A stretch of DNA of 64,000 bases from Geobacteraceae bacterium (GCA_024281055.1 JAMXLF010000071.1:1-64000), one strand, 5' to 3'; shown: positions 1 to 64,000, counted from the first letter of the stretch. Translations and numbers: made by a program. Notes: generated by a model not told the origin, from the sequence alone.

Positions 1-2
1 CC

Positions 3-2981
3 TTCTACTCCAACGAGGCCGGCGCCACCTTTGCCTGCAGTCTGGACGGGGCCGGGTTCACCCCCTGCACCACGCCGCTCACCTACACCGGGCTGGCTAA
101 CGGGAGCCACACCTTCCAGGTGCAGGCCGTTGATCCTGCCGGCAATATCGACCCCACCCCGGCCACCTGGTCCTGGACCATCGGCGGGCTGGTAATCTCA
201 CCCCCGAGTATTGCTGGCTCATTTACTTCAGGCACGATCGCCCTGAATACCACCAGTTCCCTCACCTTCACCATCACCAATCCGGTCAGCAATATAGACC
301 CGTTGAACGGCACGACATTCACTGACATCCTCCCTGCCGGCTTGACGGTTGCCAACTCTTCGGCTACGGTCTGCGGCGGCACTTTGACCACCACGGCACC
401 ATCAGGAATCACCCTGTCGGGGGCGAGCATCCCCGTTAACAGCCAGTGCCAGTTCAGCGTTACAGTAACCGGCGCGGCTTTGGGCAATTACACCAACACC
501 ACGGGAAATGTGACCTCTACCAACGGCGGTGCTGGTAACGCGGCGACGGCTAATTTGACAGTAAACGACGTGCCGCCGTCAGTACTCACGTACTCGCCCA
601 ACTCCCTCACGTGCACGAAGGGCTTAGTGTGTTCACTGCCGGCGCCTACCCACAGCGGCGGCGCCGTTGTCTCATACTCGATCAGCCCCGCGCTGCCGAC
701 CGGCCTGAGCCTCAATACCGCGACGGGCGCTATTTCCGGAACGCCGACAATAACCTCGGCTGCAACGAGCTATACGGTGACCGCATCGAACTCCGGTGGA
801 TCGACGACCGCGATGGTGATGGTCACCGTGAACCAAGTGCTCCCAACGCTTTCAGCTCCCGCAACTGCGAACGTGGGGGCCAATCTGGCTACCTTGGTCC
901 TGCAATCGGGCAGCGCCGGGACCAGCTACTTCACCCTGCTCCCCGGCAGCAACGCCCCCTGCGGCACCGGGGCACAGGTCGCGGCGGGACAGACTGCTAC
1001 CGGGGCGGCAGCACCATACTTCGGCTCATTGCCGCTTGCCGCCAGCACGGCAGCCGGCTATACGGTGCGTAACCTGACGGAGAGCACTCCCTACACCGTC
1101 TGCTTCACCGCCGACAGCCCCAGCGGTTCGAACCTCAATCCGACTCCGCTTTCGGTCAACCTCTCCACCGCAGCGGCTGTGACCTACACCAACCCGGCCT
1201 GGAGCCCTGTGGGGAGCGCCGGGTTCTCTGCCGGAGAGGCCGATTACGACTCGCTTGCCTTCGCCCCGGACGGCACTCCGTTTCTTGCGTATTCAGACTG
1301 GGGCAATGGCCAACGGGCAACCGTAATGCAGTATATCGCCGGAGCCTGGAGTGTGGTGGGAAACGCCGGTTTTTCCGCCGGAGCGGTCTCTTACACCTCG
1401 CTTGCGTTTGCCCCGGACGGTACCCCCTATCTGGCTTATAGTGACGCTGGCCATGGTTGGAAAGCAACGGTTATGAAGTACAGCGGCGGGGTCTGGAATT
1501 TGGTTGGAAGTGCCGGATTTTCCGCCGGAGAGGCTGATTACACTTCCCTGGCCTTTGCCCCAGACGGGACTCCCTATGTGGCTTATGAGGATGGGGCCAA
1601 CAGCAACAAAGCGACGGTGATGCGGTACAGCGGTGGGGTATGGAACACGGTAGGCAGCGCCGGTTTTTCCGCCGAGGAGGCCGACTACATTTCGCTGGCA
1701 TTCGCTCCGGACGGCACCCCTTATCTGGCATATTATGACTATAACAATGGTAACCGGACAACAGTAATGAAATACAGCGGTGGCGCCTGGAGCGGCGTGG
1801 GGAGTTCCGAATCTCTGGCTGGAGCGGCCTTCCCATCGCTGGCCTTGAGCCCCAACGGCACCCCCTACGTGGCCTATCAGGACTGGACCAACAACGGCAA
1901 GGCGACGTTAATAAAGTACAGCGAGGGTATCTGGAGCGTTGTGGGGAGCGCCGGGGTATCTGCAGGTGCGGCAATCCCTTCGGTGGCACTGGCTCCCGAT
2001 GGCACCCCCTATATGGTGTATCAGGACTGGGCAAACAATGGCGAGGCGACCGTAATCAAGTATAGCGGAGGCGCCTGGAGTTTGGCGGGGAACGGCTCCA
2101 CCGGGCAGGCCTCTTACACTTCGCTGGCGTTCGCCCCGGACGGCACCCCCTATGTGGTATACGCGGACGGCAGTGATAGCGGTAAGGCGACTGTAATCAG
2201 GTTGATTGACTTACCCCCTCCAACCATTAGCGGCACTCCGGCCAGCAACGCCACCGCGGGCACCCTCTACAGCTTTACCCCGTCGGCCACCAACGCCGCC
2301 AGCTTCAACATCACCAATAAGCCTTCCTGGGCCAGTTTTGACACCTCCAACGGAGCCCTCACCGGCACACCGACCAACGCCGACGCCGGCACTTACAGCA
2401 ACATCATCATCAGAGCCACCAACACCACGGGAACGGCAGCACTTTCGGCCTTCTCCATCACCGTAAACGCCGTTCATACCCTGACTCTTTCGCTCTCAGG
2501 AACGGGCAAAGGTTCGGTCACCGTATCTCCCGGTGCACTTGCCTGCAACACCAACTGTATTGGCCTTTTCGCAAACGACGAAACGGTTACCCTGCAAGCG
2601 GCTGCGGAGGAGTATTCGTTCTTCCAGGGGTGGAGCGGTGCCTGCACGGGAGCGGTGGGCTGTTCAGTCACCATGGATGCAGACAGATCTGTAACTGCCA
2701 CGTTCACCTTCGACACCGCCCACAAGTCACGGATAGACGGAGCGCCGCCCGCCTACTTCTCCTCCCTGCTGGGCGCTTGCAATGTAGTCGCTACGGGTGG
2801 CACCGTCGAGGCGTGGGGGACCGATTTTCCGGAAAACCTGACTCTTTCCCAGAATAAGGAGCTTACGCTCAAGGGAGGCTATAACGCCGCCTATACGGAC
2901 AATTGCGGCCTGACAAACCTCCATGGGGTTGTTACCGTCGAGACCGGCTCGTTGATCGTGCAAGGGGTCGCCATCTATTAG
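3..2981 (+). CDS. Large secreted multi-domain protein with seven-blade propeller repeat (5' end outside window)
   Basis: The frame is open from the left edge, so the N-terminus and any signal peptide are not visible. From the left: an Ig-like domain of the SNEAGATF...GLANGSHTF type (nt 3-185), a conserved-repeat/DUF11-like beta domain (about 190-570), a putative Ig domain of the He_PIG type (573-836), and then seven tandem units of about 49 residues (about 1190-2205), each built as WS-VGSAGFSAG, SLAFAPDGTPY-AY and ATVMKYSGG. Seven units suggest a closed seven-bladed beta-propeller. A second He_PIG domain (2218-2470), a Cys-containing Gly/Ser-rich repeat domain (2476-2720) and a short C-terminal beta segment follow. 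It is probably exported and surface associated. The substrate or partner is unknown. Confidence 0.85.
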   Translation, partial: FYSNEAGATFACSLDGAGFTPCTTPLTYTGLANGSHTFQVQAVDPAGNIDPTPATWSWTIGGLVISPPSIAGSFTSGTIALNTTSSLTFTITNPVSNIDPLNGTTFTDILPAGLTVANSSATVCGGTLTTTAPSGITLSGASIPVNSQCQFSVTVTGAALGNYTNTTGNVTSTNGGAGNAATANLTVNDVPPSVLTYSPNSLTCTKGLVCSLPAPTHSGGAVVSYSISPALPTGLSLNTATGAISGTPTITSAATSYTVTASNSGGSTTAMVMVTVNQVLPTLSAPATANVGANLATLVLQSGSAGTSYFTLLPGSNAPCGTGAQVAAGQTATGAAAPYFGSLPLAASTAAGYTVRNLTESTPYTVCFTADSPSGSNLNPTPLSVNLSTAAAVTYTNPAWSPVGSAGFSAGEADYDSLAFAPDGTPFLAYSDWGNGQRATVMQYIAGAWSVVGNAGFSAGAVSYTSLAFAPDGTPYLAYSDAGHGWKATVMKYSGGVWNLVGSAGFSAGEADYTSLAFAPDGTPYVAYEDGANSNKATVMRYSGGVWNTVGSAGFSAEEADYISLAFAPDGTPYLAYYDYNNGNRTTVMKYSGGAWSGVGSSESLAGAAFPSLALSPNGTPYVAYQDWTNNGKATLIKYSEGIWSVVGSAGVSAGAAIPSVALAPDGTPYMVYQDWANNGEATVIKYSGGAWSLAGNGSTGQASYTSLAFAPDGTPYVVYADGSDSGKATVIRLIDLPPPTISGTPASNATAGTLYSFTPSATNAASFNITNKPSWASFDTSNGALTGTPTNADAGTYSNIIIRATNTTGTAALSAFSITVNAVHTLTLSLSGTGKGSVTVSPGALACNTNCIGLFANDETVTLQAAAEEYSFFQGWSGACTGAVGCSVTMDADRSVTATFTFDTAHKSRIDGAPPAYFSSLLGACNVVATGGTVEAWGTDFPENLTLSQNKELTLKGGYNAAYTDNCGLTNLHGVVTVETGSLIVQGVAIY

Positions 2982-2983
2982 AA

Positions 2984-3247
2984 CTGCAGACAGATGGGGG
3001 AGCGGCCGGGGAAGTTCCAGAAAACCCACTGATATCTGAGACCGAGGACTTCAAGAAGTATACGCGCAGCGTAGAAGTCATTGGCGGCAAGGCGAACCTT
3101 CTTGCAGCTGAGTTTCTGGACTGGTTCAACAGCCTGTGGCATGGGAGGTCGCTCGCCTACACGATAGCGGTAATCACCATCATCATATCCGGCGGAATGT
3201 TCTTCGTGGCCTATCATATGGAGCCCGATTCCGAGGATGGCAGATAG
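2984..3247 (+). pseudogene. Possible remnant of a small membrane protein gene
   Basis: Directly after the stop of the propeller gene, another frame stays open and encodes a charged segment, then one convincing transmembrane helix (about 3150-3210) and a short acidic tail ending at 3247. I see no ATG, GTG or TTG with a ribosome-binding site in the right place. The extended frame would have to start inside the upstream gene. A gene fragment that lost its 5' end is the simplest reading, but a short gene translated by coupling is possible. Confidence 0.35.
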
Positions 3248-3288
3248 CATATTCCCCTATTTGCTTGTCTCTTAACAATTCAGAATGC

Positions 3289-3323
3289 AAACGCGGAAAC
3301 AGGTCATGCTGTCCGCGTTTTTT
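3289..3323 (+). terminator. Rho-independent terminator
   Basis: A 9-bp stem (AAACGCGGA / TCCGCGTTT) encloses a short inner stem ACAG/CTGT and is followed by a T run. It closes the propeller gene and the small downstream frame. From here to the next start (3537) I see only AT-rich sequence and a ribosome-binding site. Confidence 0.85.
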
Positions 3324-3536
3324 GTTCCCGCCCACAAATCCTCTGTAACCTTTTCAGCCCGAATGCGTTCTTTTAAACATGTGAGAAACGTTTCCCAAAA
3401 TCCCCATTTGCTCCCCATTTGCTCCTTATTTTGTCGCTATAAATGATATCAGCGACGTTCATTGAGGCGTGTTTTAGTGGATGCGCCACTTGTTCATGAA
3501 TCGCAAGGCTCACAACGTAAAGGAGGATTTACAACT

Positions 3537-4124
3537 GTGAAGAAGAAAGTCTTCGTAATCACGTCTTTTCTCGCTACAAGCCAAGCCGTAGCATCCTTCG
3601 CCGGGGTTGATGTGAACATCAATGTCGGAATTCCGGCCGCTCCGCCTCCGGTGGTTGTAACTCAGCCCGCATATGCCCCTCCGCCTCCGCCGTCTGGATA
3701 TGCAGCGCCGCCAGAAGTCGTTTTCGAAGCGCAGCCCCGCTTTATTTTTTCTCCGACATTGGGATTCTATGTGACCGTAGGAACGCCGTATGACATCGTC
3801 TATATCGGAAGCGCCTACTATCTCAACAGTGGTGGCTTCTGGTACGCCGGGCCAACTTACTCAGGACCGTGGAGAATAGCTAGGGACCGGGCTCTGCCGA
3901 AATTGCTACGTAAATATCCTTATGAGAGGATTCGCTTCTACCGGGACCAGGAGTATCGGATATACCAGCGTGACCCCGCACATTATCGTGGCCGTGTGTA
4001 TGAACCTCAGTGGAAACGGCAGGAGCCCCGGAAGATTGCGCGTCCAAAAGAGGAACTTCGGAGGGAAGAACCACGAAGAGAAGAACACCGGGACGAACGT
4101 CACGAGATGGAAGAAAGACGTTAG
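3537..4124 (+). CDS. Secreted Pro/Arg-rich protein of unknown function
   Basis: A 195-residue product starting at GTG 3537, chosen for the AAAGGAGG site about 10 nt upstream. An N-terminal signal sequence (VKKKVFVITSF...) is followed by a proline-rich linker (about residues 33-60). A globular part has aromatic repeats (GFYVTVGTPYD, YYLNSGGFWYAGP, SGPW), and the C-terminal 35 residues are very rich in Arg and Glu. The aromatic W/Y pattern resembles small periplasmic proteins common in Geobacter-type genomes. I do not know a function. The charged tail could contact the wall or nucleic acid, but that is speculation. Confidence 0.75.
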   Translation: MKKKVFVITSFLATSQAVASFAGVDVNINVGIPAAPPPVVVTQPAYAPPPPPSGYAAPPEVVFEAQPRFIFSPTLGFYVTVGTPYDIVYIGSAYYLNSGGFWYAGPTYSGPWRIARDRALPKLLRKYPYERIRFYRDQEYRIYQRDPAHYRGRVYEPQWKRQEPRKIARPKEELRREEPRREEHRDERHEMEERR

Positions 4125-4187
4125 CCTCTATCAAATAGACATCAGCAGCAGCACGGTGGAAAAATCATATTAACGGAGGACGAAAAA

Positions 4188-4649
4188 ATGCAGAGAAATC
4201 GTATGGCAAAAATCGTAGTCATGGGGTGTGTCGCAGCGTTAATGGCTTTCGCCAGCATCGCGCAGGCTGACATGGGAGGGTGGGGCGGCAAGCATCGCGG
4301 CTTCAGAAAGATTGCCCACGCGCTGGCCCTGACCGACGCCCAGAAAGCTCAGGCGAAGGCAATCTTCCAGGCGAACAAGCCGGTAGTGAAGCCCATCTTC
4401 GCCAGCCTGCGCACCGAGCGAAAGAACCTGCAGGCGCTGATGCATGCCGACACGATTGACGAGGCGGCAATTCGCGCTGAGACGGCCAAGATTGCCGCAA
4501 TCCAGGCTGACCTCAACGTGAACCGGGCAAATGTCGGTGCCCAGTTCCGGGCCATCCTCACTCCCACCCAGCTAGCTACCCTGAAATCGATGTGGCAAGG
4601 CCCAGCAGTTCCGGCAGCCACTCCCCCGGCTCCCGCTCCCGCCTCTTAA
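4188..4649 (+). CDS. Spy/CpxP-like periplasmic protein with LTxxQ motifs
   Basis: A 153-residue product with a signal peptide ending near the ASIAQA site. The mature part is helical and carries two LTxxQ-type motifs (LTDAQ near residue 47 and LTPTQ near residue 125), the signature of the Spy/CpxP family. Members act as small ATP-independent periplasmic chaperones or stress sensors. The C-terminus is an Ala/Pro tail. A GGAGG-type site precedes the ATG. It follows another secreted protein gene by 63 nt and is closed by strong hairpins, so the two may be co-transcribed in an envelope-stress unit. Confidence 0.8.
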   Translation: MQRNRMAKIVVMGCVAALMAFASIAQADMGGWGGKHRGFRKIAHALALTDAQKAQAKAIFQANKPVVKPIFASLRTERKNLQALMHADTIDEAAIRAETAKIAAIQADLNVNRANVGAQFRAILTPTQLATLKSMWQGPAVPAATPPAPAPAS

Positions 4650-4655
4650 CCAGTA

Positions 4656-4695
4656 ACCCCGTATTGGCGTGGCCCTCCTTCCGCTAATACGGGGT
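4656..4695. repeat. 14-bp inverted repeat after the Spy-like gene
   Basis: ACCCCGTATTGGCG (4656-4669) pairs with CGCTAATACGGGGT (4682-4695) with one G-T pair and a 12-nt loop. There is no T run directly after it. It may work together with the next hairpin as a double terminator or as an mRNA 3' stabiliser. Confidence 0.7.
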
Positions 4696-4702
4696 GGCAC
4701 GA

Positions 4703-4730
4703 GGCCCCCTGGAAACAGGGGGTCTTTGCT
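4703..4730 (+). terminator. Rho-independent terminator
   Basis: CCCCCT (4705-4710), loop GGAAAC, AGGGGG (4717-4722), then TCTTTGCTT. It ends the Spy-like transcription unit. Confidence 0.75.
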
Positions 4731-4763
4731 TCATTTTCACATTCGCAGGAGAGTGGCAAATCG

Positions 4764-5123
4764 ATGAAAAGCGTTCTCATTGTTGACGACAACGAGCTAT
4801 ATCTTGGGATCATCGAGCAAATTGTCAAACTCGCCGGGTACAAGGTTCATTGCGCATCAAACGGAAAAAGTGCCTTGGAAATATTGAAGAAATGCCGAAT
4901 TCCGGTTATGATAACCGACTTCAATATGCCCGGAATGAATGGAATTCAGCTCGCGGGAATGGCAAAACAGCTATTTCCGGAAACCTTGATTGTCATGGCA
5001 ACCGGTGACTTGTCAGCCGAAGTCTGCTCGTTGGCTACTCAGGCGGGAATTGCGAAAGTCCTAAAGAAACCGCTCGATGCGCGGATAATTCTGAAAATTC
5101 TGGAGGCTACACACTGGGGATAG
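4764..5123 (+). CDS. Stand-alone response-regulator receiver protein
   Basis: A 119-residue single REC domain: acidic pair D8-D9, phosphoacceptor D52 in TDFNMPGMNG, conserved T80 and K101-K102-P. There is no output domain, so it probably works like CheY or as a phosphorelay shuttle. No histidine kinase gene lies nearby. The site GCAGGAGAG precedes the ATG. It lies 28 nt upstream of a YncE-like gene and is probably co-transcribed with it. Confidence 0.9.
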   Translation: MKSVLIVDDNELYLGIIEQIVKLAGYKVHCASNGKSALEILKKCRIPVMITDFNMPGMNGIQLAGMAKQLFPETLIVMATGDLSAEVCSLATQAGIAKVLKKPLDARIILKILEATHWG

Positions 5124-5151
5124 TCCATTATCAAGGAAGGAGGAAACGAAG

Positions 5152-6165
5152 GTGAAGAAAATCATTCTGTTCTGTTGTCTTGTTTTCAGTGTCAATGCGT
5201 ATGCTGCCGATTCGGGGTACCACGTCTTCAAGAAGCTGACAGTCGGCGGCGAAGGCGGCTGGGATTGCCTGACGGTGGATGGACCGGCCCGGCGTCTGTA
5301 CATATCCCGTGGCACCCATGTCATGGTCATCGACCTGGACACAGATAAGCTCGTAGGGGATATCCCCAACACACCGGGAGTGCATGGGATTGCCGTGGCC
5401 CCCGAGTTCAACCGAGGCTTCACGAGTAACGGGAAGGATAACACCGCAACCATCTTCGATTTGAAGACCCTGAAGGTATTAGGCCAGGTGAAAACAGGGG
5501 GGAATCCGGATATCATTCTCTACGACCCGGCCTCGAAAAGGGTGTTTACCTTCAATGGCCGCAGTCATGACGCCACGGTTATTGACGCCGTTACAGGAAA
5601 GGTGGTGCAAACGATTGCCCTTGGCGGAAAGCCGGAATTCGCTGATGCGGACGGCAAAGGCAAGGTGTACGTCAACATCGAGGACACCAACGAGGTTGTA
5701 GAACTGGACAGCATGAACGCCCGAGAGGTGCGGCGGTTTTCCTTAAAGCCATGTGAAGAGCCATCGGGTTTGGCGTTGGATGCTGTACGCGGCAGGGTTT
5801 TTTCAGGGTGCCATAACAAGATGATGACGGTCCTGAACATCAAGACCGGTAAGGTAATCGCCACCGTGCCCATTGGTGAGAATGTTGACGGGAATGCTTT
5901 CGATGCTGCGACGGGGCTCGCCTTCAGCTCAAACGGTGATGGCACCCTGACTGTCGTGCGGGAAATTTCTCCAGGCAAATTCGAGGTGATGCAAACGGTT
6001 AAGACTCAGCGCGGCTCTCGCACTATGGCGCTTGACCCGATAACCCATAACATCTATTTGCCCGCCGCGCAGTTCTCCGCGCCGAAAGCGTCCGGGGAGT
6101 CTGGCTCAAAACCACGACCAGAGATGGTAAAGGACAGCTTCGAGGTTCTGGTAGTCGGGCGTTAG
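5152..6165 (+). CDS. Secreted YncE-like beta-propeller (YVTN family)
   Basis: A 337-residue product starting at GTG 5152 behind AAGGAAGGAGG. The signal peptide (KKIILFCCLVFSVNAYAA) is followed by YVTN/NHL-type blades with the recurrent pattern NGRSHDATVIDAVTGKVV and MTVLNIKTGKVIATVPIGE. Such propellers are periplasmic or surface proteins that bind ligands or metal enzymes. The specific partner is not evident. The gene follows a receiver protein and precedes a truncated outer-membrane transporter gene by 19 nt. Confidence 0.85.
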   Translation: MKKIILFCCLVFSVNAYAADSGYHVFKKLTVGGEGGWDCLTVDGPARRLYISRGTHVMVIDLDTDKLVGDIPNTPGVHGIAVAPEFNRGFTSNGKDNTATIFDLKTLKVLGQVKTGGNPDIILYDPASKRVFTFNGRSHDATVIDAVTGKVVQTIALGGKPEFADADGKGKVYVNIEDTNEVVELDSMNAREVRRFSLKPCEEPSGLALDAVRGRVFSGCHNKMMTVLNIKTGKVIATVPIGENVDGNAFDAATGLAFSSNGDGTLTVVREISPGKFEVMQTVKTQRGSRTMALDPITHNIYLPAAQFSAPKASGESGSKPRPEMVKDSFEVLVVGR

Positions 6166-6184
6166 TCGCAAATTGGGACATGAA

Positions 6185-6642
6185 ATGAGCTATCGATTTC
6201 TCTTGGTTGCATTCCTTCTCTGCTTAACAGCAGGGCCTGCATTTGCAGGCCCTCCGCTCCTTACCGATGACCCCGACACCCCTGGAGACAAGCACTGGGA
6301 AATCAACACGGCCTTCACCCTGGATAAACGCAATAGCAGCACCACGATGGAAACCCCAATCCTCGACCTCAATTACGGCGTGGGGGATAACATCCAGTTG
6401 AAATATGAAGTCCCGATGTTGGTTCGCCATGAGCAGGGTATCGGAACGCAGGGCGGGCTGGGTAATTCGCTTGTCGGTGTCAAGTGGCGGTTTCTCGATG
6501 AGGACAAGTTCGGCATCAATATGTCTAGCTATCCGCAGTTGGAGTTCAATCCGCCAACAACTTCAGCTGACAGGGGGCTTGTTGACAGAGGAGCGAACCT
6601 GCTCCTTCCGGTGGAAGCTTCAAAGAAATTTGGGCCGGTCCG
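6185..6642 (+). pseudogene. 3'-truncated outer-membrane transporter-like gene
   Basis: It encodes a signal peptide (cleavage near GPAFAG) and then GPPLLTDDPDTPGDKHWEIN, followed by beta-strand-rich sequence typical of the N-terminal half of outer-membrane transporter/phenol-degradation-like proteins of about 270-300 residues. After KKFGPV (about 6642) the family resemblance stops. The frame then runs antisense through the terminator and coding region of the minus-strand gene at 6719-6967, giving low-complexity Arg/Ser and Leu/Phe-rich text. I read this as a deletion that removed the 3' half. Confidence 0.65.
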
Positions 6643-6660
6643 GGAGGAGCCCGATAACGA

Positions 6661-6696
6661 AGAAAAGCCGCACCCAATGATGGATGCGGCTTTTCT
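6661..6696 (-). terminator. Terminator of the minus-strand gene, possibly bidirectional
   Basis: A perfect 12-bp stem (AGAAAAGCCGCA / TGCGGCTTTTCT) with a 12-nt loop. Its T-rich arms could stop transcription from both sides. It lies 22 bp past the stop of the minus-strand Lys/Ala-rich gene. Confidence 0.8.
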
Positions 6697-6718
6697 TTCT
6701 GGACCGGCATCGGCGATG

Positions 6719-6967
6719 TTACTTCGCGGCCGGGGCCTCAGCCGGAGCAGCAGCCGGAGCTTCTTCTTTCTTCTCGGCTTTCTTGGCTTTCTTGGCCTTC
6801 TTATGTTTCTTGTGCTTCTTGACCGGCTTAGCTTCTTCCTTCTTCATTTCGCCAGCGGCCGGAGCGGCAGGAGCAGCAGCCGGAGCCGGAGCTTCCTGGG
6901 CGAACACGAGACCAGCGAAGGAGACGGCGACAATTGCGGCTACGAGGGTGGAGAGAACTTTTTTCAT
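6719..6967 (-). CDS. Small secreted Lys/Ala/Pro-rich protein
   Basis: An 82-residue product. The signal peptide (MKKVLSTLVAAIVAVSFAG, ending near FAQE) is followed by an AP-rich stretch, a very basic core of KKHKK and KKAKKAEKK repeats (about residues 47-68), and an APAEAPAAK tail. An AAGAGGTG site sits upstream of the start on the minus strand. Small exported alanine/lysine repeat proteins are frequent in Geobacter-type genomes and have no known enzymatic role. They may bind anionic polymers. The 274 nt upstream (6968-7241) hold no gene. Confidence 0.75.
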   Translation of the reverse strand: MKKVLSTLVAAIVAVSFAGLVFAQEAPAPAAAPAAPAAGEMKKEEAKPVKKHKKHKKAKKAKKAEKKEEAPAAAPAEAPAAK

Positions 6968-7241
6968 TTTGGCACCTCTTGAGAGAGTTATTTACTTCCT
7001 GATTTGGGGAGGAGCATAGGCTGTGCCAAAGCCATAGGTTTTACTATCATGCTGATAATGCAGAGTTTCGGCGATGAGAGAAAACAAGCTACTATTCCCA
7101 TGAACCTGAATTGCTCCAGCTGAAACCTCTTTTAGGGTACGGTAAATTTTGATGAAACCAGCTTCATCATTTTGTGGCTTGCACGGTCCAAAATAATTGT
7201 TAGATTTCTATCCGGTCTCATACTCAATGAGGAGTGGGAAT

Positions 7242-7493
7242 ATGAAAATCGAGATTATTGGAAGTGGCGGCGCAGTATGTAAGGCCCTTTTTACCAATGC
7301 CTTGGAAGCCTTGCGGGCGAGCGGCAAGAAGGGAAAGGTGGAGATAGTAAAGGACATCAAGAAGATAATGCGTTATGGTGTATTGTGCACCCCAGCTTTG
7401 GTTATCAACGGCGTTGTGATGCTTTCCGGCAAGTTGGCGTCCCCGGAGGAGATTGTATCGATTTTGCAGCGGAATTTTTCGACCTTCGTATGA
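7242..7493 (+). CDS. Thioredoxin-like small protein with a degenerate active site
   Basis: An 83-residue product. I chose ATG 7242 because GAGGAGTGG precedes it. The beta-alpha-beta pattern (KIEIIGSGG ... VEIVKDIKKIMRYGVLCTPALVING) matches the small redox-active disulfide protein 2 / thioredoxin-3 family, including the cis-Pro segment TPALVING. The usual CxxC is reduced to a single cysteine in GGAVCKAL, with another Cys in VLCTPA. It may be a monothiol or non-catalytic variant. Confidence 0.7.
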   Translation: MKIEIIGSGGAVCKALFTNALEALRASGKKGKVEIVKDIKKIMRYGVLCTPALVINGVVMLSGKLASPEEIVSILQRNFSTFV

Positions 7494-7621
7494 CTCGATA
7501 TATACGCACACGCAAGTAGGAAGCCAGAGAGGCTGCGCTAAAGGAACCTACCTTACTCACCAGGGTAAAACGAGCCTTCGATTTTGCAGAGAAGCATAAT
7601 TACCTTAATATGAGATAAACA

Positions 7622-8566
7622 ATGTCTTCCGTCCTGGTAATCGATGATTCCAAGCTCTTCCGCAAGCAAATTGCTGATGCCCTGCGGAAAGCCTTACTTT
7701 TTGACGATTACCGTGAGGCGGAGGACGGCCTTGAAGGCTTCAAGATATTTTCCGACTCCAAACCAGACCTGGTTATATGCGACCTGGAAATGCCGCACAT
7801 GGACGGGCTCAAGTTCCTGCAATTGAAGAGCGTCCGGCAAGACTTACAAGATATTCCGATTATCCTCTTGACCAGCACCCAGGACCGACTTGCCAAACTC
7901 AAGAGCCTCGAACAGGGGGCGAGCGATTACCTCACCAAACCGTTTGATGCCGCCGAATTAGTGGCACGAGTCAGAATCCACCTGAAAATGAAGAAACTGC
8001 AGGACGAACTAAAGGCCGCCAACGAACACTTCAAACAGCTTTCCACTGTAGACCCGCTGACAAACCTTTACAACCGTCGCTTCCTGACAGAAACCCTCGA
8101 AAACGAGATTCAGAGGGCCAAAAGGCTTCAATCAAACCTCTCACTTCTGATTTTCGATATCGACCACTTCAAGCAGATAAATGATGTCTACGGGCACCAG
8201 GCGGGAGACAAAGTGCTTGTGGCGGTCGCCGATGCTTTACGGGAAACTCTTCGCACCTACGATATCGCTTCTCGCTACGGGGGAGAAGAATTCGTGCTTG
8301 TTCTCCCCGGCACTCCGCTTGCTGGAGGACAGATAGTCGCAGAACGTCTGCGGAAAGCGGTGCATGCCCTCAGATTCCCGATTCCAATGGATAGGATTAA
8401 AGTGACGGTGAGCGCCGGGTTAGCTACGTTCCCGACCAAGCGTATTGCCGACTTCGATACTCTGTTCCGGTATGCGGATGAAGCCCTCTACCGGGCCAAG
8501 AAAAATGGCAGGAACCGGGTGGAGATTATGCTTGGTAATATGAATAGCGAATTGAAAAGCACATAG
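7622..8566 (+). CDS. Response regulator-diguanylate cyclase (REC-GGDEF)
   Basis: A 314-residue product. The N-terminal receiver domain has D8/D9 and phosphoacceptor D54 (CDLEMPHMDG). A short helical linker leads to a GGDEF domain starting near DPLTNLYNRRF. The active-site motif is GGEEF (220-224), so cyclase activity is expected. The inhibitory I-site RxxD (R211-D214) lies five residues upstream, so product feedback is likely. It should make c-di-GMP in the cytoplasm when phosphorylated. The gene order is like PleD/WspR. The next gene starts 10 nt later. Confidence 0.93.
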   Translation: MSSVLVIDDSKLFRKQIADALRKALLFDDYREAEDGLEGFKIFSDSKPDLVICDLEMPHMDGLKFLQLKSVRQDLQDIPIILLTSTQDRLAKLKSLEQGASDYLTKPFDAAELVARVRIHLKMKKLQDELKAANEHFKQLSTVDPLTNLYNRRFLTETLENEIQRAKRLQSNLSLLIFDIDHFKQINDVYGHQAGDKVLVAVADALRETLRTYDIASRYGGEEFVLVLPGTPLAGGQIVAERLRKAVHALRFPIPMDRIKVTVSAGLATFPTKRIADFDTLFRYADEALYRAKKNGRNRVEIMLGNMNSELKST

Positions 8567-8576
8567 GAGCCATCTT

Positions 8577-9467
8577 ATGTCCCTACGTAACCTCCAAATA
8601 CTTACCGCTGTCGCCCGCAAAGGCAGTTTTGCCGCAGCTGCTGATTACCTCGGTTTAACCCAATCAGCGATAAGTCTGCAAATAAAGAATTTGGAAGAAG
8701 AGTTGGGTGTCCAGTTGTTTGAACGTGTAGGCCGCAGTCCCAAACTCAACGCGAACGGCAGACTTGTTGTCGAACGGGCTGAAGAGATACTTGCGATATA
8801 CGAAGGGATAAAGGGAGAACTGAACCCTTCAGGCAATATCGGGGGGGTTCTGATTCTGGGGGTTGTGCCCACTGTGCTCACCGGCCCGCTCCCCTCTGTC
8901 ATGGGGCGGTTGCGGAAACAGTACGAAAATTTGAATATAAGACTGCTTTCTGGCCTTTCCGTAGAACTGTTTGGCAAGGTGGAGGACGCCGAACTGGATG
9001 CTGCCCTTACAACTGAACCACCTTTTTCCGTGCCGCCCCAGTACGAATGGCGACCTTACGATGTAGAGCCGTTTTTCGCGGCAGCACCCAAGGGCACCGA
9101 GACCAGCAACGTGGAAGAGTTATTCAGGAGTTTTACCTTTGTGCGATTCGATAAGACCGCCTGGGCCGGTGCGATGGTGAATGGCCAACTGATGGCCCAA
9201 AACATCTACCCTCGTGACGTTTTGGAAATTGACTCTTTGGAAGCAACCCTCAGCCTGGTGGAACAAGGTCTCGGCATCGCCGTGGTACCACTCAACAAAA
9301 AGCGTCTCAAGCATGCTGAGAACCAGTTCAGTTTGACCAAGTTCGGCTCTCCCCAGTTGACACGGCGGGTTGGCATGTATCAGAGGCGTCATCATCCACG
9401 CAAAGTTTTAACGGAACTGGTGCTGAGTGAGCTACGTCAGGAATGCGATTACATAAATAATACTTGA
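8577..9467 (+). CDS. LysR-family transcriptional regulator
   Basis: A 296-residue product. The N-terminal winged HTH (SLRNLQILTAVARKGSFAAAADYLGLTQSAISLQIKNLE) is followed by a periplasmic-binding-like effector domain. An AGGAGCC site precedes the ATG. It lies directly upstream of an auxin-efflux-carrier-type permease gene on the same strand, and a perfect palindrome sits in between, so the carrier is the likely target. The effector is unknown. Confidence 0.92.
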   Translation: MSLRNLQILTAVARKGSFAAAADYLGLTQSAISLQIKNLEEELGVQLFERVGRSPKLNANGRLVVERAEEILAIYEGIKGELNPSGNIGGVLILGVVPTVLTGPLPSVMGRLRKQYENLNIRLLSGLSVELFGKVEDAELDAALTTEPPFSVPPQYEWRPYDVEPFFAAAPKGTETSNVEELFRSFTFVRFDKTAWAGAMVNGQLMAQNIYPRDVLEIDSLEATLSLVEQGLGIAVVPLNKKRLKHAENQFSLTKFGSPQLTRRVGMYQRRHHPRKVLTELVLSELRQECDYINNT

Positions 9468-9485
9468 GCATACATCAAGTATTAT
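9457..9485. promoter_or_regulatory. Palindrome, candidate LysR operator
   Basis: ATAATACTTG (9457-9466) and CAAGTATTAT (9476-9485) form a perfect 10-bp inverted repeat with a 9-nt spacer. It overlaps the stop codon of the LysR gene and lies 55 bp before the carrier gene. The dyad size fits a LysR-type binding site. A weak terminator is less likely because of its AT-rich stem. Confidence 0.5.
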
Positions 9486-9539
9486 CAACTTTTATTTGCG
9501 TAATGCCGGTGTTATCTTCATTTTCAAGGAGGGTACACC

Positions 9540-10463
9540 GTGACTACCATAACTGACACACTAACACCCGTGCTGGCCATGATTCTGGCTGGCTTCGTCA
9601 TTCAGCGCACCAATTTCCTGCATCCTTCTTTCTGGCCATCGGCAGAAAAGCTCACTTATTTCCTGCTTATGCCGGCAGCCTTGATTCACAGCTTGGTCGG
9701 CAAAAAAATCAGCGACTTGCCTTGGTTCAAGATTCTGTTAACTGTGGAAGGGGCGGTTGTGGCCAGCGCATTGCTGGTGACTCTCTGGTGGCTTGCAAAC
9801 CGGCACATGGGTGGTCCAGCCTTCACTTCGTTATTTCAGGGAGGAGTCCGCTTTAACACTTTTGTTGCACTGGCGTTGGCTGAAAATATGTTTGGCAGCG
9901 ATGGTCTGATGCTGGCCGCTCTCGGGGCAGGCTTCATGATTGTCATGGTTAACGTTTTGTCCGTTTCGGTCTTCTCGCTGGCACTCAATCACAGGGGTGG
10001 AATCGACCTGAAACGTCTTTTCAGCGACCTCATACGAAATCCGCTGATATTGGGATGTGTGGTCGGAGTGGGGTTGAATGCTCTGGGGATAAAGTTGCCG
10101 AAATCTATTGACGGCATACTTTTATTGAGTGGAAAAGCCGCCTTTCCCGTGGGATTGATGGCTGTTGGCGCAGCATACAGGTCGGGTCTCTTGATGGTTC
10201 ACTGGCAACCACTTGTGGTGAGCAGCACTATTCAATTTATTTTTAAACCCCTGATAGCATGGTGGTTGGCAGCATATCTTGGGCTTTCCGGAGTGGCGAT
10301 AAGTGTAGCGGTCTTACTATTCAGCGTACCGACTGCTCCTTCGGCATACATACTTTCCCGGCAGATGGGCGGCGACCATGACAGCATGTCTGCAATTATC
10401 ACTGTACAGACCTGCTTATCGTTCGCAACTTTGCCGATTACCATCTGGCTGTTACGATGTTGA
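9540..10463 (+). CDS. AEC-family (auxin efflux carrier-like) permease
   Basis: A 307-residue product starting at GTG 9540 after AAGGAGGG. About ten hydrophobic helices with the two five-helix halves typical of the AEC family: an N-terminal ILAGFVIQRTNF and C-terminal SVPTAPSAYILSRQMGGD, where conserved Pro residues mark the crossover. Bacterial members move small organic acids across the inner membrane. The upstream LysR gene and palindrome suggest inducible expression. The 272 nt after the stop contain only a weak 64-codon frame (ATG 10495) and an AT-rich patch. Confidence 0.88.
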   Translation: MTTITDTLTPVLAMILAGFVIQRTNFLHPSFWPSAEKLTYFLLMPAALIHSLVGKKISDLPWFKILLTVEGAVVASALLVTLWWLANRHMGGPAFTSLFQGGVRFNTFVALALAENMFGSDGLMLAALGAGFMIVMVNVLSVSVFSLALNHRGGIDLKRLFSDLIRNPLILGCVVGVGLNALGIKLPKSIDGILLLSGKAAFPVGLMAVGAAYRSGLLMVHWQPLVVSSTIQFIFKPLIAWWLAAYLGLSGVAISVAVLLFSVPTAPSAYILSRQMGGDHDSMSAIITVQTCLSFATLPITIWLLRC

Positions 10464-10735
10464 TGCCGTATTACGCAAAAGAATTGAGGCAGTCATGACC
10501 CGATACATTTCCTGGAATCAGCTCTTCTACGACTACGACTGGCGGCAGGGCGGGTGTGGACTCTGCTTCTTCTCTGGATTGGCATCGCGCCGTACTGTAC
10601 ATCTTCTTCGAGCTTCAGTAGCGGTTCTCTTCCACTCCTACCTTCAAACGGATTCTCTCTGTATTTCTCGACTTCCTGCAACCACATAATATAATTATAT
10701 AAAAACTATCGGCTTTTTTCGAGGAGAAGTCTGCC

Positions 10736-11332
10736 ATGAGAAGAAAAGACATGGTGTGGCTGGTCCTGTTTTGCGTAGCCGCCGTACTCACGATTTCCCT
10801 GAAATATGTTCCGTATCTTCCCGGCGATGTCTTCACAACCCGACTAGTACAGTCGCTGCTCCCAGAATCCAAACGATGGGCTCAACTGTTGTCATCCTCG
10901 GCGGGAATGCCTTGGGTTCTTGTCTTGATTGCCGCTACCTTTCTCTTCTCATGGATGATTGCCGGTTGGCGAGCAGCTTTGTTGTCAATTGCAAGCTTTG
11001 CCGGATTATGGATACTGGGCAAATTCCTCAGCCCCCTCATCGCTCAACCGCGTCCCTCTCCTGACTTGGTACAGGTTCCCCGCGTACTTCAGGGCTCCGC
11101 GTTTCCCTCCATTTTTGCCCTCAACTATATTGCCACCCTTGGATACCTCGCTGTCGTCGCAGCAGCGAAAACGTCAGGAAAGACCAGATGGACCGTAACG
11201 CTCATCTGTTCAGCCATTCTGGTAATCGGATGGCTTGCCAGAGTTGACCTTGCCGCTCATTGGCCCAGCGACGTGGGAATATCTTACCTTTTGGGCATTC
11301 TCTGGGTAACGTTCCTCATTCGATTCATTTGA
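10736..11332 (+). CDS. PAP2-superfamily membrane protein with altered catalytic motifs
   Basis: A 198-residue product with about five transmembrane helices. The third PAP2 motif is clear (ARVDLAAHWPSDVGISYLLG). The second, normally PSGH, is PSIF here, so the acid/base histidine is absent. In the first motif the usual Lys is displaced (SPLIAQPRP, with Lys three residues earlier). The fold is that of lipid-phosphate phosphatases acting at the membrane-periplasm face. With these changes it may be inactive or act differently. A GAGGAGAAG site precedes the ATG. Confidence 0.75.
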   Translation: MRRKDMVWLVLFCVAAVLTISLKYVPYLPGDVFTTRLVQSLLPESKRWAQLLSSSAGMPWVLVLIAATFLFSWMIAGWRAALLSIASFAGLWILGKFLSPLIAQPRPSPDLVQVPRVLQGSAFPSIFALNYIATLGYLAVVAAAKTSGKTRWTVTLICSAILVIGWLARVDLAAHWPSDVGISYLLGILWVTFLIRFI

Positions 11333-12092
11333 CGGCAGGTGCTGGGTATTGGCCACAAAAGCGTCGTGAAGGAGGTAATTCACCATGATGGGTAACCGGG
11401 AGATCACTGTCGCTGTCAACAAGGGCCGGGCCGTATGGTTTCCGGCTCTTTTTCGTTGCGCTATCTGTGGAAAGGGTTATGCTTTGACGTGCTAACACGG
11501 CAGGGGGGGGGCCATGACCAGGAAGATCACTCGAAAGCAATGGGAAGCATTTACGCCGGCACAGCAGGCTATGTGGGTTATGCAGGGGATGGTAGAGCCA
11601 CCAGAGCCAAGAATGAACCAATGAACAAAAGGGCCACCCGTATGCAGCGCGCTCTTGAGGATTTCCAGGGAACCATCGCGAAGCTGAGGACGAGGACGAA
11701 TAGGCCGGGCACGAACCACACAACGAACCACACAATGAAGCACACATGAAGGGCACAATGAAGGGCGCAAGGAACGGGGTTTCAACCTCCCTGGTCGGAT
11801 GCTCCATCCCTCTTCTCTCCGCATTTGACCGAGATTGCGGAATTGTGGTATAAAAAATTCACCGCAAGAAATAGGGTTAGCCTCAAGTTTTGGGGGTGTT
11901 TTTGGGGGTATGTCGGAAAATAGACTTTAAAATAAATCTGATATATCAAGGTGTTGCGCCATTGGTATGGTGGCCTGCACCCCAATAGCAAAACGACCCC
12001 TCCGTGAAAAGAGGGGTTTTTTTGTATGCGAATTTTGCTACTATGAACATCTACCGGCCGCAGTGCCGGCAGTCACGGGTCGGGGAAAAGTC
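11333..12092. other. Gene-poor stretch with two tiny overlapping frames and G-run repeats
   Basis: 760 bp without a convincing gene. Two small frames, 11514-11624 (36 aa, starting MTRKITRKQWEAFTPAQQ) and 11621-11749 (42 aa), overlap by ATGA and look phage-like. The second ends in short direct repeats (ACAAC / CACACAATGAA). Near 11890-11915 two GGGGGTGTTTT / GGGGGTA boxes lie in AT-rich DNA, similar to arm sites next to integrases. This may be the scar of a lost mobile element. A strong terminator ends the stretch. Confidence 0.35.
11996..12024 (+). terminator. Rho-independent terminator before tilS
   Basis: ACCCCTC, loop CGTGAAAA, GAGGGGT, followed by seven or more Ts. It insulates the housekeeping block from the accessory region. 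Confidence 0.85.
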
Positions 12093-13481
12093 TTGCTACG
12101 CACGGTGATGAAAACCATCAGGGAGCATGAGCTCTTCGGCTGCGGGGATACGGTGGTGGTGGCCGTTTCCGGGGGTGGCGATTCGGTGGCGCTCCTGGAT
12201 ATCCTCGTCCGCCTCGGGGAATTGCGGCTGCGTCTCGTCGTTGCCCACCTGAACCATCTGCTGCGGGGGGCTGAGTCAGACGGAGACGCTGCCTTCGTTC
12301 GGGAACTGGCCGCACGCTACGGTCTCCCCGCCGAGGTCCGTGCGGTCGACGTGCGGGAGCTGAGCCGCCAGAGGAAGCTTTCCCTCGAAGAGGCGGGGCG
12401 GAGAGCCCGCTATGCCTTCTTTTCGGAGATAGCCGGGAAGTACCGGGCGAAGTGTACGGCCCTCGCCCACCATGCGGATGACCAGGCGGAGACGGTGCTC
12501 ATGCGCCTGCTGCGCGGGAGCGGTGGCAGCGGGTTGTGTGCCATGACGCCGAAATCTGAAGATGGCAGCCGTGTCCGGCCGTTGCTGCAGGTGGGGCGGC
12601 AGGAAATCGAGGCGTATCTCGCCGGGCGGGGCCTCTCGTTCCGCAGTGACAGCAGCAACAGGGACTTGAATTTCCTGCGCAATCGCATTCGCCACGAGCT
12701 CATCCCGCATCTTGCCGGCTACAACTCTGCCATCGCCGCCCGACTGGCGGACACCGCCGCGGCGCTGGGTGCCGACGAGATTCTTCTGGAGCGTATCACG
12801 GACCAGGCGATGGACCGTTTGGCCGCTGTGGCGACGGGAAGGGTGACCTTTTCCGTGACGGAGCTCGCTGTGGAGCCTCGCGGCATGCGTATGCGCCTCT
12901 TTCGCCGAGCGCTCCTCCTGGTCCGCGGGGACCTTGCGCGAATAAGCTTCCGGCATCTTGAGGCGATCGACGGGCTGCTCGTTTCCGGGCGTCCGCACCG
13001 GCGGCTCTCCCTGCCGGGGGATGTCGCCGTGACGAGAAGTTACGGCAACCTTGCCTTTGCCGCCACGGATGGTCCTGCTCCGGCCGGCCCCTTCGAGATG
13101 CTTCTGGACGGTCCGGGTAGCTACCCGCTCCCCGGCGGGGGAGTCTTGAGCGTCGAGGTAGCGAAGCCCCCGTCGGACTGGTCTGCGGTTTCCATAGATA
13201 CGGCCTGGTTCGACTCGGGGAGCGCCCCGTTCCCTTGGCTGGTGCGGACATTCCGCCCCGGCGACCGGATCGTCCCGTTCGGCATGACTGGCAGCAAGAA
13301 GGTGAAGGAGCTGTTCATCGAAAACAAGATCCCCTTGAGGGAGAGACGAAGCATACCCCTCGTTTTCAGCGACGGGCGACTCATCTGGGTATGCGGGATG
13401 CGGGTTGGCGAAAGCGCACGGGTGGCGGCGGGGACGACGAACGGCATCAAGGCGGCCCTCATCGGCCGATCCCTTAATTAG
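12093..13481 (+). CDS. tilS: tRNA(Ile)-lysidine synthase TilS
   Basis: About 462 residues. The ATP-PPase loop SGGGDS lies near the N-terminus (VVVAVSGGGDSVALLD), followed by AHLNHLLRG, ALAHHADDQAETVLMRLLRG and FRSDSSNRDLNFLRNRIRHELIP, all TilS signatures. The C-terminal domain ends with the GSKKVKELFIENKIPLRERR segment. TilS converts C34 of the CAU-anticodon isoleucine tRNA to lysidine, using ATP and lysine. The start is uncertain: TTG 12093 has GGGGA 6 nt upstream, and ATG 12108 and GTG 12063 are alternatives. The next gene, ftsH, is 116 nt away, as in many bacteria. Confidence 0.95.
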   Translation: MLRTVMKTIREHELFGCGDTVVVAVSGGGDSVALLDILVRLGELRLRLVVAHLNHLLRGAESDGDAAFVRELAARYGLPAEVRAVDVRELSRQRKLSLEEAGRRARYAFFSEIAGKYRAKCTALAHHADDQAETVLMRLLRGSGGSGLCAMTPKSEDGSRVRPLLQVGRQEIEAYLAGRGLSFRSDSSNRDLNFLRNRIRHELIPHLAGYNSAIAARLADTAAALGADEILLERITDQAMDRLAAVATGRVTFSVTELAVEPRGMRMRLFRRALLLVRGDLARISFRHLEAIDGLLVSGRPHRRLSLPGDVAVTRSYGNLAFAATDGPAPAGPFEMLLDGPGSYPLPGGGVLSVEVAKPPSDWSAVSIDTAWFDSGSAPFPWLVRTFRPGDRIVPFGMTGSKKVKELFIENKIPLRERRSIPLVFSDGRLIWVCGMRVGESARVAAGTTNGIKAALIGRSLN

Positions 13482-13597
13482 CTTGTAAAATCGGGGCCGT
13501 TATGGTAGTTTTTAATATTTAAAGCGTCCGAATTCGCAGGGTAGACACGACGGCACGCAGCCGACCGACGGCGTCGTGCTCCACCACGGGGGTTACA

Positions 13598-15433
13598 TTG
13601 AACCAGTTCTATAAGAATCTTGCACTATGGCTCGTCATCAGCCTCATGATGATCCTTCTGTTCAATCTGTTCAATAAGCCGAAACCGACCCAGGAAAAAC
13701 TGAGCTACAGCGATTTCATCACCGCCGTGGACGGTGGGAAGGTGAGCTCCGTCACCATCCAGGGGAACGACATCATCGGCAAGTACAGCGACGGCAAGGA
13801 GTTCCGCAGCTACAAGCCGGCAGATGCCGAGCTCACCAACAAGCTCCTGGAGAAGAAGGTGCCCGTGTCCGCCCGGCCGGAGGAGGAGAAAGTCTCCTGG
13901 TTCTCGATTTTCATCTCATGGTTCCCGCTCATCTTCCTCGTCGGGGTCTGGATCTTCTTCATGCGGCAGATGCAGGTGGGAGGCGGCAAGGCGATGTCTT
14001 TCGGCAAGAGCCGAGCCAAGCTTCTTACCGAGGCTCAGGGAAAGATAACCTTCGAGGACGTGGCCGGGGTGGAAGAGGCCAAGGAAGAGCTGGAGGAGAT
14101 CATCCAGTTCCTGAAGGATCCGAAGAAATTCACCAAGCTGGGGGGACGTATCCCGAAGGGGGTGCTGCTCGTCGGGCCGCCGGGCACCGGCAAGACTCTC
14201 CTGGCGCGGGCCGTTGCCGGCGAGGCGGGTGTGCCGTTCTTCTCCATCTCAGGCTCCGATTTCGTGGAGATGTTTGTCGGGGTCGGCGCCAGCCGGGTCC
14301 GTGACCTCTTCGTCCAGGGGAAGAAAAACGCCCCCTGCATCATCTTCATCGACGAGATCGACGCGGTCGGGCGACACCGGGGCGCCGGTCTCGGCGGCGG
14401 TCACGACGAACGGGAGCAGACCCTCAATCAGCTCCTCGTGGAAATGGACGGTTTCGAGTCCAACGAGGGGGTCATCCTCATCGCCGCCACCAACCGCCCC
14501 GACGTCCTCGATCCTGCGCTGCTCCGTCCGGGGCGCTTCGACCGGCAGGTGGTCGTTCCCCAACCCGATGTGAAGGGGCGGGAAGCGATCCTCAAGGTCC
14601 ATTCCAAGAAGACTCCCCTTGCTCCCAACGTCGACCTGGCGGTCATCGCGCGGGGGACCCCGGGGTTTTCCGGGGCGGACCTGGCCAACGTGGTTAACGA
14701 GGCGGCTCTCCTGGCAGCCCGCAAGGACAAGAGCATGATCGACATGAGGGACATCGACGACGCCAAGGACAAGGTCCTCATGGGGGTCGAGCGCCGGAGC
14801 ATGGTGATCTCCGATGCTGAGAAGAAGAATACCGCCTATCACGAGGCAGGCCACACCCTGGTGGCGAAGTTTATCCCCGGTACCGACCCGGTCCACAAGG
14901 TCTCCATCATCCCGCGCGGTCGGGCCCTCGGCCTGACCATGCAGCTTCCCATCGAGGACAAGCACAGCTACAACAAGCAGTCCCTTCTCGACAAGATCGC
15001 CGTCCTCATGGGTGGGCGCGCCGCCGAGGAGATCATCTTCAACGCCATGACCACCGGTGCGGGGAACGATATCGAGCGGGGTACCGAAATCGCCCGGAAG
15101 ATGGTCTGCGAGTGGGGGATGAGTGAGAAGATGGGACCGGTTTCCTTCGGCAAGAAGGATGAGCAGATATTCCTCGGCCGCGAAATGGCCACCCACAAGA
15201 ACTACAGCGAGGCCACGGCGGTGGAGATCGACAGCGAGATCCGGCGCATTGTCGAGGAGAGTTATCACCGTGCCCGCAAGCTGCTCAACGATAACATCGG
15301 CGTGCTGCACCAGCTCTCCACAGTGCTTATCGAGAAGGAGAACCTGACCGGCGTCGAAGTGGACGAGATCATCATGGCCGGTGGCGGCCAGGTTGCGGAA
15401 TCCGTCTCTGCCGGAGCGACTCCGGTTCAATGA
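13598..15433 (+). CDS. ftsH: ATP-dependent membrane metalloprotease FtsH
   Basis: A 611-residue product starting at TTG 13598 ([20 protein letters not shown]), the typical N-terminus. Two transmembrane helices (about 7-24 and 101-121) flank a periplasmic domain. The AAA module has Walker A GPPGTGKT (193-200), Walker B IIFIDEID (about 248-255), and the second region of homology ending near PGRFDRQV. The zinc site is HEAGH (415-419). It degrades membrane and regulatory proteins. It overlaps folP by 4 bp. Confidence 0.98.
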
Positions 15434-16644
15434 GCTACACCCTGCGGGAACTGGCGATCGAATCCCCGGCCGATGCCGAGCAGCAACTGGCCGCGCTGAG
15501 GGTCGATCCGTTCACCATCCGCAACCTTGCCCCCAAGATGGTGTACCGCCTGCTCCTGGTCAACGGGACCAGCGGTGAGGAAACGGTCCTGCTCAAGCAG
15601 GAGATGCTTGCCCTCGGTGGTGATGCTGCCGTGGCCGTGAGCCCGGTTGGCTCCCCTGCGGGAGGAAATGCCGTCGTTCTGATGGGGACTGAAAAGCAGC
15701 TCTCTGCCCTCTGCAAGAGACTCTCGACCCGCCCGTTCAATTTTCCCGCCCTCGCCCGGGATATCATGCGTACGCTCGATCTCCTCGCCAACCCGGCAAG
15801 AACCTGGAGATTCGGGGGGAGGACTCTCGACTTTTCCCGACGGCCGGGAATCATGGGGATTCTCAACGTGACGCCGGACTCATTCTCCGATGGCAGCCGT
15901 TACCTCTCCGTCGATCATGCCGTCGAGCGGGCACTGGAGATGGAGGCCCAGGGGGCGGACATCATCGACGTGGGGGGGGAGAGCACCCGGCCCAATGCAC
16001 CGCCGGTTGGGAAAGAAGAGGAGCTTGACCGGGTAATCCCGATTATCGAGCGTCTGCGCGGCAAGCTCACGATACCGGTTTCCGTCGATACTTACAAGGC
16101 TGCCGTTGCCCGGGAGGCAATCGCGGCGGGGGCGGAAATAGTGAACGACATCAGCGCCATGACGTTCGATGATGGGATGGCAGACGTTGTTGCGGCGACC
16201 AATGCCGGCCTGGTGCTGATGCACAGCCGGGGGCGGCCCCTTGACATGCAGAAGAATACGGCCTACGCATCCCTCATCGGCGAGATAACGGCGTTCTTTC
16301 ATACCGTCCTTGAGCGGGCGGTGACTGCTGGCATGGCTGAGGAGCGGATCGTTATCGATCCCGGCATCGGGTTCGGCAAGAGCGTGGCGGGGAACCTGGA
16401 GATAGTGCGCCGGCTTGCCGAGTTTACTTCCCTCGGACGGCCCATCCTGGTCGGCCCCTCGCGCAAGTCGTTCATCGGCACGACCCTGGGGCGCGGAACC
16501 GGCGAACGGGTTCACGGCACTGAGGCCGTGGTGGCGGTTGCCGTGGCGAACGGTGCTTCGATCCTGCGGGTGCATGACGTCAGGGAGATGCGTGATGTGG
16601 CGGACATGACCGCGGCCCTGTGCTGGACGTTTCTCCATAGCTAA
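15430..16644 (+). CDS. folP: Dihydropteroate synthase with an extra N-terminal domain
   Basis: A 404-residue product with an ATGA overlap with ftsH. The catalytic TIM barrel begins near residue 135 ([19 protein letters not shown]) and includes [12 protein letters not shown] and GPSRKSFIG, which bind pterin and pABA. It condenses pABA with the pterin pyrophosphate in folate synthesis. Typical FolP has about 280 residues. The first 130 residues ([20 protein letters not shown]...) are an additional domain whose role I do not know. Confidence 0.96.
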
Positions 16645-16700
16645 GCCCGGATCGGTCTGCTGCTGGAACCGGCGGCACGCCCGATGCGCGGTTTCTTCCG

Positions 16701-17477
16701 GTGACATGGATGGCAGACTTCCTTCAAAATTCCCAGTGGCCGGCCGATCTGCTGGACATCGCGATTGTTGCTGCCATTATCTATCGCCTGCTCCTCCTGC
16801 TCAAGGGAACCATGGCGGTGCGCATCCTCACGGCGTTCGCCGCAGTGCTCCTCTGTTACTTCGTTTCCCAGTTCGCAGGTCTTCGGACGCTTCACTGGAT
16901 CCTCGACAATTTCCTCGGTTCCATTATCATCGTCCTCGTCATCGTTTTCCAGAACGACATCCGGCAGGCACTGGTGGCTGTTGGCCGGTCTCGGGTCCGC
17001 ACGGAACAGGCGAAAGACGAAACCCACGAGGTGATCGAGGAATTGGTAACCGCTGCCGCAGGCCTGGCTGCCAAGAGCATCGGTGCGCTGGTAGTCGTCG
17101 AGCGGGCGATGTCGCTCGAACCGTTCATGGTTGTAGGAACGGAAATCGATGCCAAGGTTACCAGTGAACTCCTGACCTCGATTTTCCTTCCCTATTCGCC
17201 GATCCACGACGGGGCGGTCATTATCCGGAAGGGTAAACTGACCAGGGCGGGGTGCTTCCTTCCCCTCTCCCAGAACCCGGAGATCAGCAAGACGCTCGGC
17301 ACAAGACACCGCGCGGCCATCGGGCTTACTGAAATGACCGATGCCGTGGTGGTTGTGGTGTCGGAGGAAACCGGCGGGGTTTCCGTCGTTGTTGGCGGAA
17401 GGATTACCCGCGACCTGGAGCCGAATGCCGTGCGCAAAGTGTTGCGCAGGCTGCTGGAAACCCGGTGGCTGCAATGA
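16701..17477 (+). CDS. cdaA: Diadenylate cyclase CdaA
   Basis: A 258-residue product. N-terminal hydrophobic helices (about residues 15-85) anchor it in the inner membrane. The DAC domain has the DGA motif (D170-G171-A172 in HDGAVII) and the RHR motif (202-204 in GTRHRAA), both needed for making c-di-AMP from two ATP. The start is GTG 16701 or ATG 16710. It is followed with ATGA overlap by cdaR and then glmM, the conserved arrangement linking c-di-AMP to cell-wall precursor supply. Confidence 0.95.
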   Translation: MTWMADFLQNSQWPADLLDIAIVAAIIYRLLLLLKGTMAVRILTAFAAVLLCYFVSQFAGLRTLHWILDNFLGSIIIVLVIVFQNDIRQALVAVGRSRVRTEQAKDETHEVIEELVTAAAGLAAKSIGALVVVERAMSLEPFMVVGTEIDAKVTSELLTSIFLPYSPIHDGAVIIRKGKLTRAGCFLPLSQNPEISKTLGTRHRAAIGLTEMTDAVVVVVSEETGGVSVVVGGRITRDLEPNAVRKVLRRLLETRWLQ

Positions 17478-17863
17478 ACGTACGGGAATGGATTCTTCAC
17501 AATCTTGGCCTCAAGCTGCTGTCACTTGCGCTGGCGGTATGTCTCTGGCTTTACGTGGCGGGCGGTAAAGAGGAGGAGATGGCGGCCGCCGTGCCCGTCA
17601 GGGTGACCAATCTTGCGCCGGGACTTGTCCTGGTCAGCCAGCCGCCTGACCGGCTCGATGTGTGCATCGTTGGACCGCCGACCATCCTCAGGCGGCTCCA
17701 TCCGGACAAAATGGTGGTATCCTTGGACATGGGGAAGGTGAAAGCGGGGAGCGTTGCATTCGCCTCACTGGATCGGCGGATCCCCGTGCCGACAGGGATT
17801 CGGGTCGTGCGGGTCTCACCGGCAACGATCGAGCTGGCGGTTAAACCCGCAGGCGAGAAATGA
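17474..17863 (+). CDS. cdaR: CdaR/YbbR-domain regulator of the diadenylate cyclase
   Basis: A 129-residue product with ATGA overlap with cdaA. One N-terminal transmembrane helix (LGLKLLSLALAVCLWLYVAG) is followed by a single YbbR-like beta domain (VPVRVTNLAPGLVLVSQPPDRLDVCIVGP). Firmicute CdaR has several YbbR repeats, while this short form has one. It should sit outside the membrane and modulate CdaA. The glmM start is 26 nt downstream. Confidence 0.88.
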   Translation: MNVREWILHNLGLKLLSLALAVCLWLYVAGGKEEEMAAAVPVRVTNLAPGLVLVSQPPDRLDVCIVGPPTILRRLHPDKMVVSLDMGKVKAGSVAFASLDRRIPVPTGIRVVRVSPATIELAVKPAGEK

Positions 17864-17889
17864 GTATTCAATAATCAGGGGGCAGATCG

Positions 17890-19245
17890 ATGAAAAAGCT
17901 TTTCGGGACCGACGGGGTCCGGGGGGTGGCGAACGTCTATCCCATGACCACGGAAATGGCCATGCAGATCGGCCGGGCCGCGGCCTATATCTTCAAGAAC
18001 GGGCGCCAGCGCCACCGGATCGTGATCGGCAAGGATACGCGCCTTTCCGGATATATGATTGAGAACGCGCTATCGGCGGGGATATGTTCCATGGGGGTCG
18101 ATGTGCTCCTCGTGGGACCGCTGCCGACCCCGGGGATCGCCAACATCACCTCCTCCATGCGCGCCGACGCCGGCGTGGTCATCTCCGCCTCCCACAATCC
18201 CTTTCAGGACAACGGCATCAAGTTTTTCTCCCGGGACGGCTTCAAGCTCCCCGACGAGATGGAGCTCCGGATCGAGGAGCTCATCTTCTCCAAGAAAATC
18301 GACTCTCTCCGCCCCATCGCCACCGAGGTGGGAAAGGCGTACCGGATCGACGACGCGGTCGGCCGCTTCGTGGTCTTTCTCAAGAGCACGTTCCCCCGCA
18401 ATCTCGACCTCGCCGGCATGAAGATCGTCCTCGATTGCGCCCACGGGGCTGCCTACAAGGTAGCGCCCGCGGTGTTCGAGGAGTTGGGCGCCGAGGTGAT
18501 CCCCCTGGGGGTGAAACCCAATGGCACCAACATCAACGCCGGCTGTGGCTCGCTGCATCCGGAGGTATTGAGCGAAGCGGTCAAGGAACATCGGGCAGAC
18601 CTCGGCATCGCCCTGGACGGCGACGCCGACCGGGTCATCTTTGCCGACGAATTCGGCAATGAGGTGGACGGCGACCACATCATGGCGATCTGCGCCACGG
18701 ACATGCTCAAGCAGAAGAAACTCCGGAAGAATACCCTGGTGGCCACGGTGATGAGCAACATGGGGCTGGACATCGCCGTGAAGAAGGCGGGGGGCAAGGT
18801 TGTGAAGACCGCCGTCGGCGATCGTTACGTTGTTGAGGAGATGCGTCGCGGCGGTTACAATCTTGGGGGGGAGCAGTCGGGGCATATGATTTTCCTCGAC
18901 CATAACACCACCGGCGACGGGGTCCTCTCCGCTCTGCAGGTCCTTGCCATCATGCGCAGCAGCGGCCGAACCCTCTCCGAGCTGGCCGAGATCATGATCC
19001 CTCTCCCCCAGGTCCTTGTCAACGTCCGGGTGGCTGAGAAAAAGGACATCATGACCGTTCCGGAAATCGCCGCGCTGGTCAAAGGGATCGAGGAAAAACT
19101 TCAGGACCAGGGGCGCATCCTGATCCGCTATTCGGGAACGGAACCCCTGCTCCGCATCATGCTCGAAGGGCAGGACAAATACCAGATCGCAGGATGGGCC
19201 AAGGAAATTGCCGACCTGGTCGAGAAGAAGATGGGAGGGAAGTGA
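17890..19245 (+). CDS. glmM: Phosphoglucosamine mutase GlmM
   Basis: A 451-residue product. The catalytic serine lies in ISASHNP (S101), the Mg-binding loop is DGDADR, and the C-terminal phosphate-binding loop is [12 protein letters not shown]. GlmM turns glucosamine-6-P into glucosamine-1-P for UDP-GlcNAc, the precursor of peptidoglycan and LPS. A GGGGGCAG-type site precedes the ATG. It shares an operon with cdaA and cdaR. In other bacteria GlmM binds and inhibits CdaA. Here that is inferred from context only. Confidence 0.97.
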
Positions 19246-19247
19246 AC

Positions 19248-19967
19248 GTGGCGAGACTGGGAGTGAATATCGACCATGTGGCCACCATCCGTCAGGCACG
19301 GGGAGGTGCGGAGCCCGATCCGATTGCGGCGGCGGCCATCGCCGAGCTTGCCGGCGCCGACGGCATTACCATTCATCTGCGCGAGGACCGGCGTCATATC
19401 CAGGACCGCGATCTGAAACTGCTGCGACAGACCGTGAAGACCAAGCTCAACCTGGAGATGGCTGCCAGCGAGGAGATGGTCGGGATAGCCCTGGTCGTGA
19501 AGCCGGACATGTGCACTCTCGTGCCTGAAAAGCGGCAGGAGCTCACCACCGAAGGGGGGCTCGACGTGCGGCTTAACATGGAACTCGTCACTTCAGCGGT
19601 GGAACGACTGCAGGACGGCGGGATTCCCGTCAGCCTCTTCATCGATCCGGACCCGGACCAAGTCAAAGCGGCCAACAAGGTGGGGGCCGACTACATCGAA
19701 ATCCACACTGGCGCGTTTGCGGGGGCGAAAAATTGGAAAAGCGAAGAAGAAGAGCTCCGCAAGATCGAGAATGCCATACGGCTTGCCGCGAAGCTGGGGC
19801 TCGGGGTGAATGCAGGCCACGGCCTGAACTATTCCAACATCCGTAAGGTCGCTGCTCTCGGCGGCATCGTGGAGTTCAACATCGGCCACTCCATCATCTC
19901 CAAGGCGGTCCTGGTCGGGCTCGACCGGGCGGTCCGGGATATGGTGGACCTGGTGAAGTACGCTTAG
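19248..19967 (+). CDS. pdxJ: Pyridoxine 5'-phosphate synthase PdxJ
   Basis: A 239-residue product. I chose GTG 19248 because GGGAGGGAA lies 7-8 nt upstream and the family begins with [20 protein letters not shown]-barrel signatures include [20 protein letters not shown] and [11 protein letters not shown]. It condenses 1-deoxyxylulose-5-P with 3-amino-2-oxopropyl phosphate to give pyridoxine 5'-phosphate in the DXP-dependent B6 pathway. It lies 2 nt after glmM and 4 nt before acpS. Confidence 0.97.
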
Positions 19968-19971
19968 CACG

Positions 19972-20352
19972 ATGATTTACGGCACCGGTGTCGACATCGT
20001 TGATATCTCGCGCTTCGAGCGCTACCTGCGGGACGGAAACGAGGCTCTTTTCCAGCGTCTCTTCACCCCCGGGGAAATCGACTACTGCGCCCCGAAGAAG
20101 TGGAGCGCCCAGCACTACGCCCTGCGGTTCGCCGCCAAGGAGGCGTACGTCAAGGCCCTCGGCACAGGTCTCCGGGAAGGGATGGCGTGGCGGGAGATGG
20201 AGGTGGTGAACGACCAGTCGGGCAAGCCGGAGCTGAGGCTCACCGGTCGCGCGGCAGAACTGTTCCGGGAGAAGGGCCTCGCGCGGAGCTTTCTCTCTCT
20301 GTCCCATGATGCTAACGTGGCGGTAGCATTCGTCGTACTGGAGAAGGAATGA
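19972..20352 (+). CDS. acpS: Holo-[acyl-carrier-protein] synthase AcpS
   Basis: A 126-residue product of normal length. The Mg-binding signature [14 protein letters not shown] at the N-terminus and [14 protein letters not shown] (catalytic Glu) are present. It transfers 4'-phosphopantetheine from CoA to apo-ACP. It is translationally coupled to nnr by an ATGA overlap, and pdxJ is 4 nt upstream, the classical pdxJ-acpS pair. Confidence 0.96.
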
Positions 20353-21896
20353 AAGTCATCACCGGAGAGACCATGCAGGCCATTGATCGGCGCGCCATCG
20401 GCGAGTTCGGCGTGCCGGGACTCACCTTGATGGAAAATGCGGGGAAGGGGTGTGTCGAGGCGATTGTTGCCGCCTATGGCGGGACCGCCGTGCGCAAGGC
20501 GGCCATCGTGGCGGGAAAGGGGAACAACGGCGGGGACGGTTACGTAATCGCGCGCCTCTTGAGGGAGCGGGGTTGGCAGGTGGCGGTCCTCATCCTGGCT
20601 CGGCCCGAAGAGATTGGCGGTGATGCCCGCGCCAACCTCGACTGTCTCGATGAAGCGACCCTCGCCTTCTGCCCGGAGCAGGAGATACTTTCCCGCTATG
20701 CGCAGCTCCTGAAAGAGGCCGACGTGATCGTCGACGCCCTGCTCGGCACCGGCCTCAAGAGCGAGGTGCGAGGCATTTATGAGAAGGCCGTGGCGCTGAT
20801 CAACGGTGCCGGTCGACCGGTGGTGGCGGTGGACATTCCCTCCGGCATCGACGCGAATACCGGGAACGTGCTCGGAAGCGCGGTCATGGCCGACCTGACG
20901 GTGACCTTCGCCTTTCCCAAATGCGGTCATCTTCTGTACCCCGGCGCTGAGTACACTGGCCGGCTCCAGGTGGTGGACATCGGCATTCCCCCGGAGGCGG
21001 TTGCCGGGATGGCAAGCTGCGAGTTTCTCGATGTTGCGGCGATAAAACCGTTACTGCAGCGGCGCAACCGTAACAGCCATAAAGGGAGCTATGGCCATTG
21101 TCTCATCGTTGCCGGCTCGACCGGCAAGACCGGCGCGGCCGCCATGGCGGCCAACAGCGCGGTCCGGAGCGGCGCGGGGCTCGTGACGCTGGCAGTGCCG
21201 GCAAGCCTCAACCCGATTCTCGAGATCAAGACTACGGAGGCAATGACCCTTCCGCTAGCCGATGGTGGGAAAGGTCATCTGGGGGAAGCTCCTCTGCCCC
21301 CCCCGGAGAAACTCCTCGCCGGCAGGAATGCCGTAGCCCTGGGACCGGGAATTGGCTGGCACCCCGAAACCGCCCGGCTCGTGCGGCAATTGGTTGCCGA
21401 GATCGACCTCCCCTTGGTGGCGGATGCAGACGGGCTGAATGCCATCTCTGAGGATCCGTCAGTGCTCCTGAAAAAGGCATCTGCCGGCATGATTCTCACA
21501 CCCCATCCGGGGGAGATGGCGCGCCTGGCGGGCACGACGGTTACCGCGGTCGAGGCCGACCGGATCGGTGTTGCCCGGGAGTTCGCCGCCAGGTACCGGC
21601 TCTGCCTCGTGCTGAAGGGGGCGCGGACCGTCATCGCCGCGCCGGACGGCCAGATCGCCATCAACGGCAGCGGTAATCCCGGCATGGCCTCGGGGGGGAT
21701 GGGCGACGTCCTGACCGGCATCCTGGCGGCGCTCCTCGCCCAAGGATATGCCCCGTACGATGCGTGCCGGTTCGGGGTTTTCATCCATGGCCACGCCGCC
21801 GACCTGGTGGCCGCCGACAAGGGGGAGATCGGGATGTCCGCCGTGGACGTCCAGGAGCGAATCCCCTATGCGTTCAAACACCTCATGGAATCATAG
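20349..21896 (+). CDS. nnr: Bifunctional NAD(P)H-hydrate epimerase/dehydratase
   Basis: A 515-residue fused enzyme. The N-terminal YjeF_N epimerase domain (about 1-215) has [17 protein letters not shown] and [15 protein letters not shown]. The C-terminal kinase-like dehydratase domain (about 225-510) has [34 protein letters not shown] and [16 protein letters not shown]. It repairs damaged NADHX/NADPHX using ADP or ATP. It overlaps acpS by 4 bp. A CBS-domain gene follows 8 nt later. Confidence 0.96.
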
Positions 21897-21904
21897 GAGA
21901 TTAT

Positions 21905-22360
21905 ATGCTTACTGCCGCCGATATCATGACCAAGGATGTCATTACGGTCAGCAAGGAAACCACCATTCGCGAACTGGCGGAAATTTTCACCCGTCACCGG
22001 ATCAGCAGCGCCCCCGTTGTCGATGCTGATGGCTCAATGATCGGCATCGTCACTGAAACCGACTTGATCGAGCAGGACAGGAGCCTCCATATTCCGACGG
22101 TCATTTCCCTCTTTGACTGGGTCATTTACTTGGAGAGCGAAAAGAAGTTCGAGAAGGAACTGAAGAAAATGACCGGCCAGACCGTGGGGGACATCTATTC
22201 GGAAAAGGTCGAGACGGTTGCGCCGACGACGCCGATCAGCGAAGTTGCGGACCTGATGAGCAGCAGGAAGATGCATGCCCTGCCCGTAGTTGAGGGGAAG
22301 AAGGTGGTCGGCATCGCTGCCCGTATTGATCTCATCCGTACCATGGTGCCGCAGGCGTAA
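21905..22360 (+). CDS. Tandem CBS-domain protein
   Basis: A 151-residue product starting at ATG 21905. Two CBS motifs: residues about 4-60 (LTAADIMTKDVITVSKETTI) and about 92-150 (TVGDIYSEKVETVAPTTPIS), separated by a helical insert. Stand-alone CBS pairs bind adenosine nucleotides and act as energy or signal sensors. In this operon with cdaA, an adenine-nucleotide or c-di-AMP ligand is conceivable but not shown. It lies between nnr and tsaE with very short gaps. Confidence 0.9.
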   Translation: MLTAADIMTKDVITVSKETTIRELAEIFTRHRISSAPVVDADGSMIGIVTETDLIEQDRSLHIPTVISLFDWVIYLESEKKFEKELKKMTGQTVGDIYSEKVETVAPTTPISEVADLMSSRKMHALPVVEGKKVVGIAARIDLIRTMVPQA

Positions 22361-22362
22361 CG

Positions 22363-22830
22363 ATGTTGTCAGTCACCACCCGCAGCGCCGCGGAGACGGC
22401 AGCTCTCGGGAGACGTCTCGGCGAACTGCTGCAACCGGGGGATTTCGTTGCTCTTACGGGTGAGCTCGGCGCCGGCAAGACCCAGTTTGCCCGAGGTGTG
22501 GCCCTCGGGCTGGCCGTCGATCCCGCTCAGCCTGTGACCAGCCCCACCTATACCCTGATGAATGTCTACCACGGCCGCTGCCCGTTCTATCATTTCGACC
22601 TCTACCGCCTGGCCGGGGATGACGATGCGGCGGAACTCGGGTTTTCCGAATATTTCCACGGCGATGGGGTCTGTCTCGTGGAATGGGCGGAGCGGCTGAT
22701 CTCGGAAATGCCTGCCGAACGTCTGACGGTCTCCTTTCACCATGCCGGAGATGATCTGCGTCGGATCGAGTTCGCGGCTTCCGGCGACCGATACCGTGAG
22801 CTCGCAAACACGCTTTTTGACCGGCGGTAA
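22363..22830 (+). CDS. tsaE: tRNA t6A modification ATPase TsaE
   Basis: A 155-residue product of standard length. The Walker A motif GELGAGKTQFARG, TSPTYTLMNVY and the YHFDLYRLAGDDDAAELGF segment are TsaE hallmarks. It is the ATPase of the TsaBDE complex that installs threonylcarbamoyl on A37 of ANN-decoding tRNAs. It ends the nnr-CBS-tsaE run. Confidence 0.96.
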   Translation: MLSVTTRSAAETAALGRRLGELLQPGDFVALTGELGAGKTQFARGVALGLAVDPAQPVTSPTYTLMNVYHGRCPFYHFDLYRLAGDDDAAELGFSEYFHGDGVCLVEWAERLISEMPAERLTVSFHHAGDDLRRIEFAASGDRYRELANTLFDRR

Positions 22831-22839
22831 AAAAATGTT

Positions 22840-22873
22840 TTGACCCGGAGCTGAATTGTTGTTATTAACAACA
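22840..22873 (+). promoter_or_regulatory. Probable sigma-70 promoter and dyad upstream of lysC
   Basis: TTGACC (22840-22845), 17-nt spacer, TATTAA (22863-22868). The -10 lies inside a 7-bp dyad, TGTTGTT-ATT-AACAACA (22857-22873), that could be an operator. Between here and lysC a further TTACCGC / GCGGTAA pair is visible. I could not fit this to a lysine riboswitch. Confidence 0.5.
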
Positions 22874-22952
22874 TTTTACCGCTCGCGCAGCATGAGGTGC
22901 GGTAAGCCGGGCCTTACGAGAAAAATACGATTACACTGTCAAGGAGGAATAA

Positions 22953-24185
22953 ATGGCACTGGTGGTCCAAAAATACGGCGGCACCTCGATGGGGACGGTT
23001 GAACGCATTCGCAACGTTGCCAAGCGGGTCGCCAAAACCTACGACGCCGGCAACGACATGATTGTGGTCGTGTCGGCCATGTCCGGCGAGACGAACAAAC
23101 TCGTGGCCTTTGCCAACGATATGTGTGAATTCCCCGACAACAGGGAATACGATGTCCTGGTGGCATCGGGCGAGCAGGTTTCCATAGCGCTTCTCGCCAT
23201 GTGTCTCAAGTCGATGGGCTACAAGGCCAAGTCCTACCACGGCTGGCAGGTGCCTATCGTTACCGACAGCGTCTTCAGCAAGGCGCGCATCGAAAAGATC
23301 GACGACAAGAAGGTTCGCGCTGATCTGAAAGACGGGACCATCATCATCGTCGCCGGGTTCCAGGGAGTAGACAAGGAGGGGAACGTCACAACTCTCGGTC
23401 GCGGTGGTTCCGACACATCGGCCGTGGCCATGGCTGCCGGCCTCAAGGCCGATGTCTGCGAGATCTACACCGATGTGGACGGGGTGTACACCACCGACCC
23501 GAACATCTGCCAGGATGCCAGGAAGATCGACAAGGTTTCCTATGACGAGATGCTCGAACTGGCGAGCCTCGGGGCGAAGGTCCTGCAGATCCGCTCCGTG
23601 GAGTTTGCCAAGAAGTTCAACGTGGACATTCACGTCCGTTCCAGTTTCAATGATAATCCAGGAACCATGGTTACCAAGGAGGATAAGGATATGGAAACAG
23701 TTCTCGTTTCAGGGATAGCGTACGACAAGAATGAAGCCAAGATCGCCGTGATGCACGTGCCGGACAAGCCCGGCATCGCGGCGAAGCTCCTCTCGCCACT
23801 GTCCGACGCCAACATCTCGGTGGACATGATCGTCCAGAACGTGAGCGAAGCGGGGATGACCGACTTCACTTTCACCGTCACCAAGGCCGACTTCAAGAAG
23901 GCGCTGGCCATCACGAAGGAATCGGCCAAGGAGGTGAACGCCAGGGACGTGGTGACCGACGAGAACATCACCAAGGTGTCCATCGTCGGCGTCGGGATGC
24001 GGAGCCATGCCGGTGTCGCCACCACGATGTTCGAAACCCTGGCCCGGGAGGGGATCAATATTCAGATGATCTCCACGTCGGAGATCAAGATCTCCGTGGT
24101 GGTCGACAATAAGTACACCGAACTGGCGGTACGGGTGCTCCATGACGCCTTCGGTCTTGCCGGCAAGAGTGCAGCGATGGAATGA
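22953..24185 (+). CDS. lysC: Aspartate kinase
   Basis: A 410-residue product. The kinase domain starts with [15 protein letters not shown] and contains [16 protein letters not shown] and the [13 protein letters not shown] active-site loop. Two C-terminal ACT domains (about 265-400: [17 protein letters not shown] and [15 protein letters not shown]) bind lysine and threonine in feedback control. It phosphorylates aspartate, the first step towards Lys, Met, Thr and the diaminopimelate of peptidoglycan. A perfect AAGGAGG lies 7 nt before the ATG. Confidence 0.97.
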
Positions 24186-24279
24186 ACCATGGTGTGAAAG
24201 TGCGCGGTGAGACAGTCGGCTCTCCAGGCCCTGCTGCTTCACCTCCTCCATCTCCAGTCCAATAGGCAAAGGTGACCAC

Positions 24280-25863
24280 ATGAATATCGTGAAACTGTAT
24301 GACACGACGCTCCGCGACGGGACCCAGGCGGAGGATGTCTCCTTTCTGGTCGAGGACAAGATCCGCATCGCCCGCAAGCTGGATGAATGCGGCATTCACT
24401 ATATCGAGGGAGGCTGGCCGGGAAGCAACCCGAAGGACGTGGCGTTCTTCAAGGATATCAAGAAGGAGAAGCTTGCCCAGGCCAAGATCGCAGCCTTCGG
24501 TTCCACCCGTCGCGCCAAGGTTACGCCGGACAAGGATCAGAACATCCGCACTCTGGTTCAGGCCGAACCGGATGTCATCACCATTTTCGGCAAGACCTGG
24601 GACTTCCATGTGCGCGAAGCACTGCGCATCTCCCTCGACGAGAACCTGGAGCTGATCTTCGATTCGCTGGAGTACCTGAAGAAGCATGCGCCCGAGGTTT
24701 TCTACGACGCCGAGCACTTCTTCGACGGTTACAAGGCAAATCCTGAATATGCCATCAAGACCCTGCAGGCTGCAGAACAGGCGAAAGTCGACTGCATCGT
24801 GCTCTGCGACACCAATGGCGGAACCATGCCGTTCGAGCTGGCCGAGATCATCAAGGAAATCCGTAAGCACATCAAGAGCCCCCTCGGCATCCATACCCAC
24901 AATGACTCTGACTGTGCGGTGGCCAACTCCCTCCACGCCGTGGACCAGGGAATCGTACAAGTCCAGGGGACGATCAACGGTTTTGGCGAGCGGTGCGGCA
25001 ACGCCAACCTCTGCTCTATCATCCCAGCCCTGAAGCTGAAAATGAAGCGGGAGTGCGTCTCTCCGGACCAGTTGAAAAAACTCCGCGAACTTTCCCGCTT
25101 TGTCTACGAACTGGCCAATTTCTCGCCCAACAAGCACCAGCCCTATGTGGGGAACTCGGCGTTCGCCCACAAGGGCGGGGTGCACGTGAGCGCCATCCAA
25201 CGCCACCCGGAAACCTACGAGCACCTTCGCCCGGAGCTGGTCGGGAATACAACGCGAGTCCTCATCTCTGACCTTTCCGGACGATCTAACATCCTTGCCA
25301 AGGCCGAGGAGTTCAACATCAATCTCGACAGCAAGGATCCGGTGACCCTGGAGATTCTCGACAATATCAAGGAAATGGAAAACCGCGGCTACCAGTTCGA
25401 GGGGGCCGAGGCGTCCTTCGAGCTCCTCATGAAACGGGCACTCGGTACTCACCGGAAGTTTTTCTCCGTCATCGGGTTCCGGGTGATCGACGAGAAGCGG
25501 CACGAGGACCAGAAGCCGATCTCCGAGGCCACCATCATGGTCAAGGTTGGGGGGAAGGTGGAGCATACCGCCGCCGAGGGGAACGGACCGGTGAACGCCC
25601 TCGACAACGCGATCCGCAAGGCGCTGGAGAAGTTCTACCCCAAACTGAAGGACGTGAAGCTCCTCGACTACAAGGTGCGAGTCCTGCCGGCGGGGCAGGG
25701 GACGGCTTCGGCCATCAGGGTACTCATTGAGTCCGGCGATCGTGAGAGTCGCTGGGGAACGGTAGGGGTGTCCGACAATATCGTCGATGCGTCGTACCAG
25801 GCCCTCATCGACAGTATCGAATACAAGTTGGACAAGGGCGAGGAACACGAGACTGTCAGGTAA
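24280..25863 (+). CDS. cimA: (R)-citramalate synthase CimA
   Basis: A 527-residue product. The HMGL-like barrel begins [19 protein letters not shown] and has the metal-binding [12 protein letters not shown] segment. A C-terminal LeuA-type allosteric dimerisation domain (about 390-520) follows. The length and the TQAED variant fit the citramalate synthase subgroup rather than LeuA or homocitrate synthase. It joins pyruvate and acetyl-CoA, giving a threonine-independent route to isoleucine, known in Geobacter. It follows lysC by 94 nt. Confidence 0.94.
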
Positions 25864-25867
25864 CTAA

Positions 25868-26422
25868 ATGGAACGGTGCCAACGTTTCGTCCTGTGGAGC
25901 ATAGGTGCCATTTTGGCAGTGCTGTTGTTGTGGAAAGGCCACGGAGAGACCCGTTACGGGGAATCCGTGGCCTTCGTGCATTATTCCGCACCGACGGTGA
26001 TGGTCAGGCTGAGGGGCGACGAGGTTGTCCCGGGGGTGTATGGATTTCCTGACGGTGTGGATGTGTCGGCCGTCATAAATATGACGGCACCTTCCTTGGC
26101 TGCTCATATCGTTGACGTGCCTAGACTGAGAGCTCCCCTGAAGAGCGGCGCCATCGTCGATTTGCCTCTTCGCGGGCATCAACGCAGCGAAATACGAATC
26201 ACCACCATGACGGCAGGCGAGAAAATGCTTCTCGGCATTCCTCTTCATCCGGATGCCATGGATGTTGCTGACTGGGACTGTCTGCCGGGTATCGGTCCCG
26301 GACTAGCCCAACGTATCGTGAATGACCGTCAAAAATATGGCGTTTTTGGTTCGCTCCAGGCCGTAGAAAGGGTGCCTGGAATGGGCAAAGGAAGGATTTT
26401 TCGAATAACTAAATATTTTTAA
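25868..26422 (+). CDS. ComEA-like helix-hairpin-helix protein, membrane anchored
   Basis: A 184-residue product starting 4 nt after cimA. One N-terminal transmembrane helix (SIGAILAVLLLW) precedes a soluble middle domain and a C-terminal pair of HhH motifs (DCLPGIGPGLAQRIV and VERVPGMGKGRIFRITKYF). The layout is that of ComEA, which binds DNA outside the inner membrane during uptake. The middle region lacks a clear SLBB match. After the stop there are 149 nt of AT-rich sequence. Confidence 0.8.
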   Translation: MERCQRFVLWSIGAILAVLLLWKGHGETRYGESVAFVHYSAPTVMVRLRGDEVVPGVYGFPDGVDVSAVINMTAPSLAAHIVDVPRLRAPLKSGAIVDLPLRGHQRSEIRITTMTAGEKMLLGIPLHPDAMDVADWDCLPGIGPGLAQRIVNDRQKYGVFGSLQAVERVPGMGKGRIFRITKYF

Positions 26423-26571
26423 TTTTTATAACTATTTGTAATAATTTAAAAAAAACTGATGAAATGGGAGGGATGGACAGCATTCTGCTTTTCGTGGGCT
26501 ACTTTGGCACGCATGGTGAAATAATCATTCGTACCTGAAAACCGTACAATTCCCACGTGGAGGGTGTGCCC

Positions 26572-26727
26572 ATGAAATGTCCGAGATGCAAAGGCCGCAT
26601 GTTTGCCGAGAAGTTCTATGATTTCGTCAGGTCCTTTGATGCCTGGAAATGCACATGCTGCGGTGAAGTTCTGGACCCCACCATATTGAGCAACCGGGCC
26701 AGGAACTACAATCTGTTTCTTGGTTGA
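26572..26727 (+). CDS. 51-residue zinc-ribbon protein
   Basis: ATG 26572 follows GGAGGG by 6-7 nt. The short product has two Cys pairs, CPRC near the N-terminus (MKCPRCKGRMF) and CTCC near residue 28-31, spaced as in a zinc ribbon, with aromatic residues between. It is followed by its own terminator. A nucleic-acid or protein-binding role is plausible, but I know no specific function. Confidence 0.7.
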   Translation: MKCPRCKGRMFAEKFYDFVRSFDAWKCTCCGEVLDPTILSNRARNYNLFLG

Positions 26728-26758
26728 TTCTTCATATAGTTTCAGCAATTACCCGCAA

Positions 26759-26787
26759 AGAGGGGAGAAGAAATTTCTCCCCTCTTT
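26759..26787 (+). terminator. Rho-independent terminator
   Basis: AGAGGGGAGAA and TTCTCCCCTCT form a perfect 11-bp stem with a short A-rich loop and a T run. It ends the zinc-ribbon gene just before nrnA. Confidence 0.88.
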
Positions 26788-26811
26788 TTTGTGATGTCCC
26801 ATGGAGGTCTG

Positions 26812-27861
26812 ATGAAGGAAGGCGAACGACAACCCGACGTAAACAAAGGCATCGATGCGGTTCTCGACTGGGTTCGGGGGAAGGGGAAGGTCGCCATAAT
26901 CGTCCATGACAATCCTGACCCCGATTGTCTGGCATCCGCCATGGCGTTGCGTCACCTCTTCGTGATGAAGCTCAACAAGGATGCAGTCATCACCTTCTCC
27001 GGGATGATCGGCCGGAGTGAGAATCTCGCCATGGCAAAGGAGTTGGAAATTCCCCTTGTCCCCCTTCCTCTTGTCGATCTGGATGACTACCAGGTCATCT
27101 GCATGCTGGATACCCAGCCGGAGACCGGCAACAATTCCCTGCCGCCGGGAAAGCGTGTCGACATCGTCATCGATCACCACCCGATCCGCGAATCGAGCAA
27201 CAGGTGCCGCTGGGTCGATGTCCGGGAAGGATATGGGGCAACTTCGACCATTCTCTACGAATACCTCCAGGCACAGGATGTTCCTGTCGGGACGAAACTT
27301 GCCACTGCCCTGTTCTACGCCATAAAATCCGAAACCCAGGACCTGGGGCGTGAAGCAAGCAGAGCCGACCGGGATGCATACTTGCACCTCTTCACCCTCA
27401 CCAACAAGAAGCTTCTCTATGAAATCACCCATCCCAAACTGCCGATCGAATATTTTGCGACGATCGATAGCGCTTTGGAAGGTACAAAAATTTACGGAAC
27501 GTTGTTGATAACGAATCTCCGGGAGATCATGGTGCCTGAGTTGGTGGCGGAAATGGCCGATTTTCTCCTGCGTCTCGAAGGAATCGAGACGGTGCTCTGT
27601 ATGGGGCACTACAACGACGGCATGGTCCTCTCTTTGCGCACGTTGCGCCATGACATCAACGCAGGGGAGGTCATCAAGCAACTGGTGGCAGGGAGAGGGG
27701 CCGCCGGAGGCCACGGCATGATGGCAGGGGGGAGGGTGGATAATGTGCCGGCAAAGCGCCGTGCCATCAGCGAGGTGGAACGCTTCCTGACCGAAAGGAT
27801 CCTGTCGGGGTTGTCCGTGGGCAAGGTCAAGCCCCGGAAACTTGTTCGGCAGTGGCGTTGA
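26812..27861 (+). CDS. nrnA: DHH/DHHA1 phosphoesterase (NrnA-like oligoribonuclease)
   Basis: About 349 residues. ATG 26812 is chosen because GGAGG sits 4-5 nt upstream. The GTG/ATG 15-21 nt earlier would overlap the terminator. The DHH domain has HDNPDPDCLASAMAL and VIDHHP, and the C-terminal DHHA1 domain has GRGAAGGHGMMAGG. Relatives degrade nano-RNAs (pGpG included) and dephosphorylate pAp. NrnA versus another DHH subgroup is not certain, hence the moderate symbol confidence. Confidence 0.8.
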   Translation: MKEGERQPDVNKGIDAVLDWVRGKGKVAIIVHDNPDPDCLASAMALRHLFVMKLNKDAVITFSGMIGRSENLAMAKELEIPLVPLPLVDLDDYQVICMLDTQPETGNNSLPPGKRVDIVIDHHPIRESSNRCRWVDVREGYGATSTILYEYLQAQDVPVGTKLATALFYAIKSETQDLGREASRADRDAYLHLFTLTNKKLLYEITHPKLPIEYFATIDSALEGTKIYGTLLITNLREIMVPELVAEMADFLLRLEGIETVLCMGHYNDGMVLSLRTLRHDINAGEVIKQLVAGRGAAGGHGMMAGGRVDNVPAKRRAISEVERFLTERILSGLSVGKVKPRKLVRQWR

Positions 27862-27902
27862 CAATAGCGGGCGCTTTGGGATATAAAAACACGTTACGTA
27901 AC
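27858..27902 (+). promoter_or_regulatory. Strong sigma-70 promoter plus palindrome before rph
   Basis: TTGACA (27858-27863), 18-nt spacer, TATAAA (27882-27887), overlapping the end of the DHH gene. The perfect 10-bp palindrome GTTACGTAAC (27893-27902) covers the expected +1 and ends 2 nt before the rph ATG. It is a candidate operator. It leaves no room for a usual Shine-Dalgarno site, so the start may be nearly leaderless or lie further in (ATG 27923). Confidence 0.7.
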
Positions 27903-27904
27903 TA

Positions 27905-28639
27905 ATGGACAGAAGGGAATTTATGCGTTCGAACGGTCGGGGGGCGGGCAGCCTCAGGGAAGTGAGCATAACCAGAAACTACATCAAGCATGCCGAAGGG
28001 GCAGTTCTCATTTCCTGCGGGGACACCAAGGTCATTTGCACCGCTTCGGTCGAGGAGACGGTTCCCCCGTTCCTTCGGGGCAAGGGAACGGGCTGGGTCA
28101 CTGCCGAATATTCCATGCTCCCCCGGGCAACCCATACCCGTTCGGTGCGAGAGTCCTCCCGGGGGAAGGTCGGTGGCAGAACCCATGAGATCCAGCGGCT
28201 GATTGGCCGCTCTCTCCGTGCAGTGACGGATTTGGCGATGTTGGGGGAGAGGAGTATTCTCATCGACTGCGACGTTATTCAGGCCGATGGCGGGACCCGT
28301 ACCGCTTCGATAACCGGCGCCTACGTGGCACTTGTCGATGCCGTCAACTGGTGTGTAGGCCGTGGCCTTCTCAGTGTGTCCCCGATCCGGGAGGCGGTGG
28401 CGGCTGTCAGTGTCGGTATCGTCGGTGGTGAACCGTACCTCGATCTGGATTACTCGGAGGACTCTTCGGCCGAGGTTGACATGAACTTCGTCATGACCTC
28501 GTCGAACCGTTTCGTGGAGGTTCAGGGGACCGCCGAGGGGCAGCCGTTCACTGTCGCTGAAATGGATGCCATGCGCTTACTGGCGATGGGAGGGATCCGG
28601 AGACTCTTCGATATTCAGGCCGAGGTCCTGTCGCGATGA
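27905..28639 (+). CDS. rph: Ribonuclease PH
   Basis: A 244-residue product of standard length. Signatures include [39 protein letters not shown], the [13 protein letters not shown] segment and [19 protein letters not shown]. It trims the 3' ends of tRNA precursors phosphorolytically. It overlaps rdgB by 4 bp, a common pair. The tRNA genes lie just downstream. Confidence 0.97.
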
Positions 28640-29226
28640 GGGAGCTGTTTGTCGCGACGCGGAACAGAGGCAAGCTGAAGGAGTTCGAGGTTCTCTTCAC
28701 CGGCGTTGTGGACCGGCTTCTGTCTCCCGCCGACATTCCCGATGTGCCCGAAGTGACGGAAGACGGCGCCACTTTTCAGGAAAACGCCGTAAAAAAGGCG
28801 CGCGCTGCTGCCCTGGCCATAGGCAAACCGGTGTTTGCCGACGATTCGGGGCTGGTGGTTGATGCTCTGGGGGGAAGGCCGGGGGTCTATTCGGCGCGGT
28901 TTGCCGGTGAGGGTGCATCCGACAATGACAACAATGCTCTGCTCCTTCGGGAGATGTCCTCTGTTCCGACAGAAGAGCGTACGGCTGCATTTCGCTGCGT
29001 GATCGCCATCTGTTTTCCTGACGGTTCATGTCGTACGTTCGATGGCGAGTTGGAAGGGGTTATCCTGGATTCGCCGCGTGGAACGGGGGGGTTCGGCTAT
29101 GATCCCCTGTTCCTTGTGCCCGAATACGGCCAGACTCTGGCGGAACTACCTCTGGATGTAAAGAACCGCATCAGTCATCGGGGGAAAGCTCTTGTAAAAC
29201 TGAAGGAGTATCTTCTTCTTTCGTGA
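28636..29226 (+). CDS. rdgB: XTP/dITP diphosphatase RdgB
   Basis: A 196-residue Ham1 family protein: N-terminal [18 protein letters not shown], the central [20 protein letters not shown] and the C-terminal [13 protein letters not shown]. It hydrolyses non-canonical purine triphosphates (ITP, XTP and deoxy forms) to monophosphates, protecting DNA. It is translationally coupled to rph through ATGA. Confidence 0.97.
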
Positions 29227-29259
29227 ATCCGGGAGCGGGCTGCCATATAAAGAAAAAGC

Positions 29260-29288
29260 TTGCATCCGCCTCTCTGGCGTGATATAAA
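29260..29288 (+). promoter_or_regulatory. Promoter of the tRNA cluster
   Basis: TTGCAT (29260-29265), 17-nt spacer, TATAAA (29283-29288). Transcription would begin near 29295, 8 nt before tRNA-Pro. Confidence 0.75.
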
Positions 29289-29302
29289 AATTACTTTCCA
29301 AT

Positions 29303-29380
<78 letters not shown>

Positions 29381-29387
29381 AGACTCT

Positions 29388-29464
<77 letters not shown>

Positions 29465-29475
29465 AATTCCTTTAT

Positions 29476-29552
29476 GGTGGCTATGGTGAAGCGGTTAACA
29501 CTTACGACTGTGACTCGTACATACGTGGGTTCGAATCCCACTAGCCACCCCA
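29476..29552 (+). tRNA. tRNA-His (GTG)
   Basis: The acceptor GTGGCTA/TAGCCAC is preceded by the extra G(-1) typical of tRNA-His, which pairs with C73. The anticodon loop is CTGTGAC (GTG). CCA is encoded. Confidence 0.94.
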
Positions 29553-29561
29553 TGTAAAACA

Positions 29562-29588
29562 GGCCCCGCACCATGCGGGGCTTATTAT
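29562..29588 (+). terminator. Hairpin after tRNA-His
   Basis: GCCCCGC (29563-29569) and GCGGGGC (29575-29581) followed by TTATTATTA. It separates the first three tRNAs from tRNA-Leu. Confidence 0.7.
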
Positions 29589-29606
29589 TATCAAAGACGC
29601 AGAGTC

Positions 29607-29689
29607 GCGAGAGTGGCGGAACTGGCAGACGCACTGGACTTAGGATCCAGCGGGCAACCGTGGGGGTTCAACTCCCCCCTCTCGCACCA
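29607..29689 (+). tRNA. tRNA-Leu (TAG)
   Basis: Class II tRNA with acceptor GCGAGAG/CTCTCGC, anticodon loop CTTAGGA (TAG), variable arm CGGGCAACCG, T-arm GGGGGTTCAACTCCCCC and encoded CCA. It is the last host gene before the prophage and the probable integration neighbourhood. Confidence 0.94.
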
Positions 29690-29702
29690 AGTTGTAAAAT
29701 CA

Positions 29703-29736
29703 AGGGGTTAGCTCTCAGGGGCTAACCCCTGTTTCG
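29703..29736 (+). terminator. Terminator of tRNA-Leu
   Basis: AGGGGTTAGC and GCTAACCCCT form a perfect 10-bp stem, then GTTTCGTTT. Confidence 0.8.
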
Positions 29737-29749
29737 TTTGGTGTCGAAA

Positions 29750-29770
29750 ATATGGACCATATATGGACCA
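29750..29770 (+). repeat. Tandem 11-bp repeat next to the tRNA-Leu terminator
   Basis: ATATGGACCA occurs at 29750-29759 and again at 29761-29770. Its place at the presumed phage junction makes it a candidate core or arm site, but the partner copy would be outside the window. Confidence 0.4.
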
Positions 29771-29789
29771 GCATGGGTGAGGGTGACGC

Positions 29790-30089
29790 TCATGATGTTT
29801 TTATCTCCGATTTAAGAGCATCGAGGAGGGCTTGCTTGCGATCGGCATCGAGGGTGCGGACCGTCTTGATCAGCTCAGCGGTAAGATCGTCGTCTTCGCT
29901 GAGGAGCTGGGAAATCGGCTCCTCGAAATATTTGCTCATCTTCAGCAGCTGGGCATAGCGGGGTTCGGTGCCGCGGGTGACGTAGTCGTGGAGACAGGGT
30001 ACCGGAATGTTGTCCAGGAGCCGGGAGAGATCGCGGAAGGAGAGATCCTCGTTCTCCATCTCCCGTTTTAATAGGTCGCGGAAGCGCAT
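29790..30089 (-). CDS. Phage XRE-type HTH regulator
   Basis: A 99-residue product on the minus strand, with AAGGAG about 10 nt before the ATG. The region LSFRDLSRLLDNIPVPCLHD is a Cro/CI-like helix-turn-helix, followed by YVTRGTEPRYAQLLKMSKYF and an acidic helical tail. It probably binds a phage operator. With the second minus-strand HTH gene (30734-31192) it belongs to the lysogeny side of the switch. Confidence 0.7.
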   Translation of the reverse strand: MRFRDLLKREMENEDLSFRDLSRLLDNIPVPCLHDYVTRGTEPRYAQLLKMSKYFEEPISQLLSEDDDLTAELIKTVRTLDADRKQALLDALKSEIKTS

Positions 30090-30109
30090 CAGTGTGACTC
30101 CTTCTGAAA

Positions 30110-30382
30110 TTAGTCAACCCACCCACCTCTTGGGTAACTCCACCCGGAAGGTGTCAGCCTGGCAACCGATCCAGTAAAACGATTGATTCGCACAGGGCAA
30201 GTGTAGCCGCTGCCATACTTAAGATGGTCATATCTGTAGAGTGTTGGCCATACTGTCCACAAAAAGAGAATTGCCCCGATTATCAATAGCTTTTTGAAAG
30301 TTATTCTTGGTTTAACGAAGAACCTTTGCAAAAGCGTCCTGATCTTCATCCAGAGCTTACCAATAGACGCTAAACAAGGCAT
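30110..30382 (-). CDS. Small membrane protein in the lysogeny region
   Basis: A 90-residue product. A basic N-terminus precedes one transmembrane helix (KKLLIIGAILFLWTVWPTLY) and a short C-terminal domain with GYTCPVRINRFTGSVARLTPSGW. GGAGGGAG lies about 9 nt upstream on the minus strand. It has no recognised family. Membrane proteins in this position often give superinfection exclusion, but that is only a guess. Confidence 0.55.
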   Translation of the reverse strand: MPCLASIGKLWMKIRTLLQRFFVKPRITFKKLLIIGAILFLWTVWPTLYRYDHLKYGSGYTCPVRINRFTGSVARLTPSGWSYPRGGWVD

Positions 30383-30540
30383 TTTTGCATACTCCCTCCA
30401 GTACCATTAATAAAAAATAATGCGTCGGAAACTCAGACAGTTAAGAGTCAATTATTACTTTTTGGAAAAGTTATAATGTCAAAACTGTAATCTAAGTAAT
30501 ATATAAATAATCCTCTTTAATTTTTCCCAAGGAGGAGAGT

Positions 30541-30714
30541 ATGAATGCAATGGAAGCATGGTATAAGATGAACCTTATGAGGCAATTGGCGCGTGAAGGA
30601 GTTCAACCTATGGTTTTGCTCCTCATGTTCCTGTACATAATTGCCCCAGATCGGGAAAAGTTTCGAAAGAACATGATCGAACTCAAGGAGGAATTCACAC
30701 GCATGAAAATCTAG
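30541..30714 (+). CDS. 57-residue phage protein with one hydrophobic helix
   Basis: It starts right after AAGGAGGAGAGT, a very strong site. The sequence has an amphipathic start, a hydrophobic core (MVLLLMFLYIIAP) and a charged C-terminal helix (EKFRKNMIELKEEF). Function unknown. It lies alone between the two minus-strand blocks and is closed by a 12-bp hairpin. Confidence 0.6.
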   Translation: MNAMEAWYKMNLMRQLAREGVQPMVLLLMFLYIIAPDREKFRKNMIELKEEFTRMKI

Positions 30715-30720
30715 CTACCC

Positions 30721-30748
30721 AAAAGGAGCACTCCTAGTGCTCCTTTTT
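30721..30748. terminator. Bidirectional terminator
   Basis: AAAAGGAGCACT and AGTGCTCCTTTT form a perfect 12-bp stem with a CCT loop and T-rich arms on both strands. It serves the small plus-strand gene and overlaps the stop codon of the minus-strand repressor gene. Confidence 0.85.
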
Positions 30749-31192
30749 CTTTTTCTTGTCCTGAGACAACTTCAATACCTCGGTAACATATGCTTCCTGC
30801 TCTTCAATGTTCATCCCATCAAGCGTACTCTCCATGGCCCTCCTCAAAATCAACTTAAAGGCATCGGTCTGGGTAACGTCTGCCCGACCCAGTTTATCAA
30901 ATTCTTCCTTGATGGATAAAGTTGCAGTTTCCTGAGTCCCCGGATATTTGTCTTCCTTAAACATCTCGCCTTCGCCCTCTTCCCACCAAAGACGATTTAC
31001 GTTGAATGTTGAAATTATTGATTCTTCAACCTGCCATGACAAATTGGCGGTTCCGTTCAATAGCATGGTTATTAAAGACTTGTCCTTACCGATCCTCTTG
31101 GCAAATGCAGAGTTGGTCTTAGTGGTTGAAATAATTAGTAATTTCAACCTTTTCAACTTTTCTTCGACATTTTTAACTTTAGATGTTGACAA
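30734..31192 (-). CDS. Putative phage repressor (HTH, CI-like)
   Basis: A 152-residue product. The N-terminal HTH (SAFAKRIGKDKSLITMLLNG) is followed by ISTFNVNRLWWEEGEG, typical of phage repressors, and an acidic C-terminal region ending in a Lys-rich tail. The apparent start is TTG 31192, with no Shine-Dalgarno site, and the promoter region for the opposite strand begins at once. A leaderless message, as in lambda cI, would explain this. Divergent early genes start at 31285. Confidence 0.7.
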   Translation of the reverse strand: MSTSKVKNVEEKLKRLKLLIISTTKTNSAFAKRIGKDKSLITMLLNGTANLSWQVEESIISTFNVNRLWWEEGEGEMFKEDKYPGTQETATLSIKEEFDKLGRADVTQTDAFKLILRRAMESTLDGMNIEEQEAYVTEVLKLSQDKKKKKEH

Positions 31193-31255
31193 TGTTGAAT
31201 CCAGAGTTTAATATTTTGAATAAAGAGTTACCAAATGTTACCGAAAGTTACAGAA
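31186..31255. promoter_or_regulatory. Early promoter and repeated operator boxes
   Basis: On the plus strand TTGACA (31186-31191), 17-nt spacer, TAATAT (31209-31214). Downstream, three direct repeats with a 10-bp period, GTTACC-AAAT-GTTACC-GAAA-GTTACA (about 31228-31253), lie on one face of the helix. They look like binding sites for the divergent repressor. The -35 touches the repressor start codon. Confidence 0.65.
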
Positions 31256-31284
31256 GACACTAGCAAGAAAATGAGGAAAAAACA

Positions 31285-31470
31285 ATGGAAAACAATGAGT
31301 TTGTAACCCGTAACGAGGCTATGCGGATACTTGGCGTCTGCGGAATGACCATTATTCGCTACCAGAAGGAAGGGCGACTTACCCCGTTTCCAGGTGTGAA
31401 AAAGCGGAGCGTGGTGTTCCGCCGGACAGAGATCGAAGGACTTCTCCCAGGCAATAACAAGGCTGCCTAG
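31285..31470 (+). CDS. Excisionase/AlpA-like HTH protein
   Basis: A 61-residue product with a MerR-type winged HTH: FVTRNEAMRILGVCGMTIIRYQKEG then VVFRRTEIEGLL. It is the first gene of the rightward early operon, where a Cro or excisionase-type protein is expected. Confidence 0.75.
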   Translation: MENNEFVTRNEAMRILGVCGMTIIRYQKEGRLTPFPGVKKRSVVFRRTEIEGLLPGNNKAA

Positions 31471-31494
31471 TTCGTGATACCGGAGGAACCAACC

Positions 31495-31959
31495 ATGAAA
31501 AGCCACAATGCAATGGCGGATGCCATCGCCCACGATGCGGCGGCGATGGCGGAAGAGATGGGCCTGAAACCGGTCACGGTGAGAAAGTGGAAGGAGTCTC
31601 CAGAACAGTCGGGCTCGGTGAATCCCCTGGAGCGGGTTGCTACTGTGATAAGAACGGCCCTGAGCCTGGGGAGGCCACGTTATAAGGCATTGCGGCCTCT
31701 GTATTGGCTCGCGGCGCAGTTCTCTATGATCGTGTTCCCGGCGCCAGAGAGGGGTGTGGACCTGGCCGGGGCTACTAACCGGTTGGCGCATCTCATGCGG
31801 GAGTTCGGCGAGTTCGTGTCTGCCGTGGCCGGGACGCTGGAGCACGGGTCGCTGACTGCTGAGGAGTACACGACGATCCGCGCCAAGGGTGCGGAACTGA
31901 TGCAGGCGCTGGCGCAGTTTCTGAGGCTGTTGGGCACGGGGCAGAGTAATCATCATTGA
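31495..31959 (+). CDS. Phage regulatory protein, CII-like
   Basis: 154 residues from ATG 31495 with GGAGG 8-9 nt upstream. The N-terminal AHDAAAMAEEMGLKPVTVRKWKE segment looks like a helix-turn-helix, followed by a helical domain. Small phage regulators of this build activate lysogeny promoters. The assignment is by shape and position only. Confidence 0.55.
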   Translation: MKSHNAMADAIAHDAAAMAEEMGLKPVTVRKWKESPEQSGSVNPLERVATVIRTALSLGRPRYKALRPLYWLAAQFSMIVFPAPERGVDLAGATNRLAHLMREFGEFVSAVAGTLEHGSLTAEEYTTIRAKGAELMQALAQFLRLLGTGQSNHH

Positions 31960-32113
31960 GAGCCTAGCTTAGATTTTGCTAATTGCAAGGGCAGTTCGTA
32001 GTTTTGATGAACACCTTCGCACAGAAAAGCCGTTTCGCAAAGCGATAAGGAGCGCGGGTGCAGGGTGGGCACTGGGACGAAAGTTTCCTGTGCAACCGGG
32101 GAGGATATGACAT

Positions 32114-32389
32114 TTGGATGATACGGGACGCATAACCAGGAAGGAACGACAAGCGCTGATTCTGACCGGCGGGGAGATCAACCCTGATGCGCTGCTGGAC
32201 GACTGCGAGGTGGCGGCACTCCTCAACTGCTCGGTGCAACAGTTGAGGATCGGCCGTGCCAAGGAGGGGCGGATGCTGCGCGACGGGAAAGAGCATGTGA
32301 AGAATCTGCCGCCCCATCGCGTTCTGTGGGGGCGGTTGGTCCGGTATCGCTACGGTGATCTTCTGGCATGGATGGCAAATGCCGGATAA
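32114..32389 (+). CDS. Small HTH protein of the early operon
   Basis: 91 residues from TTG 32114, supported by GGGGAGGAT 8 nt upstream. The centre has LLDDCEVAALLNCSVQQLRI, an excisionase-like helix-turn-helix, then LPPHRVLWGRLVRYRYGDLLAWM, typical of HTH_17 proteins. The 154 nt before it hold no gene I can support. Confidence 0.6.
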   Translation: MDDTGRITRKERQALILTGGEINPDALLDDCEVAALLNCSVQQLRIGRAKEGRMLRDGKEHVKNLPPHRVLWGRLVRYRYGDLLAWMANAG

Positions 32390-32399
32390 GGGGGGCGCG

Positions 32400-32648
32400 A
32401 TGATCCTGATCGGTGACAAGACGGCGGTGATCGGTGACTACGCGATCCGACTGACCGGGCCATACAGTGTCTGGATTACGCTTATCGAGGGAGGCCGGGC
32501 CGGAGAAGGTGGCCAGTTTTTGCGGGCGGCGATGAACGAGGCCCTGTTCCCGGGGGAACTGCGCGACCTGTTTGCCGGGGTCCCGGATGGGGATACGCAG
32601 GACGCCCTGGTGCACCGACTCGATGCGTTTTATTGCGAGAATTTCTAA
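32400..32648 (+). CDS. Hypothetical phage protein
   Basis: 82 residues from ATG 32400 behind AAGGGGGGC. Beta-rich first half (ILIGDKTAVIGDYAIRLTGPY) and helical C-terminus. No family recognised. Tightly packed with its neighbours. Confidence 0.6.
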   Translation: MILIGDKTAVIGDYAIRLTGPYSVWITLIEGGRAGEGGQFLRAAMNEALFPGELRDLFAGVPDGDTQDALVHRLDAFYCENF

Positions 32649-32662
32649 AAGGGAGGAATTCC

Positions 32663-32899
32663 ATGGGGTTGCGTGATGAGATCGAGGCAGCGAACCGTCG
32701 GGCCGGCATCGGCAGACAGCATGCCTTTGCAAAGAAACAGGTGGTGCGGCAGTCGGATACGCAAATCATCGACATGCTCTGCGCCCGGGCGAACGAAGTG
32801 GGCACCGCTTTCTACAAGGAGGACGCGCCAGCACTCCGAGATGCGGTGAAAAACCTCCTGCGGGCGGTGGTCATCGCCGGGAAAAGGATGCAGCAATGA
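32663..32899 (+). CDS. Hypothetical phage protein
   Basis: 78 residues, mostly helical, from ATG 32663 with a GGGAGGAA site. It overlaps the next start by 4 bp (ATGA). No family recognised. Confidence 0.6.
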   Translation: MGLRDEIEAANRRAGIGRQHAFAKKQVVRQSDTQIIDMLCARANEVGTAFYKEDAPALRDAVKNLLRAVVIAGKRMQQ

Positions 32900-33327
32900 A
32901 TAACGACGGGAAAAGTCCATCTTATCAGTCGTTTTTAGAGACGGTGCCGACGCTGACCGATGCACTAAAGAGGACCTACCTGCTGGGAGGATTCGAGGCG
33001 AAGGAAATGGCGCACATGATGGGGCACCGCTACGCAGATTTCAACCGGTACTTCAACCCGAATGATGCCCGCTATCTTCCCACGGACGACCACCTAAAAC
33101 TGATGGTCAAGAGCCGCAACCATTTCGCTCTGGACTGGCAGGCGCGGCAATTGGGGCTCTGTCTCTATCCTCTGGAAACAATGAATATCCTGGACGAGAT
33201 CAGGCGCGCGCTTTCGTCCGAAGGTCGGACGGTGCGCTTTGCGTTGCGGCAGGAGGGGCCCGGACTTGCCGGCGTGAATGAGGCGCTATGGGAACGGCTG
33301 TTTCTGCTGGCCGGAAAGGGACGGTGA
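32896..33327 (+). CDS. Hypothetical phage protein
   Basis: 143 residues. The helical segment LLGGFEAKEMAHMMGHRYAD could be a helix-turn-helix, and LKLMVKSRNHFALDWQA follows, so a DNA-binding regulatory role is conceivable. Coupled to both neighbours by overlaps. Confidence 0.55.
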   Translation: MNNDGKSPSYQSFLETVPTLTDALKRTYLLGGFEAKEMAHMMGHRYADFNRYFNPNDARYLPTDDHLKLMVKSRNHFALDWQARQLGLCLYPLETMNILDEIRRALSSEGRTVRFALRQEGPGLAGVNEALWERLFLLAGKGR

Positions 33328-33593
33328 TGACCATGGGAAGGGAACGGGTATCGTTGCCGGCGTGGCTGGCACTGGCGGTGGTGTTCGGCGGCATGGCGGT
33401 GGCGGGGACGATGGAATGCGACGATTACCAGAAGGCTCAGGAGTTCCGCCAGGAAACCCGCGTGGTGACGGATGACCGGGGGGAACCGCAGCTGGTGGAC
33501 GCGCGGACCTGCGACCGGCAGGTACTGGAGATGTACGGGTATGGGGAGGGCCAGGGTAATGGCAAAAAGACGGCCGAGACACGCGGGAAATAA
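33327..33593 (+). CDS. Small exported or membrane-anchored phage protein
   Basis: 88 residues from ATG 33327, overlapping the previous stop. It has an N-terminal hydrophobic helix (LPAWLALAVVFGGMAVAG) and then a polar domain with two cysteines. Function unknown. Confidence 0.5.
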   Translation: MTMGRERVSLPAWLALAVVFGGMAVAGTMECDDYQKAQEFRQETRVVTDDRGEPQLVDARTCDRQVLEMYGYGEGQGNGKKTAETRGK

Positions 33594-33768
33594 TCAGCAG
33601 ATTCGGCTCCGGTGCGATTGGTGCGGGATTGCCATGGATTGCGCCGGTAAGGTCGCATACAAACGGAAGGTTCTTGCCAGCATAGCGGACGATAGCCCAT
33701 GGGGGGTACCTGGTTGCCCCGATCACGTGGAGATTCCATTCCGGGGGCTGGCGGGGTGCGCGGCTTAA
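33559..33768 (+). CDS. Small Cys-rich phage protein
   Basis: 69 residues from ATG 33559, overlapping the previous gene by 35 bp in another frame. A basic start (AKRRPRHAG) and RLRCDWCGIAMDC suggest a zinc-binding knuckle, with further Cys near the C-terminus. Its stop codon is also the first triplet of an interspersed repeat. Confidence 0.5.
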   Translation: MAKRRPRHAGNNQQIRLRCDWCGIAMDCAGKVAYKRKVLASIADDSPWGVPGCPDHVEIPFRGLAGCAA

Positions 33769-33807
33769 CGGCAGTTTTGAGTTCTTAGTTTTGAGTTTTG
33801 AGCTAAA
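33766..33807 (+). repeat. Interspersed 42-bp repeat, copy 1
   Basis: It starts with the TAA stop of the preceding gene and reads TAACGGCAGTTTTGAGTT, then more TTTTGAG units. A 42-bp near-copy is at 52833-52874, also starting exactly at a stop codon. The remaining 118 nt to the next gene show no frame of note. Confidence 0.75.
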
Positions 33808-33925
33808 GAAATCCGGTCTGAGCGGCCATGAAAAACTCTGAGGGCCTCCACCACCGCACGTATGCCGCGACGGGTGGAAACAGGCGCGAAGGTCAGACCG
33901 TAAATTACAACCGAGGAGGTAGAAC

Positions 33926-34375
33926 GTGGAACAGGAAATTGTCTTGAAACTCAACGTGGGGCAGGTGAACGCCATACTTACGGCGCTCAGCGAACAGCCC
34001 TACAAGTCGGCGGCGCCGATCATTCACAGCATCCAGGCGCAGGCCCAGCCGCAGCTCAACCCGGCACCGGCAGATGAGGGCACAAAAGCGCCGGCAGGGG
34101 TGGGTGCGGTCGTGTCGGAAATCCCGGAACTGCCGCTGTACCAGTGCCACAAGCAGGTGCGGGCCGCAAAGATCATTTCTACCGGGTCGGGACGGGTGCC
34201 GGGAGAGGTCGAGCTGTTTTTGGATGGCGAGGTGATGGTCACCGTTGATGTCGCCTGGGTTGCCCGCAATCCGCAGCTCGAAAGCGGCGGCTACTTCGTC
34301 CACTACCAGGAAGGGGACGACTATACGACCTATTCCCCGGCTGGCCCGTTTGAGAGCGGCTATACAAAGCTGTAA
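33926..34375 (+). CDS. Hypothetical phage protein
   Basis: 149 residues from GTG 33926 with GGAGGTAG 9 nt upstream. The first 45 residues (VLKLNVGQVNAILTALSEQP) resemble the small phage domain that counts as an all-helical oligomerisation module. The rest is a beta-rich domain. No function recognised. Confidence 0.6.
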   Translation: MEQEIVLKLNVGQVNAILTALSEQPYKSAAPIIHSIQAQAQPQLNPAPADEGTKAPAGVGAVVSEIPELPLYQCHKQVRAAKIISTGSGRVPGEVELFLDGEVMVTVDVAWVARNPQLESGGYFVHYQEGDDYTTYSPAGPFESGYTKL

Positions 34376-34410
34376 CGATTCTGACCAAGAGTCAGTGAGG
34401 AGGTGAAGGG

Positions 34411-34776
34411 ATGTTTACGGAAGATGGAACAGTAACGCTCGACACACTGAAAGGTGGAGCCGCACTTCAGCTGTTCCAGGAGGAACTGGACAAGGTGGTG
34501 GCGAACATCATGGACCCGAACACCGATGCCGAGGCGGTGCGGGAGGCGGTGATAAAGGTCCGAATCAAGCCGGACAAGGACAGGTCGGGGGGGGCGGTGC
34601 AGATTATCCCGTCGTCCAAACTGGCGCCGGCCGTGGCGCTGGGCACCCGGATGTTCTTCGGCAAGAAGGGTACGCGATTCATGGCGTTCGAGCACAACCC
34701 GCAGCAACTGACTTTTGCCATGGAGCGCGGCGATGTTTCTGTGGTGCAGGGCGGCAAATCAAGCAGCGGGGAATAA
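34411..34776 (+). CDS. Hypothetical phage protein
   Basis: 121 residues from ATG 34411 (GGAGGTGAAGGG upstream). A mixed alpha/beta protein with VVANIMDPNTDAEAVREAVI and later VALGTRMFFGKKGTRF. Its neighbour at 34798 probably works with it. No known domain recognised. Confidence 0.6.
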   Translation: MFTEDGTVTLDTLKGGAALQLFQEELDKVVANIMDPNTDAEAVREAVIKVRIKPDKDRSGGAVQIIPSSKLAPAVALGTRMFFGKKGTRFMAFEHNPQQLTFAMERGDVSVVQGGKSSSGE

Positions 34777-34797
34777 CCCCGGGAAAGGGAGGGAGTT

Positions 34798-35553
34798 TTG
34801 TTAGAAAAGGCGATCAACAGGATCCTCAGCCTGGCAGACGTGAAAACACTGTCGTTCGGGGGAAGGGATTACACCACGGCTGCGCTCCAGCCAGTGAAAG
34901 AACCGACGCTGCCGCTCCTGGAAGTGAACACGCTCAAGGGTCTCGTGGACTATCTCAAGAGTGGTCTCGACCTCAAGGAGATTGGCAACTATGTCAACGT
35001 AATCGATGGCGGAGAAGTCCCGGAAGATTACCTCCGGGTGGCGCTACACATCGTGTCTCCACTCCAGGTGCTGGCGTTTCTGCCGGTAGAAGGACCCTGG
35101 AAGAAAAGGGTCCCGGTCGTCCAGGCAACATGGAACCGGCGCACATTTCCTTTTGATGATTTTCTTTCCCAGGAGAATTTCGTCATCAAACTGCTTGCGA
35201 CGGTGCAGGAGGGAGCTGATACCGACCTGGAAAAGGTGCTTGAATTCGCCGGCAAGATCGTCTGCGAGGACAAGGCCGAGATTACTGATAATGGCGTCTC
35301 TCAAGCCGTGACAGTACAGCGCGGGGTGCGTCAGGAGTCGGGGAGGGTCCTGCCACTGCGGCCCAGTTTAAAACCTGTACGAACCTTTACGGAGGTTGAG
35401 CAGCCGGTGAGCACGTTCGTATTCCGGATGCGGTCGGAACCTGTCGCACTGGCCCTTTTCGAGGCGGACATGGGGGCGTGGGAGATGGTGGCGAAGGAGA
35501 ACATCAAGAAGTACCTGGAGACGGAGCTGCCGGGCGTGCCGGTGTTCATGTAA
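34798..35553 (+). CDS. Conserved-looking phage protein of unknown function
   Basis: 251 residues from TTG 34798 behind GGGAGGGAG. The N-terminus has LSFGGRDYTTAALQPV, the middle DYLRVALHIVSPLQVLAF and a segment TWNRRTFPFDDFLSQENF, and the C-terminus RSEPVALALFEADMGAWE. The shape recalls the YfdQ/DUF2303-type phage proteins, but I cannot confirm it. Confidence 0.6.
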   Translation: MLEKAINRILSLADVKTLSFGGRDYTTAALQPVKEPTLPLLEVNTLKGLVDYLKSGLDLKEIGNYVNVIDGGEVPEDYLRVALHIVSPLQVLAFLPVEGPWKKRVPVVQATWNRRTFPFDDFLSQENFVIKLLATVQEGADTDLEKVLEFAGKIVCEDKAEITDNGVSQAVTVQRGVRQESGRVLPLRPSLKPVRTFTEVEQPVSTFVFRMRSEPVALALFEADMGAWEMVAKENIKKYLETELPGVPVFM

Positions 35554-35601
35554 ATCAAATCCCCTTCGCGGGGGCATTTCACGGTTGAAAGGAGTAGGAA
35601 G

Positions 35602-35976
35602 ATGACGTGGAGCGCAAGAGTAGTAAGGAGTGATGGGACGTTGCCGGATGGTGATTATACCGCTTGTCTGAGCTGCGAACATGGCGGCAAAGTCTGGCCG
35701 CCACCCTGTTTCATCAATCGGGCAGTCGGCGCGGTGGGCAACCTCCTGACATCGATCGACACCGGCGCCGATGGCCACATGGCGAGCGGCCAGGCTGACC
35801 TCAGATGCAACGGTTACACGGAGGCCAAGCCCGAGCCGATCAGCGAGACCGCGGAAGCCGGTGCAGTGGAAACCGACGTTGACCAGCAGCCAGGAGCAGC
35901 TACAGAGGAAAAACCGGCAGCGGAACAGGTTGAAAAGCCGGCAGAAGAAAAGGCGACCTTTGGGGCACCCGTTTAG
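35602..35976 (+). CDS. Hypothetical phage protein with acidic tail
   Basis: 124 residues. The first 75 hold four Cys (ACLSCEHG, PPCFIN, RCNG), possibly a metal site. The last 50 are a Glu/Ala/Pro-rich low-complexity tail (EEKPAAEQVEKPAEEK). AAAGGAGT lies upstream. Confidence 0.55.
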   Translation: MTWSARVVRSDGTLPDGDYTACLSCEHGGKVWPPPCFINRAVGAVGNLLTSIDTGADGHMASGQADLRCNGYTEAKPEPISETAEAGAVETDVDQQPGAATEEKPAAEQVEKPAEEKATFGAPV

Positions 35977-36050
35977 CCGTTGAAGTCCGGGGCGAAGGTC
36001 CGCCTTCGCCCTCTTCTTGAGCGGTTGAACTTGTGATGCGGGAGGGTCCG

Positions 36051-36305
36051 ATGTTTCCGAAGACGCGGTTTATTGACACGAATGGGGTGTGGCGGCAGTT
36101 CTTCCATCTTCATTCGAAGATGTGGGGAGTCTTTTGGGCGCTGGTGTGGCGCGACTGGCGACATGCGGCCCGGAGACTGGCGGACTTGCAGCAATCGGCG
36201 GATACGGAGCGCCATGTCATTCAACGCCTGCACAAGGTGGATGTGGCCATGGAGCGGGCGCTGGTGATCCAGCGGAACAAGTTGCGGGGATACTACCAGG
36301 CGTAA
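36051..36305 (+). CDS. Small helical phage protein
   Basis: 84 residues from ATG 36051 (CGGGAGGG upstream). Aromatic N-terminal half (WRQFFHLHSKMWGVFWALVW) and a charged helix. It lies just before the retroelement, and a role in it is not indicated. Confidence 0.5.
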   Translation: MFPKTRFIDTNGVWRQFFHLHSKMWGVFWALVWRDWRHAARRLADLQQSADTERHVIQRLHKVDVAMERALVIQRNKLRGYYQA

Positions 36306-36345
36306 TTTATGTGGCAGGGCCATTTTAAAAGAAAGGGGAAGATGT

Positions 36346-36960
36346 ATGAAGCAGATTGCAACTGTAGTGGACAACAATCAACCGGGCGGCCTGATTGTTG
36401 TCGAAACGGAGCCTAAAGTAACACTACCAGTAGGAACCAGGCTCTTTCTTGCCGAACCCTTCGCAGAGCTCGGGTCTCCTCTCGGAGGCGGGTTCTTCGC
36501 CGGAGAGTTCGTTCTTCAGGGGGAACGCTATGCCTTGGTGGTAGCGCCGAAGACCGAAGGTGAAAAGATGGAATTGCAGTTCAAAAACCGCAATACCGCC
36601 GACGGCACCGACAGCGATGAGGACGGTCTGGCCAACAGCGCCCGCATCAACGACGCCAATCACCCGGCAGTGCAGTTTTGCCGGTCACTCAGGATCGGCG
36701 GTTACGATGACTGGTACCTGCCGTCACGAGATGAACTGGCTATGTTATGGCGCAACCTCGGCCCCAGGCGGAAGAACGTTCCGGAGCTGTTCCGCGAAGG
36801 CGCAACGGAGTCCTTTGAGACGGACTGGTACTGGTCCAGTACAGAAACCGCCTCCTACTCCGACGTTGCCTGGATGGTGGGTTTCGACTATGGCTACCAG
36901 GACAACTACGGTAAGGACAACTATTGTGGAGTCAGGGCGGTCCGCAGATTAAAAATTTAA
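36346..36960 (+). CDS. DGR target protein 1 (DUF1566/C-type-lectin-like variable protein)
   Basis: 204 residues. An N-terminal extension of about 40 residues precedes the block GGGFFAGEFVLQGERYALVV and an acidic Ca-binding-like stretch (DGTDSDEDGLANSARINDAN). The C-terminal DUF1566-type domain has DDWYLPSRDELAMLW, YWSSTE and the closing CGVRAVRRLKI. The last 34 codons are the variable repeat VR1, whose residues at template-adenine positions are D, V, G, Y and others. Such domains display diversified ligand-binding residues on a stable fold. No signal peptide is seen. It may be a virion component or act in the lysogen. Confidence 0.85.
   Translation: MKQIATVVDNNQPGGLIVVETEPKVTLPVGTRLFLAEPFAELGSPLGGGFFAGEFVLQGERYALVVAPKTEGEKMELQFKNRNTADGTDSDEDGLANSARINDANHPAVQFCRSLRIGGYDDWYLPSRDELAMLWRNLGPRRKNVPELFREGATESFETDWYWSSTETASYSDVAWMVGFDYGYQDNYGKDNYCGVRAVRRLKI
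36849..36951 (+). repeat. DGR variable repeat VR1
   Basis: 103 bp aligned without gaps to the template repeat at 38066-38168. It differs at 14 positions, all adenines in the template (9 to G, 5 to T). The first 13 and last 27 bases are identical to TR, and the 3' identical block carries the probable mutagenic-homology initiation site. It ends 9 bp before the end of the target 1 gene. Confidence 0.95.
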
Positions 36961-36985
36961 CTCTTTACCAATTGAGGAGGGAATC

Positions 36986-37513
36986 GTGACAAAGCAACAG
37001 ATAGAGATCCCCGCGATCGGCCAGCCCTTTGCCGGTGGTTTTTTCGCTGGCGAGTTCATCCTGGAAGGGGAGCGTTACGCTCTGGTGGTGGCGTCGAAGG
37101 CGGAAGGCGAGAAGCTGGATCTGCGGTACAAGAAAACCGACCGCAACATCTCAGACAGTGCCGACAGCGATGACGACGGCCTGGCAAACAGCGAGCGCAT
37201 CAACGACGCCAACCACCCGGCGGCACAGTTTTGTCGGTCGCTTCTGATCTGCGGTTACGATGACTGGTATCTGCCGTCTCGGGATGAACTGGCCATGCTA
37301 TGGCGTAACCTCGGCCCCAGACGGAAGAACGTTCCGGAGTTGTTTCGCGAAGGGGGAGCGGAGGCGTTCGCCCTGGCGTGGTACTGGTCCAGTACAGAAA
37401 CCGCCTCCTACTCCAACTATGCCTGGGTGGTGGATTTCGACTTTGGCGGCCAGAACGACGTCTATAAGGACGACGGTTGTGGAGTCAGGGCGGTCCGCAG
37501 ATTAAAAATTTAA
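36986..37513 (+). CDS. DGR target protein 2 (paralogue of target 1)
   Basis: 175 residues from GTG 36986, with GAGGAGGG upstream. Very similar to target 1 from GGFFAGEF onwards (same SDDDGLANSERINDANH, DDWYLPSRDELAMLW and YWSSTE blocks), but it lacks the first 30 residues of target 1. The variable C-terminus ends in CGVRAVRRLKI and carries a different residue set (Y, V, D, F, G). Two targets served by one template suggest duplication inside the cassette. Confidence 0.85.
   Translation: MTKQQIEIPAIGQPFAGGFFAGEFILEGERYALVVASKAEGEKLDLRYKKTDRNISDSADSDDDGLANSERINDANHPAAQFCRSLLICGYDDWYLPSRDELAMLWRNLGPRRKNVPELFREGGAEAFALAWYWSSTETASYSNYAWVVDFDFGGQNDVYKDDGCGVRAVRRLKI
37402..37504 (+). repeat. DGR variable repeat VR2
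   Basis: 103 bp, ungapped against TR. 16 differences, all at template adenines (11 to G, 5 to T), including the A of the ATG codon (Met to Val). The same invariant 5' and 3' blocks as in VR1. Confidence 0.95.
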
Positions 37514-37538
37514 CTATTTAACAATTAAGGTAACAATC

Positions 37539-37892
37539 ATGGCCCTGGCTTCGACACTCCCGATCTATCGCGTCACTTACGAGCTTTTGCAGGTGGTCAC
37601 CCGCATAACGAAAGACATGCCGCGAGACTACAAGCAGTCCCTCGGCAACAAGGTGCGCGAGGAGTGTGTAGAGCTGGTAGTTCTGATTTACCGGGCTAAT
37701 TGCTCCCGCGACAAACGGCACCACCTGGAGGAACTGCAAGAACGCCTTCAGGTGGTGATGCTACTCCTCCGGTTGTCCAAGGACATGAAGCTGATCAGCA
37801 CCGGGCAATTTGCCCAGACAGTTGAGCTCACTGACCAGATCGGGAAGCAGTCGTCCGGTTGGCTCAAGTTTGCATCGTCGCCTGCTGCATAG
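37539..37892 (+). CDS. avd: Avd-like DGR accessory protein (four-helix bundle)
   Basis: 117 residues, almost entirely helical: LPIYRVTYELLQVVTRITKD, DYKQSLGNKVREECVELVVL, a helix through LEELQERLQVVMLLLRLSKD and the SGWLKF end. This is the pattern of Avd, the basic pentameric barrel that binds the DGR reverse transcriptase and template RNA and is needed for mutagenic cDNA synthesis. It lies between the second target and TR, as in the Bordetella phage system. Confidence 0.9.
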   Translation: MALASTLPIYRVTYELLQVVTRITKDMPRDYKQSLGNKVREECVELVVLIYRANCSRDKRHHLEELQERLQVVMLLLRLSKDMKLISTGQFAQTVELTDQIGKQSSGWLKFASSPAA

Positions 37893-38065
37893 CCGTTACG
37901 GCGGTTATGCCCGTGCGAAAATAATCTGGTCGCGCCCCTGGGGAATAACCCCACGGTGATGCGCCGACAGCGAAACCGGCGGGCAGGTGTCCCGCAAGGT
38001 CGTGGCGCAGTTTCATGACGGATCGGCCCGACCTTCCGCCATGCGACGTGAACAGCACGACATTA
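37893..38065 (+). ncRNA. Structured leader of the DGR template RNA (inferred)
   Basis: Between avd and TR there is no gene but several hairpins: TGGGG/CCCCA (37939-37943, 37949-37953) and GCGGG/CCCGC (37979-37983, 37991-37995). DGR template RNAs need flanking avd-proximal and rt-proximal sequence for priming and Avd-RT binding. This stretch is in the right place. Confidence 0.5.
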
Positions 38066-38168
38066 CGCCTCCTACTCCAACAATGCCTGGATGGTGAATT
38101 TCAACAATGGCAACCAGAACAACAACAATAAGAACAACAATTGTGGAGTCAGGGCGGTCCGCAGATTA
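38066..38168 (+). repeat. DGR template repeat TR
   Basis: 103 bp with 36 adenines. In the target frame it reads mostly as Asn: 13 AAY codons grouped as NN, N, NN, N, NNNN and NNN. Because the third base is a pyrimidine, adenine substitution cannot create stops there. It is the invariant parent for VR1 and VR2. It is not part of a functional target gene, since the frame lacks the upstream DUF1566 domain. Confidence 0.95.
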
Positions 38169-39303
38169 TATCGATGCCGATTTGACGGTGAACGAGCTCT
38201 TGTGTGCCTACTACGACTGCCGCAGGCACAAGCGCAATACCATGAACGCCTTGAGGTTCGAGGCGAACCTGGAGCGCAATATCATGGCGTTGTACCGGGA
38301 GTTGATGGACGGCAGCTATCGCCCTGGTACTTCCATCTGTTTCGTGGTGACCAGACCGAAACCCCGCGAGGTCTGGGCGGCCGATTTCCGGGACCGGGTT
38401 GTCCATCACCTGCTCTACAACCGGATAGCCGACCGGTTCCATCGCTCCTTCATCGCCGACAGCTGCGCCTGCATTCCCGGGCGCGGTACTCTGTACGGTG
38501 CGACGCGCCTGGAGCACAAAATCAGGAGCATCACCCGGAACTGGTCGCGGGACGCCTATTATCTGAAGCTGGATCTGGCAAACTTCTTTGTCAGCATCGA
38601 CAAGAACATTCTTCACGGCCTGCTGGCACGGAAAATCACGGAACCGTGGGTCATGTGGCTTACCGAGACAGTTCTCTTTCATGACCCACGGGAGAACGTC
38701 CGCATCAAGGGGACGGCGGAAATGCTGGACCTGATCCCGCCACACAAGAGTCTGTTCAATCAGCCTTCTCACCTGGGCCTTCCCATCGGCAACCTGAGCA
38801 GTCAGTTCTTTGCCAACGTCTATCTCAACCCGCTCGATCAGCACGTGAAGCACCGCATCGGTGCCCGGCATTACATCCGCTACGTGGATGACATGGTGCT
38901 GCTGCACGAGTCGCCTCAATGGCTGAACCATGCCGCGGTGGAGATCGGTGATTTTGTGGCGGAGCGTCTCGCTCTCGCTCTGAACCCTCGCAAGACGGTC
39001 ATTCAGCCCATAGAGCGAGGGGTCGATTTCGTCGGGCAGGTTATAAAGCCCTGGCGCCGCGTGCTCAGACGTACGACTTTTGAAAACGCGATAACGGCTG
39101 CTTCCAGTAAAACCGGTGACGATTTGATGCGAAGCGCCAACAGTTATCTCGGATTGTTGCGGCAAGCGGACCATAGCCACAGTGACAGGGCACGGCTGGT
39201 GCGGATCACACTCCGCAAGGGACATTGTGTGGATGGCAGGTTCACGAAGATTTTCAGAAAACGGGCGGATGTCCCGAAGTTTGAAAAGTTTCTCTATTTT
39301 TGA
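38107..39303 (+). CDS. DGR reverse transcriptase
   Basis: Up to 398 residues. Motifs: the Y-D-C-RRHKRNT N-terminal region, SICFVVTRPKPREVWAADFR, motif A KLDLANFF (Asp 156), motif B LPIGNLSSQFF with the DGR-type [I/V/L]GxxxSQ (227-233), catalytic YVDD (259-262), and GVDFVGQVIKP. This separates it from group II intron and retron enzymes. It makes error-prone cDNA at adenines of the template RNA. The start is uncertain: ATG 38107 lies inside TR, while GTG 38143 or GTG 38188 just before the conserved NELLCAYY are alternatives. No clear Shine-Dalgarno site is present at any of them. Confidence 0.95.
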   Translation: MATRTTTIRTTIVESGRSADYIDADLTVNELLCAYYDCRRHKRNTMNALRFEANLERNIMALYRELMDGSYRPGTSICFVVTRPKPREVWAADFRDRVVHHLLYNRIADRFHRSFIADSCACIPGRGTLYGATRLEHKIRSITRNWSRDAYYLKLDLANFFVSIDKNILHGLLARKITEPWVMWLTETVLFHDPRENVRIKGTAEMLDLIPPHKSLFNQPSHLGLPIGNLSSQFFANVYLNPLDQHVKHRIGARHYIRYVDDMVLLHESPQWLNHAAVEIGDFVAERLALALNPRKTVIQPIERGVDFVGQVIKPWRRVLRRTTFENAITAASSKTGDDLMRSANSYLGLLRQADHSHSDRARLVRITLRKGHCVDGRFTKIFRKRADVPKFEKFLYF

Positions 39304-39324
39304 TTGTATTTCTGGAGGGGATTG

Positions 39325-39768
39325 ATGACGCCTGCGATTCTGAAGTACCGCGACCGGTTTCGCCGGTTTCCTCAGATGGGGTTCAATTTCGATGAGCTCA
39401 CCATCGATAACTTCGCCGGCGGAGGTGGTGCCTCGACCGGCATCGAGGCGGCCTTGGGACGGCCAGTCGATATCGCTGTCAATCACGACCCGGTAGCCGT
39501 GGCGTACATCCGGACACTGAAAGACAAATGGGGACTCAGGGAAAATAACGTGCTGACACTGCAGCTTATGGAGCAGTTTCCGTGCGGCATGTTGCCCTTG
39601 CGGGAAAATTTCTACGCCTGGCTTAAGGTGTTCGGCGAGACGTATAGCCGGAACCGCAACGGGCGAAAACAGGGGGTCGTGTCCGGGTGGGTCGAGGTGG
39701 ATCGGTACGGACATCGGCCGGAGAGGTTTTATCCTTTTGTGCCGGGAAGCAGCACGGCACAACAATAA
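39325..39768 (+). CDS. Fragment of a DNA cytosine methyltransferase joined to an unrelated C-terminus
   Basis: 147 residues from ATG 39325 with GGAGGGG upstream. Residues about 28-55 carry the N-terminal methyltransferase signature (TIDNFAGGGGASTGIEAALG and the VNHDP that follows), including the SAM-binding glycine loop. After NHDP the resemblance ends: no PC catalytic motif is present, and a different sequence (MEQFPCGMLPL...) follows. It cannot methylate cytosine as it stands. An internal deletion that kept the frame is the simplest view. Confidence 0.65.
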   Translation: MTPAILKYRDRFRRFPQMGFNFDELTIDNFAGGGGASTGIEAALGRPVDIAVNHDPVAVAYIRTLKDKWGLRENNVLTLQLMEQFPCGMLPLRENFYAWLKVFGETYSRNRNGRKQGVVSGWVEVDRYGHRPERFYPFVPGSSTAQQ

Positions 39769-39780
39769 ACCGGAGGCAGT

Positions 39781-40140
39781 ATGCAACTCAGAGACGATCA
39801 ACTCCAGGCCTTGCGGCACATGCTGGGCATCGACAAGCCAGAGGAGAAAGAGCCGACGTCGTACCGTAATTATTACTGCGCCTGTCTCGGCGATCCGTTG
39901 ATGAATGGGTTGCGCCACCTTGGCTTTGTCCGTCTGTACAGGGTTACTGAAAAATATGAGTGGTTTTTGGCGACTGAGACAGGTATTGCCGCGGCGTTCG
40001 CAAGCCACAAGCGCATCTGCTGGCCGAAGTCAAAGCGGATGTATTCGAAATTTCTGGACCTGAAAGACTGCTGGCCAGACCTCACCTTTAAACAGTTTCT
40101 GACGGACCCTGAACTGGCGGAAACGCGAAAAGCTGTATAA
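39781..40140 (+). CDS. Hypothetical phage protein
   Basis: 119 residues from ATG 39781 with GGAGGCAGT upstream. The middle part (PTSYRNYYCACLGDPLMNGL...GFVRLYRVTEKYEWFLATE) looks like a compact alpha/beta fold. I do not recognise a family. Confidence 0.6.
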   Translation: MQLRDDQLQALRHMLGIDKPEEKEPTSYRNYYCACLGDPLMNGLRHLGFVRLYRVTEKYEWFLATETGIAAAFASHKRICWPKSKRMYSKFLDLKDCWPDLTFKQFLTDPELAETRKAV

Positions 40141-40244
40141 CGGTTGGAGGGTGTGGGGCATTAGCCCCCACCACCCGATTGTTATGTCACGAATCACCCG
40201 CTGTCGGAATTCCGGCATCGGAACAAAATCGAGGAGATAAGAAC

Positions 40245-40655
40245 ATGAACAAAGCACAGATTGACAAAATGGTTGACCGTTTCCTTTGCTGGAAATTGCC
40301 GGAGGATTTTGCCCCCGACTGCGGTATCAGTTTCGACGGCAGAAAAGACGACGAGTGGAACAAAAATAAGACATGGCCTGTCGGTACGAACCTGCTGACG
40401 GCAGAGCAAGCGCGGCAGATGTTCCTGCACGTTACCACTGAATGTGCCGACGGACTGCAACCGCATCAGCAGCGTGTTGTCACCGAAAAAGTTGAATTGG
40501 ATGAAAAAGCCAAAGCACTGAGCGAGTTCATTGGGCACAGCCCTATTTTTGAAACGCTTGATCCGGCAGAGCAGGAACGGCTGAAAGAGCAGAACGAAAT
40601 CATGTGGCAATACTCCGAGATTCTCGGCGCTCGTATCGCTGCATTCGCAGAGTGA
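40245..40655 (+). CDS. Hypothetical phage protein
   Basis: 136 residues from ATG 40245 (GAGGAGATAAG upstream). The sequence FLCWKLPEDFAPDCGISFDG and WPVGTNLLTAEQARQMFLHV is a pattern seen in small phage-encoded proteins. The rest is helical. Between this gene and its neighbours are small GC-rich inverted repeats (about 40149-40176 and 40671-40688). Confidence 0.65.
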   Translation: MNKAQIDKMVDRFLCWKLPEDFAPDCGISFDGRKDDEWNKNKTWPVGTNLLTAEQARQMFLHVTTECADGLQPHQQRVVTEKVELDEKAKALSEFIGHSPIFETLDPAEQERLKEQNEIMWQYSEILGARIAAFAE

Positions 40656-40719
40656 CATAACATATCTTATCCCGCCACAATGGCGGTATAACCAACCAAG
40701 CTTTAATGGAGGTGCGACC

Positions 40720-41745
40720 ATGAAAGCAGGGGAAATCATCGAGAAAATGCGGAACACCATGAGGATGCAACGGAAGAGCGGGAAAAGCGTCAAGGCTTAC
40801 GTAGGTTGGATAAAGAAGTTCTTTGCCTTCGTCGCAGCCCGGCCGGCCGGCGAATCATGGGAGGATAAGGTAATTGCCTTTCTCACCAAGCTGGCGGTGA
40901 AAGACCACGTTTCCGCCTCCACTCAAAAACAGGCCCTTTGCTCGATTATCTACCTGTTTAAGCGAGTCGTAAAAAAGGAGCTTGGCGACATTTCCTCCTT
41001 TGTCCGCTCCAGTCTCCCCTCCCGGATCCCGGTTGTATTCAGTCGCCAGGAGGTGCGGGCCATACTTGACCAGCTAAAAGGGCTCGGCGAATTATGGGGC
41101 ATGCTTATGTATGGCTGCGGGATGCGGCTCGGTGAGGTCTGCGCCCTGCGCGTCAAAGATCTCGACTTCGACCGCCGCCAGATCACCATCTGGGACGGCA
41201 AGGGGATGAAATCGCGCATCGTGCCCATGCCGGAAGATGTAGTAATCCCCATGCAGAAACATATTCGCAACCTGCGGGCAGTCTGGGAACGCTATGCTCG
41301 GCAGGGGATACCGGTTTCCGTCCCCGATTCTCTCGGCCGCAAATACCCGAAGATACCATTCGAATGGGGTTGGTTCTGGGTTTTTCCCGCTTCCGGTCCG
41401 GTAGTGAAGAGCGACAAGCACTGGCAAGACCCGGCCTGGATCGGGAAGCTGTGGCACATCCATGATTCAGCCATTCAGAAGCAGATCGGCCGCGCCATCC
41501 ATGCCGCCGGAATCCTGAAAAAGGCTGGCTGCCATACCTTCCGGCATTCCTTTGCTACCCACTGGCTTGAAAGTGCCGGGAGCGCCCAGGAAGTAGCGAT
41601 CATCCGCCTGCAACGCCTGCTCGGCCATAGCACCCCGAAAACTACCATGATCTATCTTCATTGCATCAAGGCGCAATCGGACGTGCCGAGCCCGTTGGAT
41701 ACCCTTAAAGAAGAGGTCAAAGAAGAGTTCCGGAGGGCCGCTTGA
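40720..41745 (+). CDS. Tyrosine recombinase of the integron-integrase (IntI) type
   Basis: 341 residues. An N-terminal SAM-like core-binding domain (about 1-100) is followed by a catalytic domain with Arg in MYGCGMRLGEVCALRVKDLD, Lys in DGKGMKSRIV, HTFRHSFATHWL, LLGHSTPKTTMIYLH and the tyrosine nucleophile in MIYLH. The IntI-specific insert is visible as SLGRKYPKIPFEWGWFWVFP. A short extra stretch (SAGSAQEVAIIR) precedes LLGH. No attC cassette array is nearby. It may be the phage's own integrase despite lying 11 kb from the left end. Confidence 0.88.
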   Translation: MKAGEIIEKMRNTMRMQRKSGKSVKAYVGWIKKFFAFVAARPAGESWEDKVIAFLTKLAVKDHVSASTQKQALCSIIYLFKRVVKKELGDISSFVRSSLPSRIPVVFSRQEVRAILDQLKGLGELWGMLMYGCGMRLGEVCALRVKDLDFDRRQITIWDGKGMKSRIVPMPEDVVIPMQKHIRNLRAVWERYARQGIPVSVPDSLGRKYPKIPFEWGWFWVFPASGPVVKSDKHWQDPAWIGKLWHIHDSAIQKQIGRAIHAAGILKKAGCHTFRHSFATHWLESAGSAQEVAIIRLQRLLGHSTPKTTMIYLHCIKAQSDVPSPLDTLKEEVKEEFRRAA

Positions 41746-42518
41746 TCTTTACCTGTCCCTGCTGCCATGCCCGCTATTCCCTCGATGCCGCCAACCAGGA
41801 CGAAGCGGCCCGCGAGCTGCTCGCCCTGCGAGGCGAGATGCCGCCGCGGCTGTGGCATCCGATGATTGCCTATCTGGGCCTGTTCCGTTCCGAGTCCCGG
41901 GCGCTTGCCTGGGACCGGGCGCTGAAAATTTGCAGAGAAGTACTGCAACTCGGCGCGGATCCGGATCGGCTGGAAACGGCGCTCTGTGAGACGGTGGAAT
42001 CACTGAGGCTAAAGGGCGGCAAGCCGCTCAAGAATCATAACTATCTGAAGCGGGTGCTGGAGAACAGCGCGGGTTCAAGGTTTGAGGTTCAAGGTTCAAC
42101 GTTGAACACCGAACATCGAACATCGAACGGCGGAAAGCGCACGCAGGCGCTGAACGCAGTGCTTGAATGGGGCTCTGCCTCATGGCTGCACCAGCGCATC
42201 AGCCTCGGCTTTGCCGCCCTGATCGCCCGCTCGCTCAAGGGCCAGCCCGGGGCGGACACGATTGTCCTTTGTGCCGATACCTGGCATTTATCGCTCAAGA
42301 AGATTTTGACCATCGAGGAGATCGACGCCGAGCGCTGCATGAAGGCGTTCGACCGGCTACTGACCGAGGTGACCGAGTGGCCGCAGCCGAAGCGGCTGAT
42401 AGAGCTTCTGCCACGTCGCCCCGAGCGGGCGAAGCTCCGCGCGCCGGAACCCAGCGCGGAGGAACATGCGGATAACCTGGAGCGGATGCGGAAGCTGCGG
42501 GAAGAAAGCGGACTATGA
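41742..42518 (+). CDS. Hypothetical phage protein with an N-terminal zinc finger
   Basis: 258 residues from TTG 41742, overlapping the recombinase stop (GGAGGG upstream). It begins IFTCPCCHARYSLDA, a CxxC-type zinc knuckle. It is helical after that, with LKNHNYLKRVLEN resembling the C-terminal part of replication-initiator/helicase-loader proteins. Residues about 111-128 are encoded by a repeated DNA insert (see the repeat entry). The function is probably in DNA metabolism but is not established. Confidence 0.55.
   Translation: MIFTCPCCHARYSLDAANQDEAARELLALRGEMPPRLWHPMIAYLGLFRSESRALAWDRALKICREVLQLGADPDRLETALCETVESLRLKGGKPLKNHNYLKRVLENSAGSRFEVQGSTLNTEHRTSNGGKRTQALNAVLEWGSASWLHQRISLGFAALIARSLKGQPGADTIVLCADTWHLSLKKILTIEEIDAERCMKAFDRLLTEVTEWPQPKRLIELLPRRPERAKLRAPEPSAEEHADNLERMRKLREESGL
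42072..42127 (+). repeat. In-frame short tandem repeat insert in the 41742 gene
   Basis: Units GGTTCAAGG, GAGGTTCAAGG, TTCAACGTTGAAC, then CGAACAT twice, with a TTCAACGTTGAA palindrome. It encodes a low-complexity linker and keeps the frame. Similar GTTCAA/TTTGAG-type clusters occur as intergenic repeats at 33766 and 52833. Confidence 0.6.
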
Positions 42519-42829
42519 CCCAGCAAGAACTTGCCGAAGAAAAACTGAAGGGTATGCTTAAAGCGGCGGAGCTGGCGGTGAAAGCCTCGTACTGCACGGG
42601 CGAGGTCTGTCGGATCCTCGGCATCCACGAGCGGACTTTCTGGCGGCTGCTGGCCAACTACGAGCGGGATGAGCGGGGCGAGCTGCGCCGCCCCGACTGC
42701 CTCGACTCCTTCACCCTGGCGCAGAACCGCAGGGTCACCTTCGTCGAGCTGGTAGCGTTCCTGGTGCGCAATAACACCTACACCCGCCAATACCAGGTGC
42801 ATCCGGACCAGATGGCGCTTTTTACTTGA
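42515..42829 (+). CDS. HTH-domain phage protein
   Basis: 104 residues with ATGA overlap with the previous gene. The segment YCTGEVCRILGIHERTFWRLL is a helix-turn-helix, and VTFVELVAFLVRNNTY follows. It is the last gene before a strong terminator and may control late transcription. Confidence 0.6.
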   Translation: MTQQELAEEKLKGMLKAAELAVKASYCTGEVCRILGIHERTFWRLLANYERDERGELRRPDCLDSFTLAQNRRVTFVELVAFLVRNNTYTRQYQVHPDQMALFT

Positions 42830-42935
42830 CCCCCTTCGACGTTTCGTAGTACAGAGGCAAAATCGCCCCACCTCCATCCTTTGAAATTCACCCTGCAATA
42901 TCCCCCCAAACCCCTGACAAACCGGAACAAACCCC

Positions 42936-42958
42936 AGCGCCGAAAGGCGCTTTTTTTG
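42936..42958 (+). terminator. Rho-independent terminator ending the early/DGR block
   Basis: AGCGCC-GAAA-GGCGCT with a T7 run, a textbook GNRA-loop terminator. Confidence 0.92.
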
Positions 42959-43211
42959 TCATTATCCCCCCAGATCATGCAGCACCTCCAATGACATCGG
43001 CCGGCGGCCTCGCACCCCGCCGGCCACCTTCCTGTTCACCTGGCGAGGAGGTGATCTCCATGCACACTCGATAACCCACGGAAGGGCGGCACGGTCCAGA
43101 CTCCGCGATCCTGGCCGGGATAAGAGATTTCCCACCGCCCACGGCTCCTTCGGCCACTGACGCCGGACGATGGGGGGAGGCGCAAGCCTCCCCCAGCATC
43201 ATGAGGCTCGC
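42959..43211 (+). promoter_or_regulatory. Late-region leader with a perfect Shine-Dalgarno site and a stable hairpin
   Basis: Between 42830 and 43211 I see no full gene. GAGGAGGTGATCTCC (about 43046-43060), nearly the whole anti-Shine-Dalgarno complement, precedes a five-codon frame (MHTR, stop). GGGGGAGGC-GCAA-GCCTCCCCC (43173-43194) is a 9-bp GC stem with a GNRA loop, 17 nt before the endolysin start. It may carry the late promoter and an attenuating or stabilising structure. Confidence 0.45.
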
Positions 43212-43844
43212 ATGCGAAAGCTGATTTTTGCTCTGGTTTTTGCCGTTTCTTTTTCTTCGGTCTCTTTCGCCGCCGATTGCGGCATTGCTCTCTTCGAGCC
43301 GAGCTACGGCATATTCGCCCATGAAGGCGGCTGGCAGAACAGCAGAAACGACGGCGGCAACTGGTCTTCCGGCAAGGTGGGAGTCGGGCATCTTTGTGGC
43401 GGCACCAAATACGGGCTGGCCTGTGCCTACCATCCGAATCTAGACATTCGCAATCTGACCAAAGATGCGGCAGCGCACGAATACCAACAGAACGAATGCC
43501 GGGCAATCCGGATCAAGGATCTTCTGGGCCAGCGCGATCCAACCTTGCTGCTCGATCTGGCCGTCAACATGGGAAGCGGCACGGCGAATCGGATGTTCCA
43601 TAAGGCCCGCAACGCCTGCAAGGGGGAGAAATCAGATCCGGACGTGTCGATCTCTACCGAGCTGAGTGATGACGATGTCGCCTGGTACAACGCTTTTACC
43701 GCAGAGTTCAATCACCGCAAGCAATTCCTTTTCGCTCTGGCCCTTGCCGGCATCGATCGCTACACCGATATCGTCGAATCCAATCCGAAGAAAGCCCAAT
43801 GGCTGCTCGGCTGGATCGTCCGCGTCAACCCGCTCAATGACTGA
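43212..43844 (+). CDS. Endolysin, GH108-like muramidase with signal sequence
   Basis: 210 residues from ATG 43212. The N-terminal hydrophobic export signal (RKLIFALVFAVSFSSVSFA) is followed by a lysozyme-like domain. FAHEGGW supplies the catalytic Glu38, and the pattern continues GGTKYGLACAYHP, DAAAHEYQQNEC and LLLDLAVNMGSGTANRM, as in the GH108 N-acetylmuramidase family. It should cleave peptidoglycan at the end of the lytic cycle. The signal may be cleaved or act as a signal-anchor. The holin follows 22 nt later. Confidence 0.85.
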   Translation: MRKLIFALVFAVSFSSVSFAADCGIALFEPSYGIFAHEGGWQNSRNDGGNWSSGKVGVGHLCGGTKYGLACAYHPNLDIRNLTKDAAAHEYQQNECRAIRIKDLLGQRDPTLLLDLAVNMGSGTANRMFHKARNACKGEKSDPDVSISTELSDDDVAWYNAFTAEFNHRKQFLFALALAGIDRYTDIVESNPKKAQWLLGWIVRVNPLND

Positions 43845-43866
43845 GCCAACCATAGGAGGTATCACG

Positions 43867-44379
43867 ATGAAACGTCTTCAGCTTCTTGTTAACACGCTTA
43901 TCTTGTTTGCCCTCGCCCTGGTCTTTACCATCACGGCCTTCGCCGCTGACGCCGCCCCGGCCGCATCGAGCGGTATCATGGCCGGCTTTCTGAACGGCAC
44001 GGTCTTTCCGCTGGTCGGCGCACTGCTCCTCGGCCTGCTCACCTATGGTCTGAGACTCTTTGCCACCAAGTACAAGCTGCAGATCCTCGCCGACAATAAC
44101 GACATGCTTATGAAGCTGGCCGCCCAGGGCATCGCCTTTGCCGAGGAAAAGGCCGCCACCTACGCCGACACCAAGGTGCCGCTTAACGGTAATGACAAGA
44201 TGACCCACGCGGTATCGTACATCCTCAAGGCCATGCCGAAACTGACCCCCGAGCAGGCCCAGGACGCCGTGCATGCCGTTCTCGCCATAATCCCGGGTAC
44301 GGGTGCCACCGGCGCGAATTCCTTTGTCCCGGCCGCACCGGCTGCCCCGGCTGCACCGGCCACGCCTCCGGCGGTCTGA
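43867..44379 (+). CDS. Holin of the LLH type
   Basis: 170 residues from ATG 43867 (GGAGGTATC upstream). An N-terminal hydrophobic segment or signal (LNLILFALALVFTITAFA-like) and a second transmembrane helix (FPLVGALLLGLLTYGLRLF) precede YKLQILADNNDMLMKLAAQG and a long helix, the layout of the LLH holin family. The C-terminus is an Ala/Pro-rich tail. It should time lysis in the inner membrane. Confidence 0.75.
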   Translation: MKRLQLLVNTLILFALALVFTITAFAADAAPAASSGIMAGFLNGTVFPLVGALLLGLLTYGLRLFATKYKLQILADNNDMLMKLAAQGIAFAEEKAATYADTKVPLNGNDKMTHAVSYILKAMPKLTPEQAQDAVHAVLAIIPGTGATGANSFVPAAPAAPAAPATPPAV

Positions 44380-44380
44380 C

Positions 44381-44602
44381 ATGGCGGCCGGGGCTTTGTC
44401 ATCCATTCTGGCGATCCTGGCCTACCTTGTCCCGTTCATCGTCGACGCACTGAAGAAGTACCAGGTCACCACCCAGGGGGGGAATCACGATGCCAACATC
44501 CAGGAATTTCGCAAGAGCCTTGCTCAGAATGATCGTGTCGGCATTGCTGCTCGCCTCGCTGATCAGCACGACCGGGTGCGCGCGGCGCTACGTGGCCGTT
44601 GA
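44381..44602 (+). CDS. Small membrane protein, possible inner-membrane spanin
   Basis: 73 residues starting directly after the holin stop. One N-terminal transmembrane helix (LSSILAILAYLVPFIVDAL) is followed by a polar helix. A lipoprotein gene starts inside it in another frame and runs past its end, the arrangement of Rz/Rz1 pairs. The periplasmic part is short for an i-spanin. Confidence 0.5.
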   Translation: MAAGALSSILAILAYLVPFIVDALKKYQVTTQGGNHDANIQEFRKSLAQNDRVGIAARLADQHDRVRAALRGR

Positions 44603-44702
44603 CGCAGGCGCCCCGGCCAATGCTACCCAGGGCGACCTGGACCGCTGCTTTCAGGACAATGAACTGCTGCTGCAACGTCTGGAATCGTGCGGCTGTAAAT
44701 AA
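44490..44702 (+). CDS. Small lipoprotein, possible outer-membrane spanin (Rz1-like)
   Basis: 70 residues in a different frame from the overlapping gene 44381-44602. The signal sequence ends in a lipobox, LLASLISTTGC, with the acylated Cys near residue 30. The mature part is short with two further Cys near the end. Position and overlap suggest an o-spanin, though the usual Pro-rich stretch is missing. Confidence 0.55.
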   Translation: MPTSRNFARALLRMIVSALLLASLISTTGCARRYVAVDAGAPANATQGDLDRCFQDNELLLQRLESCGCK

Positions 44703-44723
44703 CATGCAATGACGGAGGACTTC

Positions 44724-45104
44724 TTGACCCCGACCGACCTTCAAGCCCTTAACGCCGTAGTCGCCATTCTCGGCGCCGTGAAGACCATGCCGCTCGGCAC
44801 GCTGGCCATCATCCTGGCCTTCGGTCCCGACATCCTGCTGATCATCTTCTTCTGGATGCAGACCCGGAAGCTGGAGCAGATCGTCCGGGAGAATGAGAAG
44901 CGGTTCGAATCGGTGGTGAAGATGTACGAGTCGAACGTGGAGCTGGTGAAGGATTACCAACAGATGACCCGCGAGCAGCAGCGGCTTGCCGGCGACCTGG
45001 CCGGGATCATCACCCTGAACACCCAGGCACAGACGCACCTGATCGACGCCATCAAGAACAACACATTCTGCCCGCGGGTGCGGGAACTGTCGGGGGGGAA
45101 ATAA
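44724..45104 (+). CDS. Membrane-anchored coiled-coil phage protein
   Basis: 126 residues from TTG 44724, preferred because GGAGG (44713-44717) lies 6-7 nt before it, whereas ATG 44709 has no site. A transmembrane segment (TLAIILAFGPDILLIIFFWM) is followed by a long charged coiled coil (KLEQIVRENEKRFESVVKMY...). The build resembles DUF2730-type proteins of Mu-like phages or an i-spanin. It overlaps the next gene by 1 bp. Confidence 0.65.
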   Translation: MTPTDLQALNAVVAILGAVKTMPLGTLAIILAFGPDILLIIFFWMQTRKLEQIVRENEKRFESVVKMYESNVELVKDYQQMTREQQRLAGDLAGIITLNTQAQTHLIDAIKNNTFCPRVRELSGGK

Positions 45105-45349
45105 TGAGCCTGGAACGCGCCGCCATGCGGGGGAGATTGTCCGAGGCAAAGGAGAAGCGGGAGCGGCTTCGCTTCCGGATCAAGGGAGAGGCGGACGCCA
45201 TCCGCGCCAAGCTCAACACGGTTTTGACGCCGCCCGATGACCTGGACGTGCCGGTGATCGACGAGCAGTGGGACCAGTTGAAATCCGCTTGGGCGGAGCT
45301 GGCTGTGGTGAACGGTGAAATCGCACGGCTTGAGGAGGCGCTCAGGTAA
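45104..45349 (+). CDS. Small helical phage protein
   Basis: 81 residues, two long helices (MRGRLSEAKEKRERLRFRIK and WDQLKSAWAELAVVNGEIAR). In Mu-like gene orders a small protein sits here before the terminase genes. It overlaps both neighbours by 1 bp. Confidence 0.6.
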   Translation: MSLERAAMRGRLSEAKEKRERLRFRIKGEADAIRAKLNTVLTPPDDLDVPVIDEQWDQLKSAWAELAVVNGEIARLEEALR

Positions 45350-45813
45350 TGGCGGCCAAGGGTGACAGGGAACGGCTGGAGCCGGTCGCGAAGATGATGT
45401 ACTGCGACGGCCGGAGCCTCACCGCCATCGAGGAGACCCTGGGCGTTTCCCGCCAGAGTCTCACCGAGTGGAAGGAGTGGGGCGGCTGGGACGCGGCAAA
45501 GGCGGCCAAGGACAACTATGAGGCGCAGCTCCTCACCGCCCGTGACACCATCATGGTGCGGATCACCGAAGCGCCCCTCCAGGCTGCCACCCATATCGAC
45601 ACCCTGGCCAAGATCGACGCCATCCTCGACCGCCGGGCAAAAGCGGCCCGGGAAGCGACCGAGGCGATCGCGAAGCAGAAGGGGGAGATGTTTCTCGCCG
45701 TGGTGCGGGATCTGATCGAGTTCAGTCGGATCGGGGCGCCCGATCTCTGCTCGGCGCTCCAGGAGCACTTTGACGATCTGACGCAGTATGGACGGGAGAA
45801 GTATGCCGCCTAG
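45349..45813 (+). CDS. Terminase small subunit-like (DUF1804-type)
   Basis: 154 residues. The N-terminal HTH (MMYCDGRSLTAIEETLGVSR, then SLTEWKEWGGWDAAKA) has the DUF1804/Mu gp27 pattern, followed by a helical oligomerisation region. It should recognise phage DNA for packaging and hand it to the large subunit, whose gene begins inside its last codons. Confidence 0.75.
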   Translation: MAAKGDRERLEPVAKMMYCDGRSLTAIEETLGVSRQSLTEWKEWGGWDAAKAAKDNYEAQLLTARDTIMVRITEAPLQAATHIDTLAKIDAILDRRAKAAREATEAIAKQKGEMFLAVVRDLIEFSRIGAPDLCSALQEHFDDLTQYGREKYAA

Positions 45814-47500
45814 CACCGCCAGAATGAGGGCTTGGGATCGACAGATCGAGGAGCTGCGCCAGCTGGTGGTGGCCTCGACAAAGCCGTTTCCCAATGACTC
45901 GAAGGCGCAGAAAGAACGGAAGCGACGGGCTTCGGAAGACCCCGAGTTTTTCGGGCGGACCTACCTCCCTCACTACTTCGACCGGCCGTCGAGCCGGCTG
46001 CACAAGTACCTGGCAAAGAAGTTCAAGGATCTGATCTTCCGCGCCATTGAGACGGGCGAGACTGGCAAGTCCGCCGACGGGGCGCCCCGCGGCAATGCCA
46101 AGAGCACGTGGGCAAACCTTCTTCTCCCGCTCTGGTGCATCGCCTTCAAGTACCGGCGGTTCATTCTCCAGGTATCCGACACCGCCTCCCAGGCCGAGGC
46201 GTTCATCGAGTGCATCAAGATCGAGCTGGAGTGCAACGAGCGGCTTGCCCAGGACTTCCCTGAATTGTGCGGCGCCGGTCCGACCTGGCGGGCGCGCAAA
46301 ATCGTAACGCGCAACGGCGTCCAGGTCCACGCGGCAGGCGCCGGACAGTCGTTACGCGGTTTCCGCCGCGGCAAGGACCGTCCCGATCTCGTCATCGGCG
46401 ATGACCTTGAGAATGACGAGGACGTGCTTTCTGAGGACTTGCGGGGCAAGCTGGAGAACTGGTTCTTCAAGGCCCTCACCAAACTCGGCCGACCGGGGTG
46501 CGTTTATATCGTGGTAGGTACCGTGCTCCACGACGAAGGGCTGCTGCAAACGCTCCTCAATCGACCTGGGTGGCTCGGCAAGAAGTTTCAGGCGGTCATT
46601 CGCTGGTCTCCGGCGGAGAAGCTGTGGCAGAAGTGGGAAGAGATCTTCTGCGACATCTCCATCGGCAAGGAGGAAGCGGTAGCTGCTGCCGACAGCTACT
46701 TCGAGCAGAACCGGGAGACGATGCTCGCCGGTACCGAAGTGCTGTGGCCCGAGGAGGAGTCGTACTACTACCTGATGAAGGTCCGGGTGGAAGACGGCGA
46801 CCTCGCCTTCCAGAGCGAAAAGCAGAACAACCCGGTCGACCCGAAGAACGCCATCTTCCTGGAGGAGTGGATCCAGTATTACGACGAAGAGGACATCGAC
46901 CTTTCCGACACCAAGCACGGCTGCGCCATAGACCCGTCCCTGGGCAAGCAGTCGAAGAAGGCCGACCCCTCCGCGATTCTCGGCGGCAGGATGAAGAGTG
47001 GCATCATCTACCTGACCGTGGCTGACATCGAGAAGCGCCACCCGGACAAGATCACCACCGACACGCTGGACTACCACGCGCGGGACCCCTTTGACGAGGT
47101 GGACATCGAGGAGGTCCAGTTCCAGGAGCTGTTCAAGCAGCAGTTTGAGAGCGAGGCGCATAATCGCGGCCTTACCGTAGTGGTGAAAGGGGTCCGCCCC
47201 GACAAGGACAAAGACCTGCGTATCCAGTCTCTCCAGCCGTGGATAAAGAACGGCTGGATCAGGTTCAAGCGTCACGGCATGGGGACACTGATCAGGCATC
47301 TCCTGAACTTCCGGCTGCGCAACAAGGGTGGCCATGACGACGGCCCGGACGCGTTGGAGATGCTGAAGAAGCTCCTGGAGGGCGGGTTGGTCAAGGCCGC
47401 ATGCGCCAAGCCCGCGGCGGAGGAAACGGAAGGTCGCCCCGAAACGGGGCTGCGGATGGGCAGGCTGGGCAGGTTATTCAAAGGGAGGCGCGCTGCGTGA
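45803..47500 (+). CDS. Terminase large subunit
   Basis: 565 residues from ATG 45803 (GGGAG upstream). ATPase domain: adenine-binding region near GRTYLPHYF, atypical Walker A APRGNAKST, and Walker B DLVIGDD followed by acidic residues. C-terminal RNase-H-like nuclease with CAIDPSLGK and HDDGPDALEML. It translocates and cuts DNA at the portal. It resembles the phage terminase C-terminal family seen in Mu-like and other tailed phages. Confidence 0.88.
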   Translation: MPPSTARMRAWDRQIEELRQLVVASTKPFPNDSKAQKERKRRASEDPEFFGRTYLPHYFDRPSSRLHKYLAKKFKDLIFRAIETGETGKSADGAPRGNAKSTWANLLLPLWCIAFKYRRFILQVSDTASQAEAFIECIKIELECNERLAQDFPELCGAGPTWRARKIVTRNGVQVHAAGAGQSLRGFRRGKDRPDLVIGDDLENDEDVLSEDLRGKLENWFFKALTKLGRPGCVYIVVGTVLHDEGLLQTLLNRPGWLGKKFQAVIRWSPAEKLWQKWEEIFCDISIGKEEAVAAADSYFEQNRETMLAGTEVLWPEEESYYYLMKVRVEDGDLAFQSEKQNNPVDPKNAIFLEEWIQYYDEEDIDLSDTKHGCAIDPSLGKQSKKADPSAILGGRMKSGIIYLTVADIEKRHPDKITTDTLDYHARDPFDEVDIEEVQFQELFKQQFESEAHNRGLTVVVKGVRPDKDKDLRIQSLQPWIKNGWIRFKRHGMGTLIRHLLNFRLRNKGGHDDGPDALEMLKKLLEGGLVKAACAKPAAEETEGRPETGLRMGRLGRLFKGRRAA

Positions 47501-49008
47501 GCATCAAAGACCGATTGATAAATGCTTTTCTTGGCGATCGCATCCAGGCGGCAGCCGAACAGCGGATACCGGCAATGCTCCCCGCCCTGGTCGAAGCCGA
47601 GGTGGTGAAGCGCCTGCCGGCCGCTTCCGCCGGGGTCGAGGTGGACACGCAATGGCGGCGCCTGTCGGGCAATTCCATGCGAGAGCTGCCGATCGCCGAG
47701 TGGGCGCGCCAGGTTGAGGTCTGTTACTGGCTCTGGAAACTGAATCCCCTGGGCAACTGGCTGATCGAGACGCTCACCTATTTCGTGACCGGCCAGGGCT
47801 TCACCTACACGGCTGATGATCCGGACGTAAAGGCGCTGATCGACAGCTTCTGGAAAGACCCGATCAATAACCTGGACCTCAAGCTGGAAGACAAGGTGCG
47901 CGAGCTGTCAATCTTCGGCGTCCAGTGCTGGCCTGTCTTCAAGGGCGAGCAGACCGGCCGCATCCGCCTCGGCATGGTCGACCCGGCCCAGATCCAGCAG
48001 ATCTATACCGACCCGCAGAACGCCGAGCTGCAGATCGGGGTGAAGATCGCCAATATCCATACGGGCACAATCAGGCTTCTGAAGACGATCCTGGAAGAAG
48101 AATCGGACTCGGTCATGAGTGAGGACGCCCGGCAGCTGCGGGAGACCTTCACGGACGGCGAGTGCTTCCTCTTCAGCATCAACCGCGTTTCCAACGACCC
48201 CTGGGGCACCTCCGATATCTTCGTCCTGGCGGACTGGCTCGATGAGTACGAGGACTTCATCTACAACTACAACCTGAAGGCCCGCAAGCAAAACGCCTAT
48301 ATCTGGGACGTAAAGGTCGACGGGGCTAGTGATGAGGAATGCCAGGCCATAGCTAACAAATACCCGACCCAGGGTGATGGCGCGCTGAGAGTCCACAACG
48401 AAAAAGTCACGTGGACAGCGGAGGCCCCCAACCTCCAGGCGATTGAGATCAAGGAAGCAGCCTCGGTCTTCCGCAACCACATCCTGGGCAACAAGAACAT
48501 GCCCGAGCAGTGGTACGGCGGCGGCGGCAACGTGAACCGTTCCACGGCCGCGGAATCAAACGAGCCGATCCTCGCCTTCATCCGCAGCCGGCAGAACCGC
48601 GTCAAGGCGATGCTGAAGCAGATCATCACCTATGCCATCCGCAGCGCCCTGGACGCCCGCTACCTGACCGTGCCCGAGGAAGAGGCATTCAAGTTCGATA
48701 TTCAGATCCCCGAGTCGACCAACAAGGACCTGGGGAAAATCTCCCAGGCGGTGCAGCAGATCGTCGCGGCCATCGTTGCCGGCGCCAGCCAGGGATGGAT
48801 CGATCAGCTGACCGCGACCAAGCTGTTTGCCTTCGTCATCGAGATGATCGGGTTCAGTATCGACGCCGACGCCATGCTGGAGAACGAATCCGGTGCCCAG
48901 GATTACCCCGGAAAAGGGAAATCGGGACCGGAAATTCCAAAAACACCAAAATCGCCCGCTGTTGCGTCAGGGTCCGAAAATGGGCCAGGACAACCCGGAA
49001 TTGATTGA
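47497..49008 (+). CDS. Portal protein
   Basis: 503 residues from GTG 47497 (AAGGGAGG upstream), overlapping terminase by 4 bp. LNPLGNWLIETLTYFVTGQG, the clip/stem region FTDGECFLFSINR and NPEQW-like NKNMPEQWYGGGGNVNRSTA are portal features. The C-terminal tail is Pro/Gly rich. It forms the ring through which DNA enters the head. Confidence 0.85.
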   Translation: MSIKDRLINAFLGDRIQAAAEQRIPAMLPALVEAEVVKRLPAASAGVEVDTQWRRLSGNSMRELPIAEWARQVEVCYWLWKLNPLGNWLIETLTYFVTGQGFTYTADDPDVKALIDSFWKDPINNLDLKLEDKVRELSIFGVQCWPVFKGEQTGRIRLGMVDPAQIQQIYTDPQNAELQIGVKIANIHTGTIRLLKTILEEESDSVMSEDARQLRETFTDGECFLFSINRVSNDPWGTSDIFVLADWLDEYEDFIYNYNLKARKQNAYIWDVKVDGASDEECQAIANKYPTQGDGALRVHNEKVTWTAEAPNLQAIEIKEAASVFRNHILGNKNMPEQWYGGGGNVNRSTAAESNEPILAFIRSRQNRVKAMLKQIITYAIRSALDARYLTVPEEEAFKFDIQIPESTNKDLGKISQAVQQIVAAIVAGASQGWIDQLTATKLFAFVIEMIGFSIDADAMLENESGAQDYPGKGKSGPEIPKTPKSPAVASGSENGPGQPGID

Positions 49009-49112
49009 CACGGTGTTATAAACGCGATTTCGGCGTTTGACGACGAAAACGGAAGGGCGGTTCGGGTGAATCCTAAGGTGCAATTCCGATTGATACGAAA
49101 GAGTGACTACTA

Positions 49113-50003
49113 ATGGCCATAAAGGTCACCACCAAAATCAAGGAAATTTTGAAGAAGCGGGACGCGCGGATCCTCTCCGGGACGGAATACGTCCAGGGAC
49201 TGCTCGCCGAGGTGAAGAAAGAGATCCTCGCCGAGCTGGCCGCTACCCCTTCCGACAGCTACAGCGCCTTTTACCTGCGCCAGTCGCTGGCCAGCATCGA
49301 GAAGCACCTGTCCGCTTTCGAGAGCGCCGCCGACCGGGAACTGGGCGCGGGGATCTCTGCTACCTGGCAGGAAGGCGAGGAGATGCTCCCGGCCGTGGCC
49401 CAGGTTGCCGGTGAGTCGGGCATCCGGTCCGGGTTCGGTCAGCTCTCCGGCAACGTGCTCGATACGCTCAAGGAGTTTGCCTTCTCAAGGGTCACCAAAC
49501 TATCGAACTTCGCCTTCACCGAAATCAAGGGGCAGTTGACGCTCGGGATCCTCGGGCAGAAGACTCCGCAGCAGGTGGCCGCCGAGATCGCCGGCAGCCT
49601 CGCCGGGCCGTCCATCTTCAAGACGATCGGCGAGCGGGCCGAGGTGATCACCGGGCTGGAGATGGGGCGGTCCTTCTCCATCGCCAACCAGAAAAGCATG
49701 GAGCAGGCGGCGGACACCCTGCCGGACATGCAGCGGATGTGGCTGCACGCAGGCCACCCGCGGATGCCGCGCCAGGTTCACCTTCTTATGCACGGCCAGG
49801 TGCGCGGCATCGGCAACCCCTTTTACCAGGCGGCGGACGGCACCCCGGTTATGTATCCGCGGGACCCCGGCGCGCCGATCCAGGAAGTTATTCGCTGCGG
49901 CTGTACCCATGTGCCGTATATGGCGAGCTGGGGAGATGCCAAGACGTTCGCTGCAAGCTGGGACCAGGCGCAGTATCAGGCGAGCTATAAAAAGGCAGCA
50001 TAA
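49113..50003 (+). CDS. MuF-like minor head protein
   Basis: 296 residues. A helical N-terminal half leads to the MuF-type C-terminus with WLHAGHPRMPRQVHLLMHGQ and VIRCGCTHVPYM (Cys pair). Proteins of this group sit inside the capsid near the portal and can help head assembly or be ejected with DNA. The 104-nt gap before it contains no gene. Confidence 0.8.
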   Translation: MAIKVTTKIKEILKKRDARILSGTEYVQGLLAEVKKEILAELAATPSDSYSAFYLRQSLASIEKHLSAFESAADRELGAGISATWQEGEEMLPAVAQVAGESGIRSGFGQLSGNVLDTLKEFAFSRVTKLSNFAFTEIKGQLTLGILGQKTPQQVAAEIAGSLAGPSIFKTIGERAEVITGLEMGRSFSIANQKSMEQAADTLPDMQRMWLHAGHPRMPRQVHLLMHGQVRGIGNPFYQAADGTPVMYPRDPGAPIQEVIRCGCTHVPYMASWGDAKTFAASWDQAQYQASYKKAA

Positions 50004-50022
50004 ATCACAAGGAGGTTCACTC

Positions 50023-50505
50023 ATGGCAGGTGAAAAACAGAAGGAAGTTGGAGTGGTCGGCATCACTCTGGAGCAGGTGAAAGAGCTGATCGCCGAAGCG
50101 CTGAAGGGATTGGCGACCGAGGAAGGAGTTAAGATCCTGATCGTCGACGAGAGCAAGAACATCGGAAAGCTGATCGCGGAATCGCTCAAGGGTCTGGTGA
50201 CCGAAGAGCGTGCGCGGGAGATCTTCCAGGAAGAACTCGATGAAACCTTTGTCCTCGGTAAAGAGCTTCACCCGCTTGCCGCTACCATCGGCGTTATCGG
50301 CAAGGAGGAGGAACCTCCCCTCGATCCGGAACACCTGGAAGGGCTGATGTTCCGGGGAAGCCGGCCGAAGAAGACCAATGACGGGACCGTGCATGTCCCC
50401 TTCGAGCGCGCCCTCACTCCTGACGACGTGCACGATTACCGCGATGACGGCACGCACATGGTGATCGTCGCCAAGGACGGCCAGAAGCATCGGGTGAAGA
50501 AATAA
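50023..50505 (+). CDS. Phage protein with helical repeats and a beta domain
   Basis: 160 residues from ATG 50023 with a perfect AAGGAGG. Two related helical stretches (LIAEALKGLATEEGVKI and LIAESLKGLVTEERAREI) form an internal duplication, and a beta-rich C-terminal domain follows (GTHMVIVAKDGQKHRVKK). Probably a head-associated protein. Not recognised further. Confidence 0.6.
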   Translation: MAGEKQKEVGVVGITLEQVKELIAEALKGLATEEGVKILIVDESKNIGKLIAESLKGLVTEERAREIFQEELDETFVLGKELHPLAATIGVIGKEEEPPLDPEHLEGLMFRGSRPKKTNDGTVHVPFERALTPDDVHDYRDDGTHMVIVAKDGQKHRVKK

Positions 50506-50522
50506 ACCGGAGGGGGTGACCC

Positions 50523-52835
50523 GTGAAGGGCAAGAACAAGGGACAAATGAGCTTCGGCGAGATCAGGGAGCTGGTCTGCAACGCCATCTGCGCCAAGGAA
50601 AGTGCCGACTTCTCCTGCTACATCGAGGACATCTTCCCCGATTCGGTGGTGTACGAATCGGTCGGCAAGGACGGCGTGGAGAAATGCTACCAGCGCTCCT
50701 ATTCCATCACGGACGGCCAGGTCACCCTGGGCGATCCGGTGGAGGTGCAGAAGGAAATCTCCTACATGCCGATGCAGGGTGCCTCGCAGATCATTGCCGC
50801 CGTGGGTGAGAAGGGCTCCGAGGAGTACGGCTACGTCTGGCACGTCCAGGTCAACAAGTATGGCCCCGGGAAAGACGGCCGCATCAACTGGACACGGGAG
50901 CCGCTGGTCGCCGCCATTCCCCTCATCGAGGGCGCCCGGGTCTTTGCCCTCAACGAGAGCCAGCACCAGGCGGCGAGCAAGCCTTTCGGCAAATCGGTCA
51001 AGGAGATCGTCGGCTGGCTGAAAAACGTCTCCGATACCGGCACCGCCATCGAGGCCGATTTCTTCATCCTCAAGAGCGCGTCCTGGCTGCGGGACGGCCT
51101 GGTCGACAGCTTCGAGCGCGGCAAGCCGGATCTGTTCGGTCTTTCGTTCGATGCCCTGGGGAGCACGGTGACCAAGATGGTGGCTGGCCGGAAGATGAAG
51201 GAGCCGGTGAAGATCAGTGCAGTCGAAGTGGATGTGGTGTACGACCCGACCAACGACGGGAAATTCATACGTATGGCCGCAGCAGTCGGCCAGGAGGAGG
51301 AGCAAATGCTTCAAAAGCTTTTGGCCGCTCTGCAGAAGACGCGGCCCGATCTCCACAAGGAGATCACGGAGAAAATGACGGCAGGGACCCTTAATGATGA
51401 CCAGGCGATCGAAATGATCGCCGCAGCCACGGTCAAGGAAGCGGGCGGAGATGAAACGAACGCGAAGCTGGTGGCGTCCGTCGTTACCAACCTGACCGCC
51501 GCCTTCACTACCCAGACGGAAAATGAGACGGTGAAGGAGATGAAGCTCCTTGCCTGCGGTATGAAGCTCGACGCCGCCCTCACCGCCTCGAATCTGCCGG
51601 ACGCCTCCCAGAATCATATCCGCTTGCAGTTCGAAAAGCGGGTGTTCGAGGAGACAGAGCTGCAGGCCGCTATCAAGGGGATGAAGGAAATGGTAGACCA
51701 GCTTACCGCATCCGGCCAGGTGACCGGCCTCGGCGGCGTACGGGTCGGTTACGAGAGCTCCGACAAGCTGCAGGCAGCATTCGACGGCATGTTCGGCGTG
51801 AAAGTCGAAGGAGACCTCGCGGGTATCAAGCCATTTCGGTCGTTGCGCGCCGCTTATGTGGAGATGACCGGCGACCATGACGTGACCGGCGTCATCACCC
51901 CGGATAACTTCCGCCGGCTGCAGGCCGCCTACGGCGACACGAGCTTCGCCTACGTCCTGGGCAATACCCTCTATCGCCGCATGGCCCAGGATTACCGCGA
52001 AATCTCCGACTACGGCGTGTCGCTCCTGGTCGGGAACAACATCCGCAACGCCGTCGACTTCCGCAAGCTCGAAACGATCCGGATCGGATACTACGGCGAT
52101 CTCCCGGCAGTGGACACCGACACCGAGGATTACCCGGATCTGGGCGAAGTGACCGACGAGCAGGTCGAGTATGCCCTGGCAGAGCGCGGCGGGATCATCA
52201 CCATCAAGCGGCGCACCCTCATCAACGACGATATGCGCCTGGTCGACCGGATCGTCAGCCGTCTCGGCCGCGGCGCCCGCCGGGGCCTCGCCCGGGTGGT
52301 CTGGACTCCGTTCCTGACCAACGCCACCTACAAGGGCGACAACAAGGCCATCTTCCACGCCGATCACGGCAACCTCGGCTCCGCCGCCTACGCAATCGCC
52401 AGTGCCCTGGCCGGCCGCAACGCTATGCGGGTACAGACCGAGCCGAACAGCGGCGAACGCCTGAACCTGCGACCCGTGACCGTTGCGTTCCCGACGGAAC
52501 TGTTCGGTATCGTCTCCAATGTCAACTCCTATCAGCCGCAGGCGGTCACGGTCGATAACGCAAACTCCATGTACCAGTATTTCAGGCCGGAGAGGCTGTT
52601 CGAGAACCCGTTCATGATCGACGCCAACGACTGGCTCATGTTAGCCGATCCGAACGAAGTGGAGATCGTCGAGCTTGCGTTCCTGAACGGCCAGCAGGAT
52701 CCGCAGATGTTTATCGCCAACATGCCGACCCAGGGCCAGATGTTCCTGAACGGCGCCATCCAGTACAAGATCCAGCACGACTATAACGCCGAGGTGGTGG
52801 ACTTCCGCGGCGCATACAAAGGGGTGGTGGCGTAA
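50523..52835 (+). CDS. Fused prohead protease/scaffold and major capsid protein
   Basis: 770 residues from GTG 50523 (GGAGGGGG upstream). Residues about 1-250 look like a capsid maturation protease (MPMQGASQIIA, PLVAAIPLIEG, ALNESQHQ, DLFGLSFDA). About 255-400 is a helical, Gln/Lys-rich scaffold-like region. About 400-770 is a capsid-like domain (YVLGNTLYRRMAQDYREISD, TLINDDMRLVDRIVSRLG, FHADHGNLG, NDWLMLADPNEVEIVELAFL). Protease, scaffold and shell as one chain imply self-cleavage during assembly. Its stop codon begins repeat copy 2. Confidence 0.8.
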   Translation: MKGKNKGQMSFGEIRELVCNAICAKESADFSCYIEDIFPDSVVYESVGKDGVEKCYQRSYSITDGQVTLGDPVEVQKEISYMPMQGASQIIAAVGEKGSEEYGYVWHVQVNKYGPGKDGRINWTREPLVAAIPLIEGARVFALNESQHQAASKPFGKSVKEIVGWLKNVSDTGTAIEADFFILKSASWLRDGLVDSFERGKPDLFGLSFDALGSTVTKMVAGRKMKEPVKISAVEVDVVYDPTNDGKFIRMAAAVGQEEEQMLQKLLAALQKTRPDLHKEITEKMTAGTLNDDQAIEMIAAATVKEAGGDETNAKLVASVVTNLTAAFTTQTENETVKEMKLLACGMKLDAALTASNLPDASQNHIRLQFEKRVFEETELQAAIKGMKEMVDQLTASGQVTGLGGVRVGYESSDKLQAAFDGMFGVKVEGDLAGIKPFRSLRAAYVEMTGDHDVTGVITPDNFRRLQAAYGDTSFAYVLGNTLYRRMAQDYREISDYGVSLLVGNNIRNAVDFRKLETIRIGYYGDLPAVDTDTEDYPDLGEVTDEQVEYALAERGGIITIKRRTLINDDMRLVDRIVSRLGRGARRGLARVVWTPFLTNATYKGDNKAIFHADHGNLGSAAYAIASALAGRNAMRVQTEPNSGERLNLRPVTVAFPTELFGIVSNVNSYQPQAVTVDNANSMYQYFRPERLFENPFMIDANDWLMLADPNEVEIVELAFLNGQQDPQMFIANMPTQGQMFLNGAIQYKIQHDYNAEVVDFRGAYKGVVA

Positions 52836-52874
52836 CGGCAGTTTCGAGTTGTGAGTTTCGAGTTTTGAGTTAAA
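52833..52874 (+). repeat. Interspersed 42-bp repeat, copy 2
   Basis: TAACGGCAGTTTCGAGTT and on to GAGTTTTGAGTTAAA. It matches copy 1 (33766-33807) over 42 bp with about five mismatches and also starts at the stop codon of the preceding gene. A GGGGCCGGG / CCCGGCCCC hairpin (about 52880-52901) follows. Confidence 0.75.
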
Positions 52875-52930
52875 CCCAGGGGCCGGGTTTCCCGGCCCCT
52901 GAATCAAATGTGAAAAAGCGAGGAGAATCC

Positions 52931-53371
52931 ATGAAAATCAAAACCCTGTTGATAGCGGCGCTGATGCTGGTCCTGTTCGTCTTGACGCTTGCTCAGGCCG
53001 CCACGAAGAACCCGCCGCCTGGCGCGCCCGGCTATACGCCGGTGGTGTTGTCGATTCCCGGCTCCTATACCAGTACCGCCTCCGGGGTGGTGAAGTTCAA
53101 GGCGCCGGCCGGATACCGGATCGTGACGGCCAATGCCAACTCCCGGACGGTTTCCGGGACCAACCCGACGCTCAAGGTCAACATCAAGAATGGCATCTAC
53201 AGCACCTACAGCGGTACGGTGAGCACCGCCGCAACGCCGAAGGATCTGACTGCAGCGACCGATACCACCATAACCGACGAAGGAAGCGTAGCGGTTGACC
53301 TGACAATCGGAGGCACTAACACGCCAACGTTTACGGACCTGACGGTGTTCCTTTTGCTCAAGCGATTGTAA
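52931..53371 (+). CDS. Exported small protein inside the head module
   Basis: 146 residues from ATG 52931 (GAGGAGAA upstream). A clear signal peptide (KIKTLLIAALMLVLFVLTLAQAA) precedes a Pro/Gly linker and a beta-rich domain (GYRIVTANANSRTVSGTNPT). The place after the capsid gene is where decoration proteins usually lie, but those are not exported. It may be a lysogenic-conversion protein or a surface protein. Confidence 0.6.
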   Translation: MKIKTLLIAALMLVLFVLTLAQAATKNPPPGAPGYTPVVLSIPGSYTSTASGVVKFKAPAGYRIVTANANSRTVSGTNPTLKVNIKNGIYSTYSGTVSTAATPKDLTAATDTTITDEGSVAVDLTIGGTNTPTFTDLTVFLLLKRL

Positions 53372-53377
53372 CTGTGC

Positions 53378-53430
53378 ATGGGCGACCGGACGGTCGCCCC
53401 TACCGATCGAACCACGGGGGCTCCGCCCCC
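53378..53430. repeat. Palindromic interspersed repeat, copy 1
   Basis: GGGCGACCG-GA-CGGTCGCCC (53380-53399) followed by CTACC, then a second dyad GGGGG-CTCCG-CCCCC. The same unit occurs at 58145-58211 and 60043-60068. Confidence 0.8.
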
Positions 53431-53456
53431 TACCATTCACCATTTATGGGGTTCAG

Positions 53457-54164
53457 ATGCTCATCGACCTGGTCAAAGGAAAAGTAAAAGACGATTCCGG
53501 CAGGCTCACGGATCCGGACGATTACCAGAACGCGATCGCCGAGGCGCTGAAGCGCTACTCGAAATGCCGGCCGCAGGTTCTGGTCGAGGACATCATGGGC
53601 CTGGGCGTGAACGATTACGACCTGCCGGACGCCTGGGCGCCCGAGTTCTCCGTCATCGAGCAGGTGGAGTATCCGGCCGGCCTCGTTCCCGAGCAGCTCG
53701 TTGACCCGAGGGATTACAAGCTTTATCGCACCCCGTCCGGGTTGCAGCTGCGGCTTCTCGCCGCGGCTCCTGCGGTCGGGTCTGCGATCCGACTCACCTT
53801 CACCGCCCTGCAGACCGAGGCGACCCTGCCGTCCGCCGACCTGGAAGCAGTGGCGAACCTCGCCGCGAGCGTGGCGCTGCGGCAACTGGCCGCGGCCTTC
53901 GGTCAGACCGGCGACCCGCTCATCCAGGCGGATGCGGTCAACTATCGCAGCAAGGGGGATGAATTCGCCCGCCGCGCCAAGGAACACGAGGGGCTATATA
54001 ACGATCACATGGGAATCGGTAAGGATGCGCCGGTGAAGGCGGCTATGGCCACGGCTCCAACGCCTGACAGTGAGCGGATGCGGTTGACGCACGGTCGGCC
54101 GCTGACACCCGAGAAGTCCGGCACACCGGCCACGGGTGGCAATATCGATGGAGGGGAATTTTGA
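53457..54164 (+). CDS. Head-tail connector-like protein
   Basis: 235 residues. The start LIDLVKGKVKDDSGRLTDPDDYQNAIAEAL and the sequence that follows resemble head-completion proteins in which a helical core binds under the portal. The C-terminal 40 residues are a disordered Gly/Thr/Pro tail. It ends in an overlap with the tail-fibre gene. Confidence 0.65.
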   Translation: MLIDLVKGKVKDDSGRLTDPDDYQNAIAEALKRYSKCRPQVLVEDIMGLGVNDYDLPDAWAPEFSVIEQVEYPAGLVPEQLVDPRDYKLYRTPSGLQLRLLAAAPAVGSAIRLTFTALQTEATLPSADLEAVANLAASVALRQLAAAFGQTGDPLIQADAVNYRSKGDEFARRAKEHEGLYNDHMGIGKDAPVKAAMATAPTPDSERMRLTHGRPLTPEKSGTPATGGNIDGGEF

Positions 54165-57100
54165 TGCGCAGCATCTTCGTCATCATCACAACGGTCATGA
54201 TCGCCTCGACGGCAGCGGCGGGGCCTGACATACAGTTTCTCCGCGGACCATGCACGCGGCTGCCCGCCTCTGCCGCGGTTGGTGAGCCGATCTGGTGCAC
54301 GGACACAAAGGAACTGTATATAGGTAACGGCCCTGGCAATCCGCTCACCAAGGTTAATAGAGACGGGGGAACTCCTCCCTTCACACTGCTTCCCGCTACC
54401 GCCTCGATTCTCGGTGGCATCAAAGTAGGCGCTGGGCTTGCGATTACTCTGGACGGCACGCTCAGTAATACAGGCATTGCGGGAGTTGCGAGCTTTAACG
54501 GCCGCGGCGGCGCGGTAACACCTCAACCGGGAGATTATTCCGTTGCGATGATTACCGGACTTTCGCCAGTCGCTTCTTCCGGGTCATATATCGATCTCAT
54601 CAACAAGCCAACACAGGTAAATAGCGACTGGAACGCGACCAGCGGGGCGGCTCAGATTTTCAATAAGCCTATCATTCCCACGCTGCTTTCACAACTCGGT
54701 TCGGATACGACACACCGCACCGTTACGGACGCCCAGATAAACGCATGGAATAGCAACGCATCCCCAGTGACATCGGTATTCGGACGGACTGGAGCTATTA
54801 CTAAGCAGCCTGGAGACTATACAGCTGTTGATGTCGGGGCGGATCCCCTCGGCAGTGCTACGAGCGTCCAGGGGAACCTTGATACCCACGCTGCGCAGAC
54901 CACCTCGGCTCACGGAGGCATAGTATCCTCGTCAGATCCACGGCTTACCAACGCCCGTCCTGCAAGTGATGTATATGCCTGGGCCAAGGCTACGACAAAG
55001 CCGAGCTACACGGCGACGGAAGTGGGAGCTGATGCTTCTGGAGCGGCAACGGCGCAGGTAGCCACACATGAGGGTATATACAACCATGTCGATCTGCCGA
55101 CCGATGCCCAGAAAGCTGCCCTTGTCGGAACCGGCACGCCGGGGAGCGGGAACAAGTATGTCACTCAGGATACGCTGGTCAGCGGACTAGCGGGGAAAGC
55201 GGATGCTTCTTCACTTGGCACAGCCGCAACCCAAAATATCGGCACGACAGCTGGCACCGTAGCCGCTGGGGATGACAGTCGGTTTTCTGATACCCGTCCC
55301 GCCAGCGATGTCTATGCTTGGGCTAAGGCTGCTACCAAGCCGACCTACACCGCCTCGAACGTGGGGGCGCTCCCTGCCACATCCGCAAGTGTCTGCGTTT
55401 CCCGTTCTGGCACCCTCATTCGCACGGCCTGGAAGTACACCGAGAATCAGGACATGTGGCTGGATTTTGTGCCTTTCGGACCGAACAACATTACCATGTT
55501 CAGTCAGTGGTGGTTGAAACCCAACCAAGGCCCGATTTACTCGGATGATTTGGCTACCGGGGCCACCTCTCTGGATACGTCCGCAACCGACTGGAACGAC
55601 GGGCCGTACACTTTCCAAGCCTCGGGGCGCACGGCGGCGGCAACCTATCTGGGAGACTTAACCGGTGGGAACCACGGGCTGATTAACCACGGCGGATCGG
55701 GAACCGCCAATTCCCCGACAGCGCGGCAAGTCAGCATAGCGGTGACAGTTGACGGCAACGCTCTGTCCAGTGGCATCGCTTGTGGGCAGCGCGCCGATAT
55801 TACCGTGGTGAATAATGTCCAAGCCGATAACACCGTTGCAAGGGGGAGCAATCCCGGTCAAGGGCCTGGTACGGACTACTCAGACGACACCGGGGCGGAA
55901 ATCCTGCAAGAGATAGTCCACTACGCCATCACTGGAGATGGTAACGTTTTTACCGATACCACCGCCACAGCCTTAGAAGGGCTGTATATCAGAGTGTGGT
56001 ACGGTCCAATGGGAAGCCGCAGAACGGGGATATGGGATGGCACGCTTTTCTGGAACAATGCTTCTTCTCTTGTCCCGGTTTCCTATACAAGCGGCTTGAC
56101 GACAAATGCTGGCACGTACAGCAGTTATCCGAATGTTTGGCAGTATTCAATCCGGGGAACAAATCACGACCAGATAGGCTGGATAGACACCTCTTATGGA
56201 CTCGGTACGGGGTCTAATATCGCAGCGTCAAGTAACCGCGCTTTTACTACCTCCGCCAATAAGACCTATTTCTATATGGTGTCCGGTTCCGCCAACACGG
56301 CAACGCTTACCACGGGACAAAGCGTGTCGTGGCGCGGTGGTTACAAGTTTATCCCGCATACAGCGTTGAACAATCCTCAAGACATCATCCCGGCTTCGGC
56401 GCTCCCGGCAAGCTACTATCTGCCCACGACCACCGATCAGAGCGCCTGGAACGCAAAACAAGCCGCGCTTGTTTCAGGAACGAACATCAAAACAGTTGCC
56501 GGTGTGAGCCTTTTAGGGCCAGGGGATATCGGTGCTATCGGTGACAGCTACATCTCGTCAGCAGAAACATGGAACGCCAAGCAAGCAGCCATTACAACGG
56601 GAACCACCGCTCAGTATTTCAAAGGGGATTTGTCCCTCGGGACGCTTAATCAGGCAGCCGTAGCGGGGCTTACCACGTCAGATACACCTACTTTTAAGCA
56701 AGTCAACACGATTTCATCTACTCAGTACGTTCAAGGGCCTACGGCAGTATACGCCTATGCTGACAATAACCCCGTAACCTTCAATATGAGTAAAGCCGGG
56801 AAAAGCGGTGGCACAAATTTAGACGCGATTCCCTCGGGAGCATTTATCGCCCAGCTTAACATGAAGGGTCTTACGTCAGGGTCAACTTACACCATAACAG
56901 CCCAAATTCAAGCAACTGCGGCTGAAAATTTCTCTTCGTCATCAGCGGGCGGAAACCTTGCGTTTAGTATCGTCCCTTATGGGGTATCAAGCGTATCCCT
57001 ATCTAAAGCCTTAGTCCTATCTAAAGCATCCACCACGGATACAACAATAAGCCTTGGCGATCAATCTGGCGGCACGGCGACACTCCAAACGACCTCCCAT

Positions 57101-57574
57101 GCCACCAAGGGACTCTTGACTATTCCGAACGCGGTTAGTGTTACGGGTAACATTTCCGCCTCCGGGCAAATCATATCAACGGGTGACTCTTTCAACGGCT
57201 ATTCCTATACGTTCACCGGCACGAACACCACCGGCAGTAGTCTCGCCGCCCACATTCTCGTTGCCCTCGACACGGGCGGGGCCAGGAAAATAACTACGGC
57301 GGCGACTTCGGCCACCAACGTCATCGGGGTCCTGGTGGATGCCACGGCTAACAGTGCCACGGGCCGGGTAGCGACCCAAGGGGCAGCGATCATAGTTAAT
57401 GATGCTACGGCTTGCTCCATTGGCAACTACGCGTATGTCAGTTCCACCGTAGCAGGGACGATCCATTGCACCACTTCCGCCCCTGCTTCAGTTGCCGACC
57501 TGAATACTTTTGTCGGCTTGGTAAGCACAGCAGGGACCGCCTCTACATCGGTAGAGGTGATATTGAGGCGATAA
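54164..57574 (+). CDS. Tail fibre/spike-like protein with a signal-like N-terminus
   Basis: 1136 residues from ATG 54164 (GGAGGGG 6-7 nt upstream). It begins RSIFVIITTVMIASTAAAG, a plausible signal peptide. It continues with fibre-type blocks: FNGRGGAVTPQPGDYSV and FGRTGAITKQPGDYTAVDVG, twice ARPASDVYAWAKA-TKP-YTA, DQSAWNAKQAALVSGTNIKT, and a C-terminal domain (TGNISASGQIISTGDSFNG). Such repeats form trimeric fibres for host binding. It is unusual that the gene lies between the connector and tail-completion genes. Confidence 0.8.
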   Translation: MRSIFVIITTVMIASTAAAGPDIQFLRGPCTRLPASAAVGEPIWCTDTKELYIGNGPGNPLTKVNRDGGTPPFTLLPATASILGGIKVGAGLAITLDGTLSNTGIAGVASFNGRGGAVTPQPGDYSVAMITGLSPVASSGSYIDLINKPTQVNSDWNATSGAAQIFNKPIIPTLLSQLGSDTTHRTVTDAQINAWNSNASPVTSVFGRTGAITKQPGDYTAVDVGADPLGSATSVQGNLDTHAAQTTSAHGGIVSSSDPRLTNARPASDVYAWAKATTKPSYTATEVGADASGAATAQVATHEGIYNHVDLPTDAQKAALVGTGTPGSGNKYVTQDTLVSGLAGKADASSLGTAATQNIGTTAGTVAAGDDSRFSDTRPASDVYAWAKAATKPTYTASNVGALPATSASVCVSRSGTLIRTAWKYTENQDMWLDFVPFGPNNITMFSQWWLKPNQGPIYSDDLATGATSLDTSATDWNDGPYTFQASGRTAAATYLGDLTGGNHGLINHGGSGTANSPTARQVSIAVTVDGNALSSGIACGQRADITVVNNVQADNTVARGSNPGQGPGTDYSDDTGAEILQEIVHYAITGDGNVFTDTTATALEGLYIRVWYGPMGSRRTGIWDGTLFWNNASSLVPVSYTSGLTTNAGTYSSYPNVWQYSIRGTNHDQIGWIDTSYGLGTGSNIAASSNRAFTTSANKTYFYMVSGSANTATLTTGQSVSWRGGYKFIPHTALNNPQDIIPASALPASYYLPTTTDQSAWNAKQAALVSGTNIKTVAGVSLLGPGDIGAIGDSYISSAETWNAKQAAITTGTTAQYFKGDLSLGTLNQAAVAGLTTSDTPTFKQVNTISSTQYVQGPTAVYAYADNNPVTFNMSKAGKSGGTNLDAIPSGAFIAQLNMKGLTSGSTYTITAQIQATAAENFSSSSAGGNLAFSIVPYGVSSVSLSKALVLSKASTTDTTISLGDQSGGTATLQTTSHATKGLLTIPNAVSVTGNISASGQIISTGDSFNGYSYTFTGTNTTGSSLAAHILVALDTGGARKITTAATSATNVIGVLVDATANSATGRVATQGAAIIVNDATACSIGNYAYVSSTVAGTIHCTTSAPASVADLNTFVGLVSTAGTASTSVEVILRR

Positions 57575-57648
57575 TGGTCATCCCCAACCCGAGTGCCGGA
57601 GTAATGGTCTGTGATGTCTAACTCATAAGTAAATGGAAGTGAAATGCC

Positions 57649-58149
57649 ATGAACCTCTCACTCCGCATAGAAACCAAGGGCGCTCTCCTCTCGGGCCAGG
57701 CCCCGCAGATCATCCAGGGGAACCTGGATGGCTTTGTCACCGAGGTGACCATGTTCCTCCTGGGCGAGGTGAAGAAACGCACCCCCCAGGGTGTCTTTGG
57801 CGCCCAGGGAGGCCTGCTCGGCTCGGAGCAGGCGGAGGTTTCCGGCAAGGGAAGCCCGGTGGTGAAGGGCGTGGTGATGAGCGCCCAGGCGTATGCCGAG
57901 GTGATAGAGAAGGGGCGCACGGCCGGCAAGGGGATGCCGCCGAAGGGAGTCCTGGTCCGCTGGCTGGAAGTGAAGCTCGGCCTGTCCGAGACCGAAGCTG
58001 CCCGGATCGAGTACGTGGTCCGGAGAAAGATTGCTCAAAAAGGTTTTGATGGCGCCCACATGTTCGAGCGGGCCGTGACAGAGAACATGGCGAGGCTGGA
58101 CGCGATGGCAGAGGCTCGCGGTTTGCTGATCGTAAAAGAATTATCGTAG
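57649..58149 (+). CDS. HK97 gp10-like tail completion/head-closure protein
   Basis: 166 residues from ATG 57649. The opening LRIETKGALLSGQAPQIIQG, then VTMFLLGEVKKRTPQGVFGAQ, then AQAYAEVIEKGRTAGKGMPP fits the family of about 150-residue proteins between head and tail genes. C-terminal helix ends in IVKELS. A palindromic repeat follows at once. Confidence 0.7.
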   Translation: MNLSLRIETKGALLSGQAPQIIQGNLDGFVTEVTMFLLGEVKKRTPQGVFGAQGGLLGSEQAEVSGKGSPVVKGVVMSAQAYAEVIEKGRTAGKGMPPKGVLVRWLEVKLGLSETEAARIEYVVRRKIAQKGFDGAHMFERAVTENMARLDAMAEARGLLIVKELS

Positions 58150-58211
58150 GGGCGACCGGCGGGTCGCCCATTCCGCAGCAAATTCAGGGCGACCGGCCGG
58201 TCGCCCCTACG
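58145..58211. repeat. Palindromic interspersed repeat, copy 2 (double)
   Basis: The outer arms CGTAGGGGCGACCGG (58145-58159) and CCGGTCGCCCCTACG (58197-58211) are perfect inverted copies. Each arm also belongs to an inner GGGCGACC...GGTCGCCC dyad. It fills the whole gap between two tail genes. Confidence 0.85.
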
Positions 58212-58223
58212 GAAGGAAATGTA

Positions 58224-58664
58224 ATGTCGGAAGCAGCGATTCGACAGAAGATCTTCGATATCATCAGCGCCGTCCCCGACACCGGCATCGGCCACCTATA
58301 CGAGCGCTGGGCGGTGGACTGGGGGAAGTTCATCGAGTTCTTCAAGGATTCTGCCTCCGGCCGGATTCTTGGCTGGGAGATCACCCGGCCGGGCGTGGCA
58401 TCGCAGCGTCTCAATAACATCGAGAACCAGGACGATCACCGCTACGTGGTCAAGTTCTACATGGGCGTGAAGGATGCCGACGCGACGGAGCTGCTTTTCG
58501 AGGCGAAGATCGAGGCGATCCGTGCCGCCTTCCGCTTGAACATCACCCTGGACGGCGAATGCAACGGCACTAGCGCCATGTCCAAGACGGCCGGCGACAC
58601 CCGCATGTTCGGAAGCGTGCTCTGCCACTATGCGGAGCTGACGATAACCGCAACAGAGTTTTGA
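58224..58664 (+). CDS. Tail terminator-like protein
   Basis: 146 residues from ATG 58224. IRQKIFDIISAVPDTGIGHL, ENQDDHRYVVKFYMGVKDAD and the final LCHYAELTITATEF resemble tail terminator/minor tail proteins that cap the tail tube. It follows the gp10-like gene and precedes the tube gene, the expected order. Confidence 0.65.
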   Translation: MSEAAIRQKIFDIISAVPDTGIGHLYERWAVDWGKFIEFFKDSASGRILGWEITRPGVASQRLNNIENQDDHRYVVKFYMGVKDADATELLFEAKIEAIRAAFRLNITLDGECNGTSAMSKTAGDTRMFGSVLCHYAELTITATEF

Positions 58665-58675
58665 AAGGAGCGACA

Positions 58676-58957
58676 ATGGCAAAGATCAGCGTAAAGGTCA
58701 GGTCGGACATCGGCGACCCGGGTGTGCACCGCAAATACGGCGCGCTGAAACCCGGCGAGACCATCAGCATCGATGAGGAGGATTTCGGCGCCGGACTGTT
58801 CGAGCGACCCGCCGGATTCGTCTCACCCCATGAACAGGCGGACAAGGACCGGGCCGCCGAGTTAAAGCAGCGGGTGGGTGATCAGGATCCTCCGCCCGAG
58901 GAAAAACAGAAAAAGAGCGCCTCGGCGCCGACCGTAACCGAAGGAAAGGAGGGGTAA
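58676..58957 (+). CDS. Small tail-region protein
   Basis: 93 residues from ATG 58676 (AAAGGAG upstream). An SH3-like beta start (ISVKVRSDIGDPGVHRKYGA, LKPGETISIDEED) and a charged, disordered C-terminus. Possibly an assembly helper. No family recognised. Confidence 0.55.
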   Translation: MAKISVKVRSDIGDPGVHRKYGALKPGETISIDEEDFGAGLFERPAGFVSPHEQADKDRAAELKQRVGDQDPPPEEKQKKSASAPTVTEGKEG

Positions 58958-58960
58958 ACG

Positions 58961-60034
58961 ATGCTACCGACCGCACCATCAACCGGAATCATTCAACGCC
59001 TGGCGGTGAAGAAGGCCGCCGCCTGGGACACTGCCGTCGCCTGCGGCGCGGGAGACGAGGTGCTGATGCTCACCTCTCCCATCAAGACCAGTGCCCCGCA
59101 GACGGTGGACAACTCCCGCGGCTTCGGGTTCGCCAAGGACGGAACCCTGGGCGAGATAGCTTGTTCCGCCACGCTCACCATGAACCTGCGATATGTGGGG
59201 CTTGATGTGCTGATCGCCGCGTTCATGGGCATTGCCGGAGCCCCGACGCAGCAGGGGGCAACTACCGCCTACAAGAATGCCTACAAGTTCAACCCCGACG
59301 TGTACGGCATTTTCGTGACTCTGGCCAAGCTCATGGGTCCGTATATTCAGGAAGTGCCCACCGCCAAGGTAACCGGCATCACAGTATCCGGTCAGGTCGG
59401 ACCGGATCCCCTGCAGCTTGCCGTGGACGTGGTGGGCTCGCGACTGGAGATCGCCAGCCTCGTGAACACCCTGGCTACCTTCGCTAACGTGACGCTCGCC
59501 ACCGGCGCCGACAAGAACGCCGTGCTGTTCGCCCAGACGGTCTTCCGGATGAACAGCCAGTCGGGCGCGGCCCTGGGGGGTGGTGACACGATCTATCCCA
59601 GCAAGTTCACCCTGGCCCTCAAGCGTAACCTGAAGGGTTATTACACCGGCCGGTACCGCACCGCCACAACGATTCCCCAGGATCTGATCGACGAGCCGAC
59701 CAACGAGGGACTCCCGGACCTGAAGCTCACCCTGGAGTTCCCGACGCACACGACCAGCACGTATCTCTCCGACTGGGGCAATGACGCGCGCAAGAAACTG
59801 GATATCACCAGTACCGGGACCGTAATCTCCGGGGTCTACAACTTCCAGCACCTCATGCAGTTGCCGCATCTGGAGATCATCAACGATGATCCTACGGACG
59901 GCAACGGTCGGATCGCCGAACCGGTAGAGTTAGCCATCCTTGGGGCGAGCGCCTCGCCCACCGGCATGGCCGGGATTACCGACCCGCTATGGTGGTCTCC
60001 GATCAACACGCGGACCACGGACCCACTGGTATAA
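58961..60034 (+). CDS. Major tail tube protein
   Basis: 357 residues. Beta-rich sequence with SAPQTVDNSRGFGFAKD-like opening, STTMNLRYVG-type strands and DLTKLTLEFPTHT-type segments around residues 235-250. Its length and place directly before the frameshifting chaperone and tape-measure genes indicate the tube protein. Confidence 0.7.
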   Translation: MLPTAPSTGIIQRLAVKKAAAWDTAVACGAGDEVLMLTSPIKTSAPQTVDNSRGFGFAKDGTLGEIACSATLTMNLRYVGLDVLIAAFMGIAGAPTQQGATTAYKNAYKFNPDVYGIFVTLAKLMGPYIQEVPTAKVTGITVSGQVGPDPLQLAVDVVGSRLEIASLVNTLATFANVTLATGADKNAVLFAQTVFRMNSQSGAALGGGDTIYPSKFTLALKRNLKGYYTGRYRTATTIPQDLIDEPTNEGLPDLKLTLEFPTHTTSTYLSDWGNDARKKLDITSTGTVISGVYNFQHLMQLPHLEIINDDPTDGNGRIAEPVELAILGASASPTGMAGITDPLWWSPINTRTTDPLV

Positions 60035-60042
60035 TTCGACAA

Positions 60043-60068
60043 CGTAGGGGCGACCGGCCGGTCGCCCT
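60043..60068. repeat. Palindromic interspersed repeat, copy 3
   Basis: CGTAGGGGCGACCGGCCGG continuing TCGCCC. A GGGCGACCGGCCGGTCGCCC perfect 20-bp dyad between the tube and chaperone genes. Confidence 0.85.
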
Positions 60069-60097
60069 GACTTCATAACATGCACGGGAGGTGCGCA

Positions 60098-60502
60098 ATG
60101 GCAAAAGTGGCAATTTTCGACGATGAACAAGTGAAAGTCTTTGAATATGACGACGATACTAACGTTGAACTCGCCTATCTCTCCAAAGAAGAGGCTCAGG
60201 AATTGAGCAAAAAGGTTGACCAGATCGTGTCCCGCACCGGCTCACTCTGGAGTAAAGTCTGGAACCAGAAATTGGGCGAGCGGGTAGTGAAGAGATGGTT
60301 CCATCGCACTAATCCGGATCATCCCGGCCTGACCTTGCCGAACGGGACGCCTATCGCTTTTACGCCGGAAAACCGCGACATGATGATGATCCGCTGTCGC
60401 GAATTTTCCCTGTTTGTGGGTGAAAATACTACCTCCGCCAAGGAGTTTCTGGCCGAGAAAGAACAAGTTAGCAAGGATAAACTGAAAGTAAAAAACGGCT
60501 AA
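60098..60502 (+). CDS. Tail assembly chaperone (G-type, unshifted product)
   Basis: 134 residues from ATG 60098 (GGGAGGTG upstream). The start VAIFDDEQVKVFEYDDDTNV and a helical C-terminal half. Position before the tape-measure gene and the frameshift signal in its last codons identify it as the lambda gpG analogue. It should coat the tape-measure protein during tail assembly. Confidence 0.75.
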   Translation: MAKVAIFDDEQVKVFEYDDDTNVELAYLSKEEAQELSKKVDQIVSRTGSLWSKVWNQKLGERVVKRWFHRTNPDHPGLTLPNGTPIAFTPENRDMMMIRCREFSLFVGENTTSAKEFLAEKEQVSKDKLKVKNG

Positions 60503-60810
60503 AAGCGTACCTGCTGGCGTGCGCCGATTTCCCAAAGGTACGCTGTTATTACTGTCGGAAAGGTTACGAAGAGGAAAAAAACGAAGCAATCTGTGTGACG
60601 GGGACATGTCCGACAGGGTTCGACACACTCCCTGATGAAGCGCACCGGATACTGGAGATTCGCGGGCTTCTGGTTGGGCTCCATGATTTGAGAATGTCCG
60701 AAACGATCTGCCGGGAATATCAGGTAGATCGAGAGGATCTGGAATGGCTGGCACAGGTCGAGGACATCATTCGGAAGACGGCTCGGAAGCCGGAGGAAAC
60801 CGATGGCTGA
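60098..60810 (+). CDS. Tail chaperone G-T fusion made by -1 ribosomal frameshift
   Basis: Ribosomes slipping by -1 at 60490-60496 continue in the frame open to 60810, giving a 237-residue fusion: 133 codons of G, then RLKAYLLACADFPKV and a T domain of about 104 residues. The T part carries CYYC and CVTGTC, a zinc-ribbon-like Cys set, and helices to the end. It has no good start of its own. The tape-measure ATG at 60803 overlaps its stop by 8 bp. Confidence 0.8.
60490..60544 (+). promoter_or_regulatory. Programmed -1 frameshift signal
   Basis: Slippery heptamer A_AAA_AAC (60490-60496) in the zero frame, four nucleotides before the TAA stop (60500-60502). After a 7-nt spacer, AGCGTACCT (60504-60512) pairs perfectly with AGGTACGCT (60536-60544), and the loop contains a small GGCG/CGCC stem. 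Heptamer, spacing and stem are all canonical. Confidence 0.9.
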
Positions 60811-63553
60811 CGTAAATCTGACAATAAACGGGGAGGATAAATCCTCCCCCGCCTTCAAATCGGTTGATCAATCCATCGGTAAGACATCGAACTCTTTTTC
60901 CGACCTGAGCGGTGCGGCCGAACTGTCGGGTAAGGCCATTGCCGACAATATGGACGTGGCGCGCGATTCCATTGATGGCGTCAGTCAATCGGGTAATGGC
61001 CTCAAGGCATTTCTGCTGGGAATCGGAGCCGCGATCGCGGATCTCGGACGAAGGATCTTTGAAGGGATCGCCCCCGAACTGGCCTCTGCCGAGAATGAGG
61101 TCAAACAAGTCGGCACTTCTATCGGTGAGCATATCAAAAGCTGGGCTGAACAATCCGTGGCGACGGCGGCGGCATTCCGTTTCTTCGGATCGGAAGTGGC
61201 AATGGCGGTGGGAATTGCCTTTAACGCCATTGCCGCTCTGACCATTGCTTATAAAGGGCTCAGCTTTGCTGTCGGACTCGTCACCGGGAGTAGTTACAAG
61301 AGCGAAAACATTGATGCTCTGGTCGCCACTAACAACGAAGTCAAATCCCTTCAGAAACAGCTGCAGTTAACGGCGGTCGACGCTAACGCTCTGAACGATG
61401 CCCTCCGGAGAACCGGGGCCGATAAGAGCGATTTTGTCTCCGTGTATCAGAGCGTTGAATCCGCCATCCGTTCCAACGGTGATGAGCTTGATCGGCTTGG
61501 CATCAAATACCAGAACGCTGATGGCTCGATGATGGCTACGCAACAGATCGTCCAAAACGTCAAGAACAAGCTTGATGAATATACGGCCGGATGGGATCGA
61601 AACCAGGCCGCCGCCGCCATTGGCATGGGTACCTATGACCAGATTAACAATTACCTGAAGACCAACCAGCAAGAATTCCAAAAGTCCAAAGAGCGCATTG
61701 ACGAATACAACCTCGGGATCGGCACTGAAACCCAGAATGCTGTCGATAATTACCAAAAGGCAATGCTGGAGTTTAACAACGAGGAAAAGTTGATGAGCGA
61801 AGGCTTCAAGCGTGCCATCGCCGACAACATCATGCCTGTACTCACCGATTTCGCCATGTTCTTTAAGGACGGCTTTCCAAGCATCGTCGGGGTATTTCGG
61901 TACACAATGGCAACGCTCACGTCGCTCCTTTGGGGGTTGAAAACATCCGTAGACATTGTAGTTGATACCATCAAGCTTGGGTTCGGCGGGGTAACGGATA
62001 TCCTCATCGGCGTTGCCAAGGCATCAGCCCTGGCATTAACCGGTGATTTCAGCGGAGCGACTGACGCCTTGGTGAGCGGTTGGGAGAATGCGAAGAACCG
62101 GGCGGCCAAAGCGGGTGCCGAGATGGTGACCGATGCCCAGCACAATGCCCAGGCCATGAAACTCGCCTGGGGCTTCGATAACCGTCAGGCGGGCAACGGC
62201 AACCGACCCGTGAAGGGCGGGAAACCCTGGGAACCCGGCGAAACTGAAGACGCAGAAGACTTGGCCGCATATCAGTCAACACTAAATGCCTACAACGATG
62301 CCTATGCGCGGTATTCTAAGGCGTTCGAGGAAAACCGAGCGGCACTCACCAAGCAGGGGAATGAAAGGATCGCCGAGCTGAACCAGATCGATTTCGACAA
62401 GGGGCTTGTCGATTTGCAAACATACCTGGACAAGAAGCATAAGCTGAGCGAAGAGGTCATTCAAGCGGACATTGATTCAAAAAAGAAAGAGCTCCAGGAA
62501 GCCCAGAAGGCATTCGTAGAAGCGGATAAGACCGATAAGGTCGACGGCGGCGATATCGGTACGCAGACGGCACGTATGAACGCCCTGGCCAAAGTAACCG
62601 AAGCACAGGGGGCACTGAACAAGGTTACCGGTGACTATGCCCTTCTGCAGATCAAGAACGGCGAAGAAACGCGGAAAATGGCGGAGGCTGCCACGGCAGC
62701 TTATAAGAATATGCAGATAGCGGCCCTGGAAAGCGCTGGCGATTTCGAAGCAGCGGAAGCTCTCAAACAGGAAGTCTATCGGAAATCCGCCGAATACTTG
62801 AAGTTGGAAGCGGACGCCCTGGCCGGAAACGAAGAGGCTTGGAAGGCGATGATGGCAGTAGAAAAGCAGGAGGCGATAGATTTTATCACTGCCACAAATA
62901 GAAAGAACGAAGTGCAACGCCAATATGCCGATGATATTGCCAAGATGCAGGATGAGATTGACGCCCTCAACGGAAAGGATGCCAGTCGTATCAGCATTGA
63001 AGCCAAGATACGCGACGGTCTTTCTACCGAGGCGCAGTTGCGTGATAAATTGAACCTGGCTATTGCTCAAGGAAACAGCCTTGAGATAACTGGTTTGACC
63101 GAGAAAATCCGGCTTCAAACGCTTTTGAATCAGCGTTTGCAAACTGATCTTGCCTTGCAACAGCGTAAAGCTGAATTGTTGGGCCAGATAGTAGGATACG
63201 ACGGTAATAGGCCGATTTATGCGGACGATTATCAGAGAGAACAGAATCAAACTCGGTATATCCCTAATGATGAGCTTACCGGTTCCGGCTCAAACTCCTT
63301 TACTATGGACCAATGGGGCAATCATCCCGGAAGCCCCTATTATGTCGGTAACGGTTATTCCACAGGTTTACCCCCTATGGGAAGTAATGTTAATTCCAAT
63401 CAAGCGCCGAATAATGCTGCCGTCAGTGCCACTTCCGTTTCCATTGCCGCACTCCACGTCAACGTCCCCGCTGGCACGACGGACGAACAGGCCCGGCAGG
63501 TAGCCGTCAAGGTTAACCAGCTGTTGACCCAGCGCATCCGGAAAGTCGCGTAA
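60803..63553 (+). CDS. Tail tape-measure protein
   Basis: 916 residues. After a helical start, a hydrophobic stretch (VAMAVGIAFNAIAALTIAYKGL, about residues 132-153, shown in part) and later membrane-like segments (about 345-400) are followed by long coiled coil (about 490-760) rich in Lys, Glu and Ala. The C-terminal 130 residues are Asn/Ser/Gly-rich and end in a helix. It sets tail length and may help DNA pass the inner membrane. At about 2.7 kb it suggests a medium tail. Confidence 0.85.
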   Translation: MADVNLTINGEDKSSPAFKSVDQSIGKTSNSFSDLSGAAELSGKAIADNMDVARDSIDGVSQSGNGLKAFLLGIGAAIADLGRRIFEGIAPELASAENEVKQVGTSIGEHIKSWAEQSVATAAAFRFFGSEVAMAVGIAFNAIAALTIAYKGLSFAVGLVTGSSYKSENIDALVATNNEVKSLQKQLQLTAVDANALNDALRRTGADKSDFVSVYQSVESAIRSNGDELDRLGIKYQNADGSMMATQQIVQNVKNKLDEYTAGWDRNQAAAAIGMGTYDQINNYLKTNQQEFQKSKERIDEYNLGIGTETQNAVDNYQKAMLEFNNEEKLMSEGFKRAIADNIMPVLTDFAMFFKDGFPSIVGVFRYTMATLTSLLWGLKTSVDIVVDTIKLGFGGVTDILIGVAKASALALTGDFSGATDALVSGWENAKNRAAKAGAEMVTDAQHNAQAMKLAWGFDNRQAGNGNRPVKGGKPWEPGETEDAEDLAAYQSTLNAYNDAYARYSKAFEENRAALTKQGNERIAELNQIDFDKGLVDLQTYLDKKHKLSEEVIQADIDSKKKELQEAQKAFVEADKTDKVDGGDIGTQTARMNALAKVTEAQGALNKVTGDYALLQIKNGEETRKMAEAATAAYKNMQIAALESAGDFEAAEALKQEVYRKSAEYLKLEADALAGNEEAWKAMMAVEKQEAIDFITATNRKNEVQRQYADDIAKMQDEIDALNGKDASRISIEAKIRDGLSTEAQLRDKLNLAIAQGNSLEITGLTEKIRLQTLLNQRLQTDLALQQRKAELLGQIVGYDGNRPIYADDYQREQNQTRYIPNDELTGSGSNSFTMDQWGNHPGSPYYVGNGYSTGLPPMGSNVNSNQAPNNAAVSATSVSIAALHVNVPAGTTDEQARQVAVKVNQLLTQRIRKVA

Positions 63554-63910
63554 ATGCCTGCCGCCTCCTTCTCCCATGACTCCGGCAGTATCGAGTTCAC
63601 CTATCCCCCGTTGCGTCCGCCCGGTTCCTTGGACTTTCTCCAGGCGGAGGAGCAATCCGCCGGCGGGGTGGGGTTCGGTTTCCAGTCCTACGCGACCAAC
63701 GACCTGTTTGAGCTGACCGTGCGGCTTACCAGGGCCGAGGTGGACACCTTCAAGGACTTTTACCTCAACAAGGCCCACGGTCTGGCCAACCCGTTCACCT
63801 ATACCGACGTGCTCGGCACGGCCACCACCGTCAAGTTCCAGAAGGTCGGCACGATCGTCGAGCGCGCCTATAACGTGTGGAGTTGCCCCGTGCAACTGAG
63901 GGTCCAATGA
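63554..63910 (+). CDS. Distal tail protein
   Basis: 118 residues starting directly after the tape-measure stop. Beta-rich: SIEFTYPPLRPPGSLDFLQA, then NDLFELTVRLTRAEVDTFKD, FYLNKAHGLANPFTYTD. Small proteins of this kind downstream of the tape measure form the tail-tip hub. It overlaps the next gene by 4 bp. Confidence 0.65.
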   Translation: MPAASFSHDSGSIEFTYPPLRPPGSLDFLQAEEQSAGGVGFGFQSYATNDLFELTVRLTRAEVDTFKDFYLNKAHGLANPFTYTDVLGTATTVKFQKVGTIVERAYNVWSCPVQLRVQ

Positions 63911-64000
63911 ACCGCTTTGTCCTGCGCACCAACGTTGTCCAGTTCGTCTCGGTTCGTGAGCGGTCCGGCGGGGAGACCATCGAGCTGTTCCAGCCGAAGG
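63907..64000 (+). CDS. Tail-tip protein, 3' end outside the window
   Basis: Only 31 codons are visible (NRFVLRTNVVQFVSVRER...), overlapping the previous stop by ATGA. Too short to assign. The position suggests a minor tail component. Confidence 0.5.
   Translation, partial: MNRFVLRTNVVQFVSVRERSGGETIELFQPK

Follow-up and report, generated by a model that had tools for sequence, protein, structure and literature searches.

How does a diversity-generating retroelement (DGR) begin to copy its template repeat (TR) when the structured RNA lies before the TR and not after it, and which of the template's adenines does it mutate? This question is raised by a cassette at 36346-39303 of a 64,000-nt stretch of DNA from a Geobacteraceae bacterium (GCA_024281055.1 JAMXLF010000071.1:1-64000), the whole of which is here called the window. 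An earlier note on this DNA had described a complete DGR with two diversified targets, an Avd gene, a TR and a reverse transcriptase (RT), carried by a prophage. Our answer, which we hold with considerable confidence, is that the locus is a phage-borne DGR in which a 5' RNA module, RT-15, is paired to the 3' end of the TR through a long-range helix (J/J'), adenines followed by G are spared, and cDNA would be primed from the 5' side.

The genes lie in the order target 1, target 2, avd, TR and RT, all on the + strand. Target 1 (36346..36960, 204 aa) is a C-type-lectin-like protein of the Lcl_C/DUF1566 family (Pfam PF07603, 2.5e-14) with the ribosome-binding site AAAGGGGAAG upstream. Target 2 (36986..37513, 175 aa) belongs to the same family (Pfam 6.2e-14) and is modelled by AlphaFold as a C-type-lectin domain (pLDDT 93.8), for which the closest solved structure is the C-terminal domain of Legionella Lcl (8q4e; Foldseek 7.8e-7), with a Z of 14.1 and an rmsd of 2.5 over 124 residues in VIA-align. 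The avd gene (accessory variability determinant; 37539..37892, 117 aa) matches Pfam bAvd (PF22296, 5.3e-18) and the PHROG 'Avd protein of DGR' (1.3e-32), as the earlier note had supposed from its appearance. The conserved part of the RT occupies 38188..39303 (PHROG 2e-113; Pfam RVT_1), and its translation contains both the motif IGNLSSQ, an instance of the [IVL]GxxxSQ motif that had been reported, and YVDD; the open frame reaches back into the TR, with its first ATG at 38107, and a clear ribosome-binding site is absent. PDB sequence searches gave no matches with target 1 or Avd, and gave for the RT a top match to 8ub7 (3.3e-40), which we take to be the BPP-1 DGR RT. DUF1566 is the commonest named DGR target domain (PMC6642488).

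The repeats bear out the earlier alignment base for base. VR1 in target 1 (36849..36951), VR2 in target 2 (37402..37504) and the TR (38066..38168), all on the + strand, form a single ungapped family of direct repeats of 103 nt, in which VR1 carries 14 departures from the TR and VR2 carries 16. Each of these 30 sits at one of the 36 adenines among the 103 nt of the TR, an outcome with a chance probability of 5.5e-8 for VR1 and 3.3e-9 for VR2. Twenty of the changes are A>G, ten A>T and none A>C; the missing A>C is a weak oddity, given that C makes up 16% of changes in the family (G 50%, T 34%) and 10% in close relatives. Read in the frame of the VRs, the TR is ASYSNNAWMVNFNNGNQNNNNKNNNCGVRAVRRL, the usual design rich in AAC and AAT. 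Across the whole 4.44-Mb host genome there is one RT of this kind and the 3' end shared by VR and TR occurs in only three copies, and a search for remote VRs elsewhere in that genome found none. The genes stand where they had been placed and each defining feature of a DGR is present, including two DUF1566-like targets with Lcl_C matches and a C-type-lectin fold. On both points by which the earlier note proposed to judge the reading, VR differences away from template adenines and an RT grouping outside the DGR clade, the outcomes favour a DGR, the RT being judged by its motifs and its best sequence match. The identity of the cassette is as certain as sequence can make it, and as a DGR the locus is unexceptional and belongs to a common group. 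The presence of two VRs does not prove this copy to be active at present.

The prophage setting that the note had proposed also holds. Bacterial genes (TilS, FtsH, phosphoglucomutase, aspartokinase-like, LeuA-like and Ham1) occupy the part upstream of a point near 29 kb, and an integrase (40720-41745), an endolysin, a terminase, a portal, and head morphogenesis and head protease genes follow downstream, from which we conclude that a tailed phage is integrated here. The DGR sits in its early or integration region, away from the tail genes. The targets are most likely binding proteins for the host or a cell surface, but their role is less settled given that position. For comparison, 160 related loci were fetched and 161 examined, the window included. 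A TR and VRs were detectable beside the RT in 149 of them, the VRs numbering between one and five and usually two. The procedure demanded A-only mismatches within the run and so biases the family statistics towards A, but not towards any 3' neighbour of A.

The interval between avd and the TR is occupied by RT-15 (RF03018), an RNA whose Rfam entry offers no more than a name taken from a neighbouring RT. Its model matches 37876..38067 on the + strand over its full length (model positions 1-192) with 144.8 bits against a gathering score of 82, starting within the last codons of avd and ending at the first bases of the TR. According to the Rfam structure it consists of a 5' hairpin (37878..37918, +), with covarying pairs 37881-37915, 37878-37918 and 37887-37910, and of a branched domain formed by a closing helix and its arms (37930..38060, +), with covarying pairs 37933-38057, 37941-37951, 37963-38006 and 38015-38042. 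RT-15 exceeds the cut-off in 38 of 40 genomes carrying this RT family. When 399 Burkholderiales genomes were scanned independently of the RT, with RT-15 alone as the query, eight new matches over the cut-off were obtained and all eight lay between avd and RT; the TR began at most 4 nt from the RT-15 end in each of the four new loci that were mapped (+ strand, the sole strand searched). The association is seen with an RT-15-only query and is therefore not an artefact of an RT-based search. Four further matches below the cut-off (L185, L224-L226) have no DGR beside them and are probably due to chance. Our literature search found no paper linking RT-15 with DGRs; the original description of RT-15 fell outside that search, so that priority is uncertain.

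Beyond what Rfam records, RT-15 ends here at a DGR template repeat and pairs, outside the model, with the 3' end of that repeat. The strand concerned is left unpaired by Rfam and ends in a near-invariant AUCUGG, and the 3' end of the TR carries a near-invariant GUCCGCAGAU; AUCUG is complementary to CAGAU. In the window this complementarity extends to a helix of eight pairs between strand J (ATAATCTG, 37921..37928, +), of which AUCUG is the near-invariant core, and strand J' (CAGATTAT, 38162..38169, +), which comprises the TR 3' end and one further base. An unconstrained fold of the window sequence alone forms the J/J' pairs at probabilities of 0.87-0.96. CAGAT, the core of J', falls inside the stretch that VR and TR share, where protein or homing constraints could conserve it; only the flanking pairs and rare swaps in the core are informative. 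Of the flanking pairs, the second extension one is present in 93% of 134 loci, compared with 52% when partners are shuffled, mostly as T-A, G-C or C-G. On the RT tree, pair 37922-38168 shows 14 double changes on the same branch against 1.5 expected, of which 12 are compensatory (p ~1e-14), and the next two pairs of the helix have p of 7e-6 and 1e-5. In the core, swaps are compensated as ATCCG/CGGAT in L081 and as ACCTG/CAGGT in L223, a held-out locus.

This covariation might in principle reflect shared ancestry or alignment error, without any real helix. The near invariance of the core is in keeping with such an explanation, and RNAalifold, applied to the family alignment, passes over the J/J' helix, pairing TCTGGT instead with ACCAGA in the middle of the TR. 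Against it, the changes were counted per branch on the RT tree and controls with shifted partners yield far fewer compensatory changes; moreover, a blind scan of leader, TR and flank placed pair 37922-38168 third among 45,150 position pairs (p 8e-16), in the company of the RT-15 hairpin pairs, and loci outside the discovery set support the helix. In these held-out loci 2.8 of 3 positions are paired, compared with 1.5 after shuffling; one of them, L219, has no motif pair, and another, L230, was misplaced in the pairing count, its strands ttttgaTTCTGG and CAGCAtcgaa pairing outside one mismatch. We consider it very improbable that the helix is an artefact. The pairing found by RNAalifold makes an alternative conformation possible, but we prefer the 3'-end partner to the mid-TR one, because in L081 the J core ATCCG changes together with the TR 3' CGGAT, and the mid-TR sequence there reads AACAGC.

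The locus might be an ordinary BPP-1-type DGR whose 3' spacer RNA is concealed within the coding sequence of the RT, with RT-15 acting solely as an expression leader for RT or avd. In BPP-1 it is the spacer between TR and brt, the Rfam family Phage_DGR (RF03022), that recruits RT-Avd, and a spacer adenine that primes the cDNA (PMC12875486). An effect of RT-15 on translation of the RT is also conceivable, since that gene has no clear ribosome-binding site. Phage_DGR, however, has no match at its gathering score between 30000 and 46000 of the window, and conservation of synonymous codons is not raised at the 5' end of the RT (observed/expected 1.02-1.13, in line with the rest of the gene), a lack of constraint on which we excluded an RNA element hidden there. 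Nor would an expression leader need to stop at the TR or to covary, as RT-15 does, with the TR 3' end. A concealed 3' spacer is thus unlikely. Comparison of these loci gives good support to RT-15 as the 5' part of the template RNA and to its attachment, through a helix, to the 3' end of the TR.

The second peculiarity of this family concerns the adenines themselves, which we examined in 294 non-redundant TR/VR pairs, restricting the count to adenines within the span from the first mutated site to the last. Adenines are mutated in 67% of cases before A, 51% before C and 52% before T (58% together), compared with 2.7% before G (n=783). The window agrees, with none of 10 NAG adenines changed against 30 of 60 others, and so do the held-out loci, with one of 56 against 259 of 461. 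By contrast, NAG is mutated at 14 of 24 sites in BPP-1-like loci, always A>G, and at 12 of 56 in VP58.5-like loci. The corresponding p-values (Fisher p 0.004 in the window; 7e-15 and 3e-7 for BPP-1-like and VP58.5-like loci against the RT-15 clade) derive from counts over related sequences and are guides only.

Rarity of NAG changes would also arise if selection on the target proteins maintained conserved Gln, Glu and Lys residues and the RT itself were indifferent to the base following A. VRs do undergo selection, and at most NAG sites the codon is CAG, for a Gln that hardly varies (Q156 in target 2). Yet the same amino acids are readily altered when otherwise encoded: the second base is mutated in 67% of CAA but 0.7% of CAG, in 72% of GAA but 1.9% of GAG, and in 73% of AAA but 2.0% of AAG. 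NAG is mutated at 10.8, 1.6 and 4.3% at codon positions 1, 2 and 3; third positions are thus spared too when G follows, compared with 33-61% when another base does. NAG adenines do change in the BPP-1-like loci, whose lectin targets are similar. Selection as the sole cause is, on these comparisons, quite unlikely, and the immunity of AG is well supported as a property of the RT-15 clade. In the laboratory, the BPP-1 RT shows its lowest guanosine misincorporation at NAG (0.08%; PMC12875486), but the passages of that study consulted here state no general block. AG sparing means that CAG and AAG codons in the variable region encode built-in constant residues; Gln156 and Lys161 of target 2 would thus be written as fixed among variable residues.

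A mechanism may be proposed from these elements. The J/J' helix makes RT-15 and the TR one folded RNA, and RT-Avd would bind RT-15. The helix would then present the 3' end of the TR, such that cDNA might be primed from the adjacent conserved strand, in the manner of the BPP-1 3' spacer; that RT-15 primes cDNA is plausible. The resulting cDNA, carrying errors at adenines except those before G, would replace VR1 or VR2, the unmutated GC-rich 3' end acting as an anchor. More broadly, we think it probable, with less assurance, that DGR RNAs exist in two permuted forms, that in this large proteobacterial-phage clade the 5' RT-15, clamping the 3' end of the TR with the long-range helix, takes the place of the BPP-1 spacer both in recruiting RT-Avd and in priming from the 5' side, and that the AG block is intrinsic to the RT. 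If so, the block lets phages write fixed CAG, GAG and AAG residues into a hypervariable region.

Three features go beyond the earlier note: the RT-15 RNA before the TR, the J/J' helix and the sparing of AG. An RNA that has only a number in Rfam can be given the DGR template repeat as a definite partner, and the helix supplies predictions, down to single base pairs, of how reverse transcription may begin in a second kind of DGR. A clade-specific exception to adenine mutagenesis could explain constant structural residues inside a hypervariable region, and laboratory directed evolution would have a wider range of systems to draw on if DGRs combining a 5' RNA module with an AG rule were added.

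Close relatives are found in isolated phages, namely the DGRs of Burkholderia phage Magia, Pseudomonas phage Cruim01 and Shewanella phage vB_Sb_QDWS, whose RTs are 59-64% identical to that of the locus. They share its layout and J/J' helix and are similarly placed, near integrase or methylase genes, while phage and host differ. The Magia record annotates a potential DGR target and an Avd-like protein and the Cruim01 record annotates RT-15, but none of the three records connects RT-15 to the template repeat. In retrons, too, a structured RNA precedes the template that is copied, and the a1/a2 closing helix of msr-msd returns the 3' end of the template to that RNA. The resemblance is one of arrangement only: the locus has a DGR-class RT, which matches the DGR RT 8ub7 best, an Avd and a product going to VRs, and no retron RNA family has a match between 30000 and 46000 of the window.

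BPP-1 (mtd-avd-TR-brt) resembles the locus in gene order, Avd, RT class, A-only diversification and a C-type-lectin target, although its Mtd is encoded among tail genes whereas the targets in the window are small and lie in the early region. The principal difference concerns the side on which the RNA is structured. In BPP-1, avd abuts the TR and a structured spacer of 144 nt follows it before brt, whereas here the structured RNA is 5' of the TR. The window has 173 nt between avd and TR and 19 nt between TR and the RT core, and the RT-15 family has gaps of 167 and 26 nt. In BPP-1-like loci the medians are 2.5 nt for the first gap and 152 nt for the second; in VP58.5-like loci the two gaps are 12 and 197 nt. 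Within the BPP-1 spacer, nt 48-52 form the strand AGGTG, the complement of CACCT at the TR 3' end; GUC comes next, just as it does after the AUCUG of RT-15. The BPP-1 priming nucleotide is A56, four nt after AGGTG; an equivalent site near 37929-37932 is a guess that we set aside, 37931 lying in a covarying helix. Both RNAs are ordered as hairpin, pairing strand and structured domain, with the TR on opposite sides, and we read the RT-15/TR RNA as a permuted DGR RNA, the mirror image of that of BPP-1.

The reverse transcriptase (RT) frame of the diversity-generating retroelement (DGR) stays open upstream (38107-38188) through the template repeat (TR), as it does in nearly all relatives, extending for at least 75 nt in 97% of them and for at least 300 nt, that is through the RT-15 RNA, in 60%. 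Across these family loci the RT frame is more open upstream than the other frames. No clear ribosome-binding site was found at any candidate RT start, and the starts given in deposited records vary by more than 250 nt.

Immediately 3′ of the RT is an ORF of 154 aa (39304-39768) that matches only an N-terminal DNA methyltransferase motif (residues 31-72), and it looks truncated, or fused with something else. Just upstream of the integrase, a small protein (40179-40655) carries a C-terminal crAss001_48-type domain (Pfam, 4.3e-19). Farther along, a phage protein of 1137 aa (54161-57574) weakly matches Mtd_N, the N-terminal domain of the major tropism determinant (4.3e-5, under the gathering score); a whole-genome pattern search found no variable repeat copy there.

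The loci L301, L302 and L303 (Bacteroides phage F2-like), together with L098 and L102, combine a long avd-TR gap (about 130-208 nt) with a short TR-RT gap, and those scanned gave no RT-15 match; they possibly hold further DGR RNAs of the 5′-module kind. In another locus, L331, the Rfam RT-14 RNA (RF02921; 4211-4379) lies directly 3′ of a DGR TR (4092-4206); from this position RT-14 also seems to belong to the DGR RNAs, as one with the 3′-spacer arrangement.
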